From the NCBI RefSeq assembly GCF_900188295.1, contig NZ_FZNM01000001.1, positions 124,001-188,000 of the forward strand: 64,000 nt of DNA. The letters are read 5' to 3'. The number at the start of each line of letters is the position of its first letter. The stretch's first letter is position 1. The DNA comes from Paracoccus sediminis (GTDB lineage: Bacteria > Pseudomonadota > Alphaproteobacteria > Rhodobacterales > Rhodobacteraceae). The notes under the pieces were generated by a model. It searched no databases. It had not been told where the DNA came from and saw only the letters and a program-made list of their open reading frames with translations. Shown here piece after piece: positions 1 through 64,000 of this stretch. The position numbers were made by a program, and so were the translations under genes.

Positions 1-353
1 ACCGTGGCCTGCGGGCAGGCATCGGCCAGCAGGGCCGATGGGCCGGTGAGCCGGGTCAGGTCGATGCCCTTGGCGGTGCTGACCAGATGCTTGCCGTCCA
101 GCAGGCGGGCGTGATCGGCCAGAAACCCGCCAAGCGCCTGCGCGGGCAGGGCCAGCACCAGCATGTCGGCCTGGGTTGCGGCGGACAGCTCGTCGGTGAC
201 GGCGATCCCGCCGGGCAGGGACACGCCCGGCAGGCGCGGGTTGTCGCGGCCCCAGCCAGTGTCGCGCGCCCACAGCGTAACCGGGCCATTGGCCGACAGC
301 GCCACCGCCAGGGCCGTGCCAAAGGCGCCCGCGCCCAGGATCGCGACGCTCAT
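1..353 (-). CDS. gpsA: Glycerol-3-phosphate dehydrogenase, N-terminal part
   Basis: NAD(P)-dependent sn-glycerol-3-phosphate dehydrogenase, a cytosolic enzyme that makes the glycerol-phosphate backbone of phospholipids from dihydroxyacetone phosphate. Read on the minus strand from ATG at 353, the protein starts [19 protein letters not shown], a Rossmann nucleotide-binding loop (GAGAFG). It continues with [15 protein letters not shown] and VSTAKGID, all typical of GpsA. Only about 117 residues are present because the gene runs off the left edge of the window. The start overlaps the tsaD stop by four bases (ATGA), so the two are probably translated together. The family call is firm; the C-terminal catalytic domain cannot be seen here. 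Confidence 0.93.
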
Positions 354-1420
354 GCCTTGGCCCCTTTCTTGCCGCCGCCCAGCATCGGGGCGGCATCCCG
401 GTCCAGCGGCCAGCGGGGCCGGGCGGCCAGGTCCATGCCGTCGCGGTGGCCCAGGGTGAACAGTTCCGCCCCAGCCCAGGCGATCATCGCGCCGTTGTCG
501 GTGCACAGCGCCAGCGGCGGGGCCAGGAAGCGCACGCCCGCGTCCCGCGCCACCTGTTCCAACGCCGCGCGGATCGTGCGGTTGGCGGCGACCCCGCCCG
601 CGACGGCCAGCACGGGCACCGGGCTTGCGGCCAGGGCGCGGCGGGATTTTTCGGCCAGAACCTCGGCCACCGCCCCCTGGAAGGCCGCGCACAGGTCGGC
701 GCGGTCGGTCTGGCGCAAGCCGCCCTGGTCCGCGATCAGCTGGTCGCGCAGGCGCAGCGCGGCGGTCTTGAGGCCGGAAAAGGACAGGTCGCAGCCCGGC
801 CGGTCCAACAGCGGGCGGGGCAGGGGGAAACGGTCGGGATCGCCGGTCGCGGCCTCGGCTTCGACGGACGGTCCGCCGGGCTGGGGCAGGGCCAGCAGCT
901 TTGCCAGCTTGTCGAACGCCTCGCCCGGCGCGTCGTCGATGGTGCCGCCCAGGCGGATGAAATCCTGCGGCCCGTCCACGCGCAGGAACTGGCAATGCCC
1001 GCCCGACACCAGCAGCATCAGATAGGGAAAGCCGATCCCGTCGGTCAGGCGCGGCGTCAGCGCATGGCCCGCCAGATGGTTCACGCCGATCAGCGGCAGG
1101 CCGGCCCCGGCGGCGATGCCCTTGGCGCACATCACGCCCGCCATCACCCCGCCGATCAGCCCCGGCCCCGCCGTGACCGCCACCGCCGTCACGTCGCGCA
1201 AGGCCACGCCCGCCCGCGACAACGCCTGTTCAACGACCAGATCCAGCCGTTCCGCGTGGGCGCGGGCGGCGATTTCCGGCACCACGCCGCCGAAATCGGC
1301 GTGCAGCGCGGTCTGGCTGCTGACGATGGATGACAGGATCCGCCGGCCGCCCGTCACCATGGCGGCGGCGGTGTCGTCGCAACTGCTCTCGATGCCAAGG
1401 AAAATCTGGGTGTCGTCCAT
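350..1420 (-). CDS. tsaD: tRNA threonylcarbamoyladenosine transferase TsaD
   Basis: TsaD (Gcp/Kae1 family), 356 residues, the usual length. It transfers the threonylcarbamoyl group to A37 of tRNAs that read ANN codons, working with TsaB and TsaE. The N-terminus carries the family signature around [16 protein letters not shown]. The metal-binding histidines lie in [12 protein letters not shown], and the phosphate-binding [10 protein letters not shown] and the HAERLDLVV motif are also present. The gene is first in a minus-strand pair with gpsA and diverges from hemD, leaving about 67 bases between the two start codons for both promoters. The gene looks intact. Confidence 0.96.
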
Positions 1421-1487
1421 GCTCTTGCCGGGCGGGGAAGGGGGGTTTACGCCTGAAGGCCCTTAGCATCGGCCACGGGGTTTGCCA

Positions 1488-2150
1488 ATGTCCAGTGCCC
1501 AGCCGCCCATCCTGCTGCTGACCCGTCCGCGGCCGGATTCGCGGCGGTTCGCGGCCATGCTGCCGGACTGGCGGGCCGTGATCGCGCCGGTCCTGCGAAT
1601 CGTGGCCGTGGACCATGACAGGGCGCGGCTGCGGGATGCGGCGGGGCTGGTCTTCACCTCGGCCCATGCGGTCGGCTTTGCCGGACCGGGGCGGGGCAGG
1701 CTGGCGCTGTGCGTGGGCGGGCATACGGCGCAGGCGGCGCGGGCTGCCGGGTTCGACGTGCGGCAGGGAAACGGCTTTGCCGAAGGACTGCTGCCGTTGA
1801 TCGCCGACGCGCCGGTGCCGCTGATCCATCCCCATGGCTGCCATCTGGCGCGGGAACTGCCGGTGCCGGGGATGGTGGTCTACGATCAGCAGCCCGTCCC
1901 GCTGACCGCGCAGGCACGGGATGTGCTGGCGGGGGGCGCGCCTGTCGTGCTGCCGCTTTTCTCGCCGCGCAGCGCCCGGCTGGTGTCGGACGCCGTGCGC
2001 GGGGCGCGGGCGCCGCTGTGGCCGGTCGCGATCAGCGATGCGGCGCTGTCACGGTGGTCGGCGCCGGCCGTCGGCCGCGCGGTCGCGGATGCGCCCGATG
2101 CCGCCGCGATGGTCCACGCCATTCGCCGCCTGCCGTTGGCGGAACAATGA
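1488..2150 (+). CDS. hemD: Uroporphyrinogen-III synthase HemD
   Basis: Cyclises hydroxymethylbilane to uroporphyrinogen III in haem, cobalamin and sirohaem synthesis. The 220-residue protein begins at ATG 1488; a TTG two codons upstream (1482) is an alternative. The sequence is weakly conserved, as is normal for HemD. ILLTRPRPDSRRFAAML near the start, the LVFTSAHAVGFAG segment and PVVLPLFSPRSARLVSDAV (the usual FxSPxxA motif) fit the family. The following mitofilin-like gene and hemY give the common Rhodobacterales haem block, which strongly supports the call. hemC would normally lie across the divergent junction but is not here; tsaD is. Confidence 0.88.
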   Translation: MSSAQPPILLLTRPRPDSRRFAAMLPDWRAVIAPVLRIVAVDHDRARLRDAAGLVFTSAHAVGFAGPGRGRLALCVGGHTAQAARAAGFDVRQGNGFAEGLLPLIADAPVPLIHPHGCHLARELPVPGMVVYDQQPVPLTAQARDVLAGGAPVVLPLFSPRSARLVSDAVRGARAPLWPVAISDAALSRWSAPAVGRAVADAPDAAAMVHAIRRLPLAEQ

Positions 2151-2240
2151 TGCGCAGGGCGGGTTGAGAACCAGCACGCGCCTGATTAGGCTGCGGGCCA
2201 AGCGCGGCAATCCTTGCTGCCGCGAAGCCGGGGACATGAC

Positions 2241-3680
2241 GTGAAAAAGCCAGACAAGACCAAAAGCACGGGCGCATCTGACACCGCGCAGGATACGGCG
2301 CCCCTGATGTTGAAAAAGGACGCGGCCGACCCTGGTGTGATCGCCCGGACGGACATCGGCGTGGGCGACGGTTCGGCCGCGGTGCCAAAGGCGTCCGGTG
2401 TGAAGCCCGTCGAATCGACCCTTTTGGGCGATGCCGCTGGCCAGAACCCTCCGGCCAAGCCCAAAGCAAAGGCTGATCCCGTCAAAACCGGGGCAGGGCC
2501 GTTCGATGCCCGGCCGTCCGGCGACGGGACAAGGGATGCCGGGCCGAAGGATACCGGGGCAAAAGACCCCGCGCCGAATGCTGCGCCGGATGATCCCGCG
2601 GCGCAACCCGTCCTGCGCGATACGCCGATTCCGGTTTCCGCAACGTCTTCCTCACAGGGGGCAAAGGTTCGAAAGACCGGCTTCTGGCCCGTGTTCCTGG
2701 GCGGCGTCGTGGCGGCGGGGCTGGGATCCGCCGCGACGATCTGGGCCTTGCCGCACCTGCCCGCGGGATGGCTGCCCGAACAGCCCGCGGTGCAGGCGCC
2801 CCAGGCGGAACCTGTGGATGTCGCCGCCATCCGGGCAGATGCCGTCAGCGCCGCCCAGGCCGCAAGCGCCGAACAGATCGCCGCCCTGCGCGCCGAACTG
2901 GCCGCCCAGCCGCAGCCCGATGCCCCGGCGGAACCTGCCGCCGAAATGCCGCCCGCCGCATCGGCCGAGGATCTGGCGGCCCTGCGCCAGCAGATCGAGG
3001 CTCAGGCCGAACAGATCAGAGAACTGACGGAACGGCCCCGGATCGATCCCGAAACGGCCCAGCGGGTGCAGGCCCTGGCCGATCAGTCCGAAACCCTGGA
3101 ACAGCAGATCCAGGCCGCCGCACAGGCCGCGCAGGCCCAGATCAACGAAGCCCAGTCCGAGGCCGAGCGCCTGCAACAGGCCGCCGCCGAAACCACCCGG
3201 CGCGCCGAGGCCGTGGCCGCCGTCGCCGCCCTGCAAACTGCCCTGGATCGCGGCGTCAACCCCGACGAGGCGCGGCAGACACTGGAAGGCGCCGGTCTGG
3301 ACGCGCCCGAGGCGCTGACCCGCGAGGTGCCGGGTCTGGACAGCCTGCAAGCCGGTTTCCCCGAAGCCGCCCGCGCCGCCCTGCGCGCATCCCTGCGCCA
3401 GGACAGCGTGGCGGGCAACGGCAATCTGCTGACCAATTTCCTGCGTGCCCAGACCGGCGCCCGGTCCGTCGAGGCCCGCGAAGGATCCGACCCCGACGCG
3501 ATCCTGTCGCGCGCCGACGATGCCGTGCAGTCTGGCCGCATCGGCGACGCCGTGGCCGAGATCGAGGCCCTGCCCGATCCGGCCAGGACCGTCCCCCCGA
3601 TGGCCGGGTGGCTTGCCGGGGCCATGGCCTATCGCGATGCGCAGGCGGCCCTGTCCGACCTGTCGGCCCCTTCAAACTGA
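2241..3680 (+). CDS. Mitofilin-family inner-membrane protein
   Basis: COG4223/Mic60-like protein. The GTG at 2241 (VKKPDKTKS) is preferred, giving 479 residues; an open frame also reaches a TTG at 2214. A long Ala/Pro/Asp-rich cytoplasmic segment of about 145 residues is followed by one membrane helix near residues 146-170 (FWPVFLGGVVAAGLGSAAT), then a periplasmic coiled coil rich in Ala, Gln and Glu (about residues 200-330) and a C-terminal helical domain containing SLQAGFPEAARAALRASLRQ. In alphaproteobacteria this protein shapes intracytoplasmic membranes, and the gene is often placed between hemD and hemY, as here. The function in this organism is inferred from family and context. Confidence 0.85.
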   Translation: MKKPDKTKSTGASDTAQDTAPLMLKKDAADPGVIARTDIGVGDGSAAVPKASGVKPVESTLLGDAAGQNPPAKPKAKADPVKTGAGPFDARPSGDGTRDAGPKDTGAKDPAPNAAPDDPAAQPVLRDTPIPVSATSSSQGAKVRKTGFWPVFLGGVVAAGLGSAATIWALPHLPAGWLPEQPAVQAPQAEPVDVAAIRADAVSAAQAASAEQIAALRAELAAQPQPDAPAEPAAEMPPAASAEDLAALRQQIEAQAEQIRELTERPRIDPETAQRVQALADQSETLEQQIQAAAQAAQAQINEAQSEAERLQQAAAETTRRAEAVAAVAALQTALDRGVNPDEARQTLEGAGLDAPEALTREVPGLDSLQAGFPEAARAALRASLRQDSVAGNGNLLTNFLRAQTGARSVEAREGSDPDAILSRADDAVQSGRIGDAVAEIEALPDPARTVPPMAGWLAGAMAYRDAQAALSDLSAPSN

Positions 3681-3689
3681 GGTCCGGGC

Positions 3690-5465
3690 ATGCTGCTTTC
3701 CCTGTTGAAAATCCTGTTCTTCTTTGCCGTCGTCCTGCTGGTCGCGCTTGGCGCCGTCAACCTGTCCGAAACCGGCCAGATGCTGCGCATCGAATATGCC
3801 GGGACCGAATACGTCCTGACCCCCGTCAAGGCGGTGGTGGCGCTGCTGATCCTGATGGTGCTGGCCTGGCTGGCGTTCAAGGCGCTGGGGCTGGTCCTGG
3901 CCTTTCTGCGGTTCCTTGCAGGCGACGAAACCGCCATCAACCGCTATTTCGATCGGTCCCGCGAACGCAAGGGCTATGCTGCCTTGGGCGAAGGAATGCT
4001 GGCCGTCGCATCGGGCGAGGGAAAGCTGGCGCAGGACAAGGCCGCCAAGGCCGAAAAATACCTCAACATGCCGCATGTCACGAACCTGCTAACCGCCCAG
4101 GCGGCCGAGGTGGCGGGCGACAAGGGCAGGGCCAATCAGGTCTATCGCACCCTGTTGCAGGACGACCGGACGCGGTTTGTCGGCATCCGGGGCCTGATGC
4201 GCCAGAAGATCGACGAAGGCGACACCGCGACCGCGCTGCTGCTGGCACAGAAGGCCTATGCCCTGAAACCCAAGCATCGCGAATTGCAGGACACGCTTCT
4301 GGATCTGGAGATGCGCCAGCATGACTGGAAGGGCGCGCGGCAATTGCTCAAGGACAAACGCCGTCAGGGCGACCTGCCGCAGGACGTGCATATCCGCCGC
4401 GATGCCGTGCTGGCCTTGCAGGAAGCCAGCGAGGTTCTGGCCCAGGGCAATTCGATCAGCGCCCGCGAGGCCGCGATCTCGGCCAACAAGGCGTCGCCCG
4501 ATCTGATCCCGGCGGCGGTCCTGGCCGCGCGCAGCTATGTCGCGCAAAAGGACTACCGCAACGCCTCGCGCGTGCTGGAAAAGACCTGGTCGGTGCGCCC
4601 CCATCCCGACATTGCCGCCGCCTATGCCGAGATCGCGCCGGACGAAACGCCCTCGGCCCGTCTGACCCGGTTCGACCGCCTGGTCGCCAAGAACCCCAAC
4701 GACGAGGAATCGCGGCTGCTGCGGGCCGAGCTGCTGCTGGCGGCCGAGGATTTTCCCGGCGCCCGCCGCGCGCTTGGCGATCTGGCCGACACGCATCCCA
4801 CGGTGCGCACCCTGTCGATCCTGGCAGCCGTGGAGCGTGGCGAAGGGGCCGACGACAGCGTCGTGCGCGGCTATCTGGCGCGGGCCCTGACCGCATCGCG
4901 CGGGCCGCAGTGGGTCTGCGACAAATGCCACAACGTCATGGCCCACTGGGCGCCCGTCTGCGACAGTTGCGGCGGTTTCGACACGTTGACCTGGCGGGAA
5001 CCGGAGGATGTCCGATCCGTCGCGACGGCCACCAAGGGCGCCGAAATGCTGCCCTTGCTGGTCGGCCCCCCGAAAGCCGCCCCCGAGGCGTCCGTTCCCG
5101 TGGCCGAAGTATCGCCGGCTCCGCAGGCTCCCCGGCCCCCGGAGAACCGTCCCGCAGACCGACCCGTGTCCCGTCGGGTCGAGATTGCGGACGTTGCCCC
5201 CGGCATGGTCCCCCGCGAAAGCGACTATGTGACGCTGGAACCGGCAAGCACCGTCACCACGCCCGAGTCCGTGCCTGCGCCGAAAGCCGCGACCCTCGCC
5301 ACATCCGAAGCCCGGCCCGATGTCGTCGTCATCCAGGCCGAGGCGACCCCGATCGCGGACCCAGACCCAGCGCTTTCCATGCCCCGGCTCGATCCCGTGC
5401 CGGTCCGCCCCGATGTGGAACCGCCCGAAGACGCCGAATGGACCGAAGGCAAAGCCCGCCGTTAA
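3690..5465 (+). CDS. hemY: HemY-type membrane protein with TPR-like repeats
   Basis: HemY N-terminal family protein of 591 residues, starting at ATG 3690 nine bases after the upstream stop. Two membrane helices lie near residues 3-22 and 46-72, with a short periplasmic loop between them. A long helical TPR-like cytosolic region follows (about 75-400). Near residues 410-427 there is a four-cysteine knuckle, C410-x2-C413-x10-C424-x2-C427, which could hold zinc or iron. The tail beyond about residue 450 is Pro/Ala-rich and looks disordered. The name comes from position in haem operons; the biochemical role is not settled and it is not the Bacillus protoporphyrinogen oxidase also called HemY. Confidence 0.88.
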   Translation: MLLSLLKILFFFAVVLLVALGAVNLSETGQMLRIEYAGTEYVLTPVKAVVALLILMVLAWLAFKALGLVLAFLRFLAGDETAINRYFDRSRERKGYAALGEGMLAVASGEGKLAQDKAAKAEKYLNMPHVTNLLTAQAAEVAGDKGRANQVYRTLLQDDRTRFVGIRGLMRQKIDEGDTATALLLAQKAYALKPKHRELQDTLLDLEMRQHDWKGARQLLKDKRRQGDLPQDVHIRRDAVLALQEASEVLAQGNSISAREAAISANKASPDLIPAAVLAARSYVAQKDYRNASRVLEKTWSVRPHPDIAAAYAEIAPDETPSARLTRFDRLVAKNPNDEESRLLRAELLLAAEDFPGARRALGDLADTHPTVRTLSILAAVERGEGADDSVVRGYLARALTASRGPQWVCDKCHNVMAHWAPVCDSCGGFDTLTWREPEDVRSVATATKGAEMLPLLVGPPKAAPEASVPVAEVSPAPQAPRPPENRPADRPVSRRVEIADVAPGMVPRESDYVTLEPASTVTTPESVPAPKAATLATSEARPDVVVIQAEATPIADPDPALSMPRLDPVPVRPDVEPPEDAEWTEGKARR

Positions 5466-5467
5466 AT

Positions 5468-5496
5468 CGGCGTAAAAAACGCCGCGCCCCCCTTTT
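5468..5496 (+). terminator. Possible terminator after hemY
   Basis: A six-base-pair hairpin (CGGCGT, loop AAAAA, ACGCCG) begins three bases after the hemY stop and is followed after a C-rich stretch by TTTT. A second small hairpin (TTCCCC-CAAC-GGGGAA) lies at 5495-5510. The U-run is not immediately adjacent, so the call is tentative. Confidence 0.4.
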
Positions 5497-5538
5497 CCCC
5501 CAACGGGGAAGCTGCTATCGGGCGTGGCACAACCAGAT

Positions 5539-5614
5539 GCCGCTGTAGCTCAGCTGGTAGAGCACGTCATTCGTAATGATGGGGTCGGGGGTTCGAGTCC
5601 CTTCAGCGGCACCA
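5539..5614 (+). tRNA. tRNA-Thr (anticodon CGU)
   Basis: A complete 76-nucleotide cloverleaf. The acceptor stem is GCCGCTG/CAGCGGC, the D arm is GCTC-AGCTGGTA-GAGC, the anticodon loop is TTCGTAA with anticodon CGT (reads ACG), the T loop is TTCGAGT, and CCA is encoded at the end. The T stem contains two G-U pairs. The integrase fragment starts 86 bases downstream of its 3' end, the arrangement expected when an element has integrated at a tRNA gene. Confidence 0.97.
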
Positions 5615-5700
5615 CTTCCGACTGGAAGTGTCAGTTTTCTCAATAACTTCCGTGACATGAAGTCCCTTTCGGTGCACATTGCGGCACACAAGGGGCACAC

Positions 5701-6243
5701 ATGGGGCTTGTTTTGAAGCACGTTGAGCGGACCAAGGCAGGGTCTTGGCAGTATCGGCGAAGGGTTCCCAAGGACATCGCGAGAATCATCTCTAAAAGAG
5801 AGTTCAAGCGGAAGCTGGGGGATACCGAGAAGGTCGCCCTGTTCGCCTACCCGCAGTATCATGCACAGGTGGAGCGCGAGATAACCAAGGCCCGTCAGCA
5901 GGCGGCGCTGGGGGCCGATCCGACCACGGAACGGGAAGCCTATGAAGCGGCCCAACGCTGGGCCCAGGTGATCCTTCCCGAAGGGGCTGGAGTGCAGGAC
6001 CGCGACCTTGTGGCCGATGGGATAGCCGCCCGCTACAGGATAGACCCCGAGACCGATGAGCCGGTAGGCGCAACCCCTCAGGACCGCCACGCTATCAATC
6101 TTCTGCGGGCAACGCAGGGCACCTATCAGGCCCCTCAAGCGACTCTTGCCGATGCCGTGAAGCTGTATCTCAAGGAACGGCTGGGGGATCCCGACGACTA
6201 CTTTGAGGACATGGTCGCGTTCACCAAGCGGAACGCCGCCTAA
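5701..6243 (+). pseudogene. Truncated tyrosine integrase, N-terminal part
   Basis: A 180-residue remnant of a phage-type integrase. The start (MGLVLKHVERTKAGSWQYRR) is typical of the N-terminal domain of integrases of the DUF6538 kind. Later ATLADAVKLYLKER followed by an acidic stretch looks like the start of the core-binding domain. The protein then stops. The catalytic domain with its Arg, His-x-x-Arg and Tyr is absent, and no continuation was found in any frame of the 59 bases before the methyltransferase gene. It lies next to tRNA-Thr and points away from it. It is most likely the broken integration gene of the island, unable to act as a recombinase; a role as an arm-site DNA-binding protein is possible but unsupported. 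Confidence 0.75.
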
Positions 6244-6302
6244 CCTTGACCCCCGCCTAACGCCTATCGATAGTCCACCGCGCTCAGCGACCTGACTGGT
6301 AG

Positions 6303-7193
6303 TTAGTAGGTCAGTAACAACCGATCCCGGACCTCCTCGGCCTCCAGCGTCTGCCCGCCCATCTGAAAGCGACGCAGCATCGACCGACCCACGTTGACCA
6401 AAAGCTCGTGCTCGAACAGCCCGTCCGGGAGGGGGACGTCGCAGTAAACGTCCCCCGACTTCTTCGTCCCGTCGATCGACAGGACCACCCTCACGCCGCG
6501 CTCCTTGCAGTCGGCAATCGCGGTCATCAATCGGCCAAGGTCGAAGGCCTGTGCCCCGTAGAGGATCGCTTGCGAGTGCGAGTAGGGTGGGTCGCAGTAG
6601 ACCACGTCGCCGGGTCCAGCTTCGGCCATGGTCTCGGCGAAGTCTGCTTGCCTGAACGTCGACCCTCGCACCCGACGGCTCCACTCGTCCACCCGCTGGT
6701 TGAACGACGCGGGGGTGATGGGACGATGTGGCCCGCAGGGGGTGGACATGTAGCCGTCCGCCTTCCTGAACCTGACTATCCCACCGTAGCAGGACCGCGA
6801 CAGGAAAAGCAGGTCGGCCCCATTCGGCGAGGCGTTGTAGCTCGCCTTGATCCTCTCGTAGCCCTCTACCGGGTCGCCCTCGGCGTGGACCGCCCACCGC
6901 TCACGATACCAAGCCTTGAGCTGCTCCGGGTCGTCGCGTAACGTCTGCCATATCTCTACCAGCGGGGCGAACGCGTCAGTCCCCACTCCAAGCCGGGGTG
7001 CCAAGGTCGCCAAGACCCCGCCAGATCCAAGGAAGGGTTCGCGATAGGTCCGCATGTCAGTGGGGAAGTAGGAGATTATCTCGTGGGCGAACTTCTGTTT
7101 GTTCCCGATCCACTTCAGTAACTGCGACTTGAATGGGGCCACGTGCGAGCTCCTAATAGGCCCTACGGCCTCAGTGAACATCGCATACTGCAT
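6303..7193 (-). CDS. D12-class N6-adenine DNA methyltransferase
   Basis: Dam-like (D12 class, alpha group) DNA adenine methyltransferase of 296 residues from ATG 7193, which has AAGGGG eight bases upstream. The frame stays open to a TTG at 7259, but that start has no such support. Motifs run in alpha order: KSQLLKWIGNKQKF (SAM site entry), YREPFLGSGGVLATLA (motif I) and DVVYCDPPYSHSQAIL (catalytic motif IV, DPPY). A target-recognition region lies between them. It is divergent to the nuclease-like gene starting at 7317, which suggests it is the modification half of a type II restriction-modification pair. The recognition sequence cannot be read from the protein. Confidence 0.85.
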   Translation of the reverse strand: MQYAMFTEAVGPIRSSHVAPFKSQLLKWIGNKQKFAHEIISYFPTDMRTYREPFLGSGGVLATLAPRLGVGTDAFAPLVEIWQTLRDDPEQLKAWYRERWAVHAEGDPVEGYERIKASYNASPNGADLLFLSRSCYGGIVRFRKADGYMSTPCGPHRPITPASFNQRVDEWSRRVRGSTFRQADFAETMAEAGPGDVVYCDPPYSHSQAILYGAQAFDLGRLMTAIADCKERGVRVVLSIDGTKKSGDVYCDVPLPDGLFEHELLVNVGRSMLRRFQMGGQTLEAEEVRDRLLLTY

Positions 7194-7316
7194 CTTGTTG
7201 GCCCCTTGATCGTTTATACTAGGTCTGCGACTTATGCCCCGCCGGGGCTTTCTGTCCAAGTCTGAATATCAGTCGGACTTATCTGCGTAGCCCCCTAACT
7301 CGAGGGAGGACGGCTA
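7194..7316. promoter_or_regulatory. Divergent control region of the R-M pair
   Basis: The 123 bases between the methyltransferase and nuclease starts contain a GC palindrome GCCCCGCCGGGGC (about 7236-7248), two direct GACTTAT repeats (7229-7235 and 7276-7282) and the inverted pair AAGTC (7258-7262)/GACTT (7276-7280). No controller-protein gene is nearby. These repeats are candidates for sites that balance expression of the two genes; none matches a known operator. Confidence 0.35.
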
Positions 7317-8192
7317 ATGCGACCTGACGAGCGTTTCCTTAACAAGCCGAAGTCGTTCTGGGCTTGCGTCCGCAGCATCAGCCAGACCGGAGGCTATACC
7401 CAGCGGGGCGGGAGCAAGAGCGTGAAGGTGCATGATCTTGCCTCGATGAGGGAGGCGTTCAAGGCGCTTGAACTCCGCGACGAGGTCCTCCGCCAGGCAA
7501 ACGGCAAGCCCACGTCTCTCGCAGCCGAACTCATGGAATACTTCCAATACCGGGCAGATGTCCTGAACAACCACGTTCGGGTCAAGCTCATGGACGTTGA
7601 CGAGGCACGCCAAGTCTTCTCGGCATTGAATGCGAAGCTCAGGCCCAGCCGGGCCGTGCCGATGAACAAGCAGAAAGGCGAGAAGAAGTCGGAGGCCTAC
7701 CTGACAGGGATGGTGAACATGCTGATCGAGGCCCACGCCGAGGGACTCCCCTGCAACTACGACCCGCGCTCCCTCACGACCATCACCGAGAACGGTGTGC
7801 CCATCCGAACCCTTGCCCGCCGTGTCGATGGGGCCTTCCCGACCACGGTCAACCCCGTCGCAGTTTGGGAGATAAAGGAATACTACTACACGACCACGTT
7901 CGGCAGCCGGGTCGCGGACGGCGTCTACGAGTCCCTGCTCGACGGGATGGAGGTCGAGGAGCTGCGCGAGAGCGAGGGGATCGACGTCAAGCACTACCTG
8001 ATGGTCGACTCGCACTTCACCTGGTGGGAATGCGGCCGGTCCTACCTCTGCCGGATGGTGGACATGCTGCACATGGGCTACGTGGACGAGATCCTGTTCG
8101 GCAAGGAGGTCGTGGAGGAGATGCCTCGCATCATGGCCGAGCTCGTCCAGATGGTCAGGGACAAGGGTGGGGTGAAGGCCGAACCGGACTAG
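7317..8192 (+). CDS. Putative type II restriction endonuclease
   Basis: A 291-residue protein with no family recognised by sight. It starts at ATG 7317 behind a good GGGAGGA ribosome site. It contains a convincing PD-(D/E)xK-type active site: D171 in RRVDGAFP, then a hydrophobic strand and E185-x-K187 in VAVWEIKEYYY. The spacing and the predicted strand-turn-strand setting match many restriction enzymes. The N-terminal half (residues 1-140) is mostly helical and basic and may bind DNA. Its position head-to-head with a D12 adenine methyltransferase makes a restriction role likely. The stop codon lies inside an oppositely oriented tRNA gene, so the two share three bases. Endonuclease activity and specificity are inference. 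Confidence 0.62.
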   Translation: MRPDERFLNKPKSFWACVRSISQTGGYTQRGGSKSVKVHDLASMREAFKALELRDEVLRQANGKPTSLAAELMEYFQYRADVLNNHVRVKLMDVDEARQVFSALNAKLRPSRAVPMNKQKGEKKSEAYLTGMVNMLIEAHAEGLPCNYDPRSLTTITENGVPIRTLARRVDGAFPTTVNPVAVWEIKEYYYTTTFGSRVADGVYESLLDGMEVEELRESEGIDVKHYLMVDSHFTWWECGRSYLCRMVDMLHMGYVDEILFGKEVVEEMPRIMAELVQMVRDKGGVKAEPD

Positions 8193-8263
8193 GCCCACCG
8201 GGACTCGAACCCGGACTGTAGGGTGTTTAAGACCCGTCTCTCTACCGATTGGAGTATGGGCCC
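8190..8263 (-). tRNA. Class I tRNA with UAA anticodon
   Basis: On the minus strand a 74-nucleotide cloverleaf forms. The acceptor is GGGCCCA/TGGGCCT, with one G-U pair. The T arm is perfect (CCGGG-TTCGAGT-CCCGG). The D loop contains AATCGGTA, but the D stem has only three clean pairs. The anticodon stem GGGT/ACCC carries the loop CTTAAAC, so the anticodon is TAA, reading UUA (Leu). The discriminator is A and CCA is not encoded. The variable loop is only ACAGT, whereas bacterial tRNA-Leu normally has a long class II arm, so the charging identity is doubtful. It overlaps the last three bases of the nuclease gene on the other strand. Phage or island origin is likely. Confidence 0.7.
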
Positions 8264-8324
8264 AGTCTTCCCGCTTCTAACCCGAGGGAGGCGTGATCCG
8301 CAATCCGATCTGGCCTTGACCGGG

Positions 8325-8423
8325 CCTGATAAGAAGCGACAAGGCACAACGCCTTAGAAACGCTACGCTTCTCTGCGCATACAGCGGGAGTTTAAGTCCC
8401 CCGGCTTATTCCGCCACGCCCGC
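8325..8423 (-). tRNA. Incomplete tRNA-Leu(UAA)-like sequence
   Basis: On the minus strand, GCGGGCG-TGGCGGAATA matches the start and A box of class II tRNA-Leu. It is followed by GGGA-CTTAAAC-TCCC, an anticodon arm with loop CTTAAAC and anticodon TAA, identical to the loop of the tRNA 60 bases further along. The usual D-loop GGTAGACGC is missing. The sequence after the anticodon arm forms hairpins (GAAGCG-TAG-CGTTTC and AAGGC-GTTGT-GCCTT) but shows no TTCRA T-loop and no clean acceptor partner. It is best read as a degenerate or disrupted tRNA-Leu gene at the island border; an unrelated structured RNA is possible. Confidence 0.35.
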
Positions 8424-8464
8424 GCATCCCGTCGCTAGCGGGCGGGGGCGCGATTGGCAAGCGT

Positions 8465-9385
8465 TCAGAAGCTGCGGGTGGGACGGTCGAAGACTTTGCG
8501 GCCCATCAGGCTGCCGACCAGATCGACCATCAGCTTGGCGGTGCGGCCCCGGTCGTCCAGAAACGGGTTCAGTTCGACCAGATCCAGCGAGGTCACCAGG
8601 CCGGATTCGTGCAGCAACTCCATCACCAGATGCGCCTCGCGGAAGGTGGTGCCGCCGGGGACGGTGGTGCCGACTGCGGGCGCTATGGAGGGGTCCAGGA
8701 AGTCCACGTCCAGCGACACGTGCAGCATCCCGTCGGCCGCCCGCACCTGGTCCAGAAATGCCCGCAGGGGCGCCACGATGCCCTGTTCGTCCAGCACGCG
8801 CATGTCGTTCACGGTGATGTCGATGTCCAGCATCGCCGCGTGTTCCGCCGGATCGACGCTGCGGATGCCGAACATGCAGATGTTCCGGCCCGGCACCGGA
8901 TGGGGAAAGGGCGGAAACGGATCGAACCCCGGCAGGCCCAAGGCATAGGCAATGGGCGTTCCGTGCAGATTGCCCGAGGTCGTGGTTTCGACCGTATGGA
9001 TGTCGCTGTGGGCGTCCAGCCACAGGATGAACAACGGACGGCCCTGCCGATGGGCATGGACCGCCGCCCCGGCCATGGTGCCCAACGCCAGGGCATGATC
9101 CCCGCCCATGATGATCGGCAAGCCGTGGGGCAGGGCGTCAGCCACCGCGTCGCGGAGGGCTTTGGTCCAGGCCAGCATTTCAGGCAAGTGGTGGACGGCG
9201 GGATTGGCGCAGGTCGCCTGGACCAGGGGGGCGGGGGCAACGTCGCCGCGATCCTCGACCGCGTGGTTCAGGGCGGTCAGCGTCTGGGCAAGCCCGGCCA
9301 CGCGATAGGCCGCCGGTCCCATCAGGCAGCCAGGGCGGCGCTGGCCTTCGTCGATGGGCGCGCCAAGAAGGATGCAGGGGTTCAC
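8465..9385 (-). CDS. rocF: Arginase
   Basis: Hydrolyses arginine to ornithine and urea with a binuclear manganese centre. From GTG 9385 ([15 protein letters not shown]) it has 306 residues, the usual length; the GTG overlaps the metG stop as GTGA. Metal-binding motifs are present in order: [21 protein letters not shown] (the DAHxD motif) and [17 protein letters not shown] (the SxDxDxxDP motif). The protein is intact. It lies downstream of metG on the same strand and probably shares its transcript. argD and argF lie a few kilobases away but are not part of the same operon. Confidence 0.94.
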
Positions 9386-11100
9386 TGGCGCACGCCCTTG
9401 AATCGCTCTTCCCATTCGGCCCGCTGATCGTCGGTGATCTTGGCGAACAACACGTCGGGCACGGCAAAGGCATGGTCGGGGGGCAGGGCGGTCAGGGCCG
9501 CCGCCACATCGTCGGGCCATGCGTCGTCGGTCGTGCCCATCGCGTCCAGCATCGACCGGGCCGCAAAGGGAATGAAAGGCGCGGACAGCACCGCGTAAAG
9601 ACGGATCAGGTTCAGGCCCAGGCGGACCTGCATCGCCGCCTTTTCAGGGTCGGTCTTGTGCGTGGACCAGGGCGCGGCGGATTGCAGGTACTCGTTGCCC
9701 AGCACCCAGATGGCGCGCAACTCTGACGCGGCCTTGCGCACCTCCATCGCGGCCATGTTGCCCTCATAGGCGCGGATGCGGACGGTCAGGGCATCGATCA
9801 GCGCGGTTTCCTCGGGGCCATGGTCGCCGCCCTGGGGGACGGTTTCACCGAACTTGGACCGGCAGAACTTGGTGATGCGGCTGACGAAATTGCCCAGAAC
9901 GTCGGCCAGATCCTTGTTCACCGATTGCTGGAAATTGTCCCAGGTGAATTCGCTGTCGCCGGATTCGGGGGCGTGGGACAGCAGCCACCAGCGCCAGTAA
10001 TCGGCGGGCAGGATTTCCAGCGCGTGGTCCATGAACACGCCGCGTCCCTGGCTGGTCGAAAACTGGCCCCCATCATAGGTCAGGTAATTGAAGGACTTGA
10101 TATAATCGACCATCCGCCACGGTTCGCCCGATCCGATCAGCGTGGCGGGAAAGGACAGCGTGTGGAACGGCACGTTGTCCTTGCCCATGAACTGGGTGTA
10201 GGTCACGTCCTCGGCCCCTTCGTCGCGGCGCCACCAGCGGCGCCAGGCGCTGTCGGGCAGACCTTGCGCGTCGGCCCATTCGGCGGTCGCGGCGATGTAT
10301 TCGATGGGCGCGTCGAACCAGACATAGAAGACCTTGCCCTCCATCCCCGGCCAGGGCCGGTCGCCGCGTTTCACCGGCACGCCCCAATGCAGGTCGCGGG
10401 TGATGCCCCGGTCCTGCAAGCCTTCGCCGTCGTCCAGCCATTTGCGCGCGATGGATGTGGTCAGGATCGGCCAGTCGGTCTTGCCGTCGATCCAGTCGCT
10501 GATCCGGCCCTTCAGCGCGGACTGGCGCAGATACAGGTGCTTGGTTTCCCGCACTTCCAGATTGGTGCTGCCGGAAATCGCGCTGCGGGGGTCGATCAGG
10601 TCGGTGGGGTCAAGCTGCTTGGTGCAGTTTTCGCACTGGTCGCCCCGCGCCTTGTCGTAACCGCAGTTGGGGCAGGTGCCCTCGATATAGCGGTCGGGCA
10701 GAAAACGGCCGTCGTTGATCGAATAGACCTGCTTTTCGCTGACCTCGGCGATATAGCCGTTGTCGGCTAGGCGCCCCGCGAAATGCTGGGTCAGCGCGCG
10801 GTTACGGTCGCTGGACGACCGGCCGTAATGGTCGAAGGACAGGCCGAACCCGGCGGCCAGGGCGGATTGTTCGGCATGCATCCGGGCGCAGTAATCGGCC
10901 ACGGCCTCGCCCGTCTTGGCGGCGGCCAGTTCGGCGGGGGTGCCGTGTTCGTCGGTGGCGCAGATGAACATCACCTCGTGGCCCCGCGCCCGCAGGTAAC
11001 GCGCATAGAGATCCGCCGGAAGCTGGGATCCGACAAGGTTTCCCAGATGCTTGATGCCGTTGATATAGGGCAGGGCAGAGGTGATGAGGTGGCGGGCCAT
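9382..11100 (-). CDS. metG: Methionyl-tRNA synthetase
   Basis: Class I aminoacyl-tRNA synthetase of 572 residues that charges tRNA-Met. The N-terminus [20 protein letters not shown] contains the HIGH-type motif (HLGN). The zinc knuckle [17 protein letters not shown] is near residues 143-159. The KMSKS-type loop appears as [11 protein letters not shown], the variant seen in this branch of MetG. There is no C-terminal tRNA-binding extension, consistent with the short alphaproteobacterial form. The start ATG at 11100 fits the family. The gene leads a two-gene unit with arginase. Confidence 0.96.
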
Positions 11101-11899
11101 GGCAGCGTCCTTTGGGTCGGCGCCTGTTTAGCCGCGATGGAACACAAGGGGAAGTCCCGCCCAGCGGCTGCCAGGGCAAGGCGCCGATTGCGCAACCGGC
11201 TTTCCGGCGCCTGCCGGAATAAGGCGGGCCTCGGTGCGCAGGAATTCCATGACACATCGACGGCGGGCCGCGCGGCGGAACGCCGCAACGGCGCAGGGGG
11301 CCGCGGCCGCATTTACCACAGCAAGAGCGATCAGCGTTTCGGCCGGGGTCCGATCGCCAACCGCAAGCTCCGTCTGCCGAACCTGCCATACGGTGTTCCG
11401 GTGGGGGCTGCTGGCGACGATCCTGTCGTTTCGGGCGCTGAAGCTGTCGCATAGCCTGGTTCCCGCAGCGATCGATCCCGCGCGGCGGCCGCGCGCCATG
11501 GGCATCGGCGCCCTGGTCGAGGACAACGGCCTGGACGTGCGGATGGTGCGCGCCTTTGGCCCCCCAGGCTGACCGATCTGGAAAGGGCTGCGGTTGACGA
11601 TGCGGGCAGGCTGTATGCCACGGCCCCACGACGGCGCTGGAACGGCGATCCCGCCGTGCCGCCCGAACCTGTCGCCTTGCCCGACATCATGACGCTCAAC
11701 ACCGTCGAATCCGTCGATTCGATCAAAGTCGTCGGCGAAGCCCGCCTTCTGGCCATGAGCGACAAGGGCTGCAAGGACAGGAACGAACCTGCCCGCCACC
11801 GGATGCTGGATTATGGCCAGCCAGGCCCCTGGCTACACGGCGCAACCGGAATGTGCATCAAAGTTTCACTATCCTGAAAGGCGAGTTGCTGAAGGTTGA
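11101..11899. other. 800-base stretch with no recognisable gene
   Basis: Several short open frames exist on both strands, the longest minus-strand one spanning about 670 bases, but none has a recognisable domain. Their compositions look like chance frames in GC-rich DNA. A plus-strand patch around 11370-11570 (LLATILSFRAL, then GIGALVEDNGLDVRMVRAFG) and another at 11656-11877 read more like decayed protein sequence than the rest. The last 40 bases hold the putative promoter of the BLUF gene. Remnants of a lost gene are possible but cannot be shown here. Confidence 0.5.
11859..11877 (+). promoter_or_regulatory. 19-base motif shared with the phoX upstream region
   Basis: CAAAGTTTCACTATCCTGA lies 22 bases before the BLUF start codon. 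The same 19 bases with one change (G for T at position 12) occur at 16494-16512, 58 bases before phoX. No third copy was noticed elsewhere in the window. It may be a promoter element or regulator site; the regulator is unknown. Confidence 0.4.
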
Positions 11900-12442
11900 A
11901 TGGATTTCTGGTTGCAGATGATGAAAGATAGGCAAAAGTCGGAAGAATGCCTGATGCAAAAGAATTTCAATCCTGTCGGACCTCTCGCGCGGCAGCCTTT
12001 GCCGGATGGTCATCTTTGGAATCCCGTCACCGATGACCGGCTGGGCTATTGCCTTTACCGCAGCATGGCCCGGCCGAAACTGGAACGCGACGACTTGGAC
12101 GCGATCCTGGACAGGGCGCGCCATCGCAACAGGCTGCATGGCCTGACGGGCTGCCTGCATTTCGAAAACGGCAATTTCTTTCAATGGCTCGAGGGGCCAT
12201 GGCGGCAGGTTTTCCGGCTGGTCGATATTCTGCGCGACGATGACCGGCACATGAACATGACCGTTCTGGACCAGGGATCGCTGGATCAGCGTCTGTTCAC
12301 CGATTGGGAAATGCGGTTTTCGGACCGGGAAGCGGCTTCGCTGTTCGACTGGCTGGCCGACTGGGGCAGCCGCATGGACGACGATGGCGGCGTCGATCCC
12401 GGTCAGGTCGGCGCGTTCCTGCGATCCGTCAAGACGGTCTGA
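11900..12442 (+). CDS. BLUF-domain blue-light sensor
   Basis: A 180-residue FAD-binding photoreceptor. After a non-conserved leader of about 45 residues, the BLUF fold covers roughly residues 47-145. The light-reaction residues are in place: Y53 in CLYRSMA, N77 in RHRNRLHGLTG, Q95 in NFFQWLEG, and the Trp and Met of DWEMRFS. The sequence strongly resembles the BLUF domain of Rhodobacter AppA. No output domain follows; the last 35 residues are unremarkable, so it must signal through a partner. The start ATG 11900 has GAAGG upstream; M8 and M19 are alternatives. It stands alone in its unit, with gcrA convergent downstream. The partner and the controlled process are unknown. Confidence 0.9.
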   Translation: MDFWLQMMKDRQKSEECLMQKNFNPVGPLARQPLPDGHLWNPVTDDRLGYCLYRSMARPKLERDDLDAILDRARHRNRLHGLTGCLHFENGNFFQWLEGPWRQVFRLVDILRDDDRHMNMTVLDQGSLDQRLFTDWEMRFSDREAASLFDWLADWGSRMDDDGGVDPGQVGAFLRSVKTV

Positions 12443-12516
12443 GCGTCCGGCGCCGACGGACCGCCAGCCCTCTGCCGGACCCATCGGGAAGGCTGCCGGG
12501 GAATGTCCCGGCAGGC

Positions 12517-13116
12517 CTATCGGCGGCGGTCGCGGCGAGAGCTCATGGGCTGGAACGCCACGCTGACGTGGGCATCGCAATAAGGCTTGCCGGATTGGCT
12601 GGGCAGGCCGCAGAACCAGAATTTCTCGGTCGCGGGATCGCCGATGGGCCATTTGCAGGTCCGTTCGGTCAATTCCATCAGCGTCAGCTTGCGGGCACGC
12701 TTTTCCACCTCGCGCACCGAGGCCAGGGCTTCGGGGCTGATCTCGTTGGCCGAGGGCTGCGGGGGCAGCGGCTGGCCCGCGGGAACGATCGGACGGCGCA
12801 GGGCGGGGGTGAAGGCGGGTTGGGTCACGGGTTCCTTTTCCTCGACCGGATCGGCGGGGGCGGGGGCTTCCGGCTGCGGTTCGGGCCGTGCGGCTGGGGC
12901 GGGCTTGCGGTCGGCCTTCTTCTCGGCCACGGGCTCGGGGGCGGGCGCCGGGGTTGGCTCGGGTTCGTCGTTGCGGTTCGACAGCCCCAGGCGATGAACC
13001 TTGCCGATGACCGCGTTGCGGGTCACGCCGCCCAGTTCCTTGGCGATGGCGCTGGCCGACTGGCCTTCGGCCCACATGCGCTTCAGCGTCTCGACCCGAT
13101 CATCCGTCCAGGACAT
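12517..13116 (-). CDS. gcrA: GcrA cell-cycle regulator
   Basis: GcrA-family protein of 199 residues, an alphaproteobacterial transcription co-activator that binds RNA polymerase with sigma-70 and responds to GANTC methylation by CcrM. The N-terminal helix-turn-helix is clear: MSWTDDRVETLKRMWAEGQS followed by ASAIAKELGG and AVIGKVHRLGL. A Pro/Ala/Glu-rich linker spans about residues 60-125. The conserved C-terminal region has TCKWPIGDP and FCGLPSQSGKPYC. The start is set at ATG 13116 because the family begins with MSWT; an in-frame codon 12 residues upstream is less likely. Nearby genes give no extra clue about its targets. Confidence 0.93.
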   Translation of the reverse strand: MSWTDDRVETLKRMWAEGQSASAIAKELGGVTRNAVIGKVHRLGLSNRNDEPEPTPAPAPEPVAEKKADRKPAPAARPEPQPEAPAPADPVEEKEPVTQPAFTPALRRPIVPAGQPLPPQPSANEISPEALASVREVEKRARKLTLMELTERTCKWPIGDPATEKFWFCGLPSQSGKPYCDAHVSVAFQPMSSRRDRRR

Positions 13117-13231
13117 GGCTGCCTTTCCGGGCGCGCATGGGCGCCGCCCCATCTTGAAACCTGCGATTGCCCCCGTCAGAAACGGGATGCCGAGATTTAG
13201 ACGCCGATGCGCAGAAATTCAAGGACCGCCG

Positions 13232-14065
13232 ATGACCCGACCCGTTCCGCCCCGAAGCCCTGGCGCCGATTACCCGGCAATGGGCGTGCGCCGCTTTGGC
13301 CGCGTCAACTGGCTGGGCCTGCGGACCCTTGCGACCCGAGAGGTGATGCGCTTCATGGCCGTCTGGCAGCAGACGATCTTTGCGCCGCTGATGACGGCCG
13401 CGCTGTTTGTCCTGATCTTCGCCCTGGCGATGGGACAGGGGCGGGGGCAGGTGATGGGCCTGCCCTATCTGGTGTTCCTGGGACCGGGCATCCTGATGAT
13501 GACGGTGATCCAGAACGCCTTCGCCAACACCTCGAGCTCGATCACGGCGGCCAAGGTGCAGGGCAACATCGTCGACACGCTGATGCCGCCCCTGTCGGCG
13601 GGCGAACTGCTGGCGGGCTATCTGGCCGGATCCGTCGCGCGCGCCGGGCTGGTGGCGGCGGTGATCGGCACCGGCATGGTGCTGCTGACGGGAACGGGGA
13701 TCGCGCATCCCGGCTGGACCCTGGTTTTCGTGGCTCTGGCCGCGCTGCTGCTGGGGGGGCTGGGCATCCTGGCCGGGATCCTGGCGCAAAAGTTCGACCA
13801 GATGGCGGCGATCAGCAATTTCATCATCACGCCGCTGTCGTTCCTGTCGGGCACCTTCTATTCCGTCCAGGCCCTGCCCGAACCGTTCCGCACCCTGTCG
13901 CACTGGAACCCCGTCTTCTATCTGATCGACGGCGCGCGATACGGCGTCACCGGGGTCAGCGACGCCCCGGTCTGGCGCGGACTGCTGATCGGCACGTCTT
14001 GCGCGGCGGTCGTGCTGTGGCTGGCCTGGCGCTGGCTGAAAACCGGCTATCGGATGAAACCGTGA
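13232..14065 (+). CDS. ABC-2 type transporter permease
   Basis: Membrane subunit of an ABC exporter, 277 residues from ATG 13232. Six membrane helices are predicted by eye. The first group includes TIFAPLMTAALFVLIFALAM, then LPYLVFLGPGILMMTVIQNA. Later come LVAAVIGTGMVLLTGTG and the conserved FIITPLSFLSGTFYSVQALP motif typical of the ABC-2/NodJ-type permeases. No ATP-binding partner gene lies next to it in this window, so its ATPase must be elsewhere. The substrate is unknown. Confidence 0.88.
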   Translation: MTRPVPPRSPGADYPAMGVRRFGRVNWLGLRTLATREVMRFMAVWQQTIFAPLMTAALFVLIFALAMGQGRGQVMGLPYLVFLGPGILMMTVIQNAFANTSSSITAAKVQGNIVDTLMPPLSAGELLAGYLAGSVARAGLVAAVIGTGMVLLTGTGIAHPGWTLVFVALAALLLGGLGILAGILAQKFDQMAAISNFIITPLSFLSGTFYSVQALPEPFRTLSHWNPVFYLIDGARYGVTGVSDAPVWRGLLIGTSCAAVVLWLAWRWLKTGYRMKP

Positions 14066-14206
14066 TTGCACGGGGGCCGAATCGGCGCTATGGCCGAAAC
14101 CATGATCGTTCGGACCGCCATCGCCGCCCGTCCCCGACGTTGACGCCACGTCACCGTCCGATCCCGCCTGCCTTTCACATCCGTCCTGCCAATCGGGGAG
14201 TCCCCT

Positions 14207-15373
14207 ATGATTTCGCACGTCCTGCCGACCTATAACCGCGCGCCCATCGCCTTTGACCGGGGCGAGGGTTCCTGGGCTATCGCCACGGACGGCAGCCGAT
14301 ACCTTGACCTGGGTTCGGGGATCGCGGTCAACGTGCTGGGCCATGCCAATCCCGATCTGGTCGCCGCGCTGACCGCGCAGGCGGGCCGGATCTGGCATGT
14401 GTCGAACCTGTACCAGATCCCGCAGCAGGAACGGCTGGCCGATCTTCTGGTCGAACACACGTTCGCCGATACCGTCTTTGTCACCAATTCCGGCACCGAA
14501 GCCGCCGAGCTGGCCATCAAGATGGTGCGCAAGTACTGGCACGACCGGGGCGAGGATCGGACCGAGATCCTGACCTTCGAGGGCGCCTTCCACGGCCGGT
14601 CCACCGGTGCCATCGCCGCGGCGGGATCCGAGAAGATGACCAAGGGATTCGGCCCGCTGATGCCGGGTTTCCGCACGCTGCCCTGGGGCGACCACGATGC
14701 CTTGAACGCGGCCGTCAGCGACCGGACCGCCGCCGTCATGATCGAGCCGGTCCAGGGCGAGGGGGGCATCCGCCCCCTGCCGGACACCTGCCTGCGGGGC
14801 CTGCGCGAGCTGTGCGACCGCCACGGCGCGCTGCTGGTCCTGGACGAGGTCCAATGCGGCATGGGCCGGACGGGCCGGCTGTTCGCCCATGAATATGCGG
14901 GGATCGCGCCCGACATCATGATGGTCGCCAAGGGCATCGGCGGCGGCTTTCCCCTGGGCGCGGTGCTGGCGACCGAACAGGCGGCGGCGGGCATGGTCGC
15001 GGGCACGCATGGGTCCACCTATGGCGGCAACCCGCTGGCCTGCGCGGTGGGCGCGCGCGTCATGGAAATCGTAGCGGACGATGCCTTTCTGGCGGATGTG
15101 AACCGCAAGGCCGCCCTGTTCCGGCAAAAGCTGGAAGGGCTGGTGGCGGCCCACCCGGATATCTTCGAAGGCGTGCGCGGCCAGGGCCTGATGCTGGGCC
15201 TGAAATGCAAGGTCGCGCCCACGGATGTCGTCAAGGCGGGCTATGCCCAGCACCTGCTGACGGTGCCCGCCGCCGACAACGCCTTGCGCCTGCTGCCGCC
15301 CCTGAACATCACCGACGAGGAGATCGCCGAGGCCGTGGCCCGGCTGGACCGCGCGGCGGCAAGCCTTGCCTAG
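14207..15373 (+). CDS. argD: Acetylornithine aminotransferase
   Basis: Class III PLP-dependent aminotransferase of 388 residues, which converts N-acetylglutamate semialdehyde to N-acetylornithine in arginine synthesis. Visible motifs are DLGSGIAVNVLGHANP, NSGTEAAELAIKM (phosphate binding), AFHGRSTGAIAAAG, IEPVQGEGGI, LVLDEVQCGMGRTG and the PLP lysine in MVAKGIGGGFPLGAV. GSTYGGNPLACAVG follows. The start is ATG 14207. argF follows 154 bases downstream on the same strand, the usual alphaproteobacterial argD-argF pairing, so they are probably one operon. Confidence 0.96.
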   Translation: MISHVLPTYNRAPIAFDRGEGSWAIATDGSRYLDLGSGIAVNVLGHANPDLVAALTAQAGRIWHVSNLYQIPQQERLADLLVEHTFADTVFVTNSGTEAAELAIKMVRKYWHDRGEDRTEILTFEGAFHGRSTGAIAAAGSEKMTKGFGPLMPGFRTLPWGDHDALNAAVSDRTAAVMIEPVQGEGGIRPLPDTCLRGLRELCDRHGALLVLDEVQCGMGRTGRLFAHEYAGIAPDIMMVAKGIGGGFPLGAVLATEQAAAGMVAGTHGSTYGGNPLACAVGARVMEIVADDAFLADVNRKAALFRQKLEGLVAAHPDIFEGVRGQGLMLGLKCKVAPTDVVKAGYAQHLLTVPAADNALRLLPPLNITDEEIAEAVARLDRAAASLA

Positions 15374-15527
15374 GACGCGGCCCGTCCCGATCCGGGCCGG
15401 CGGCGGGAACTCTCCCTGCCGTCGGCTCGGGCGCCGACGATCATTCATCGTTCGTGTTGGTCACACCGGGCCTTGACCCGGCCCCGTCAAGCGGGCTTCC
15501 TTGCCCAAATCGCGAAAGACGACGACG

Positions 15528-16454
15528 ATGAAGCATTTTCTGGACATCCACACCACCGCCAAGGCGGATCTGCGGACGATCATCGACCAGGCCCTGGCCA
15601 TGAAGATCGCCCGCAACAACCGTCCCAAGGGCGCGCCGGACGACGATCAGCCGCTGGCAGGCCGCATGGTCGCGCTGATCTTCGAAAAGCCGTCCACCCG
15701 CACCCGCGTCAGCTTCGACGTGGGGGTGCGGCAGATGGGCGGCTCGACCATGGTGCTGTCGGGATCGGAAATGCAGTTGGGCCATGGCGAGACGATCGCC
15801 GACACGGCGCGCGTCCTGTCGCGCTATGTCGATCTCATCATGATCCGCACCTTCGAGGAGGCGACCCTGCTGGAGATGGCGGAATACGCCACGGTGCCGG
15901 TCATCAACGGGCTGACCAACCGCACCCATCCCTGCCAGATCATGGCCGACGTGATGACCTTCGAGGAACATCGCGGCCCCATCGCCGGCCGCAAGGTCGT
16001 CTGGGTGGGCGACGGCAACAACGTCTGCGCCAGCGTGATCCACGGGGCGGGCCAGTTCGGCTACGACTTCACCTTCAGCGGCCCGCCGCCGCTGGATCCC
16101 GAACGCGAGGCGCTGGAATTCGCCCGCGCCCAGGGCGTCCGGGCCGAGATTGTGCGCGACCCGGCCCAGGCCGTCGAAGGCGCCGATCTGGTCATCGCTG
16201 ATACCTGGGTGTCCATGCACGATCCCCAATCCGCCAAGGAACGCCGCCACAACCAGCTGCGCGGCTATCAGGTCAATGAATCGCTGATGGCCAAGGCCAG
16301 GCCCGATTCCCTGTTCATGCACTGCCTGCCCGCGCACCGCGAGGACGAGGTGACAAGCGCCGTCATGGACGGCCCGCATTCGGTCATCTGGGACGAGGCC
16401 GAAAACCGCCTGCACGCCCAGAAGGCCGTGATGCGGTGGTGCCTTGGGGTCTGA
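15528..16454 (+). CDS. argF: Ornithine carbamoyltransferase
   Basis: Makes citrulline from ornithine and carbamoyl phosphate. From ATG 15528 it has 308 residues; an in-frame TTG at 15501 is a less likely start. The carbamoyl-phosphate site [14 protein letters not shown], the [18 protein letters not shown] segment, [15 protein letters not shown] and the ornithine-binding HCLPAHR near the C-terminus are all present. It lies downstream of argD. Both partners appear intact, giving two of the arginine pathway steps at one locus. Confidence 0.96.
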
Positions 16455-16462
16455 CCAAAGGG

Positions 16463-16490
16463 ACGCCCGCGGCCGTTCCGGCGGGCGTTT
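16463..16490 (+). terminator. Terminator after argF
   Basis: An inverted repeat ACGCCCGC (16463-16470) and GCGGGCGT (16481-16488) with a ten-base loop is followed by TT. It begins nine bases after the argF stop. The U-tract is short but the position fits a Rho-independent terminator. Confidence 0.6.
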
Positions 16491-16493
16491 CGC

Positions 16494-16526
16494 CAAAGTT
16501 TCACGATCCTGACGCATTGCTGTCGC
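16494..16526 (+). promoter_or_regulatory. phoX upstream sites: shared motif and Pho-box-like repeat
   Basis: The shared 19-base motif (16494-16512) is followed by CTGACGC-ATTG-CTGTCGC (16509-16526), two seven-base units in an 11-base period. PhoB boxes have the form CTGTCAT-N4-CTGTCAT, so this is a degenerate but correctly spaced candidate about 45 bases before a phosphatase gene. A phosphate-starvation response would make sense; it is not proven. Confidence 0.4.
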
Positions 16527-16570
16527 ACCCTGCGCCTAATCGCTGCCCTGCGACCAGCCAGGAGAGCGTG

Positions 16571-18589
16571 ATGCGCGACCAGCAAACCCCCACCACCTTC
16601 CGCACCAGCAGGCTGGAGGACGCCGATGGCCCCGGCCTGAACCCGACGGGCAGCCCCACCATGGGCGACATCATCGCCGCGCGTTTTTCCCGACGCGGCT
16701 TTCTCAAGGGGTCGATGGCGGTTACGGCGATCTCGGCCACGGTCAGCCCGATCGCGCTGCTGTCGGCCAGTGATGCGCAGGCCGCGTCGACGTCGGCGTT
16801 CAGTTTCCCCGAGGTGACGGCGGGCGTGGATGCCGACCACCACATCGCCCAGGGCTATGACGCCGACGTGCTGCTGCGCTGGGGCGACAAGGTGTTCGCC
16901 GACGCGCCCGACTTTGACCCGCTAAACCAGTCCGAGGCCGCGCAGGAACGCCAGTTTGGCTATAATAACGACTTCGTGGGCTTCATCCCTCTGGACGGCG
17001 CCGACGATCGCGGCCTGCTGGTCGTGAACCACGAATACACCAACGATCACCTGATGTTCCCCGGCATCGTCACGATCCGCGAGGTCGAGGAAACCGCCGA
17101 GGACGGCTCTGTTACCACCACCCAGGAAATCGAGGTGGCCGAGGCCGACGAATCGCGGGTGAACATCGAGATGGCGGCCCATGGCGGCACGGTCATCGAG
17201 ATCCGCCGCGTGGACGGCAAATGGCAGCCGGTGCTGGACGGCGCGCTGAACCGCCGCATCACCGCCAAGACCGAGATGGAGCTGACCGGCCCCGCCGCCG
17301 GCCATGCCCGGATGCAGACCCTGGCCGACCCGTCCGGGCGCAAGGTGCTGGGCACCGTCAACAACTGCGCGGGCGGCGTGACCCCCTGGGGCACCTACAT
17401 CATGGCCGAGGAGAACATCCACGGCTATTTCCTGGGCACCCTGCCCGCAGGCCACCCCGAGGCCGCGAATTACGAACGCCTGGGCATCCCGGATTCCACC
17501 TATGCCTGGGGCAACTTCCATGAACGGTTCGATGTGTCCAAGGATCCGAACGAGGCCAACCGGTTCGGCTGGATCGTCGAGGTCGACGTGATGGACCCGG
17601 CCTCGACCCCCCGGAAACGCACCGCGCTTGGCCGCTTCAAACACGAGGGCGCGGAAAGCGTGGTCGCCAAGGACGGCCGCGTGGTCTTTTATCTGGGCGA
17701 CGACGAGCGGTTCGATTATGTCTACAAATTCGTGACAGCGGGCATCTTCAACCCCGACGATCGCGCCGCCAACATGGATCTGCTCGATGACGGCACGCTG
17801 TATGTCGCGCGCTTCCACGACGATGGCCGGGTCCAATGGCTGCCGTTGACGCATGGCGACGGACCGCTGACCGCCGCCAACGGCTTTGCCAGCCAGGCCG
17901 ACGTGCTGATCGAGACCCGCCGCGCCGCCGACCTGCTGGAAGCGACGCCGATGGACCGCCCCGAGGACATCCAGCCGAACCCGCTTACGGGCCGCACCTA
18001 TGTGATGCTGACCAACAACACCCGCCGCGAGGAGGCGAATGCCGCCAACCCGCGCGTGGACAACGCCTTTGGCCATATCATCGAGATCATCGAGGAGGAG
18101 GGCGATTTCACGGCCACGACCGGCACCTGGGAAATCCTGGTGAAATGCGGCGATCCCAGCATCGCCGAGGTCGGCGCGACCTTTTCCACGGAAACCACCG
18201 CGAACGGCTGGTTCGGAATGCCCGACAACTGCGCGGTCGATGCCGATGGCCGGTTGTGGGTGGCGACCGACGGCAATTCCATGGCTGACACCGGCCGCAC
18301 GGACGGGTTGTGGGCGGTGGATACCGAAGGCGAGGCGCGCGGCACCTCTCGGCTGTTCTATCGTGTCCCGGTGGGGGCGGAACTGTGCGGCCCGTTCCTG
18401 ACCCAGGACATGACCACCTTCTTCGTTGCCGTCCAGCACCCGGCCGACGGCGGCGACGACTGGGACGGCCATGGCCGCCCGTCCTATTACGAGGATCTGT
18501 CCACCCGCTGGCCGGACTTCGACGACGCGATGCCGGTGCGTCCGTCGGTCGTGGCGATCACGAAACAGGGCGGCGGCCGGATCGGCTGA
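16571..18589 (+). CDS. phoX: PhoX-family alkaline phosphatase
   Basis: Secreted calcium/iron-dependent phosphatase that releases phosphate from organic esters in the periplasm. From ATG 16571, behind a GGAGAG ribosome site, it has 672 residues. A Tat signal is present near residue 40 (SRRGFLKGSMAV), ending around SASDAQA. The mature part has motifs usual for PhoX: YNNDFVGFIPLDG, LLVVNHEYTNDHLMFPG, NNCAGGVTPWGTYIMAEEN and MPDNCAVDADGRLWVATDG. A terminator hairpin follows at once. A Pho-box-like repeat upstream suggests phosphate control. Confidence 0.93.
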   Translation: MRDQQTPTTFRTSRLEDADGPGLNPTGSPTMGDIIAARFSRRGFLKGSMAVTAISATVSPIALLSASDAQAASTSAFSFPEVTAGVDADHHIAQGYDADVLLRWGDKVFADAPDFDPLNQSEAAQERQFGYNNDFVGFIPLDGADDRGLLVVNHEYTNDHLMFPGIVTIREVEETAEDGSVTTTQEIEVAEADESRVNIEMAAHGGTVIEIRRVDGKWQPVLDGALNRRITAKTEMELTGPAAGHARMQTLADPSGRKVLGTVNNCAGGVTPWGTYIMAEENIHGYFLGTLPAGHPEAANYERLGIPDSTYAWGNFHERFDVSKDPNEANRFGWIVEVDVMDPASTPRKRTALGRFKHEGAESVVAKDGRVVFYLGDDERFDYVYKFVTAGIFNPDDRAANMDLLDDGTLYVARFHDDGRVQWLPLTHGDGPLTAANGFASQADVLIETRRAADLLEATPMDRPEDIQPNPLTGRTYVMLTNNTRREEANAANPRVDNAFGHIIEIIEEEGDFTATTGTWEILVKCGDPSIAEVGATFSTETTANGWFGMPDNCAVDADGRLWVATDGNSMADTGRTDGLWAVDTEGEARGTSRLFYRVPVGAELCGPFLTQDMTTFFVAVQHPADGGDDWDGHGRPSYYEDLSTRWPDFDDAMPVRPSVVAITKQGGGRIG

Positions 18590-18608
18590 TTCTGTTGGAC
18601 CCAAAAGG

Positions 18609-18637
18609 AAAGGCCGCGCAATCCGCGCGGCCTTTTC
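18609..18637. terminator. Bidirectional terminator between phoX and pckA
   Basis: AGGCCGCGC, five-base loop, GCGCGGCCT (18611-18633) is flanked by AAA on the left and TTTT on the right, so it can stop transcription from both converging genes. The U-runs on each strand make the call firm. Confidence 0.85.
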
Positions 18638-18655
18638 CGTTCATCCTTGGCGCGA

Positions 18656-20251
<1,596 letters not shown>

Positions 20252-20459
20252 GGTCTGAACGCTCCTCGCTCTTTGGGCCTGCAACACTTTCGTGAAACAG
20301 TATGGGGCGGCTATAGCATGGCCCAAACAGCAAAAAAGACGTTGGCGCCAACAGTTAGCGGAAACAGAACATGTTATCGCAATCGGGGTGCGTGGGACGT
20401 CGTTTATCAACCGGATGTTAGCATGATCGCGTCAGGATGGCCCAGGGAGTGATTCGTAC

Positions 20460-20870
20460 ATGCAGCTTCACGCGACCACGATTGCGCTTGGAAATGCCGG
20501 CCTGCTGATCCTGGGCGGGGCCGGATCGGGGAAATCGTCCCTGGCGTTGCAGCTGATGGCGGTGGGGGCGCTGCTGGTCGCGGACGACCGCACGGACCTT
20601 TCCCGTGCCGGGGGCGCGATCGTCGCCAGCTGTCCGCCCGCCCTGCTTGGCCGGATCGAGGCGCGTGGCATCGGCATTCTGTCTGTGGTTCCGGCGGGGC
20701 CGGTCGGGATCGCGCAGATCGTCGATCTGTCGGCCGGACCCGAGGATCGTCTGCCACAGTCGCGCATCTATGATGTGCTGGGCGTGGGCTTGCCCCTTGT
20801 CACACACCGGTATCAACCGCATCTTTATGCTGCGCTGCGGCAGCTTCTGTTGGGTGGTCGTGTCGCATGA
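20460..20870 (+). CDS. hprK: Short-form HPr kinase/phosphatase
   Basis: Alphaproteobacterial short HPr kinase, 136 residues, consisting essentially of the C-terminal catalytic domain. The Walker A loop [14 protein letters not shown] is at residues 19-32, followed by LVADDRTDL. The protein lacks the N-terminal domain of Firmicutes HprK, which is normal for this group. It phosphorylates HPr on a serine. It heads an operon with rapZ, an EIIA(Man) and HPr, with overlapping starts and stops, giving a regulatory PTS without sugar permeases. Confidence 0.92.
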
Positions 20871-21907
20871 CGGACAAGATGGACTGTGGACAGGCAGGAA
20901 AGATGGCCGATCTGGCCGATGATCCCACCCTTTCGAGAACCCTCGGATCGCAGGCGCCCCACGACGGGGTCCAGCGGCTGGTGCTGGTGACGGGGCCGTC
21001 CGGCGCGGGCCGATCCACAGCGATCAATGTCCTTGAGGATCTGGGGTTCGAGGCCATCGACAACCTGCCCCTGTCGCTGATCCCCCGGCTGCTGGACGGG
21101 CCAAGCCGTCCCGAGCCACTGGCCTTGGGGCTGGACGTGCGCAACCGGGATTTCTCGGCCAGCAACGTGATCGAACTGATCGACCGGCTGACGCGCGATC
21201 CGCGCTATGCCCCTGAAATCCTGTTTCTGGACTGCGCTTCCGATGTCTTGGAGCGTCGTTACAACGAGACACGGCGCCGTCATCCCCTGTCCCCCGACAG
21301 CGCCCCGGCGGCGGGCGTGATGGCCGAGGTCGATCTGCTGTCGCCGATCCGTGCCCGTGCGGATGTGCTGGTCGATACGTCGGAATTGTCGCCCCACGAT
21401 CTCAAGGCGGAACTGACCCGCTGGTTCGACACTCGGCCGAACCGCAGGCTCAGCGTGTCGCTGCATTCCTTCAGTTACAAGCGCGGGGTGCCGCGCGGCA
21501 TCGACATGATGTTCGACTGTCGGTTTCTGACCAATCCACACTGGGAACCGGACCTGCGTTCGCTGACCGGCCGGGATTCCCGTGTCCAAGACCATGTGGC
21601 AAGTGATTCGCGCTTTGACCGATTCTTGCAGGGCGTGTGCGACATGATTCTTTTTCTTCTTCCCGCATATGTCGAGGAAGGGAAATCGCACCTTGCGGTC
21701 GGTTTCGGCTGCACCGGGGGGCAACATCGTTCCGTCACAATGGTTGAAAAGGTGGCCCTTGCGCTTGCGAAGGCGGACTGGCCGGTGTCAATAAGGCACA
21801 GGGAACTTGAACGTCGCATATCGGCGCCGTCGATCCTGGGGGATGCGTCCGGCATCATTCAGGGGGCGGGCCGGATGCGCGACGCTGAACGTGGTGGAAC
21901 GCGTTGA
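20867..21907 (+). CDS. rapZ: RapZ-family nucleotide-binding protein
   Basis: RapZ/YvcJ family, 346 residues, starting at ATG 20867 within the hprK stop (ATGA); starts at residues 5 or 13 are possible. The Walker A region reads [20 protein letters not shown], with Arg where Lys is common. [10 protein letters not shown] and the conserved C-terminal block [25 protein letters not shown] and [10 protein letters not shown] are present. In E. coli RapZ guides RNase E to GlmZ; whether the alphaproteobacterial protein does the same is not established. Its place in the PTS operon is conserved in the class. Confidence 0.92.
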
Positions 21908-22326
21908 TTGGAATCGTGATCGTGGCGCATGGCGGGCTGGCGCGGGAATACCTCTCGGCGGTGGAACATGTGGTGGGTCCGCAAAGCGGGATCGCGGCCA
22001 TCGCGATCGAGGACGATCACGACCGCGCCGCCAAGTCGGCCGAAATCCAGGCGGCCGCCAATTCGGTCGATGACGGCAATGGCGTCGTGGTCGTGACGGA
22101 CCTGTTCGGCGGATCGCCCTCGAACCTGTCGCTGCCCGCCTGCGCGATGCGCGACCGCACCATTCTTTATGGCGCCAACCTGCCGATGCTGGTGAAACTT
22201 GCCAAGTCGCGTCACCTTCCCGTGCCGGATGCCGTGGCCTTCGCCAAAGAAGCCGGGCGGAAATACATCAACTCGTACAATGTCCCGGTCGAGGCGGTGC
22301 TGAATCCGGGATCGCGTTACGGATGA
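21904..22326 (+). CDS. PTS EIIA component, mannose family
   Basis: A 140-residue phosphocarrier of the EIIA(Man)/PtsIIA-man type. The start is TTG 21904, overlapping the rapZ stop (TTGA), and [16 protein letters not shown] contains the phosphohistidine H9. [17 protein letters not shown] is the second family hallmark. There are no sugar permease components nearby, so it probably acts in phosphate relay signalling from EI(Ntr) through HPr rather than in transport. It overlaps ptsH at its 3' end by four bases. Confidence 0.92.
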
Positions 22327-22601
22327 ACGGCCAGATCACGCGCCAGTTGGCCATCATCAACGAAAAAGGCCTGCACGCCCGCGCCAGTGCCAAATTCGTC
22401 GATCTTGTCGAACGCTTCGATGCACAGGCCCAGGTGGAAAAGGACGGCATGTCGGTGTCGGGGGATTCGATCATGGGTCTTTTGATGCTGACCGCGCCGC
22501 GCGGCAGCCGGATCACCGTGACCACCAGCGGACCCGAGGCCGCCGCCCTGGCCGATGCGCTCGAGGCCCTGGTGTCGGATTATTTCGGCGAAGGCATGTA
22601 G
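22323..22601 (+). CDS. ptsH: HPr phosphocarrier protein
   Basis: HPr of the regulatory PTS, 92 residues. The EI-phosphorylated histidine is H18 in GLHARASAKF, and the HprK target serine is S49 in VSGDSIMGLL. The start ATG 22323 overlaps the EIIA stop. Kinase, adapter, EIIA and HPr lie in one tightly overlapped unit, so they are almost certainly co-transcribed. EI itself is not in the window. Confidence 0.95.
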   Translation: MNGQITRQLAIINEKGLHARASAKFVDLVERFDAQAQVEKDGMSVSGDSIMGLLMLTAPRGSRITVTTSGPEAAALADALEALVSDYFGEGM

Positions 22602-23216
22602 GTGCCCGACCGCAAGACCTATCACCACGGCAATCTGCGTCAGGCCCTGGTCGACGCCACCGCCGCGCTGATCCAGGAAACCGGCCCCCTGGCCTTTACC
22701 CTGACCGAGGCCGCGCGTCGCGCGGGCGTGTCGCCCGCCGCCCCCTATCGCCATTTCAAGGGCCGCGACGACCTGCTGGAGGAGGTGGCGCGGCAGGGCT
22801 TTGTGGATTTTGCGGAACGTCTTGACCGGGCCTTCGACCAGGGCAGGCCGCTTCCGCTGACGGCCTTCATGCGCATGGGGCAGGCCTATCTGGATTTTGC
22901 CGCCGAACGGCCCGGCCATTACATGGCGATGTTCGAATCCGGCGTGTCCATCGCAGGCAATGCCGATCTCGCGGCGGCGTCCGATCAGGCGCAGCGCGTT
23001 CTGATCCAGGCCGCCGAGGCGATGTCCATGCGGCTGCCCGCCGCCCATCGCCCGCCCGCCCGCATGGTCGCCAACCATATCTGGGCCATGAGTCACGGCG
23101 TGGTCGAATTGTTCTCGCGCGGCAAGCCCGGCAGCCGCAGCCCGGTCGCGCCGTCCGAGATGCTGGAAAGCGCGGCCATCATTTATCTTCGCGGACTGGG
23201 CCTGATGAGCGAATAA
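22602..23216 (+). CDS. TetR-family transcriptional regulator
   Basis: A 204-residue repressor-type regulator. It starts at a GTG directly after the ptsH stop. The helix-turn-helix is at about residues 24-50: AFTLTEAARRAGVSPAAPYRHFKGRDDLLEEV. The C-terminal half matches the WHG-type ligand domain (MVANHIWAMSHGVVELF). A perfect 15-base palindrome lies in the promoter of the next gene, 48 bases beyond the regulator's stop, and is the likely operator. The inducer is unknown. It probably reads through from the PTS operon, although a separate role is likely. Confidence 0.9.
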   Translation: MPDRKTYHHGNLRQALVDATAALIQETGPLAFTLTEAARRAGVSPAAPYRHFKGRDDLLEEVARQGFVDFAERLDRAFDQGRPLPLTAFMRMGQAYLDFAAERPGHYMAMFESGVSIAGNADLAAASDQAQRVLIQAAEAMSMRLPAAHRPPARMVANHIWAMSHGVVELFSRGKPGSRSPVAPSEMLESAAIIYLRGLGLMSE

Positions 23217-23232
23217 ATGTCGCCGGACCGCT

Positions 23233-23278
23233 TGACGACGGACAGGAACCGCCCATTTATGTAAATGTTATTAACATT
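23233..23278 (+). promoter_or_regulatory. Promoter and TetR operator before the DUF2852 gene
   Basis: TTGACG (23233-23238) and an AT-rich -10 region about 17 bases on (ATTTAT, about 23256) form a plausible promoter. Just downstream lies AATGTTA-T-TAACATT (23264-23278), a perfect inverted repeat with one central base, whose flanks (GT...AC) extend the symmetry. It covers the expected transcription start, a classic repressor position, and follows the TetR gene directly. Confidence 0.65.
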
Positions 23279-23298
23279 AACATGGGAGGTTCCCCCTG

Positions 23299-23712
23299 AT
23301 GCACAGCGCATCGTACCGAATGCCCGCCTATCCGCTGCCGTCGCGCGTCCAGGGACCGCTGGTCCGTGCCCGCGACTGGCTGGACGCCCGCGGCAAGCCT
23401 GCCTGGATCGTCGCCATGATCCTGGGCTTTGTCATCTTCTGGCCCTTGAGCCTTGCCCTTCTGGGCTATATGATCTGGAGCAAACGCATGTTCGGTTGCA
23501 GCACCCGCCGGGCACAGGCCCGTTACCATGCCCCATCCACCGGCAACAGCGCCTTTGACGCCTATCGCGATGAAACGCTGAAGCGGCTGGAGGACGAGCA
23601 CCGCGAATTCGTGGACTTTCTGCAAAAGCTGCGCGAGGCCAAGGACAAGGCCGAATTCGACCAGTTCATGGAACAGCGCGGCGACAAGACCGACGTCTAT
23701 CCGGGCGCATGA
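23299..23712 (+). CDS. DUF2852 membrane protein
   Basis: A 137-residue protein of unknown function (DUF2852). One membrane helix spans about residues 37-57 (WIVAMILGFVIFWPLSLALL), followed by a short basic, Cys-containing stretch. The conserved C-terminal helical part includes DAYRDETLKRLEDEHREFVDFL and DKAEFDQFMEQR. ATG 23299 is chosen as start. It is probably controlled by the TetR regulator upstream through the palindrome between them and is followed by a strong terminator. The role is not known; membrane stress or envelope functions are guesses. Confidence 0.82.
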   Translation: MHSASYRMPAYPLPSRVQGPLVRARDWLDARGKPAWIVAMILGFVIFWPLSLALLGYMIWSKRMFGCSTRRAQARYHAPSTGNSAFDAYRDETLKRLEDEHREFVDFLQKLREAKDKAEFDQFMEQRGDKTDVYPGA

Positions 23713-23716
23713 CGGA

Positions 23717-23741
23717 AAAGGGCCGGGATGACCGGCCCTTT
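23717..23741. terminator. Bidirectional terminator between DUF2852 gene and betC
   Basis: AAAGGGCCGG, loop GATGA, CCGGCCCTTT forms a ten-base-pair stem with A and U runs at its foot, between two converging genes. It can serve both strands. Confidence 0.85.
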
Positions 23742-23743
23742 GC

Positions 23744-25234
23744 TTATTCACCGCGCGGGAAACGCTGGTTTTCCTCCAGCACGTTCAGGTCCATGTGGTT
23801 GCGCATGTAACGTTCGGACGCCTGTTGCAGCGGCTGGTGGTCCCAGGGGTAATAGGCCCCGTTGCGCAGGGCCTCGTACACGATCCAGCGGCGGGCCTGC
23901 GATTGGCGCACCTCGGCATCATAGGCCTCCAGATCCCACCGCTCCATGGCCATGACGCGGAAATGGCCCAGCGTCACGGCATGGTCGGGATCGCCCGCAA
24001 GGTTTGTCCGTTCCTCGGGATCGGTTTCCAGGTCGAACAGCAGGTCGGGATCGGCGTTGCAGGCGACGTATTTCCACCGACCGTCGCGCAGCGCGATCAT
24101 CGGCGACACGGTGCCCTCTGCCGCGTATTCCATGGGCACGGGACCGCGAGCCGACCCATCCGCCAGGGACCGGCCGTCGGTCCAGGGCGCGATCTCGTCC
24201 AGGGACAGGCCCGCCAGTTCGCACAGCGTCGGCAGCACGTCGATGGTGCTGACCGGCTGATCGATCCGTCCCGGCTCCATCCCCGGTGCCGCGATCATCA
24301 GCGGCACACGGGCCGAGCCTTCGAAAAAGCTCATCTTGAACCACATGCCGCGATCGCCCAGCATCTCGCCGTGATCGGACAGGAACAGGATGACGGCGTC
24401 CTGCCGGGTGCGGTCCAGCACGTCCAGGATTTCGCCGATCTTGTCGTCCACATAGGAAATGTTGGCGAAATAGCCTTGGCGCGCGCGACGGATCTGGTCG
24501 GGCGTGATGTCGAAGGCGCGCCAGTCGCAGGCATCCATCAGGCGCTGCGAATGCGGGTCCATCGTGTCATAGGGAATCGCGGCAGGCGGTTCCAGTTCGG
24601 GGATGCCGTCATACAGATCCCAGTATCGGCGCCGCGCGACAAAGGGGTCGTGCGGATGGGTAAAGCTGACCGTCAGGCACCAGGGACGGTCGTCGCGCCG
24701 GCGCGACAGATCATACAGCTTGCGGCAGGCGTTGAAGGCCACCTCGTCGTCGTATTCGTACTGGTTGGTGATTTCCGCCACCCCCGCGCCGGCGACGGAC
24801 CCCAGGTTGTGATACCACCAGTCGATGCGTTCGCCCGGTTTGCGATAGTCGGGCGTCCAGCCGAAATCGGCGGGATAGATGTCGGTGGTCAGCCGTTCCT
24901 CGAACCCGTGAAGCTGGTCGGGACCGACGAAATGCATCTTGCCCGACAGGCTGGTCTGGTATCCCCCCCGGCGCAGGTGATGGGCATAGGTGGGAATGTC
25001 AGAGGCAAATTCCGCCGCGTTGTCATAGACCCGCGTGCGGCGCGGCAACTGGCCGGACATGAAGCTGGCCCGCGCGGGCGCGCACAGCGGGCTGCCGGTA
25101 TAGGTGTTGGCGAAACGCGTGGACCGTTCGGCCAGCCGTTTCAGGTTCGGAGCGTGCAGGAACGGGGCCGGGCCGTCGGGGAAAAGCACCCCCGACAGCT
25201 GATCGACCATCAGGATCAGGATGTTCGGCTTCAA
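23744..25234 (-). CDS. betC: Choline-sulfatase
   Basis: Hydrolyses choline-O-sulfate to choline and sulfate, feeding glycine betaine synthesis. The start is taken as TTG 25234 (KPNILILMVDQL follows), giving 496 residues. A TTG at 25249 overlapping the choX stop is the alternative, and there is no ATG. The sulfatase signature LCAPARASFMSGQ places the formylglycine precursor at C51. Asp11 of MVDQL and the SDHGEMLGDRG loop complete the metal site. The C-terminal family extension ends QRFPRGE. It is downstream of choX in one unit. Confidence 0.93.
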   Translation of the reverse strand: MKPNILILMVDQLSGVLFPDGPAPFLHAPNLKRLAERSTRFANTYTGSPLCAPARASFMSGQLPRRTRVYDNAAEFASDIPTYAHHLRRGGYQTSLSGKMHFVGPDQLHGFEERLTTDIYPADFGWTPDYRKPGERIDWWYHNLGSVAGAGVAEITNQYEYDDEVAFNACRKLYDLSRRRDDRPWCLTVSFTHPHDPFVARRRYWDLYDGIPELEPPAAIPYDTMDPHSQRLMDACDWRAFDITPDQIRRARQGYFANISYVDDKIGEILDVLDRTRQDAVILFLSDHGEMLGDRGMWFKMSFFEGSARVPLMIAAPGMEPGRIDQPVSTIDVLPTLCELAGLSLDEIAPWTDGRSLADGSARGPVPMEYAAEGTVSPMIALRDGRWKYVACNADPDLLFDLETDPEERTNLAGDPDHAVTLGHFRVMAMERWDLEAYDAEVRQSQARRWIVYEALRNGAYYPWDHQPLQQASERYMRNHMDLNVLEENQRFPRGE

Positions 25235-25238
25235 GATG

Positions 25239-26168
25239 TCACCCGGCAACGGCAGCCTTGACCGCCTCGGCGCCCGGCTGGCCGTCCAGCGTCGTCACAC
25301 CGTCCAGCCAAGCGTCAATGGCCTGCGGATTCTCGGCCAGCCACTCCCGTGCGGCATCCTTGGCGTCGGCGCCGTCATCCAGGATCTTGCCCATCAGGGC
25401 GTTTTCCATCGGCACGTCGAAGACCATCTGGCTGAACAGCCGGGCGGCGTTGGGACAGGCCGCGACCCATTCCTTGCGCGCCAGCGTGTGCACGCTGGCG
25501 CCGCCGTAATCTGGGCCGAACTGCGCGTCGCCGCCCGACAGATAGGTGATCTCGATGGCATCGTTCATCGGATGCGGCGCCCAGGCCAGAAAGACGACCG
25601 GCGTGTCCGCGCTGCGGCTGACCTGCGCCAGCATCGCCTGTTCGCCGGATTCGACCAGTTCCCAGTCGCCCAGGCCGAATTGGTCCGCGTCAATCATCGC
25701 CTGGATCGACTGGTTCGCGGGCGCTCCCGGCTCGATCCCATAGATCTTTCCGTCGAAGGCATCCTTGTTCGCATCCAGATCCGCGAAATCGGCCACGCCT
25801 GCCTCGGCGCCCGCCTTGTTGACCGCCAGCGTGAACTTGGCGCCTTCCAGGTTCTGCGTCAGAACGTCGATGGAACCGGCGGCGTCCAGGTCATCGCGGA
25901 ACTTCTGTTGCGCGGGCATCCAGTTGCCCAGAAAGACATCGGTCTGGCCGCCTTTCAGCGCCTCGTATCCGACGGGCACGGACAGGGTGGCGATGTCCGG
26001 GGTATAGCCCAGCGATTCCAGCAGAACCGCCGCAACGCCGTTGGTGGCGGTGATGTCGGTCCAGCCGGGATCGGAATAGCGCACGGTGCCGCAGGTGGCC
26101 GCATCGTCGGCAAGGGCGGGCAGGGCTGCCGTCAGCATCAGAACAGCCGTCGTTGCAAGAACCTTCAT
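25239..26168 (-). CDS. choX: Choline ABC transporter substrate-binding protein
   Basis: ChoX-type periplasmic binding protein of 309 residues. It has a Sec signal peptide (MKVLATTAVLMLTAALPALA, cut before DD). The mature part has YSDPGWTDITATNGVAAVLL, FLGNWMPAQ and VFLAWAPHPMN, typical of ChoX/ProX-like proteins that bind choline and betaines with aromatic residues. It is followed directly by betC. The usual permease and ATPase genes (choW, choV) are not beside it, so the transporter must be completed from elsewhere or is incomplete. Confidence 0.92.
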   Translation of the reverse strand: MKVLATTAVLMLTAALPALADDAATCGTVRYSDPGWTDITATNGVAAVLLESLGYTPDIATLSVPVGYEALKGGQTDVFLGNWMPAQQKFRDDLDAAGSIDVLTQNLEGAKFTLAVNKAGAEAGVADFADLDANKDAFDGKIYGIEPGAPANQSIQAMIDADQFGLGDWELVESGEQAMLAQVSRSADTPVVFLAWAPHPMNDAIEITYLSGGDAQFGPDYGGASVHTLARKEWVAACPNAARLFSQMVFDVPMENALMGKILDDGADAKDAAREWLAENPQAIDAWLDGVTTLDGQPGAEAVKAAVAG

Positions 26169-26256
26169 CGTCTAACCTCCTGTGGATTTTGTTCATCCGA
26201 TCAATCAAGAACGGATCCCCGTCGCCGTCGCGCCTGAAAGCGACCTGCAAGCCGCC

Positions 26257-27132
26257 CTAGCGCGTCGGAACCGGCGTGTCGCCGCGATAGTCGTAAAAGC
26301 CCCGGCCGGTCTTGCGGCCCAGCCAGCCGGCCTCGACGTATTTGGTCAGCAGCGGGCAGGGGCGGTATTTCGTGTCGGCCAGACCGTCGTGCAGCACGTT
26401 CATGATCGCCAGACAGGTATCCAGGCCGATGAAATCCGCCAGTTCCAGCGGACCCATGGGCCAGTTGGCGCCCAGCTTCATGGATTCGTCGATGGATTTG
26501 ACCGATCCGACGCCTTCATACAGCGTATAGACCGCCTCGTTTATCATCGGCATCAGGATGCGGTTGACGATGAAGGCCGGGAAATCCTCGGCGCTGGCCG
26601 AGGTCTTGCCCAGCTTCTCCACGACCTCATGAAGCGTCTTGTAGGTTTCCTCATCGGTGGCGATGCCGCGGATCAGTTCCACCAGCTGCATGACCGGCAC
26701 CGGGTTCATGAAGTGAAAGCCCATGAACTTTTCCGGCCGGTCGGTGCGGCTGGCCAGCCGGGTGATGGAAATGGACGAGGTGTTCGAGGTCAGGATCGTG
26801 TGCGGCTTCAGATGCGGGACCAGATCCTCGAAGATCGCCTGCTTGACGGTTTCGCGCTCGGTCGCGGCCTCGATCACCAGGTCGGTCTGACCCAGGTCGG
26901 CCAGCTTCAAGGTCGTCCTGATGCGGGCCATGGCAATTTTCTTGTCATCCGCGGTAATCCTGTCACGGCTGACCTGGCGTTCGAGGTTGCGGTCGATCAG
27001 CGACAGTGCCTTGTCCAGGGCATCCTGGCTGATGTCGGTCATCAGGACATCGTATCCGGCAAGCGCGAAGACATGGGCGATGCCGTTTCCCATCTGTCCC
27101 GCGCCGATAATGCCAACCGTTTGAACCGCCAT
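26257..27132 (-). CDS. hbdA: 3-hydroxybutyryl-CoA dehydrogenase
   Basis: Oxidises or reduces acetoacetyl-CoA/3-hydroxybutyryl-CoA with NAD. It has 291 residues from ATG 27132 (MAVQTVGIIGAGQMGNGIAH), the Rossmann loop GAGQMG being explicit. The catalytic SNTSSISIT and GFHFMNPVPVMQLVE (His-Glu dyad) motifs and the C-terminal GRKTGRGFYDY are present. It lies downstream of etfA-etfB, as is common in Rhodobacterales, but hairpins between them suggest a separate transcript. Confidence 0.95.
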   Translation of the reverse strand: MAVQTVGIIGAGQMGNGIAHVFALAGYDVLMTDISQDALDKALSLIDRNLERQVSRDRITADDKKIAMARIRTTLKLADLGQTDLVIEAATERETVKQAIFEDLVPHLKPHTILTSNTSSISITRLASRTDRPEKFMGFHFMNPVPVMQLVELIRGIATDEETYKTLHEVVEKLGKTSASAEDFPAFIVNRILMPMINEAVYTLYEGVGSVKSIDESMKLGANWPMGPLELADFIGLDTCLAIMNVLHDGLADTKYRPCPLLTKYVEAGWLGRKTGRGFYDYRGDTPVPTR

Positions 27133-27189
27133 TGCCGCCTCGCTGTGTGTTGGCGGGACGATAGGGCCGCGATGACGGTGCTGCAATGC

Positions 27190-27242
27190 AAAACCGCCCC
27201 CGGTGGGGGCGGTCGGATGCCGGGGGACTTCACGTCCCCCGG
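27190..27242 (-). terminator. Terminator hairpins after etfA
   Basis: Two adjacent hairpins lie here: ACCGCCCCC-GGT-GGGGGCGGT (27193-27213) and CCGGGGGAC-TTCAC-GTCCCCCGG (27220-27242). On the minus strand the first is followed by TTTTGC, giving a Rho-independent terminator for the etfB-etfA transcript ahead of hbdA. Confidence 0.7.
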
Positions 27243-27276
27243 ACCCCCTGCGGGATATTTTCGTGAAGAAGATGCC

Positions 27277-28203
27277 CTACAGCTTGCCGGTCAGTTCCGG
27301 GACCGTCGTGAACAGATCGCCCACCAGGCCATAGTCGGCGATCTGGAAGATGGGCGCTTCCTCGTCCTTGTTGATGGCGACGATGACCTTGCTGTCCTTC
27401 ATGCCCGCAAGGTGCTGGATCGCGCCCGAAATGCCCACGGCCACATAAAGTTCGGGGGCCACCACCTTGCCGGTCTGGCCGACCTGCCAGTCGTTCGGCG
27501 CATAGCCCGAATCCACCGCCGCGCGGGATGCGCCCACCGCCGCGCCCAGCTTGTCGGCCAGGGCCTCGATGATCGCGAACTGCTCCTTGGAGCCGACGCC
27601 GCGCCCGCCCGACACGACGCGCCCCGCCGAGGTCAGTTCGGGGCGGTCCGACGCCGCCACCTCGTCGCCCACCCAGGACGACAGGCCCGGATCGTCGGCC
27701 AGCGTGGCGTCCGACACCGGGGCGCTGCCGCCCGCGCCCGCCGCGTCGAAGCTGGCCGTGCGGATCGTCATGACCTTTTTCGCATCGCGCGAACGGACCG
27801 TCTGGATGGCGTTTCCGGCATAGACCGGACGTTCGAAGGTCTGCGCATCCACGATCCTGGACACGTCGGGGATCACCATGGCGTCCAGCAGCGCCGCCAC
27901 CCGCGGCATCACGTTCTTGGCGTCCGTAGTCGAGGGCGCGGCGATGTGGTCGTAATCGCCCGCCAGCGACACGATCAGCGCAGCGGTGGGTTCCGCCAGC
28001 CTGTGCCCGTAGCGGGCGTCCTCGGCCACCAGCACGCGGGCCACCCCGGCGATGGTCGCGGCGTCCGCCGCCGCGTCGCGGGCGTGCGCCCCCGCGCACA
28101 GCACGGTGACATCGCCCAAAGGCGCCAGCGCATGAACCGCCTTGGCGGTGGCGTCGCGGTTCAGCGTCCCGTGGTTCACTTCGCCCAGCAGAAGAACAGC
28201 CAT
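27277..28203 (-). CDS. etfA: Electron transfer flavoprotein, alpha subunit
   Basis: FAD-carrying large subunit of the soluble ETF dimer that passes electrons from acyl-CoA dehydrogenases to ETF-ubiquinone oxidoreductase. It has 308 residues. The C-terminal FAD-binding domain is evident in [56 protein letters not shown] and [12 protein letters not shown]. It overlaps etfB by three bases and is the second gene of the pair. Confidence 0.97.
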
Positions 28204-28961
28204 CAGATCACCCCCGCTTCTTTCAACTTGCCGACCAGTTCATCGACCGATCCGACCTTGATGCCCGCCTGCCGGCCTTCCGGTTCGCGGGTCGATACGA
28301 CCTCCAGCCGGGGCGCCACATCGACGCCGTAATCGGCGGCGGTTCTTTCCTCCAGCGGCTTCTTCTTGGCCTTCATGATGTTGGGCAGCGACGCATAGCG
28401 CGGTTCGTTCAGGCGCAGGTCGGCGGTCACGATCGCGGGGAGGGCGACGCTGATCGTCTGAAGGCCGCCGTCCACCTCGCGCGTGACCTTTGCGCTGTCG
28501 CCGTCGATCTCGACCTTGGAGGCAAAGGCGGCCTGGCCCCAGCCCAGCAGCGCCGCCAGCATCTGGCCCGTGGCGTTCATGTCGTTGTCGATGGCCTGCT
28601 TGCCCGCGATCACCAGCCGGGGCTGTTCCTGATCGACCACCGCCTTCAGGATCTTGGCCACCGCCAGGGGTTCGATGTCCTGGTGAACATCGTCGGCCGC
28701 CACCACCAGGATCGCCCGGTCCGCGCCCATGGCCAAGGCCGTGCGCAGCGTTTCCGCCGCCTGCTTGACGCCCACGGACACCACCACGACCTCGTCGGCC
28801 ACGCCCTTTTCCTTCAGACGGATCGCTTCCTCGACCGCGATCTCGTCAAAGGGGTTCATCGACATCTTCACATTGGCCAGATCGACACCCGATCCGTCCG
28901 CCTTCACGCGGGCCTTCACGTTATAGTCGATCACCCGCTTCACAGGCACCAGGACCTTCAT
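28203..28961 (-). CDS. etfB: Electron transfer flavoprotein, beta subunit
   Basis: AMP-carrying small ETF subunit, 252 residues, the standard length. [20 protein letters not shown] is the family start. The nucleotide-site segment [20 protein letters not shown] and the conserved loop [31 protein letters not shown], which contacts partner dehydrogenases, are intact. It is the first gene of the etfB-etfA unit. Confidence 0.97.
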
Positions 28962-29089
28962 GGGCTACGCTCCCCTTAATCTCCGATTGTCGGGGAAAGT
29001 GTTAGCGACGGATCGGCGCGCGACACAAGACAAAAGCGTCCTTCGACGCAGCGTTTGCGTCGGACATCGTCCGGGCACGGGGCCGGCGT

Positions 29090-29662
29090 TCAGCGGCTGG
29101 CGCCCGGAACCCACAGAATATCGTCCGCCCCGCCGCCATTGGCCACGCGGGCCGCGACGAACAGCCAGTCCGACAGACGGTTCAGATACCGCACCGCCGC
29201 CCCGTTGACGTCGCCCCCGGCCGCCAGGCCCGTGGCGCAGCGTTCCGCCCGCCGGGCCACGGTGCGCGACAGGTGCAGATGCGCCGAAAGAACGGATCCG
29301 CCGGGCAGGATGAAGCTGCGCAAGGGGTCCAGGGCGGCGTTCATGGCATCGATCTCGGATTCCAGCCGTGTGACCTGCGCGTCGATGATCCGCAGCACGG
29401 GATGACCCGCGCGGTGATCCGCGGCCAGGCCCGGCCGGGCCAGATCGGCGCCCAGGTCGAACAGGTCGTTCTGGATCGCCGCCAGCCGGTCCCCCAGATC
29501 GCCCGACGCGTGCAGGCGGCACAGGCCCAGCGTGGCGTTCAGTTCGTCCACGGTGCCATAGGCCTCGACGCGGGGATCGTGCTTGGCGACGCGGCTGCCG
29601 TCGGACAGGGCCGTGTCCCCCTTGTCGCCGGTGCGGGTGTAGATGCGGTTCAGAACGACCAT
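29090..29662 (-). CDS. PduO-type cob(I)alamin adenosyltransferase
   Basis: Adds the adenosyl group of ATP to cob(I)alamin to make coenzyme B12. It has 190 residues. The ATP-binding N-terminus RIYTRTGDKGDTALSDGSRV and EAYGTVDELNATLGL are diagnostic of the PduO/EutT-like family, as is VARRAERCATGL and YLNRLSDWLFVAAR. Its start overlaps the stop of the small membrane gene upstream by one base (TGATG), so the two are coupled. Confidence 0.95.
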   Translation of the reverse strand: MVVLNRIYTRTGDKGDTALSDGSRVAKHDPRVEAYGTVDELNATLGLCRLHASGDLGDRLAAIQNDLFDLGADLARPGLAADHRAGHPVLRIIDAQVTRLESEIDAMNAALDPLRSFILPGGSVLSAHLHLSRTVARRAERCATGLAAGGDVNGAAVRYLNRLSDWLFVAARVANGGGADDILWVPGASR

Positions 29663-29862
29663 CAGCGGCCTCCAAGCCAGACGAACAGCATGATGAGCGC
29701 GACGGCTGCGGCCTGCGCGATCAGGCGCCAGCGCATCATCCGGTTGCCGTGCTTGCGGTTCCAGTCGCCGCCCTTGGCAAAGCCGCCGATGCCGGTCGCA
29801 AGGATCGCAAGCACCGCCAGCATCGCCAGCGCGATCACGTAGAACAGGGGTCCGTCGGTCAT
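29662..29862 (-). CDS. HIG1-domain twin-helix membrane protein
   Basis: A 66-residue protein with two membrane helices (about 6-26 and 46-63) joined by a basic loop GGDWNRKHGNRMMRWRLIAQ. The pattern gGDxNrkxxNrxMRWRv is that of HIG1/RCF-like domains, which in mitochondria stabilise cytochrome oxidase supercomplexes. Genes like this are often found beside the cobalamin adenosyltransferase in Rhodobacterales. The function here is unproven. Confidence 0.8.
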   Translation of the reverse strand: MTDGPLFYVIALAMLAVLAILATGIGGFAKGGDWNRKHGNRMMRWRLIAQAAAVALIMLFVWLGGR

Positions 29863-29889
29863 GCTATCCGCCTTTCGCTGGTCCGGACC

Positions 29890-30708
29890 CTATCCGTGGC
29901 GGGCGAACCAGTCCAGAGCGCGCGTGGGCAGAAGCCTCCGGGCCGCGCCCGACATCCAGGTCGGCGTGGTGACGTAATAGCGCGGGCGCGGACGGGCGGC
30001 GGTCAGCGCATGGGCGATCCGGTCGCTGACCGCGGACGGCGGCAGTTCGAACCGGTCCCTGCCCGAGGGTTCGTAAAGCCGCTTCAGCAGGCTGGCGCGG
30101 TATTCATCCGCCCGCGCGCTGTTTCGCCAATCCACCCAGCGTTCGAAATGCGGGACGGCGTTTTCCCGGATGCGGCTGGCGATCGGGCCGGGTTCGATCA
30201 GGATGACCTTGACCGGAGTCCCTGCCATTTCCAGCCGCAGTACATCGGTCAGCCCTTCCAAGGCGAACTTGGTCGCGACATAGGGTCCGCGCCACCGGAT
30301 CCCGATCAGGCCCAGGACCGAACTGATGTTGACGATCCGCCCGCCCTGCCGGCGGAAATGCGGAATCAGCCGGACGGTCAGGTCATGGGCGCCGAACAGG
30401 TTGGTTTCGAAGATCGAGCGCAAGGCCCCCCGCGGCATGTCCTCGACCGCGCCGGGCAGGGCGAAGGCGGCGTTGTTGACAAGGGCGTCCAGGGGGCCGC
30501 CGGACAGAACCCGATCGGCCAGCCGCGCCACGCTGCCGTCATCAGAGAGATCCAGGTGATGACACTCCATCCCCTCGGCCCGGCGGGCGGCGATGTCGTC
30601 GGGCTTGCGACAGGTGGCGACGACCTGCCAGCCCAGCGACTGCATCCGCCGCGCGGCATCCAGCCCGATGCCGGACGAACAGCCGGTAATCAGCACGCGT
30701 CCGGTCAT
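29890..30708 (-). CDS. Short-chain dehydrogenase/reductase
   Basis: Classical SDR of 272 residues from ATG 30708. The cofactor loop is TGCSSGIGLDAARR, the NNAAFALPG motif corresponds to NNAG, and the active site shows Ser in NISSVLG and YVATKFALEG (Tyr-x3-Lys). RIRENAVPHFERWVDW is typical of the group of SDRs related to YbbO/retinol dehydrogenases. Its start overlaps the SH3 gene stop (ATGA). The substrate is unknown. Confidence 0.88.
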   Translation of the reverse strand: MTGRVLITGCSSGIGLDAARRMQSLGWQVVATCRKPDDIAARRAEGMECHHLDLSDDGSVARLADRVLSGGPLDALVNNAAFALPGAVEDMPRGALRSIFETNLFGAHDLTVRLIPHFRRQGGRIVNISSVLGLIGIRWRGPYVATKFALEGLTDVLRLEMAGTPVKVILIEPGPIASRIRENAVPHFERWVDWRNSARADEYRASLLKRLYEPSGRDRFELPPSAVSDRIAHALTAARPRPRYYVTTPTWMSGAARRLLPTRALDWFARHG

Positions 30709-31196
30709 GGTGCGGTAGCCGACAGGAATCGGCTCGCGACATAGCCGCTTCGCCCTTCGGCGTCGCGGATGTTGACCCATTCCGCACCCGTCGGTTCCAG
30801 GGCCGCGACCGCCGCTCCGCGGCGCAGGGACGTGACCACCCGGTCGCCGGTCGATGGCCCGGCCCGGACGTTCACCCGGTCGCCGGTCACATAAAGGACG
30901 GGGCCATCCCCAGCCGCAGGGGCGGGCGCCGGCGTTCGGTCGCCATATTCCGGCGACGGACGCAGAGCCGGGCCAGGAAAACGCTGCACCTGCTGGGGCG
31001 TCTGGTCCTCGGCCTGGACGACAACGGGCGTCGGCTGTTCCGGCACCGGGACCGGGGCTGTTCCCGGATCCTGCGCGGCAGGCTGGGGATCGGCCGCAGG
31101 GCGGCGTTCGGCGCGCGGGTTGCCGTCGCCCCAGATCGAAAGCGCCAGGAACAATCCCGCCAGCGTCGCCAGCATCAGCGCCCCCAGTCTGATCAT
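30705..31196 (-). CDS. SH3-domain envelope protein
   Basis: A 163-residue protein. An N-terminal membrane anchor or signal ([19 protein letters not shown]) is followed by a Pro/Ala-rich linker of about 70 residues. A bacterial SH3 (SH3_3) domain then occupies roughly residues 98-160: [21 protein letters not shown] and [22 protein letters not shown]. Such domains usually bind peptidoglycan or act in envelope assembly; the role here is inferred. It precedes the SDR gene in one unit and diverges from parC. Confidence 0.85.
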
Positions 31197-31321
31197 GCGA
31201 CGTCCCCCACCGATCCCTTGGGGATCTTGTTACCTCATGCCGCTGTGCAACGCCAACGCCCGCGCGGCCGTTCCGCGATTCCCGCTGGACCGCGCCGGGC
31301 TGGCGCCCTATCTGGTGGCGC

Positions 31322-33562
31322 ATGTCCAGCCTGCCCATCGACCCTGACGACAACACCCAGACCGAACCTCTCAGCCGCGCGATCGGCGAACGGTATCTGA
31401 CCTATGCCCTGTCCACGATCATGCACCGGGCGCTGCCCGATGCGCGCGACGGGCTGAAGCCGGTCCACCGCCGCATCCTGTATGCGATGCGCGAACTGCG
31501 GCTGGCGCCGAACGGCGCGTTCCGCAAGTCGGCCAAGATCACCGGCGACGTGATGGGCAACTATCACCCCCACGGGGACGCCGCGATCTATGACGCGATG
31601 GCGCGGCTGGCCCAGGATTTCGCCATGCGCTATCCGCTGGTGAACGGGCAGGGGAACTTCGGCAACATCGACGGCGACAACCCGGCCGCCGCCCGGTATA
31701 CCGAGGCGCGGCTGGCGCAGGCGTCCGAGGCGCTGATGGACGGCCTGGCCGAGGATGCGGTGGATTTCCGCCCGAATTACGACGGCACCTTGCAGGAGCC
31801 GATCGTCCTGCCCGCTGCCTTTCCGAACCTGCTGGCGAACGGCGCGTCCGGAATTGCCGTGGGGATGGCCACCAACATCCCGCCCCACAACCTTCACGAG
31901 GTGGTCGACGCCTGCCTGCACCTCATCAAGACGCCGGATGCGCGCGACGACACCCTTGCCGGAATCATCCAGGGGCCGGATTTCCCGACCGGCGGCGTCA
32001 TCGTGGAAAACCGCGACACCATCGCCGAGGCCTATCGCACCGGGCGCGGCGCCTTTCGCCTGCGCGCCCGCTGGGCGGTCGAGGATCTGGGCCGGGGCGT
32101 CTGGCAGGTCGTCGTGACCGAGATCCCCTATCAGGTGCAGAAATCCAGGCTGATCGAACGGCTGGCCGACCTGATCCAGACCAAGCGCATTCCGATCCTG
32201 GCCGATGTGCGCGACGAATCGGCCGAGGATATCCGCATCGTCCTGGAACCCCGGACCCGCGGCGTCGATCCCGAACAGATGATGGCCGCGCTGTTCCGCG
32301 TGAGCGATCTGGAAATCCGCTTCAGCATGAACATGAACGTGCTGATCGACGGGCGGGTGCCCAAGGTCTGTTCGCTCAAGGAGGTGCTGCGCGCCTTTCT
32401 GGACCACCGGCGCGAGGTTCTGGTGCGCCGCGCCCATCACCGGCTGGAACGGATCGCCACCCGGTTGGAGGTTCTGGAAGGCTATCTGATCGCCTATCTG
32501 AACCTGGACCGCGTGATCGCCATCATCCGCCACGAGGACGATCCCAAGGCGGTCATGATCGCCGAATTCGCCCTGACCGAGGTGCAGGTCGAGGCGATCC
32601 TGAACATGCGCCTGCGTGCCCTGCGCAAGCTGGAGGAGATCGAACTGCGCGCCGAACGCGATGCCCTGCTGGACGAACGCGGGGGCTTGCAGGCGATGCT
32701 GGCCGACGAACGCGCGCAATGGGCGCGCATTGCCGACCAGTTGAAAGAGGTGCGCAACCTGTTCGGCAAGTCCAGGCCCGCGGGCCAGCGCCGCACCCGG
32801 ATCGCCGAGGCGCAGGACATCGCGCCCATCGACCTGGATTCCATGATCGAGCGTGAGCCGCTGACCGTGATCCTGTCCCGGATGGGCTGGATCCGCACGA
32901 TGAAGGGCCATCAGCCCCTGGACGCCGAGGTCAAGTTCAAGGACGGCGACGGGCCGGGATTGGCGGTCCATGCCGAAACGACCGACAAGCTGATGATCTT
33001 CGCCTCGAACGGGCGGTTCTACACGCTGCCCGCCAACAACCTGCCCGGCGGCCGCGGCATGGGCGAACCCTTGCGCCTGATGATCGACCTGCCGAACGAG
33101 GCCGAGGTGATCGCCTTGTTCCCCTGGCGCGCCGACCAGAAATATCTGGTGGCGTCAAAGGCCGGGGATGGCTTCATCGTGGGGGCGGGCGACATCCTGG
33201 CCCAGACCAAGACCGGCAAGCAGGTGCTGAACGGCGACGCGATGCTGTGCCGCCCGGTCGGCGGCGATCATCTGGCCGTAGTCGGCACGAACCGCAAGAT
33301 GCTGGTCTTTCCCCTGTCGGAACTTCCGGAAATGGCGCGGGGCAAGGGCGTGAAGCTGCAAAAATACCGCAGCGGCGGCGGGCTGGTGGCCGATGACACC
33401 CTGTCGGATGCCGCCTTCATCACCTTGGCCGACGGGCTGCGGTGGCAGGAAAGCGGCGGCCGTACACGGACGGAACCGGATCTGAGCGCATGGCTGGGCA
33501 AGCGCGCCGGCAGCGGCAGCATGGCGCCGCGCGGCTTTCCGCGCGACAACAAGTTCAACTGA
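31322..33562 (+). CDS. parC: DNA topoisomerase IV subunit A
   Basis: Cleaving and religating subunit of the chromosome decatenase, 746 residues. It is intact: [33 protein letters not shown] and the catalytic tyrosine Y126 in AARYTEARL. The [13 protein letters not shown] motif follows, then a C-terminal beta-propeller region with repeats such as [10 protein letters not shown] and [11 protein letters not shown]. It is slightly more similar in layout to ParC than GyrA because the C-terminal domain is short and lacks a clear GyrA box. It diverges from the SH3 gene. Confidence 0.94.
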
Positions 33563-33609
33563 CAAGCAGTTGGCGCCCTTTGGCGGGCGTCGGCCGGGGG
33601 CCCTGCCTT

Positions 33610-33709
33610 GCCCGCCGCAATGCGGCGGGCTTTCCAGGATATCTCAAGCCAGCATGAAAAGCGGTCCCCTGCTGCCTCGACCCTCGCCTCGACCAGCAGG
33701 GGACTTTTC
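33610..33709 (+). terminator. Tandem terminator hairpins after parC
   Basis: The first hairpin is GCCCGCCGC-AAT-GCGGCGGGC (33610-33630) followed by TTT. The second pairs GTCCCCTGCTG (33664-33674) with CAGCAGGGGAC (33694-33704), followed by TTTT and preceded by AAAA. Both stand between parC and the convergent SDR gene; the second can act in either direction. Confidence 0.8.
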
Positions 33710-33812
33710 TTCGGGACGCTCATCGCCGTCCCACCTTGTATCGTGGGATCCCTGTCAGCCGGAAGATCGTTCGGTCCGGTCAAGGCATCCCCGCTAGAGA
33801 CAGGAATTCCTT

Positions 33813-34712
33813 CTACAGGCCCCCGCCGCCGACCGATCCGAAATATTCGCCGGTAATGTAGCTTGCCTCATCAGAGGCCAGCAGGACATAAATCGGCGCC
33901 AGTTCGACCGGCTGGCCGGGACGGCCAAGGGGCTGGTTCTTGCCGTGTTCCGACGCTTTTTTCGTTGGCTGGCCGCCCGAAACCTGCAAGGCGGTCCAAT
34001 AGGGACCGGGACAGACGGCATTCACCCGGATGCCGCGCGGGGCCAGCTGCTTGGCCAAGGACTGCGCGAAGGCGACATTGGCCGCCTTGGTCTGGGCATA
34101 GTCGAACAGCAGTTCGGACGCCGAAAACGCCTGCACCGACGACGTGATGATGATCGACCCGCCCGCACCCATGTGCGGCAAGGCCGCACGGGTGATCCAG
34201 AAGGGGGCATAGATGTTGGTCTTGATGGTGGCGTCGAAATTCTCGGTCGTCAGATCCTCCAGCCTTTCGCAGAATTGCTGGCGGCCGGCGTTGTTGACCA
34301 GAACATCCAGCCCGCCAAGAGCCTCGACCGCCTGGGACACCAGCGTGGCGCAGAAATCCTCGTCCCGCAGGTCGCCGGGGATGGCCACGGCCTTGCGGCC
34401 CTCGGCTTCGATCAGGGCAACCACCTTGTCGGCATCTTCCTGTTCGTCGGGCAGATAGTTGATGGCGACATCCGCCCCCTCGCGGGCATAGGCGATGGCC
34501 GCCGCCGCGCCGATGCCGCTGTCCCCGCCTGTAATCAGCGCCCGCTTGCCCGTCAGGCGGCCGCTGCCGCGATAGCTGGTCTCGCCATGGTCGGGCAGGG
34601 GATCCATCCGGCTGGCCAAGCCGGGAAAGGGCTGTTCCTGTTTAGGGAAGTCGGGCCTAGGCAGGCGAGGGTTCTGAATGGCGCCACTGCGGAAGGGTTG
34701 GTCGGTGGACAT
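33813..34712 (-). CDS. SDR oxidoreductase, YghA/stress type
   Basis: Extended-N-terminus SDR of 299 residues from ATG 34712 (MSTDQPFRSGAIQNPRLP). The N-terminal 50 residues (PFPGLASRMDPLPDHGE) are characteristic of the YghA/YhdF group, often induced by general stress. LITGGDSGIGAAAAIAY is the NAD(P) loop, and the active site is TSSVQAF with YAQTKAANVAF. It ends GEYFGSVGGGGL. The substrate is not known. Confidence 0.9.
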   Translation of the reverse strand: MSTDQPFRSGAIQNPRLPRPDFPKQEQPFPGLASRMDPLPDHGETSYRGSGRLTGKRALITGGDSGIGAAAAIAYAREGADVAINYLPDEQEDADKVVALIEAEGRKAVAIPGDLRDEDFCATLVSQAVEALGGLDVLVNNAGRQQFCERLEDLTTENFDATIKTNIYAPFWITRAALPHMGAGGSIIITSSVQAFSASELLFDYAQTKAANVAFAQSLAKQLAPRGIRVNAVCPGPYWTALQVSGGQPTKKASEHGKNQPLGRPGQPVELAPIYVLLASDEASYITGEYFGSVGGGGL

Positions 34713-34766
34713 GGGCTTTCCTTTTCGGTTGCCTTGCCAAACCGCCTGCAACCGCCAGGGTTCCCA

Positions 34767-35351
34767 TCAGCGGCGCCGCACCCATTTCCAGCCGGTAATC
34801 ATCGGACGCACCAGATCCTCTCGTTTCCATAGGCGATAGAAGACGATGGCGGCCACATGCAGCACGACCAGAACAAAGATCAGGTCTGCGCCCCGATAGT
34901 GCCAGCGCAGGGCGGCCCGCGACGTTTCCGAACCGACCTGCGAGGCGAGGGGTCCGACGTTGATATAGTCGTCTGGATCGGCGAACAATCCGCTGCCGAC
35001 CTGCATGGTCAGGATGGCCAGCATCGCCAGCACCGCCAGCGCGCCGACCGGACTGTGCCCCGGCCAGTTGCTGGGCTGCGGCCGCCCCATGTCCCGAGCA
35101 TAGGACAGGATGGCGCGTGGACCGCGGACGAACTGGCCGAATCGCGCGGATGCGGGTCCGACGATGCCCCAGATCAACCGAAAGGCCAGCAAGCCGATGA
35201 TCGCGTAACCAAGCCAGAAATGCAGGGTCATTATCGAGGGGCCGAATTTGCCCAGCAGCCAGTTCGCAATCACCAGCGTTGCAAGCGCCCAATGGAAAGC
35301 TCGCAGCGCCGGATCCCAAACCCGCTCCTTGCGCGCGGGTTGGTCCTTCAT
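34767..35351 (-). CDS. Cytochrome b561-like membrane protein
   Basis: A di-haem b-type cytochrome of 194 residues, from ATG 35351. Four membrane helices carry probable haem ligands: H21 in AFHWALATLVIANWLL, H45 in LHFWLGYAIIGLLAFRLIWG, and later HYRGADLIFVLVVLHVAAIVF. The start overlaps the stop of the cytochrome c' gene by one base (TGATG). The pair is likely a small electron-transfer module, cytochrome b handing electrons to or from the periplasmic cytochrome c'. Confidence 0.88.
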   Translation of the reverse strand: MKDQPARKERVWDPALRAFHWALATLVIANWLLGKFGPSIMTLHFWLGYAIIGLLAFRLIWGIVGPASARFGQFVRGPRAILSYARDMGRPQPSNWPGHSPVGALAVLAMLAILTMQVGSGLFADPDDYINVGPLASQVGSETSRAALRWHYRGADLIFVLVVLHVAAIVFYRLWKREDLVRPMITGWKWVRRR

Positions 35352-35806
35352 CAATCGGCCTTGCGGTAATCGTCGTGACAGGCCTTGCAGGCGCCGCCCA
35401 GTCTTTGCACCACGGGGCCAAGATTTTCCTGCCCGCCCGCTACGGCAGCGGGGCTGCCTGCGGCGGCTTCGACCAGCCCCGCGAACTTGCTGCGGAAATC
35501 GTCAGGATTTTCCCAGATCGCGGGCAAGGCTTCCGATTCGTCGGTGTCCTCGGACGAGGTGCCGTCGATGAACAGGGCGGGGGCGTCGTATTGGGTCAGC
35601 GCGACGATGTTGGCGGCGGCGCGGCCGGCTGCGGCCTCGTCATAGGGGATTTCGCCTTTCGCCATCCCCGACAGCGTGCCCATGTTCAAGCCCAGCATCG
35701 TCATGAAACCTTGGCGCGCCTCAAGCGCGTCTTCCACCGATTGCGCGGTGGCGACGGCAGGCAGGCCAAGCATGGCAACAAGGACGGCGGCTTTGACGGT
35801 CATCAT
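35351..35806 (-). CDS. Cytochrome c'
   Basis: Periplasmic high-spin c-type cytochrome of 151 residues starting at ATG 35806 with GGAGAC upstream. It has a signal peptide (VKAAVLVAMLGLPAVATA|QS), a four-helix body beginning VEDALEARQGFMTMLG, and a C-terminal haem site CKACHDDYRK. The family binds NO and may protect against nitrosative stress. It is coupled to the cytochrome b gene. Confidence 0.92.
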   Translation of the reverse strand: MMTVKAAVLVAMLGLPAVATAQSVEDALEARQGFMTMLGLNMGTLSGMAKGEIPYDEAAAGRAAANIVALTQYDAPALFIDGTSSEDTDESEALPAIWENPDDFRSKFAGLVEAAAGSPAAVAGGQENLGPVVQRLGGACKACHDDYRKAD

Positions 35807-35927
35807 GGCTGTCTCCTGAAAGGCTGGCGTTGATACGGTGCAAGATGCGGGAAACGAAGGCGAAAGCAAATGCGGGATGGTCGCGGCGGAACGGAAAAGG
35901 CGGCCCCAGTGGGGCCGCCTGCGGCGG

Positions 35928-36848
35928 TCACGTATACAGCTTGGCCACACCAACCTCGTTGTGGATGTCGTCGATCGCGGGACGGTCCAGTTTCAGCGCG
36001 CGGGCAAGGCGGTCCAGATAGCGCGCCTCGTCCTCGTGGTCGAGATCGATGGCCAGAAGCGACATCAGATAGACCTGCGATTCAAGGCCTTTGGGAACGT
36101 CGCGGGCCAAAGCTTCGGCATCCACGGGCGCGGCCATCTGGTCGCGGATGAACTGGCGTTCGTCGTCGTCCAGATCGTCGCCCAATTTGCCCAGAAGACG
36201 CTGCTTTTCGGCCTCGTCGATGGTGCCGTCGGATTTCGCGGCCTGGATCATCGCCCTCAGCATCAATCCGGCCACGGCGTTCTGTTCGGGGGTTGGCGCG
36301 ATCTCGGGTTCGCCCTTGTTGACCACGGCATCGTTGAACAGTTCGCCGAAGCTGGCGTCATTCGTGGGTTGCGAATCCTTCTGCGCCAGACGTCCTGCAA
36401 CGCCACCGGCAGCCGCGCCGCCCAGAAGACCGCCCAGCAGGTCGCCCAAACCGCCCCCGGTGCCGGCGCTGCGGGTCTTGGAACCGCCGCTCAGTTGGCC
36501 CAGCAGATCGCCCAGTCCCCCGCCGCCGCCGGTGCGGGATCGGGTCGTCAGGGTGTCCAGAATCCCGCCCAGCCCGCCGGTCGCCCCCCGAGAGTTCGGC
36601 CCGCCATAGCGCGATCCGCTGCCCGGACGACCGCCGCCCAGAACCTGACCCAGCAGATCGTTCAGGCCGCCGCCCGCACCCGGCGTCGTGTTGTTGCGAA
36701 ACAGGTCGCCCAAAAGCCCGCCGCTGGCCCCGGTCTGCGTGACCGGACCGCCGGGGCGGCCCTGCGGGCGCTGCTGCATGGCGGCGCCCAGGCCTTTGGC
36801 AAGAATGACACCGGCCGCCACCCGGCCCAGTGTTTTCATCAGGCTCAT
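35928..36848 (-). CDS. DUF533 (TerB-like) protein
   Basis: A 306-residue inner-membrane-associated protein from ATG 36848, behind an AGGAGG site. After MSLMKTLGRVAAGVILAKGLG, the N-terminal half (residues 30-160) is Gly-rich with repeated GGLxDLLGxLxGG units. The C-terminal 120 residues form a TerB-like helical domain: LMLRAMIQAAKSDGTIDEAEKQRLL and MSLLAIDLDHEDEARYL. Function unknown; related E. coli YebE is envelope-stress induced. It diverges from the tuf gene. Confidence 0.85.
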   Translation of the reverse strand: MSLMKTLGRVAAGVILAKGLGAAMQQRPQGRPGGPVTQTGASGGLLGDLFRNNTTPGAGGGLNDLLGQVLGGGRPGSGSRYGGPNSRGATGGLGGILDTLTTRSRTGGGGGLGDLLGQLSGGSKTRSAGTGGGLGDLLGGLLGGAAAGGVAGRLAQKDSQPTNDASFGELFNDAVVNKGEPEIAPTPEQNAVAGLMLRAMIQAAKSDGTIDEAEKQRLLGKLGDDLDDDERQFIRDQMAAPVDAEALARDVPKGLESQVYLMSLLAIDLDHEDEARYLDRLARALKLDRPAIDDIHNEVGVAKLYT

Positions 36849-36970
36849 GTCGGATCCTCCTTTTGGGGATCGGCGCGGTTGTCCGATCCCGGTCGGTCCC
36901 CGAACGAGGGATCGGGGGGATCGGTTCCCGCCACATCCCGGTTCGGCGGGCACGGGCAGCGGAGGTGCCC

Positions 36971-36997
36971 TTGATTTTTCCGTGATCGGCTTATACA
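36971..36997 (+). promoter_or_regulatory. tuf: Probable tuf promoter
   Basis: TTGATT (36971-36976) and TATACA (36992-36997) are separated by 15 bases (16 if the -35 is read as CTTGAT). They lie 60 bases before tuf in the gap shared with the divergent DUF533 gene. A strong promoter is expected here. Confidence 0.5.
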
Positions 36998-37057
36998 TCG
37001 CGGCGCACGTCAAATCGGGGCCGTCTCGCCATGCCCCGCGATCAGGAGAGGCCGTAG

Positions 37058-38233
<1,176 letters not shown>

Positions 38234-38262
38234 GCTGACAGGCTTGCAACGGACCACAAGGG

Positions 38263-38290
38263 GCCGCTTCCGAAAGGGGGCGGCTTTTTT
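38263..38290 (+). terminator. Terminator after tuf
   Basis: GCCGCTTCC, tetraloop GAAA, GGGGGCGGC then TTTTTT. A canonical Rho-independent terminator 29 bases after the tuf stop. Confidence 0.92.
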
Positions 38291-38444
38291 GGTCGGGGGA
38301 AAGCCTTGCATTGTCTGAGGACATGCCACGGGCCATGGTCGGATCGCCCGCCCCTGACGGAAGGCTTAAGCCGGATAGGGCATCGTTGACCGTCGCGCGG
38401 TTCTGCCGCAAGATCGGATCCGCGAACAGAAGCGGATCAAGCCC

Positions 38445-38735
38445 GTGTGCCAGATTTTTGCGGGGCAGCACCCCGAGCGTTACGAGACCGTCACCCGCAG
38501 GCTGCGGCTGAACGGGCAATCCACCTCGATCCGGCTTGAACGCGCGTTCTGGCATATCCTGGACGACATCGCCGCGCGCGAGGGCGTCTCGACCCCTGCG
38601 TTCATTTCCAGGCTGCACGCCGAGGTTCTGGAACTGCATGGAGAGGCCCGGAACTTCACCTCGCTTCTGCGCTGCGCCTGTACCATCCACTTGGGCGAGG
38701 AGCAGCATTTCGCCCCCGCCATCGCCGCGGAATAA
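38445..38735 (+). CDS. Ribbon-helix-helix domain protein
   Basis: A 96-residue protein of the RHH_4 type, from GTG 38445. The core LNGQSTSIRLERAFWHILDDIAAREGVSTPAFI resembles the ribbon-helix-helix DNA-binding fold. The C-terminal part has two cysteines (RCACTI). Such proteins are common in alphaproteobacteria and their targets are mostly unknown. It is a single gene between the tuf terminator and the glyoxalase gene. There is no toxin gene beside it, so an antitoxin role is not supported. Confidence 0.78.
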   Translation: MCQIFAGQHPERYETVTRRLRLNGQSTSIRLERAFWHILDDIAAREGVSTPAFISRLHAEVLELHGEARNFTSLLRCACTIHLGEEQHFAPAIAAE

Positions 38736-38819
38736 AATCCGGCTGTAGTAATCCGATACTACCCGCGCCCATCCGCGAATCCCTAGCCTGACCGGAAGAA
38801 AAGGCTTCGGAGGCTTGGC

Positions 38820-39215
38820 ATGGCACGATATGTCCACTCGATGATCCGCGTCCTGGACGAGGCGCGTTCGGTCGAATTCTATGACCGATGCTTCGGCCTG
38901 ACGGTGGCCGAGCGGCTGGATTTCCCGGATTTCACTTTGGTCTATCTGTCCGGCGGCGAAAGCGAGGTCGAGCTGGAGCTGACCGTCAACAAGGGCCGGG
39001 CCGAACCTTACGACCTTGGCGATGGCTATGGCCATGTCGCGTTCACCGTGGACGACGTGGACGCCGAACACGCCAGGATCGCGGGCCTGGGCTATGCCCC
39101 GCGCAAGCTGGTCGATTTCGCCCCAGGCGGCGAGGTGATCGCGCGGTTTTTCTTTATCGCGGATCCCGACGGCTATCAGATCGAGGTGATCCAGCGGGGC
39201 GGCCGCTACAAGTAA
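38820..39215 (+). CDS. gloA: Glyoxalase I-like VOC-domain protein
   Basis: A 131-residue vicinal-oxygen-chelate protein close to lactoylglutathione lyase. MARYVHSMIRVLDEARSVEFY carries the first metal His, GYGHVAFTVDDVDAEHAR the second, and the Glu ligands are in EVELEL and YQIEVIQRGG. Length and motifs fit glyoxalase I, which detoxifies methylglyoxal with glutathione. Related VOC enzymes cannot be excluded. Confidence 0.85.
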   Translation: MARYVHSMIRVLDEARSVEFYDRCFGLTVAERLDFPDFTLVYLSGGESEVELELTVNKGRAEPYDLGDGYGHVAFTVDDVDAEHARIAGLGYAPRKLVDFAPGGEVIARFFFIADPDGYQIEVIQRGGRYK

Positions 39216-39275
39216 CGCACGGCGCACGGGGGGAGGGGAGCCCCCGGCCGAACGTCAACACCAGGGGAGGAGAAC

Positions 39276-39797
39276 ATGTCCCAATTACGCAAACAGGGCC
39301 TGACCCGGCGTGCGCTTCTGGCGCGCGCTGCGGCGGCGGGGGCCTTGGCCATTGCCGGGCCGGGCTTCATCGCGGCGCCCGACGCCGCTTGGGCGGTCGA
39401 GGTGAACGCGATAAGCGAGCACGAGATGGCGACGCTGTTGCAGATGGCGCGCGACATCTATCCGCATGACAAGGTCGGCGACCGCTATTACGCCATCGCC
39501 GTCAAAAGCTATGATTCCGAGGAGCAGAAGGCCGTGGTCCGGGAAGGGATCGCCCTTCTGGACGCCGCCGCCAAGGAAGCGGGGTTCGTGAACTACCTTG
39601 CCGCCGGCTGGGAAGACGACCGGGTCGCGATCCTGCGCGGGATCCAGGACCAGCCTTTCTTTCAGGCCGTCCGGGGCGGGCTGGTGACGGGATTGTACAA
39701 TCAGAAAGAGATCTGGCCGATCTTCGGCTATGAAGGCGAGTCCTTCTCGCAGGGTGGATACATCGCCCGCGGCTTTGACGACATCGACTGGCTGTAA
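39276..39797 (+). CDS. Small subunit of GMC dehydrogenase (Tat signal)
   Basis: A 173-residue protein of the gluconate 2-dehydrogenase subunit 3 family, the small gamma-type chaperone/subunit of membrane-associated FAD dehydrogenases. Its N-terminus [22 protein letters not shown] is a Tat signal, ending around AAWAVE. Small subunits of this kind carry the signal for export of the folded FAD subunit in complex, and the next gene is that FAD subunit, 13 bases downstream. No cytochrome c subunit is nearby. Confidence 0.85.
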   Translation: MSQLRKQGLTRRALLARAAAAGALAIAGPGFIAAPDAAWAVEVNAISEHEMATLLQMARDIYPHDKVGDRYYAIAVKSYDSEEQKAVVREGIALLDAAAKEAGFVNYLAAGWEDDRVAILRGIQDQPFFQAVRGGLVTGLYNQKEIWPIFGYEGESFSQGGYIARGFDDIDWL

Positions 39798-39810
39798 GCG
39801 GGAATCCATC

Positions 39811-41385
39811 ATGGCACAGGCAGCCAAATTCGATCTGAACGACGACGGCGTGGTCGTCATCGTGGGCACCGGAGCGGGGGGCGGGGTGCTGGCCTATGAG
39901 CTGGCGCAGAAGGGCATCAAGGTCGTCGCCCTGGAAGCGGGCGGACGCTATTACCCCGAGGATTACATCAACGACGAATGGGACAGCTTCGGCCAGCTGG
40001 CCTGGACCGATCCGCGCACGACCAGCGGCGACTGGCGGGTCGCCAAGGATTTTTCCGGCCTGCCCGCCTGGATCGTCAAGGCCGTCGGCGGGACCAGCAT
40101 CCATTGGGCGGGCGCCTCGCTGCGGTTCCAGGACCATGAATGGAAGGCCCTGACCACCTATGGCGCGGTCGAGGGCGCAAGCCTGCTGGACTGGCCCATC
40201 GACCCGGCCGAAATGGCCCCGTGGTACGACAAGGCCGAGGCCAAGCTGGGCGTGACCGGGGTCGGCGGACGGCCGCGCCTGCCGGGCAGCAACAATTACA
40301 AGGTCTTTGAAAAGGGCGCCTTGGCGCTTGGGTACAAGGAAGTCCACACCGGAAACATGGCCATCAACAGCGTCGACTACGACGACCGGATGTCCTGCCA
40401 GCAGACCGGGTTCTGCTTCCAGGGCTGCAAATGGGGCGCCAAATGGTCCACCGCCTATACCGACATCCCGCGCGGCGAGGCGACCGGTAACCTGGAGGTT
40501 CGGGACCACGCCCATGTCGCGCGCATCCTGCATGACGACGGCGGCAAGGTGACGGGCGTCGAATATTTCGACAAGGACGGCAACCTCCAGATGCAGAAAG
40601 CGCGGGTCGTCGCGGTCGCCGGCAATTCGTTCGAATCCCCGCGTCTGCTGCTGAATTCGCACAGCTCGATGTTCCCGGACGGGCTGGCCAACCGGTCGGG
40701 CCAGGTCGGGCGCAACTACATGCGCCATACGACCGGGTCCGTGTACGGCACCTTTGAAAAGCCGGTACGGATGTGGCGCGGCACGACCATGGCGGGCATC
40801 ATGCGCGACGAGGCCAGGCACGACCCCTCGCGCGGGTTCGTAGGCGGCTACGAATTGGAAACCCTGTCGCTGGGCCTGCCCTTCATGGCGGCCTTCCTGG
40901 ATCCCGGCAACTGGGGGCGCGAGTTCACCACGGCGCTTGACAGTTACGAGAACATGGCGGGCCTGTGGATCGTGGGCGAGGACATGCCCCAGGCGGAAAA
41001 CCGCGTCACCCTGTCCGACACCGAGGACAGGTTCGGCCTGAAGGTCGCCAACGTGAATTTCAGCGACCATCCGAACGACATCGCGATGCGAAACCACGCC
41101 TACAAGGTGGGACAGGATATGTACAAGGCGGTGGGCGCGACCCGCACCCTGCCGACGCCGCCCTATCCGTCCACGCACAACCTGGGCACCAACCGCATGT
41201 CAGAGCGGCCCGAGGACGGCGTGGTCAACAAGCATGGCCAAGCCCATGACGTGGCCAACCTGTTCATCTCGGACGGCAGCCAGTTCACCACGGGGGCGGC
41301 AGAGAACCCGACGCTGACCATCGTGGCCCTGGCGATCCGGCAGGCAGACCACATCGCCAAGGAGATGGCCGCAGGCAACGTCTGA
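39811..41385 (+). CDS. GMC-family FAD dehydrogenase, large subunit
   Basis: A 524-residue flavoprotein from ATG 39811. The FAD loop is VVVIVGTGAGGGVLAYELA and VVALEAGGRYY. GGTSIHWAGASLR is the second GMC signature, and STHNLGTNRM near residue 450 holds the catalytic His region. C196-x5-C202-x3-C206 (in MSCQQTGFCFQGC) has the spacing of the iron-sulfur ligands known from bacterial FAD-glucose dehydrogenases. It is likely exported to the periplasm with the Tat-tagged partner. The sugar or polyol substrate and the electron acceptor are unknown. Confidence 0.87.
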   Translation: MAQAAKFDLNDDGVVVIVGTGAGGGVLAYELAQKGIKVVALEAGGRYYPEDYINDEWDSFGQLAWTDPRTTSGDWRVAKDFSGLPAWIVKAVGGTSIHWAGASLRFQDHEWKALTTYGAVEGASLLDWPIDPAEMAPWYDKAEAKLGVTGVGGRPRLPGSNNYKVFEKGALALGYKEVHTGNMAINSVDYDDRMSCQQTGFCFQGCKWGAKWSTAYTDIPRGEATGNLEVRDHAHVARILHDDGGKVTGVEYFDKDGNLQMQKARVVAVAGNSFESPRLLLNSHSSMFPDGLANRSGQVGRNYMRHTTGSVYGTFEKPVRMWRGTTMAGIMRDEARHDPSRGFVGGYELETLSLGLPFMAAFLDPGNWGREFTTALDSYENMAGLWIVGEDMPQAENRVTLSDTEDRFGLKVANVNFSDHPNDIAMRNHAYKVGQDMYKAVGATRTLPTPPYPSTHNLGTNRMSERPEDGVVNKHGQAHDVANLFISDGSQFTTGAAENPTLTIVALAIRQADHIAKEMAAGNV

Positions 41386-41532
41386 TCCTTTCGGCAAAAA
41401 CCCCCGGTGCCGGCACAAGCCGACGGTTCCGGGGGTGACGTGGCGATGGCCCCGGATGCCTGGGGATATTCGGCGCCCAGAGCGCGGCAGTCGTGAAGCG
41501 CAGCCCCGAACGGGGCCGCGGAACCGTTGTCC

Positions 41533-42036
41533 TTATCGGCCGTCCATCGCTGCCTGATTGACGCCGCCTTCGGCGATGCGGGTCATATGCTCGTCCCCGT
41601 CGCGCGTGTTGTCCAGGCATTCCTGCAACTGCGCGCCATCGCCGTCATGGCCCAGGCGGTTGGCAAAGGTGCGCACGCAGCCATAGCCTGCGATCGCGTA
41701 ATGCGCCAGCCGCTGGTACTGGGTGATGATCGCGGCATCCTGGGTGTCGTCGTCGCCGAAGTCCGTTTCGATGGCGTGCTTGCGGGCCTCGTTCACCAGA
41801 CCTTCCATCCCCCGGCAATGCTCTCCGGTCGGATCGGTGTCATGAGTGTCGCAAATCTGGGCCAGCGTCTCCATCCCGCGGGCGATGCCCTGGTTGCCGG
41901 CGATCAGCGCCTCGGACAGTTCGCGCGATTTGGCGACGCGGCCCATTTCGGTGACGATGGCCATGGATTGCTTGCAGGCGGAATAAAGATCCTTCAACTG
42001 ATGAAGGTAGAGATCGTTCAGGTTCTTGATGGCCAT
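41533..42036 (-). CDS. DUF892 ferritin-like protein (YciF type)
   Basis: A 167-residue four-helix protein from ATG 42036, behind AAAGGAC. MAIKNLNDLYLHQLKDLYSA is the standard DUF892 start, and EHCRGMEGLVNEARKHAIETDF plus AHYAIAGYGCVRTFANRLG supply helices with probable metal-binding Glu and His. E. coli YciF/YciE relatives are induced by stress; the enzyme role is not defined. It converges on the GMC dehydrogenase gene. Confidence 0.88.
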   Translation of the reverse strand: MAIKNLNDLYLHQLKDLYSACKQSMAIVTEMGRVAKSRELSEALIAGNQGIARGMETLAQICDTHDTDPTGEHCRGMEGLVNEARKHAIETDFGDDDTQDAAIITQYQRLAHYAIAGYGCVRTFANRLGHDGDGAQLQECLDNTRDGDEHMTRIAEGGVNQAAMDGR

Positions 42037-42196
42037 GATGATGTCCTTTGCGGATGGCAGCCTGTGCTGTGTCCTGCAACGTGCGGCCTGCGCCTTCGTT
42101 CCAGGATCGCGCCGGGCTTTGGCTTGACAGCAGGGGGCGAAGGGTGCCAGCACGCGAACCCCTGCCTGATGCCCTTTCACGACAGTCCGGTGGCCG

Positions 42197-44044
<1,848 letters not shown>

Positions 44045-44105
44045 GGCTTGCGTCATGCCCGCCGCCGTGCGCTGATCGCCAGGCAGCCCCAGCCCGGATT
44101 CCGCC

Positions 44106-44486
44106 ATGAGCGACACCCAGCCCCCCGGCATCCCGACGATCCGCACCATCGCCATGCCCGCCGACACCAACCCCGCGGGCGACATCTTCGGCGGCTGGCT
44201 GATGAGCCAGATGGACCTGGCCGCCGGATCGGTCGCCGCCCTGACCGCGCGCGGCCGCAGCGCCACCGTCGCGGTCGAGGGGATGAAGTTCCACCGCCCC
44301 GTCAAGGTCGGCGACGAGGTGTCGCTGTATGCCGAGATCGTCCAGGTCGGCCGCACCTCGATGCGCATCCGGGTCGAGGCCTGGCGCCGCGAACGCCACG
44401 GCGACGACGGCGAACGCGTTACCGAGGCGGTCTTCACCTTTGTCGCCCTGGACGCCAGCGGCGCCGCGCGGCCCGTCACCGCCTGA
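44106..44486 (+). CDS. Acyl-CoA thioesterase (YciA type)
   Basis: Hotdog-fold thioesterase of 126 residues. AMPADTNPAGDIFGGWLMSQMDLAAG contains the conserved Asn-Gly-Asp region, and VEGMKFHRPVKVGDEVSLYAEI the second family block. It likely hydrolyses medium-chain or short acyl-CoAs in the cytosol. It sits just upstream of the tRNA-Trp promoter. Confidence 0.9.
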   Translation: MSDTQPPGIPTIRTIAMPADTNPAGDIFGGWLMSQMDLAAGSVAALTARGRSATVAVEGMKFHRPVKVGDEVSLYAEIVQVGRTSMRIRVEAWRRERHGDDGERVTEAVFTFVALDASGAARPVTA

Positions 44487-44501
44487 GCCGCGTTTCCCCG
44501 C

Positions 44502-44530
44502 TTGACGCGCCCGGCGCCAGATCCTATCAG
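44502..44530 (+). promoter_or_regulatory. Promoter of tRNA-Trp
   Basis: TTGACG (44502-44507), a 17-base spacer and TATCAG (44525-44530), ending 11 bases before the mature tRNA start. Good match to a sigma-70 promoter. Confidence 0.75.
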
Positions 44531-44541
44531 ACCGTCACCGC

Positions 44542-44617
44542 AGGGGTTTAGCTCAGTTGGTAGAGCATCGGTCTCCAAAACCGAGGGTCGTGGGTTCGAG
44601 TCCCCCAACCCCTGCCA
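44542..44617 (+). tRNA. tRNA-Trp (anticodon CCA)
   Basis: A complete 76-nucleotide cloverleaf: acceptor AGGGGTT/AACCCCT, D arm GCTC-AGTTGGTA-GAGC, anticodon loop CTCCAAA with anticodon CCA, T loop TTCGAGT, encoded CCA. In most alphaproteobacteria it is followed directly by secE; here a methyltransferase gene lies between. Confidence 0.98.
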
Positions 44618-44726
44618 GGTCTTCCGCACATCGTTGATCGGCACCGCTTGCGCTGGCGGGCGGCTGCGCTAACCTGATCTTCACGATTGATCGGGCATCA
44701 AGACCCGATGGGCGGGGGCGGGGGCG

Positions 44727-46370
44727 ATGACGAACCATCTGTTTTACGGCGACAACCTGCGGGTGCTGCGCGACAGCATCGCGGACGAATCCGTGGACCT
44801 GATCTATCTGGACCCGCCGTTCAATTCCAACGCCAGCTACAACGTGCTGTTCAAGGGCCCGACCGGCGCCGGCAGCACCGCCCAGATCGAGGCGTTCGAC
44901 GACACCTGGCACTGGAACGACACCGCCGAGGCCGCGTTCGGCGACGTGGTGCGCGGCGACAACGCGGCGGCGGCGACCATGCTGCGGGCGATGCGGTCGG
45001 CTCTCGGCGACAACGACATGATGGCCTATCTGGCGATGATGGCGGTGCGGCTGATCGAACTGCACCGCGTCCTGAGGCCGACCGGCAGCCTGTATCTGCA
45101 CTGCGATCCGACCGCGAGCCATTATCTGAAGATTTTGCTGGATGCGGTGTTTGGGGCACAGAACTATCGTAATGAAGTTATCTGGCTTCGCTCAAGAAAT
45201 CCCAAAGGGTCACAGCATGGCGTTAAGCAACTTGGCAAATCAACAGATTCTATTTTTTACTTTGTTAAATCTGCGGCGGCACCCCTTTATCGTGACCGAA
45301 TTATGCGACCTCTCACGAATGTAGAAATTGAAGAAAAATATGCTTTCATAGATGAAATTGGCCGGTGGGATGACGGTCCGGTAATGCGCTCAGGGAGCAT
45401 GGGGGAACGTGGAAACCTCGTTTATGAGTATAAGGGATTTACCCCTGGCCCAGCAGGATGGCGCATGGAAATCGAAAAGCTAAAAGAGCTTGATAGAAAG
45501 GGGAACTTATACTGGACGTCAACCGGGCGGCCGCGACGAAAGCTTCGGCCAGAAGATGATAAGGGAACAACCGTTAGTAACTATTGGGATGACATCCCCC
45601 CGCTGAACTCTCAAGCAAAAGAACGCCTCGGCTACCCCACCCAGAAGCCCGTGGCCCTGCTGGAGCGCATCCTCAACGCCTCGTCCAATCCGGGCGACGT
45701 GGTGCTCGACCCGTTCTGCGGCTGCGGCACCACCGTCCATGCCGCGCAAAAGCTGGACCGGCGCTGGATCGGCATCGACGTGACCCATCTGGCCATCGGC
45801 CTGATCGAAAAGCGGCTGCGCGACGCCTTTCCCGGCGTGGCGTTCCAGACCCACGGCGTGCCCCAGGACATCGACGGCGCCCGCAACCTGGCCGCGCGGG
45901 GGCGCGACGACAAGAATTACTATTTCGAGTTCGAGAAATGGGCGCTGTCCCTGATAAACGCCCAGCCGGGCAACCTGTCGAAAAAGGGCGCCGACAAGGG
46001 CATCGACGGCAATCTGTATTTCGGGGCGAAACACGAAGGCCGCGCCGTCGTCAGCGTCAAGGCGGGCGACAATGTGGGCGTGGCGATGATCCGCGACCTG
46101 CGCGGCGTGATCGAACGCGAAGGCGCCCAGATCGGCGTGTTCCTGACCCTGACCGAACCGTCCCGCCCCATGGTCACCGAGGCCGCGGGCGCGGGCCAAT
46201 ACACCCTGCCGGGCACCACGATCGCCGTGCCCCGCATCCAGATCGTGACGATCCAGGACGCGATGCGTTTGCGCGACCGGGCCGTGCAGGTGCCCCTGGC
46301 CCGCGCCGATACCTTCCGCAAGCCCGCGCGCGAGGAGGACGCCACCCGCCAGTCGCGGCTGGATCTGTAA
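44727..46370 (+). CDS. DNA methyltransferase fused to a nuclease-like domain
   Basis: A 547-residue protein. The N-terminal two-thirds is a beta-class DNA amino-methyltransferase: motif [15 protein letters not shown] (residues 27-39), a long target-recognition segment, then motif [18 protein letters not shown] (about 325-341). A Mrr-like nuclease fold candidate covers residues 400-530, with D427 in [13 protein letters not shown] and the lysine of VVSVKAGDN, though the usual acidic/Gln partner of that lysine is Ser. The coding region for residues ~138-302 is clearly AT-rich, unlike both ends. It interrupts the conserved tRNA-Trp - secE junction. It may be a single-chain restriction-modification enzyme, or an orphan methyltransferase with an inactive nuclease part. 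Confidence 0.8.
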
Positions 46371-46377
46371 GGCAGGC

Positions 46378-46406
46378 TTGAATCGCAGCGCCGTCGCGGC
46401 TAGATG
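46378..46406 (+). promoter_or_regulatory. Promoter of secE-nusG
   Basis: TTGAAT (46378-46383), 17-base spacer, TAGATG (46401-46406), located just after the methyltransferase stop and about 30 bases before secE. It would let secE and nusG be transcribed independently of the inserted gene. Confidence 0.55.
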
Positions 46407-46435
46407 AAGCCCTGATTTCCTGCAGGAGCCTGCCC

Positions 46436-46633
46436 GTGGCCACCAATCCCGTCCAGTTCATCAATCAGGTCCGCGCCGAGGCCGCCAAGATCACCTGGCC
46501 GACGCGCCGCGAGGTGATAACCACGACGATCATGGTGCTGGTCCTGGCCGCGCTGTTCAGCGTGTTCTTTTCGCTGGTGGATCTGGGGATCCGGTTCGGG
46601 ATCACCGAAGGGCTGCGCCTGATCGCCAACTGA
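46436..46633 (+). CDS. secE: Preprotein translocase subunit SecE
   Basis: Small essential SecYEG subunit, 65 residues, starting at GTG 46436 behind CAGGAG. The amphipathic segment FINQVRAEAAKITWPTRREV and one membrane helix (TTTIMVLVLAALFSVFFSLVD) define it. nusG follows, as in most bacteria. Confidence 0.96.
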   Translation: MATNPVQFINQVRAEAAKITWPTRREVITTTIMVLVLAALFSVFFSLVDLGIRFGITEGLRLIAN

Positions 46634-46808
46634 TCGGGCTTGCATTTCCCGCCGTCCGGGGGTATCTGCCCCCGACTGTCCGGCGAACGGCGTGCATCGA
46701 ATCCGGTTGCGCGCCGATTTCGATTTTGACGGACGCACAGGAATTCAAGGGGTTGCCTGCGTTGCCGCGGTGATTCCCGCGCAGGAACGAACAGGGGTTT
46801 GATCGAAC

Positions 46809-47345
46809 ATGGCAAAGCGTTGGTATTCGGTCAGCGTCCTGTCGAATTTCGAGAAGAAGGTCGCCGAGGCGATTCGGCAGGCCGTTTCCGAAAAGGGACT
46901 GGACGACCAGATCGACGAGGTTCTGGTGCCGACCGAGGACGTGATCGAGATCCGCCGCGGCAAGAAGGTCACGTCCGAACGCCGCTTCATGCCCGGCTAT
47001 GTGCTGGTCCACATGGAGATGTCGGACCGGACCTATCACCTGGTGAACTCGATCAACCGCGTCACGGGATTCCTGGGCGCGCAGGGCAAGCCCCAGCCGA
47101 TGCGCGACGACGAGGTGAACGGGATGCTGAACCGCAGCGCCGATGGCGAAAAGGCCGCGCCGCGCAACCTGATCCGTTTTGACGTGGGCGAAAAGGTGAA
47201 CGTGACCGACGGCCCGTTCGAGGGATTCTCGGGCATGGTCGAGGAGGTGGACGAGCTGTCCAGCCGGATCAAGGTCACGGTGTCGATCTTTGGCCGGCCG
47301 ACGCCGGTCGAACTGGAATTCACGCAGGTCGCCAAGACCGCGTGA
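46809..47345 (+). CDS. nusG: Transcription elongation/termination factor NusG
   Basis: A 178-residue factor that binds RNA polymerase and couples it to Rho and the ribosome. The NGN domain starts KRWYSVSVLSNFEKKVAEAI and has RRFMPGYVLVHMEM. The C-terminal KOW domain contains VNVTDGPFEGFSGMVEEVD and IFGRPTPVELEFTQV. It has the standard length and place between secE and rplK. Confidence 0.98.
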   Translation: MAKRWYSVSVLSNFEKKVAEAIRQAVSEKGLDDQIDEVLVPTEDVIEIRRGKKVTSERRFMPGYVLVHMEMSDRTYHLVNSINRVTGFLGAQGKPQPMRDDEVNGMLNRSADGEKAAPRNLIRFDVGEKVNVTDGPFEGFSGMVEEVDELSSRIKVTVSIFGRPTPVELEFTQVAKTA

Positions 47346-47431
47346 TCGCGCGCGGGAGGTGCCGGTTCTTCGGGATCGGGCCGTACCGCTAAATCGGCCC
47401 AGCCGGGCTTGATGACAAAGGAGAAGGCCCC

Positions 47432-47884
47432 ATGGCCAAGAAAGTCGTCGGCAGCCTCAAGCTGCAAATCAAGGCGGGTCAGGCGAACCCGTCGCCTCCC
47501 GTCGGCCCCGCACTGGGTCAGCGCGGCATCAACATCATGGCGTTCTGCAAGGAATTCAACGCCAAGACGCAAGAGATGGAGCAGGGCTCGCCCGTGCCCG
47601 TCGTCATCACCTATTACGCCGACAAGTCCTTCAGCTTCGAGACCAAGACGCCGCCTGCGTCCTTCCTGCTGAAGAAGGCGGCCGGCCTGAAGCCCGTGGG
47701 CAAGCGCAACCGCGCCAAGGGTTCGGACAAGCCGGGCCGCGCCGTTGCCGGTTCCGTGACCGTCAAGCAGGTCCGCGAGATCGCCGAGGCGAAGATGGCC
47801 GACCTGTCGGCCAACGATGTCGATCAGGCGATGAAGATCATCCTGGGGTCCGCCCGGTCGATCGGTATCGAGGTGAAAGGCTGA
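47432..47884 (+). CDS. rplK: Ribosomal protein L11
   Basis: Large-subunit GTPase-centre protein, 150 residues. [23 protein letters not shown] is the conserved N-terminal domain, and the RNA-binding C-terminal domain ends with [24 protein letters not shown] precedes the start. It is followed three bases later by rplA. Confidence 0.98.
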
Positions 47885-47887
47885 GTC

Positions 47888-48586
47888 ATGGCACAGATTT
47901 CCAAGAAGAAAGCCGCCGCGCGCGCCGCCTTTGACGGCAAGGACAACCTGTCGGTCGAGGACGCGATCACCCTGGTCAAGGGCGCCGCGTCCGCCAAGTT
48001 CGACGAAACGGTCGAGATCGCGCTGAACCTGGGCGTCGATCCGCGCCACGCCGACCAGATGGTCCGGGGCGTCGTCACGCTGCCCGCCGGCACCGGCAAG
48101 GACGTGCGCGTCGCCGTCTTCGCCCGCGGTCCCAAGGTGGACGAGGCCAAGGCCGCCGGTGCGGACATCGTCGGCGCCGAGGATCTGATGGAAACCATTC
48201 AGTCCGGCAAGATTGAGTTCGACCGCTGCATTGCGACGCCGGACATGATGCCGCTGGTCGGGCGCCTGGGCAAGATCCTGGGTCCGCGCAACCTGATGCC
48301 GAACCCCAAGGTCGGCACTGTGACGGTTGACGTGAAATCCGCCGTCGAGGCCGCCAAGGGCGGCGAGGTCCAGTTCAAGGCCGAAAAGGCGGGCGTGGTC
48401 CACGCGGGGATCGGCAAGGTGTCCTTTGACGCCGACAAGCTGGCCCTGAACCTGCGCGCCTTCGTGGAGGCGGTCAGCCGTGCCAAGCCGTCGGGCGCGA
48501 AGGGGACATACATGAAGAAGGTCTCGATCAGTTCGACCATGGGGCCGGGCGTGTCGGTGGACGTGGCGTCCGCGACTGCCAACTGA
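47888..48586 (+). CDS. rplA: Ribosomal protein L1
   Basis: L1-stalk protein, 232 residues. Conserved stretches are [41 protein letters not shown] and [14 protein letters not shown]1 normally represses the rplK-rplA operon by binding its own mRNA leader; the gap before rplK could carry that site, but it was not identified. Confidence 0.98.
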
Positions 48587-48817
48587 GAATTTCCCGGCCT
48601 TCGGGCTGGGAATGGCGGGGCGTGCAGATGCCCCGTCCTGTCCGAGACGGAGGGTGCCGGCCCGATCCTGTATGGGGCTGGCTTAATGTCCTTCCTGAGA
48701 TGGGGAAGCATTTTTCCGAAGGATTTCTTCGGTGATCTTGCCCTGAGCGGACCCGACCTGCCCCCTGGGGCGGGAAAAGTGAGAGCCGGGGGGAAACCCC
48801 CAACTTGGAGTGAAACC
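48587..48817 (+). promoter_or_regulatory. rplJL leader region
   Basis: A 231-base gap before rplJ. It begins with a hairpin TTCCCGGCC-TTCG-GGCTGGGAA (48591-48612) and contains further GC-rich inverted repeats close to the rplJ ribosome site (TTGGAG). In bacteria this leader is where L10-L7/L12 bind to repress their own synthesis; that role is inferred from position. No coding frame here looks real. Confidence 0.5.
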
Positions 48818-49333
48818 GTGGATAGAGCGCAAAAAGAACAGCTGGTCGAGGAACTCGGCCAGATCTTTGAAAGCTCTGGCGTCGTGGTGGTTGCCCACTA
48901 CGAAGGGATGACGGTTGCCCATATGCAGGATCTCCGCTCGCGCATGCGCGAAGCCGGCGGTTCGGTTCGCGTTGCCAAGAACAAGCTCGCCAAGATCGCC
49001 CTGGAAGGAAAGCCTTGCGCAAGCATCGCCGACTATCTGACGGGCATGACCGTAATCACCTATTCGGAGGATCCGACCGCTGCTGCGCGGATCGCCGACA
49101 AATACGCCAAGGACAACGATCGTTTCGTGATCCTGGGCGGTGCAATGGGGGATTCGGCCCTGGATCCGGCCGGTGTGAAAGCCGTCGCCTCGATGCCGTC
49201 GCGTGAGGAGCTTATCGCTCAGATCGTGTCGTGCCTCGGCGCGCCTGCAAGCAGCATCGCCGGTGCCATTGGCGCGCCTGCAAGCAACATCGCGAGCATC
49301 CTTACGACCCTTGAGGAACGTGAGGCTGCGTAA
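48818..49333 (+). CDS. rplJ: Ribosomal protein L10
   Basis: Stalk-base protein that carries the L7/L12 dimers, 171 residues. The start is GTG 48818 ([17 protein letters not shown]), with GGAG seven bases upstream; an upstream open extension has no homology. [23 protein letters not shown] and [11 protein letters not shown] are conserved. The C-terminal helix that binds L12 dimers is the Ala-rich segment near [21 protein letters not shown]. Confidence 0.97.
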
Positions 49334-49397
49334 GCAACCCAAGTCCCGCGTGTGGTTGAAAACCCGACGTTGGAACCTTAACTGAAAGAACGGAAAA

Positions 49398-49772
49398 ATG
49401 GCTGATCTGAAACAACTCGCTGAACAAATCGTGGGCCTGACCCTGCTGGAAGCCCAGGAACTGAAGACCATCCTGAAAGACGAATACGGCATCGAGCCGG
49501 CCGCCGGCGGCGCCGTCATGATGGCTGGCCCGGCCGCTGGCCCGGCGGAAGCCGCCGAGGAAAAGACCGAATTCGACGTCGTTCTGGTCGAAGCGGGCGC
49601 CAACAAGATCAACGTTATCAAGGAAGTGCGCGCGATCACCGGTCTGGGCCTGAAAGAGGCCAAGGATCTGGTCGAAGCCGGCGGCAAGGTCAAGGAAGGC
49701 GCTTCCAAGGCCGATGGCGAAGAAATGAAGAAAAAGCTCGAAGCGGCTGGCGCCAAGGTCGAGCTGAAGTAA
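49398..49772 (+). CDS. rplL: Ribosomal protein L7/L12
   Basis: Acidic multi-copy stalk protein, 124 residues. The N-terminal dimerisation helix ([19 protein letters not shown]), an Ala/Gly/Pro hinge ([18 protein letters not shown]) and the factor-binding C-terminal domain ([39 protein letters not shown]) are all intact. Confidence 0.98.
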
Positions 49773-49798
49773 TCGGCCTTTCGGCTGGTTGAAACGCA

Positions 49799-49827
49799 GG
49801 CAGGGTCCGGGTTTTCCGGTCCCTGCC
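49799..49827 (+). terminator. Hairpin between rplL and rpoB
   Basis: GGCAGGGTCCGG, loop GTTTT, CCGGTCCCTGCC, a 12-pair stem with one mismatch and no following U-run. In the equivalent place E. coli has an attenuator and an RNase III site that lower rpoB expression relative to rplL. A similar role is inferred. Confidence 0.5.
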
Positions 49828-50004
49828 GAACCTGTCTTGAAGGGCGGTCCGTGGACGGAGCTTCCTTCAGGGCATGTTCGAGGTTCGGGAGCCGCGCGGT
49901 GGGACGCACGGCACGAATTGGACCTTATCCCCCTGCATTCGTAGGCCCGTGTCCTGGGTGCCCCGACCCGGACCGCGCGCGAAGACGAAAGGTGACAAGA
50001 CCTC

Positions 50005-54146
<4,142 letters not shown>

Positions 54147-54150
<4 letters not shown>

Positions 54151-54451
54151 ATCAGATAGTGCCATGCGGCACACTCATCTTAGCCATTGATGGTGAGGAT
54201 GAGGACACGCAGGTGAATGCTGATGACATGAGATGGGATTGGTCGTCGCTTGGAAACTATTCAGATAGTTTTCTCGCGTCGTCCAATTATCCAGATGCTA
54301 CCCATATTGCTGGGGTTTCCTACTTCAAGGATTGCTCAGTAGAATGGTTCCTCACTTCGACATCGCAAAAACATCAATCGCTTATCGGATTTTCTGCGAC
54401 CGGCTGTACGTTAGCAGGATGTTCGATCGTCTTTAGAAAAAGGGACGAGCA

Positions 54452-54455
<4 letters not shown>
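54147..54455 (+). CDS. Unknown 102-residue protein between rpoB and rpoC
   Basis: An AT-rich open frame from GTG 54147 to TGA 54455. It overlaps the rpoB stop (GTGA) and the rpoC start (ATGA) by four bases each, so it is fitted exactly into the operon and translation can be coupled on both sides. The protein is acidic in its first half ([20 protein letters not shown]), has no signal peptide or membrane helix, and ends with KRDEQ. It contains four cysteines and belongs to no family I recognise. The base composition differs sharply from both flanking genes, which suggests recent acquisition. The rpoC ribosome site (AGGGAC) lies within its last codons. A true protein is likely but not certain. 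Confidence 0.6.
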
Positions 54456-58687
<4,232 letters not shown>

Positions 58688-58707
58688 TCGCGTTCGCTAC
58701 CATCCTG

Positions 58708-58736
58708 AAAAGGCCCGGCCTTGTGCCGGGCCTTTT
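58708..58736 (+). terminator. Terminator after rpoC
   Basis: AAAAGGCCCGGC, loop CTTGT, GCCGGGCCTTTT: a 12-pair stem with a U-run, 20 bases after the rpoC stop. It ends the rpo transcript before the DMT transporter gene. Confidence 0.92.
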
Positions 58737-58804
58737 CCACGTCTGCTTGTCTTGACAGTTCCGCACGAATGCCCCTCTGTCCCAGTCAACAGGACGAGGT
58801 TTCC

Positions 58805-59743
58805 ATGCGCACCCCCATCATGTCGCCGATCCGCCGGATGAAGCCGGCCTCGGTCCGGTACGTGCCCCTGCGGTCCGGCGACAACCTGCGCGGCGCCTTG
58901 GTCATGGCCCTGTCCATGGTGGCCTTTGGCCTGAACGACACTGTGATGAAGTTTGTCGCGCAGGATCTGCCCTTGTACCAATCCATCACCCTGCGCGGCG
59001 TCATGGTGATGGTGTTCATCGCCGCTGTCGCGCCCCGGCTGGGCGGGCTGTCCCTGAACATTCCGGCGCCCGCGCGCGGACCGATGGCATGGCGGTCGCT
59101 GGGCGAGGTCGCCTCGACCGTGTTGTTCCTGAATGCCCTGCAAAACATGGCCATGGGCGACCTGTCGGCGATCATGCAGGCGCTGCCGCTGGTGGTGATG
59201 GTCGCGGCCGCGCTGTTTTTCGGCGAAACGCTGGGCTGGCGGCGGATCAGCGCGGTGATCTTCGGGTTTCTGGGCGTGCTGCTGATCCTGCGGCCGGGGG
59301 GCGCCGTCTTCGGCGCCTGGGCGGTGGTGGCCCTGGGGGCCATGGCGATGGTGGCCGTGCGCGATCTGGCGACGCGCGGCTTTGACCGCCACATCAGTTC
59401 GGCCACCATCGCCTTTTATGCGGCGGCGGGCGTCACGCTGACCGGGTTCCTGCTGAGCCTGGTGCAGGGATGGGTGATGCCCGACCTGATCCAGATCCTG
59501 CTGCTGGCGACCGGTGCGGCCATCCTGACCGTCGGCTATGTCACGGCGGTCGCCGCGATGCGGGTGGGCGAGATCTCCTATGTCGCGCCGTTCCGCTATA
59601 CCTCGCTGCTGGTGGCGATCCTGATGGGGCTGCTGGTCTTTGACGAATGGCCGGATCTGTGGACCTGGGCGGGGTCGGCCATGGTCGTTGCGGCGGGCAT
59701 CTATACCATCTGGCGCGAGGCGCAGCTGGGCAAGGTCCGCTGA
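58805..59743 (+). CDS. DMT-family (EamA) transporter
   Basis: A 312-residue inner-membrane protein with ten predicted helices in two EamA repeats. It starts at ATG 58805 behind GAGG. MVAFGLNDTVMKFVAQDLP and GDLSAIMQALPLVVMVAAALFFGE are typical of the family, as is LLVFDEWPDLWTWAGSAMVVAAGIY at the end. Drug/metabolite transporters of this type export amino acids or other small compounds; the substrate is unknown. The glycosyltransferase-like gene begins within its stop (TGATG). Confidence 0.9.
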   Translation: MRTPIMSPIRRMKPASVRYVPLRSGDNLRGALVMALSMVAFGLNDTVMKFVAQDLPLYQSITLRGVMVMVFIAAVAPRLGGLSLNIPAPARGPMAWRSLGEVASTVLFLNALQNMAMGDLSAIMQALPLVVMVAAALFFGETLGWRRISAVIFGFLGVLLILRPGGAVFGAWAVVALGAMAMVAVRDLATRGFDRHISSATIAFYAAAGVTLTGFLLSLVQGWVMPDLIQILLLATGAAILTVGYVTAVAAMRVGEISYVAPFRYTSLLVAILMGLLVFDEWPDLWTWAGSAMVVAAGIYTIWREAQLGKVR

Positions 59744-60573
59744 TGCGGGTGCAGATGCTGGGCCTGTGCCGGTTTTCCTATCTCGGCCTGCGGGGCTATC
59801 AGCGGGATCACCAGACGGTCGCGGAACGGCGGGCGTTTCTGTACGACCCGGACCGGCTGGCCCGCCGCTGGCGGTGGTTCACGACCCTGGCGCTGCCGGG
59901 ATGGCTGGCCCAGACGGATCCGGACTTCACGCTGGTTATCATGACCGGCCCCGATCTTCCCCAGCCGTATCGGTCGCGCCTGCACGATCTGGCTGCGGCC
60001 ACCCCCCAGATGCGGCTGGAGATTGTCCCGCCCATGGACCGCCACCTGGACGCCTGCCGCGCAGCGGTTGCCCCGCATGTCGATGCGGGGGCGGATGTCG
60101 TGGGCCATTTCCGCCACGACGACGACGACGCGGTGGCGCTGGACTATATCACCCGCGCCCGCCGCGATTTCCTGCGGGTGCGCGGGCTTTGGCGCGCCCA
60201 CGGGCGCCTGTCGCTGGACCATTCGCGCGGACTGATGTTGCGGGCAGGGGCGGGAGGCGCCCAGTTCGTGCCACGGATCGCGCACAACATGGGCGTTGCG
60301 CTGACGGTCTTTCTGCCGCCCGAAGAACCCAAGACCGCGCTGCATTTCAACCATACCAGACTGCCCCTGTGGATGCCGGGGGTGGCGGTCACGCAGCCGT
60401 TGATGTTCATTCGCGGCATTCACCCCGACAGCGATTCCGGCGACATCGGCCCCGGCATCGGATACGAGATCGCGGCCGACGACCTGGATCGCCAGCTTGC
60501 CTCGCGTTTCGGTCTTGGCCAGGCCGAACTGGACGATCTTGCGCGGGGGGAGGCCCTGGGTGGGTCATGTTGA
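59743..60573 (+). CDS. Putative rhamnosyltransferase-like protein
   Basis: A 276-residue protein of the putative rhamnosyl transferase family (PF11316 type), from ATG 59743. MLGLCRFSYLGLRGYQ at the start is characteristic, and HFRHDDDDAVALDYI contains a DxD-like acidic cluster expected to bind metal and sugar nucleotide. No signal peptide or membrane helix was seen. It is coupled to the transporter gene upstream. The acceptor is unknown. Confidence 0.78.
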   Translation: MRVQMLGLCRFSYLGLRGYQRDHQTVAERRAFLYDPDRLARRWRWFTTLALPGWLAQTDPDFTLVIMTGPDLPQPYRSRLHDLAAATPQMRLEIVPPMDRHLDACRAAVAPHVDAGADVVGHFRHDDDDAVALDYITRARRDFLRVRGLWRAHGRLSLDHSRGLMLRAGAGGAQFVPRIAHNMGVALTVFLPPEEPKTALHFNHTRLPLWMPGVAVTQPLMFIRGIHPDSDSGDIGPGIGYEIAADDLDRQLASRFGLGQAELDDLARGEALGGSC

Positions 60574-60598
60574 CACCCCTGGCGATTCCCCCTATACG
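60570..60598 (+). promoter_or_regulatory. Promoter of rpsL-rpsG-fusA-tuf
   Basis: TTGACA (60570-60575), a 17-base spacer and TATACG (60593-60598). The -35 element overlaps the glycosyltransferase stop codon. This is the best sigma-70 promoter match in the window, as expected for the str operon; about 200 bases of leader separate it from rpsL. Confidence 0.85.
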
Positions 60599-60807
60599 CC
60601 GCACACCCGCCGGGAAACCGTTCGGGACCAGAACCTTTTGTGGTCACGATCCGGGCCGGTAACTGCCCCGATCCTCTGGAATTCTTCCCTCCACCCCGGA
60701 ATCCGGGGACGGATGGGTTTGGCATTTCACGATTCGCGTGACATGCCGTCGAGAAGGGGCGCAACCGACCGGTTGCGAGTATTGACGAAAGCAAGACGGG
60801 GAACCGA

Positions 60808-61179
60808 ATGCCGACGATTCAACAGCTGATCCGCAAGCCGCGGCAGCCCAAGGTGCAGCGCAGCAAATCGCAGCACCTGCAAGGATGTCCGCAAAAGCGC
60901 GGCGTCTGCACGCGCGTCTACACCACGACGCCGAAGAAACCGAACTCCGCCATGCGGAAGGTCGCCAAGGTGCGCCTGACGAATGGCTTCGAGGTCATCT
61001 CCTATATTCCGGGCGAAAAGCACAACCTCCAGGAACACAGCGTCGTGCTGATCCGTGGCGGCCGCGTGAAAGACCTTCCGGGTGTCCGTTATCACATCCT
61101 GCGCGGTGTGCTGGATACCCAAGGCGTCAAGGATCGTCGCCAGCGTCGTTCGAAATACGGCGCCAAGCGTCCGAAATAA
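60808..61179 (+). CDS. rpsL: Ribosomal protein S12
   Basis: Decoding-centre protein, 123 residues. [35 protein letters not shown] and [14 protein letters not shown] are conserved. The residues where streptomycin resistance arises read TTPKKPNSA and GRVKDLPG, that is the wild-type Lys forms (K43, K88 by the usual numbering). It is the first gene of the str operon. Confidence 0.98.
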
Positions 61180-61662
<483 letters not shown>

Positions 61663-61680
61663 GGCAAAAGGATTCAGACC

Positions 61681-63804
61681 ATGGCACGCGAATATCCGCT
61701 TCAGCGTTATCGCAACTTTGGCATCATGGCCCATATCGATGCCGGCAAGACGACGACGACCGAGCGTATCCTTTACTATACCGGCAAGTCGCACAAGATC
61801 GGCGAAGTGCACGACGGCGCCGCGACCATGGACTGGATGGAGCAAGAGCAGGAGCGCGGCATCACGATCACGTCTGCCGCGACCACCACGTTCTGGCAGC
61901 GCCAGGAGGATCCGACCACCGAGGGCACCTCGGAGACGAAATACCGCTTCAACATCATCGACACGCCCGGCCACGTGGACTTCACCATCGAGGTCGAGCG
62001 TTCGCTGGCGGTTCTGGACGGCGCGATCTGCCTGCTGGACGCCAACGCCGGGGTCGAGCCGCAGACCGAGACCGTCTGGCGCCAGGCCGACCGCTACAAG
62101 GTTCCGCGGATCGTGTTCGTCAACAAGATGGACAAGATCGGCGCCGACTTCTTCAACTGCGTCCGCATGATTAAGGACCGCACCGGCGGCATCCCGTGCC
62201 CGATCGCCCTGCCGATCGGGGCCGAGGACAAGCTGGAAGGCATCATCGACCTTATCAAGATGGAAGAATGGGTCTGGGAAGGCGAGGATCTGGGCGCGTC
62301 CTGGGTGCGCAAGCCGATCCGGGCCGACCTGAACGATCTGGCGCTGGAATGGCGCATGAACCTGATCGAACTGGTCGTCGAACAGGACGACGCCGCAATG
62401 GAAGCCTATCTGGAGGGCAACGAGCCTGACGAGGCGACCCTGCGCGCGCTGATCCGCAAGGGCACGCTGTCGCTGTCCTTCTTCCCGGTCACGGCGGGTT
62501 CGGCATTCAAAAACAAGGGCGTGCAGCCGCTGCTGAACTCGGTCATCGACTTCCTGCCCTCGCCGCTGGACGTGCCCGCCTATCTGGGCTTCGCGCCCGG
62601 CGACGAGAGCGAGACCCGCAATATCGAGCGGAATGCCGATGACGCGCAGCCGTTCTCGGGCCTGGCGTTTAAGATCATGAACGACCCCTTCGTCGGTTCG
62701 CTGACCTTTACGCGCCTGTATTCCGGTCAGCTCAAGAAGGGCGACCAGATGCTGAACGCGACCAAGGGCAAACGCGAGCGCGTCGGCCGGATGATGATGA
62801 TGCACTCGATCAACCGCGAGGAAATCGAGGAAGCCTTTGCGGGCGACATCATCGCGCTGGCGGGCCTCAAGGACACGACCACGGGCGACACGCTGTGCGA
62901 TCCCGCCAAGCCGGTGGTCCTAGAGACCATGACCTTCCCCGAACCCGTGATCGAGATCGCCGTGGAGCCGAAATCCAAGGCCGACCAGGAAAAGATGGGC
63001 CTTGCCCTTCAGCGCCTGTCCGCCGAGGATCCGTCCTTCCGCGTCGAGACCGACATGGAATCCGGCCAGACAATCATGAAGGGCATGGGCGAACTTCACC
63101 TCGACATTCTGGTGGACCGCATGAAGCGCGAGTTCAAGGTCGAGGCGAACATCGGCGCCCCGCAGGTGGCCTATCGCGAAACGATTAGCCAGCCGGCCGA
63201 GATCGACTATACCCACAAGAAGCAGACCGGCGGCACGGGCCAGTTCGCCCGCGTCAAGCTGAAGATCGACCCGACCGAGCCGGGCGAAGGCTATTCCTTC
63301 GAATCCAAGATCGTCGGCGGCGCGGTACCCAAGGAATACATTCCGGGCGTCGAAAAGGGCATCAAGTCGGTGATGGATTCGGGTCCGCTGGCGGGCTTCC
63401 CGGTGATTGACTTCAAGGTGGCGCTGCTGGACGGTGCCTTCCACGATGTCGACTCCTCGGTCCTGGCCTTCGAGATCGCCTCGCGCGCTGCGATGCGCGA
63501 GGGCCTGCGCAAGGCCGGTGCCAAGCTGCTGGAACCGATCATGAAGGTCGAGGTGGTGACCCCCGAGGAGTACACGGGGTCGATCATCGGCGATCTGACC
63601 AGCCGTCGCGGCATGGTCCGCGGCCAGGACAGCCGCGGCAACGCCAACGTCATCGACGCCTTCGTGCCGCTGGCCAACATGTTCGGCTACATCAACAACC
63701 TGCGCTCGATGTCGTCTGGCCGTGCGGTGTTCACGATGCAGTTCGACCATTACGAGGCCGTGCCGCAGAACATCTCGGACGAGATCCAGAAGAAATACGC
63801 CTGA
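61681..63804 (+). CDS. fusA: Elongation factor G
   Basis: Translocase GTPase, 707 residues. GTPase motifs: [20 protein letters not shown], the switch II region [18 protein letters not shown] and [10 protein letters not shown]. Domain IV includes [15 protein letters not shown] and the C-terminal domain [23 protein letters not shown] hairpin without a U-run (GGGCGGG/CCCGCCC, about 63810-63831) follows the stop, before the second tuf gene. Confidence 0.99.
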
Positions 63805-63867
63805 CCGGCGGGGCGGGGCCTTGGTCCCGCCCATCCCTTGAAAAGATGAATTGAGGAGCCCTGCGCG

Positions 63868-64000
63868 ATGGCAAAGGCAAAGTTTGAACGGACGAAACCG
63901 CATGTCAACATTGGCACGATTGGCCATGTTGACCACGGCAAGACGACGCTGACGGCGGCGATCACGAAGTATTTCGGCGAATTCCGCGCCTATGACCAGA
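63868..64000 (+). CDS. tuf: Elongation factor Tu, second copy (partial)
   Basis: The first 44 codons of another tuf gene, cut off by the right edge of the window. All 133 visible bases are identical to the start of the copy at 37058, including synonymous positions, while the leader before the start codon differs. This is what gene conversion between duplicated tuf genes produces. It is the last gene of the str operon, 63 bases after fusA, with GAGGAG upstream. Confidence 0.97.

Follow-up and report, generated by a model that had tools for sequence, protein, structure and literature searches.

A methyltransferase and nuclease-type fusion with an exchanged specificity cassette and a clamp-motif-like tail beside secE in Paracoccus sediminis

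Between tRNA-Trp and secE, Paracoccus sediminis encodes a 547-residue protein that joins a beta-class DNA methyltransferase to a nuclease-type domain and ends in a tail resembling a clamp-binding motif. Base composition and alignment breaks indicate that its specificity domain has been swapped as a cassette by recombination. We tentatively favor, as one possibility among several, a self-contained modification-restriction enzyme made of a methylase of swappable specificity, a nuclease with a Ser-x-Lys (SxK) site and a clamp-like tail. The window is the whole 64,000-nucleotide stretch analyzed (contig NZ_FZNM01000001.1, positions 124,001 to 188,000).

A methyltransferase fused to a nuclease-type domain

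An earlier reading of this DNA from its letters (the sequence-only reading) had described a 547-residue fusion between tRNA-Trp and secE, with a beta-class methyltransferase joined to an Mrr-like domain. The open reading frame, ARAGORN and Pfam matches on the neighboring genes bore out the position (Table 1), N6_N4_Mtase and Mrr_cat both matched above their curated cut-offs, and the two motifs it had quoted, GADKGIDG and VVSVKAG, are in the protein. It had mentioned neither the Ser-for-Glu active-site variant, nor the exchange of the specificity cassette, nor the clamp-motif-like tail, nor carriage by phages. The gene has one copy in its own genome, where three other matches are short stretches of other methylases. 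Since the open frame is matched over its full length at 86% identity in another genus of the same taxonomic family, and since 388 places in genome contigs encode relatives (tblastn E ≤ 1e-3, with some of them perhaps related in the methylase part alone), the frame is not due to chance and the gene is real.

Table 1. Features of the fusion gene and its surroundings, in window coordinates
Feature	Position	Strand	Details	Basis
tRNA-Trp (cca), upstream neighbor	44542-44617	+		ARAGORN
Methyltransferase-nuclease fusion gene	44727-46370	+	547 aa, ATG start, TAA stop	ORF call, Pfam
Beta-class methyltransferase, N-terminal part	44727-45173	+	residues 1-149	Pfam PF01555, structure match CcrM/BceJIV/RsrI
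Motif IV, DPPF	44811-44822	+	residues 29-32	within methyltransferase N-terminal part
Exchanged specificity (target recognition) cassette	45154-45620	+	approximately residues 143-298; borders accurate to about 50 bp	GC drop, protein identity drop, DNA alignment breaks
Methyltransferase core, second half	45621-45857	+		Pfam, conservation
Motif I, DPFCGCGTT	45708-45734	+	residues 328-336	in second half of methyltransferase core
PD-(D/E)xK nuclease-type domain	45858-46283	+	residues 378-519	Mrr_cat, conservation, fold matches
D423 (nuclease-type domain)	45993-45995	+		
D427 (nuclease-type domain)	46005-46007	+		
S443 (nuclease-type domain)	46053-46055	+		
K445 (nuclease-type domain)	46059-46061	+		
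D457 (nuclease-type domain)	46095-46097	+		
Linker, low confidence, probably disordered	46284-46349	+	residues 520-541	pLDDT 62/67/54 for residues 521-547
QSRLDL, clamp-binding-motif-like tail	46350-46367	+	residues 542-547, C-terminal	tail pattern; motif definition in excerpt of PMC11139829
Presumed secE promoter	46377-46406	+	CTTGAA 46377-46382, 18-base spacer, TAGATG 46401-46406	alignment of 12 junctions
secE, downstream neighbor	46436-46633	+		PF00584
nusG, downstream neighbor	46809-47345	+		PF02357

N6_N4_Mtase (PF01555) matched residues 23-354 (E = 6.8e-41). Motif IV precedes motif I, with a specificity domain between them; this order marks a beta-class methylase and, together with the specificity domain, places the protein among the beta-class DNA amino-methyltransferases of PF01555. 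PADLOC assigned the protein to the Type II methyltransferases (best E = 2.9e-64) and PHROGs to the DNA methyltransferases (phrog_67), while the NCBIfam matches to the protein were all far below cut-off. In a fold search, the AlphaFold model of the fusion protein (mean pLDDT 88.2) matched CcrM (Z = 25.4), M.BceJIV (25.2) and RsrI (24.8). Like Type III Mod, these are beta-class N6-adenine enzymes whose catalytic fold and motif order are common with the fusion. A DPPF motif suggests m6A as the methylated base, and m6A is probably what the fusion enzyme makes. A literature search found no Paracoccus methylome paper and no methylome or activity data on the enzyme.

The nuclease-type domain carries a candidate variant active site

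Mrr_cat matched residues 400-488 (E = 2.4e-8), and it is matched by 99 of the 99 family members scanned (set A2) at E ≤ 0.001. Because the methylase fills the match list of the whole-protein fold search, the C-terminal domain was also folded alone (mean pLDDT 85.0). It then matched AF1548 (Z = 9.7), the small subunit of R.BspD6I (9.4), MspJI (9.2), AspBHI (9.1; 21% identity over 119 residues) and FokI (8.3). NucS/EndoMS nucleases scored 7.3-7.8 (NucS of P. abyssi 7.8), in a range below 8 that we treat as unreliable here since an RNA polymerase subunit E chain scores 7.6. Foldseek alone was weaker, with EcoO109I as its best match (E = 4.8e-4) and RNA polymerase subunit E chains next, and a profile of the domain gave a single match against solved structures (E = 0.65). 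Structure prediction had been proposed as a check on this domain, with a non-nuclease fold counting against it; the predicted fold is nuclease-like, and fold and sequence profile together place the domain in the Mrr_cat subgroup of PD-(D/E)xK.

The match to Mrr_cat and the fold similarity to the modification-dependent MspJI and AspBHI could point to an Mrr-type nuclease that cuts foreign-methylated DNA while the protein's own methylase marks the host. We consider this improbable. Mrr, MspJI and AspBHI share the profile match and fold with the fusion, but the fusion family mostly has Ser where they have Gln, is joined to a methylase, and shows no modified-base reader (neither winged helix nor SRA) in the Pfam scan; for recognition, only the specificity domain that belongs to the methylase was seen. 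It seems unlikely that a methyltransferase would share its chain with a methylation-dependent nuclease.

Six residues (D423, G425, D427, G428, K445 and G447) are invariant in all 129 distinct full-length relatives. Position 443 is Ser in 115 of them, as it is in the fusion protein, Gln in 10 and Glu in 4; EcoKMrr has Gln two before the lysine (PD-QxK; PMC12707154, excerpt). In the next helix, 107 of the 115 Ser proteins have an acid at residue 457 (4 more carry Asp at 456), as do 9 of the 10 Gln proteins. Among the Glu proteins, a small group (n = 4, two of them alike), residue 457 is acidic in one and Arg in the other three. Migration of the acid within PD-(D/E)xK active sites is described in PMC1189080, an excerpt of which cites the redesign of Cfr10I. 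Ser443 with an acidic residue 457, and Glu443 with Arg457, are as expected for a relocated acid, and the pattern suggests that the acid has moved within the active site to D457. SxK is a candidate variant active site.

SxK in place of ExK or QxK would also suit an orphan, mobile methyltransferase spread by phages, whose C-terminal domain would have ceased to cut and would instead serve DNA binding or dimerization, the enzyme protecting its carrier or laying down an epigenetic mark. Similarity to the Pfam 'inactive' model NA-iREase1 points the same way: this model is also matched by 85 of the 99 family members, with the fusion protein below its cut-off and two phage copies above. The constancy of D423, D427 and K445 across 129 of 129 diverse relatives argues against a non-cutting domain, as does the pattern at positions 443 and 457, which looks like a site kept by residue exchange. 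In the same vein, nine phage and plasmid copies beyond the alignment all keep the D...SVK motifs, with D and K present in 9/9. We regard the orphan methyltransferase as doubtful, though a serious candidate.

One characterized parallel for a methylase followed by a nuclease was found, the Type IIC enzyme BtgZI (PMC4081073, excerpt). Like the fusion, it has the methylase first and a variant PD-(D/E)xK nuclease last in one chain; unlike the fusion, which is beta-class, belongs to a mostly SxK family and has a clamp-motif-like tail, it is described there as pairing an alpha-class methylase with Q in its nuclease site. Judged by profile and predicted fold, the fusion holds methylase and endonuclease domains in one chain, as Type IIC enzymes do. 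With its beta-class methylase, SxK site and clamp-like tail it would count as a Type IIC variant, and like Type IIC enzymes it might cut at or near its own recognition site when this is unmodified. Papers on Mrr-domain methylase fusions beyond Type IIC were not found in the literature search. The single-chain restriction-modification enzyme suggested by the sequence-only reading is plausible, given a beta-class methyltransferase and a nuclease-type fold.

The specificity domain has been exchanged as a cassette

Between about 45100 and 45620, GC content dips to a minimum of 0.36 from a level of about 0.65-0.70, and GC3 drops with it: 0.87 for residues 1-149, 0.42 for 150-298, 0.92 for 299-385 and 0.90 for 386-547. 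Mean identity to the fusion protein, over 128 aligned relatives, is 28% in residues 151-296 versus 77% in the methylase core. At the DNA level, alignments with the copies of WLY502, P. luteus, G069 and three loci from other assemblies (L138, L139, L142) break at 45153-45208 and restart at 45584-45621. The only unbroken alignment among the copies compared in this way is with Frigidibacter albus (L136, the same gene as L107), at 80% DNA identity over 44712-46372. The specificity domain of the F. albus protein is 92% identical; the next best of the 128 reaches 54%.

The Frigidibacter gene lies in another neighborhood, common to 7 other loci of the set, beside a gene that we take to be gatB. The WLY502 gene, at the same junction and in the same genus as ours, does not share this cassette: across residues 151-300, blocks of 30 residues are 20-43% identical. 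Composition and breaks together indicate that the specificity domain has been swapped as a cassette by recombination. The Frigidibacter match in a different neighborhood, set beside the WLY502 mismatch, indicates that this domain has moved between genera; perhaps the whole fusion gene has done so as well.

The C-terminal tail resembles a clamp-binding motif

Confidence of the model is low after residue 519, and the protein ends in QSRLDL; related proteins end in QGxLDL, QGSLL, QGDLF and similar forms. The clamp motif is given as Q-aliphatic-x-[L/M]-[F/L] or Q-aliphatic-x-[L/M]-x-[F/L] in a 2024 review (PMC11139829, excerpt), which lists C-terminal clamp motifs in Pol II and Pol IV and both five- and six-residue forms. 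The looser pattern Q-x-x-[LMIF]-(x)-[LFIV] lies within the last 8 residues of 105 of the 129 relatives and at the extreme end in 102, of which 77 have the six-residue and 25 the five-residue form. Shuffling the last 40 residues 1000 times gave a mean of 2.2 proteins with the pattern and a maximum of 7. With one representative per 60% identity cluster, the terminal pattern is in 15 of 32. Within the last 8 residues it is found in 88 of the 96 members that come from cellular genomes versus 17 of 33 from viral contigs. Of the 24 proteins without it there, 13 have one in the last 60 residues, against a mean of 4.6 in 500 shuffles, none of which reached 13.

As controls, we took other PF01555 methylases from 31 genomes including the host's own (54 of 58 matches read). 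One of the 54 has the tail pattern, or 1 of 48 after dropping five without a DPP-type motif and one duplicate; at least 23 of the 54 belong to one lineage, presumably CcrM-like, so they are not independent. Those presumed CcrM-like controls differ from the fusion family in being without its tail pattern. The sole control with a similar tail is a 321-residue open frame (L298, genome G025) that ends in QSRMAL.

Measured against the strict motif, the tail falls short at one position. QSRLDL has Q, L and L in place and Ser at position 2, where 64 of the 102 terminal motifs carry Gly. Only 6 of 129 tails show the strict form, taken as Leu, Ile, Val, Met, Ala or Phe at that position. According to the excerpted review, substitution at position 2 lowers affinity and is tolerated better than loss of the Gln, and some known ligands have Ala or Thr there (PMC11139829). 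A canonical example is QFKLPL of Caulobacter HdaA (PMC3836487, excerpt). The family tail may work like a DnaN ligand, although we do not file it as one, and its binding may be weak or absent given the non-canonical second position. The 6 strict tails in 129 slightly lower the odds of clamp binding, and with it those of our preferred explanation and of the wider clamp-riding reading discussed below.

The tail may instead be a dimer-contact or stability element in an enzyme otherwise as we propose. This judgment concerns the tail alone and overlaps the preferred explanation; we hold it quite conceivable, a little short of an even bet. The prevalence of Gly at position 2 and the 6 of 129 canonical forms favor such a role, whereas the extreme C-terminal place of the motif, its predicted disorder, the interchangeable five- and six-residue forms and their rarity in related methylases are less easily squared with it.

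Tails of the phage and plasmid copies are more varied. Three Streptomyces phage copies end in QTEKLF or QMEKLF, a Mycobacterium phage copy in TETLF and actinobacterial plasmid copies in AMPLF and ELLFE; two alphaproteobacterial copies have an internal QASLSL or QIEMIF, and the pMLa copy, the ninth read, has no clear tail motif. The actinobacterial phage and plasmid tails do not fit Q-x-x-L and recall NucS. NucS/EndoMS enzymes combine a PD-(D/E)xK fold with a C-terminal clamp motif, KLRLF in Streptomyces, and NucS cleavage is stimulated by the beta clamp (PMC11109965, excerpt). Together with the tail pattern and the NucS/EndoMS fold matches (Z = 7.3-7.8), this could point to a replication-coupled, strand-discriminating nickase that nicks the new strand of hemimethylated DNA behind the fork for repair, in the manner of Dam with MutH or of clamp-bound NucS. 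NucS/EndoMS, unlike the fusion, has no methylase and recognizes mismatches. A swapped specificity domain, a patchy distribution (10 of 125 congeners) and carriage by phages speak against housekeeping repair, and we think a nickase very unlikely.

Relatives are found in cellular genomes, phages and plasmids

Relatives at E ≤ 1e-60 occur in 35 of 394 genomes of the host's taxonomic family, its own included. The best 80 of the 388 relatives encoded in genome contigs were retained, and a further 45 loci lie in viral contigs. Six plasmid records carry relatives, two of these carriers being actinobacterial, as do 28 phage records (22 Streptomyces, 5 Mycobacterium and 1 Marinitoga). Relatives are widespread in Alphaproteobacteria and are also found on phages and plasmids. 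Phage Hippo, one of the carriers, encodes a DnaE-like polymerase.

No partner gene is conserved within 4 kb of the relatives: the largest cluster of neighbors covers 9 of 121 loci (ABC-transporter superfamily) and the second largest 8 of 121, which share the neighborhood of what is presumably gatB, in a clustering that would miss an unrelated nuclease differing at each locus. We count the lack of a conserved partner nuclease in favor of a self-contained enzyme. The same lack, with the 28 phage records and 45 viral-contig loci, would also suit an orphan methyltransferase, and self-protection accounts for phage carriage no less well than restriction does, which counts against our preferred explanation.

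Several loci were of note individually. On a Cellulosimicrobium plasmid (L315:1-763), an annotated restriction endonuclease lies directly upstream of the homologue. A homologue precedes secE in an alphaproteobacterial metagenome-assembled genome (L138:30-2640), and another lies between nusG and rplK in one of Sphingomonas (L162:1-2790); both were noticed post hoc in a set of 154 loci (L107-L260) with flanks of at most 6 kb, many of them shorter. The secE-nusG-rplK region may be a preferred landing place. In three Rhodobacterales metagenome assemblies (L156, L168, L173), homologues end 48 bp before a tRNA-Ser.

A possible self-contained enzyme held on replication clamps

Restriction-modification enzymes must spare the host's freshly copied, half-marked DNA. 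In the explanation that we tentatively prefer, the flexible tail would hold the enzyme on sliding clamps (DnaN) left behind the replication fork. The beta-class methyltransferase, probably adenine-N6 and with a specificity domain exchangeable by recombination, would from there methylate the hemimethylated daughter sites of the host. DNA unmarked on both strands, such as that of an incoming, replicating phage or plasmid, would be cut by the Mrr/MspJI-like PD-(D/E)xK domain with its putative Ser-x-Lys site. Sequence or predicted structure shows the domain make-up, conservation at the catalytic positions, exchange of the cassette and the tail pattern with its rarity in other methylases. We infer m6A as the base, cleavage by the nuclease, binding of the tail to DnaN and the choice between maintaining and cutting. 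More broadly, bacterial and phage methylase-nucleases might ride the replication clamp, have the fate of DNA decided during replication and swap specificity between genera by cassette; we see this general reading as a somewhat less probable proposition.

Clamp tethering of a methylase has a eukaryotic precedent in Dnmt1, which has a PCNA-binding motif and is probably coupled to PCNA for its work on hemimethylated DNA (PMC9690074, excerpt). The idea is the same, but Dnmt1 is an unrelated C5-cytosine enzyme with no nuclease, and its clamp is PCNA, not DnaN. The nearest case found in the literature is that of M.EcoGIX and M.BceJIII, bacterial plasmid methylases that are, like our proposal, linked to replication (PMC7736820, excerpt); they are tied to DNA polymerase I and act on single strands, and the excerpt mentions no nuclease domain. 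In the open-license literature, represented in part by excerpts, we recognized no clamp-bound bacterial methylase or restriction enzyme. The words 'methyltransferase' and 'methylase' are absent from the excerpted main text of PMC11139829, and no methyltransferase or restriction enzyme is named in the excerpt of PMC13254535, a 2026 study of how RecBCD relates to the clamp.

If true, tethering to the clamp would offer a direct means of sparing new host DNA and would aim the enzyme at replicating DNA. Marking and cutting would then be coupled to replication, in a bacterial counterpart of Dnmt1-PCNA. Since relatives are widespread in Alphaproteobacteria and occur on phages, mostly of Streptomyces, and on plasmids, the result would apply widely.

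The fusion is repeatedly lost from the tRNA-Trp/secE junction

Among 125 Paracoccus genomes, secE was found in 121 and tRNA-Trp in 121, with both on one contig and strand in 114. The gap between them in these 114 is below 300 bp in 37, 476-5169 bp in 76 and 1.8 Mb in one. The order tRNA-Trp, secE, nusG, described earlier as conserved, is indeed what most of the genus shows, but the genes at the junction are not tightly spaced. Methylase family matches at E ≤ 1e-30 occur in 10 of the 125 genomes, some of them distant or located elsewhere. At the junction itself, the fusion is intact in 2 genomes of the 125, split by an insertion sequence (IS) in 1 and reduced to a remnant or scar in 5, as sought by tblastn in 57 fetched junctions; these took in 1 of the 37 junctions shorter than 300 bp, so that short scars elsewhere may be missed. 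The survey of this junction that had been suggested found the fusion at the same place in some relatives, with content that varies.

The intact copies are those of the window and of WLY502 (G122). In G069, an IS with a DDE transposase cuts the gene within the specificity region. C-terminal remnants start at residue 371 in G001, 481 in G028 and 520 in G103, and in G003 inspection by eye of 12 aligned junctions showed a scar that still codes for the tail letters QFGLDL. The G112 copy retains residues 1-50 and 426-547, with secE on another contig. In a tree of secE and nusG from the 30 genomes closest in their secE, with 14 of its 27 inner forks left open, the seven intact, split or reduced copies fall in one group of 15, whose support of 85/97 is not strong. 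WLY502 (intact) and G001 (remnant) are sisters (100/99), as are G103 (remnant) and G003 (100/99). Intact and remnant copies in sister species, and repeated loss, show that the location does not preserve the gene, contrary to the earlier suggestion that insertion in an essential cluster helps to keep it. Such frequent loss in Paracoccus would also be in keeping with an orphan methyltransferase.

Just before secE, all 12 of the aligned junctions have GCTTGAA, whether they hold the fusion or not, and TA(C/G)ATG follows about 17-18 bases later in 10 of the 12. A generic sigma-70 scan found no promoter-like element for secE (0 found). From its conservation, the element is probably secE's own promoter; because it is kept with or without the fusion, the gene lies upstream of it and appears to leave this presumed promoter untouched. 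That the fusion might block secE expression was considered and rejected, since the promoter-like element is common to junctions without the gene.

Other genes also occupy the junction. In G112, a MerR/DUF433 and DUF5615 (PIN-like) pair, perhaps a toxin-antitoxin pair, replaces the middle of the fusion (L057:3257-4294), and a tRNA-Cys lies just past the remnant. An HPP-CBS membrane gene stands between tRNA-Trp and the fusion in WLY502 (L051:2063-3259) and G069; in the window and G112 it is absent from this place and the fusion directly follows tRNA-Trp. As the usual resident of the junction the HPP gene was rejected, being present in 10 of the 57 fetched junctions. Other members of the genus have a nearly empty junction or other genes there. 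In 34 of the 57, the place is taken by an unrelated gene of about 290-320 aa that encodes GAHKTA(S/T) close to the start (for example L085:426-1313); the one copy scanned (L085) had no Pfam match at 0.001.
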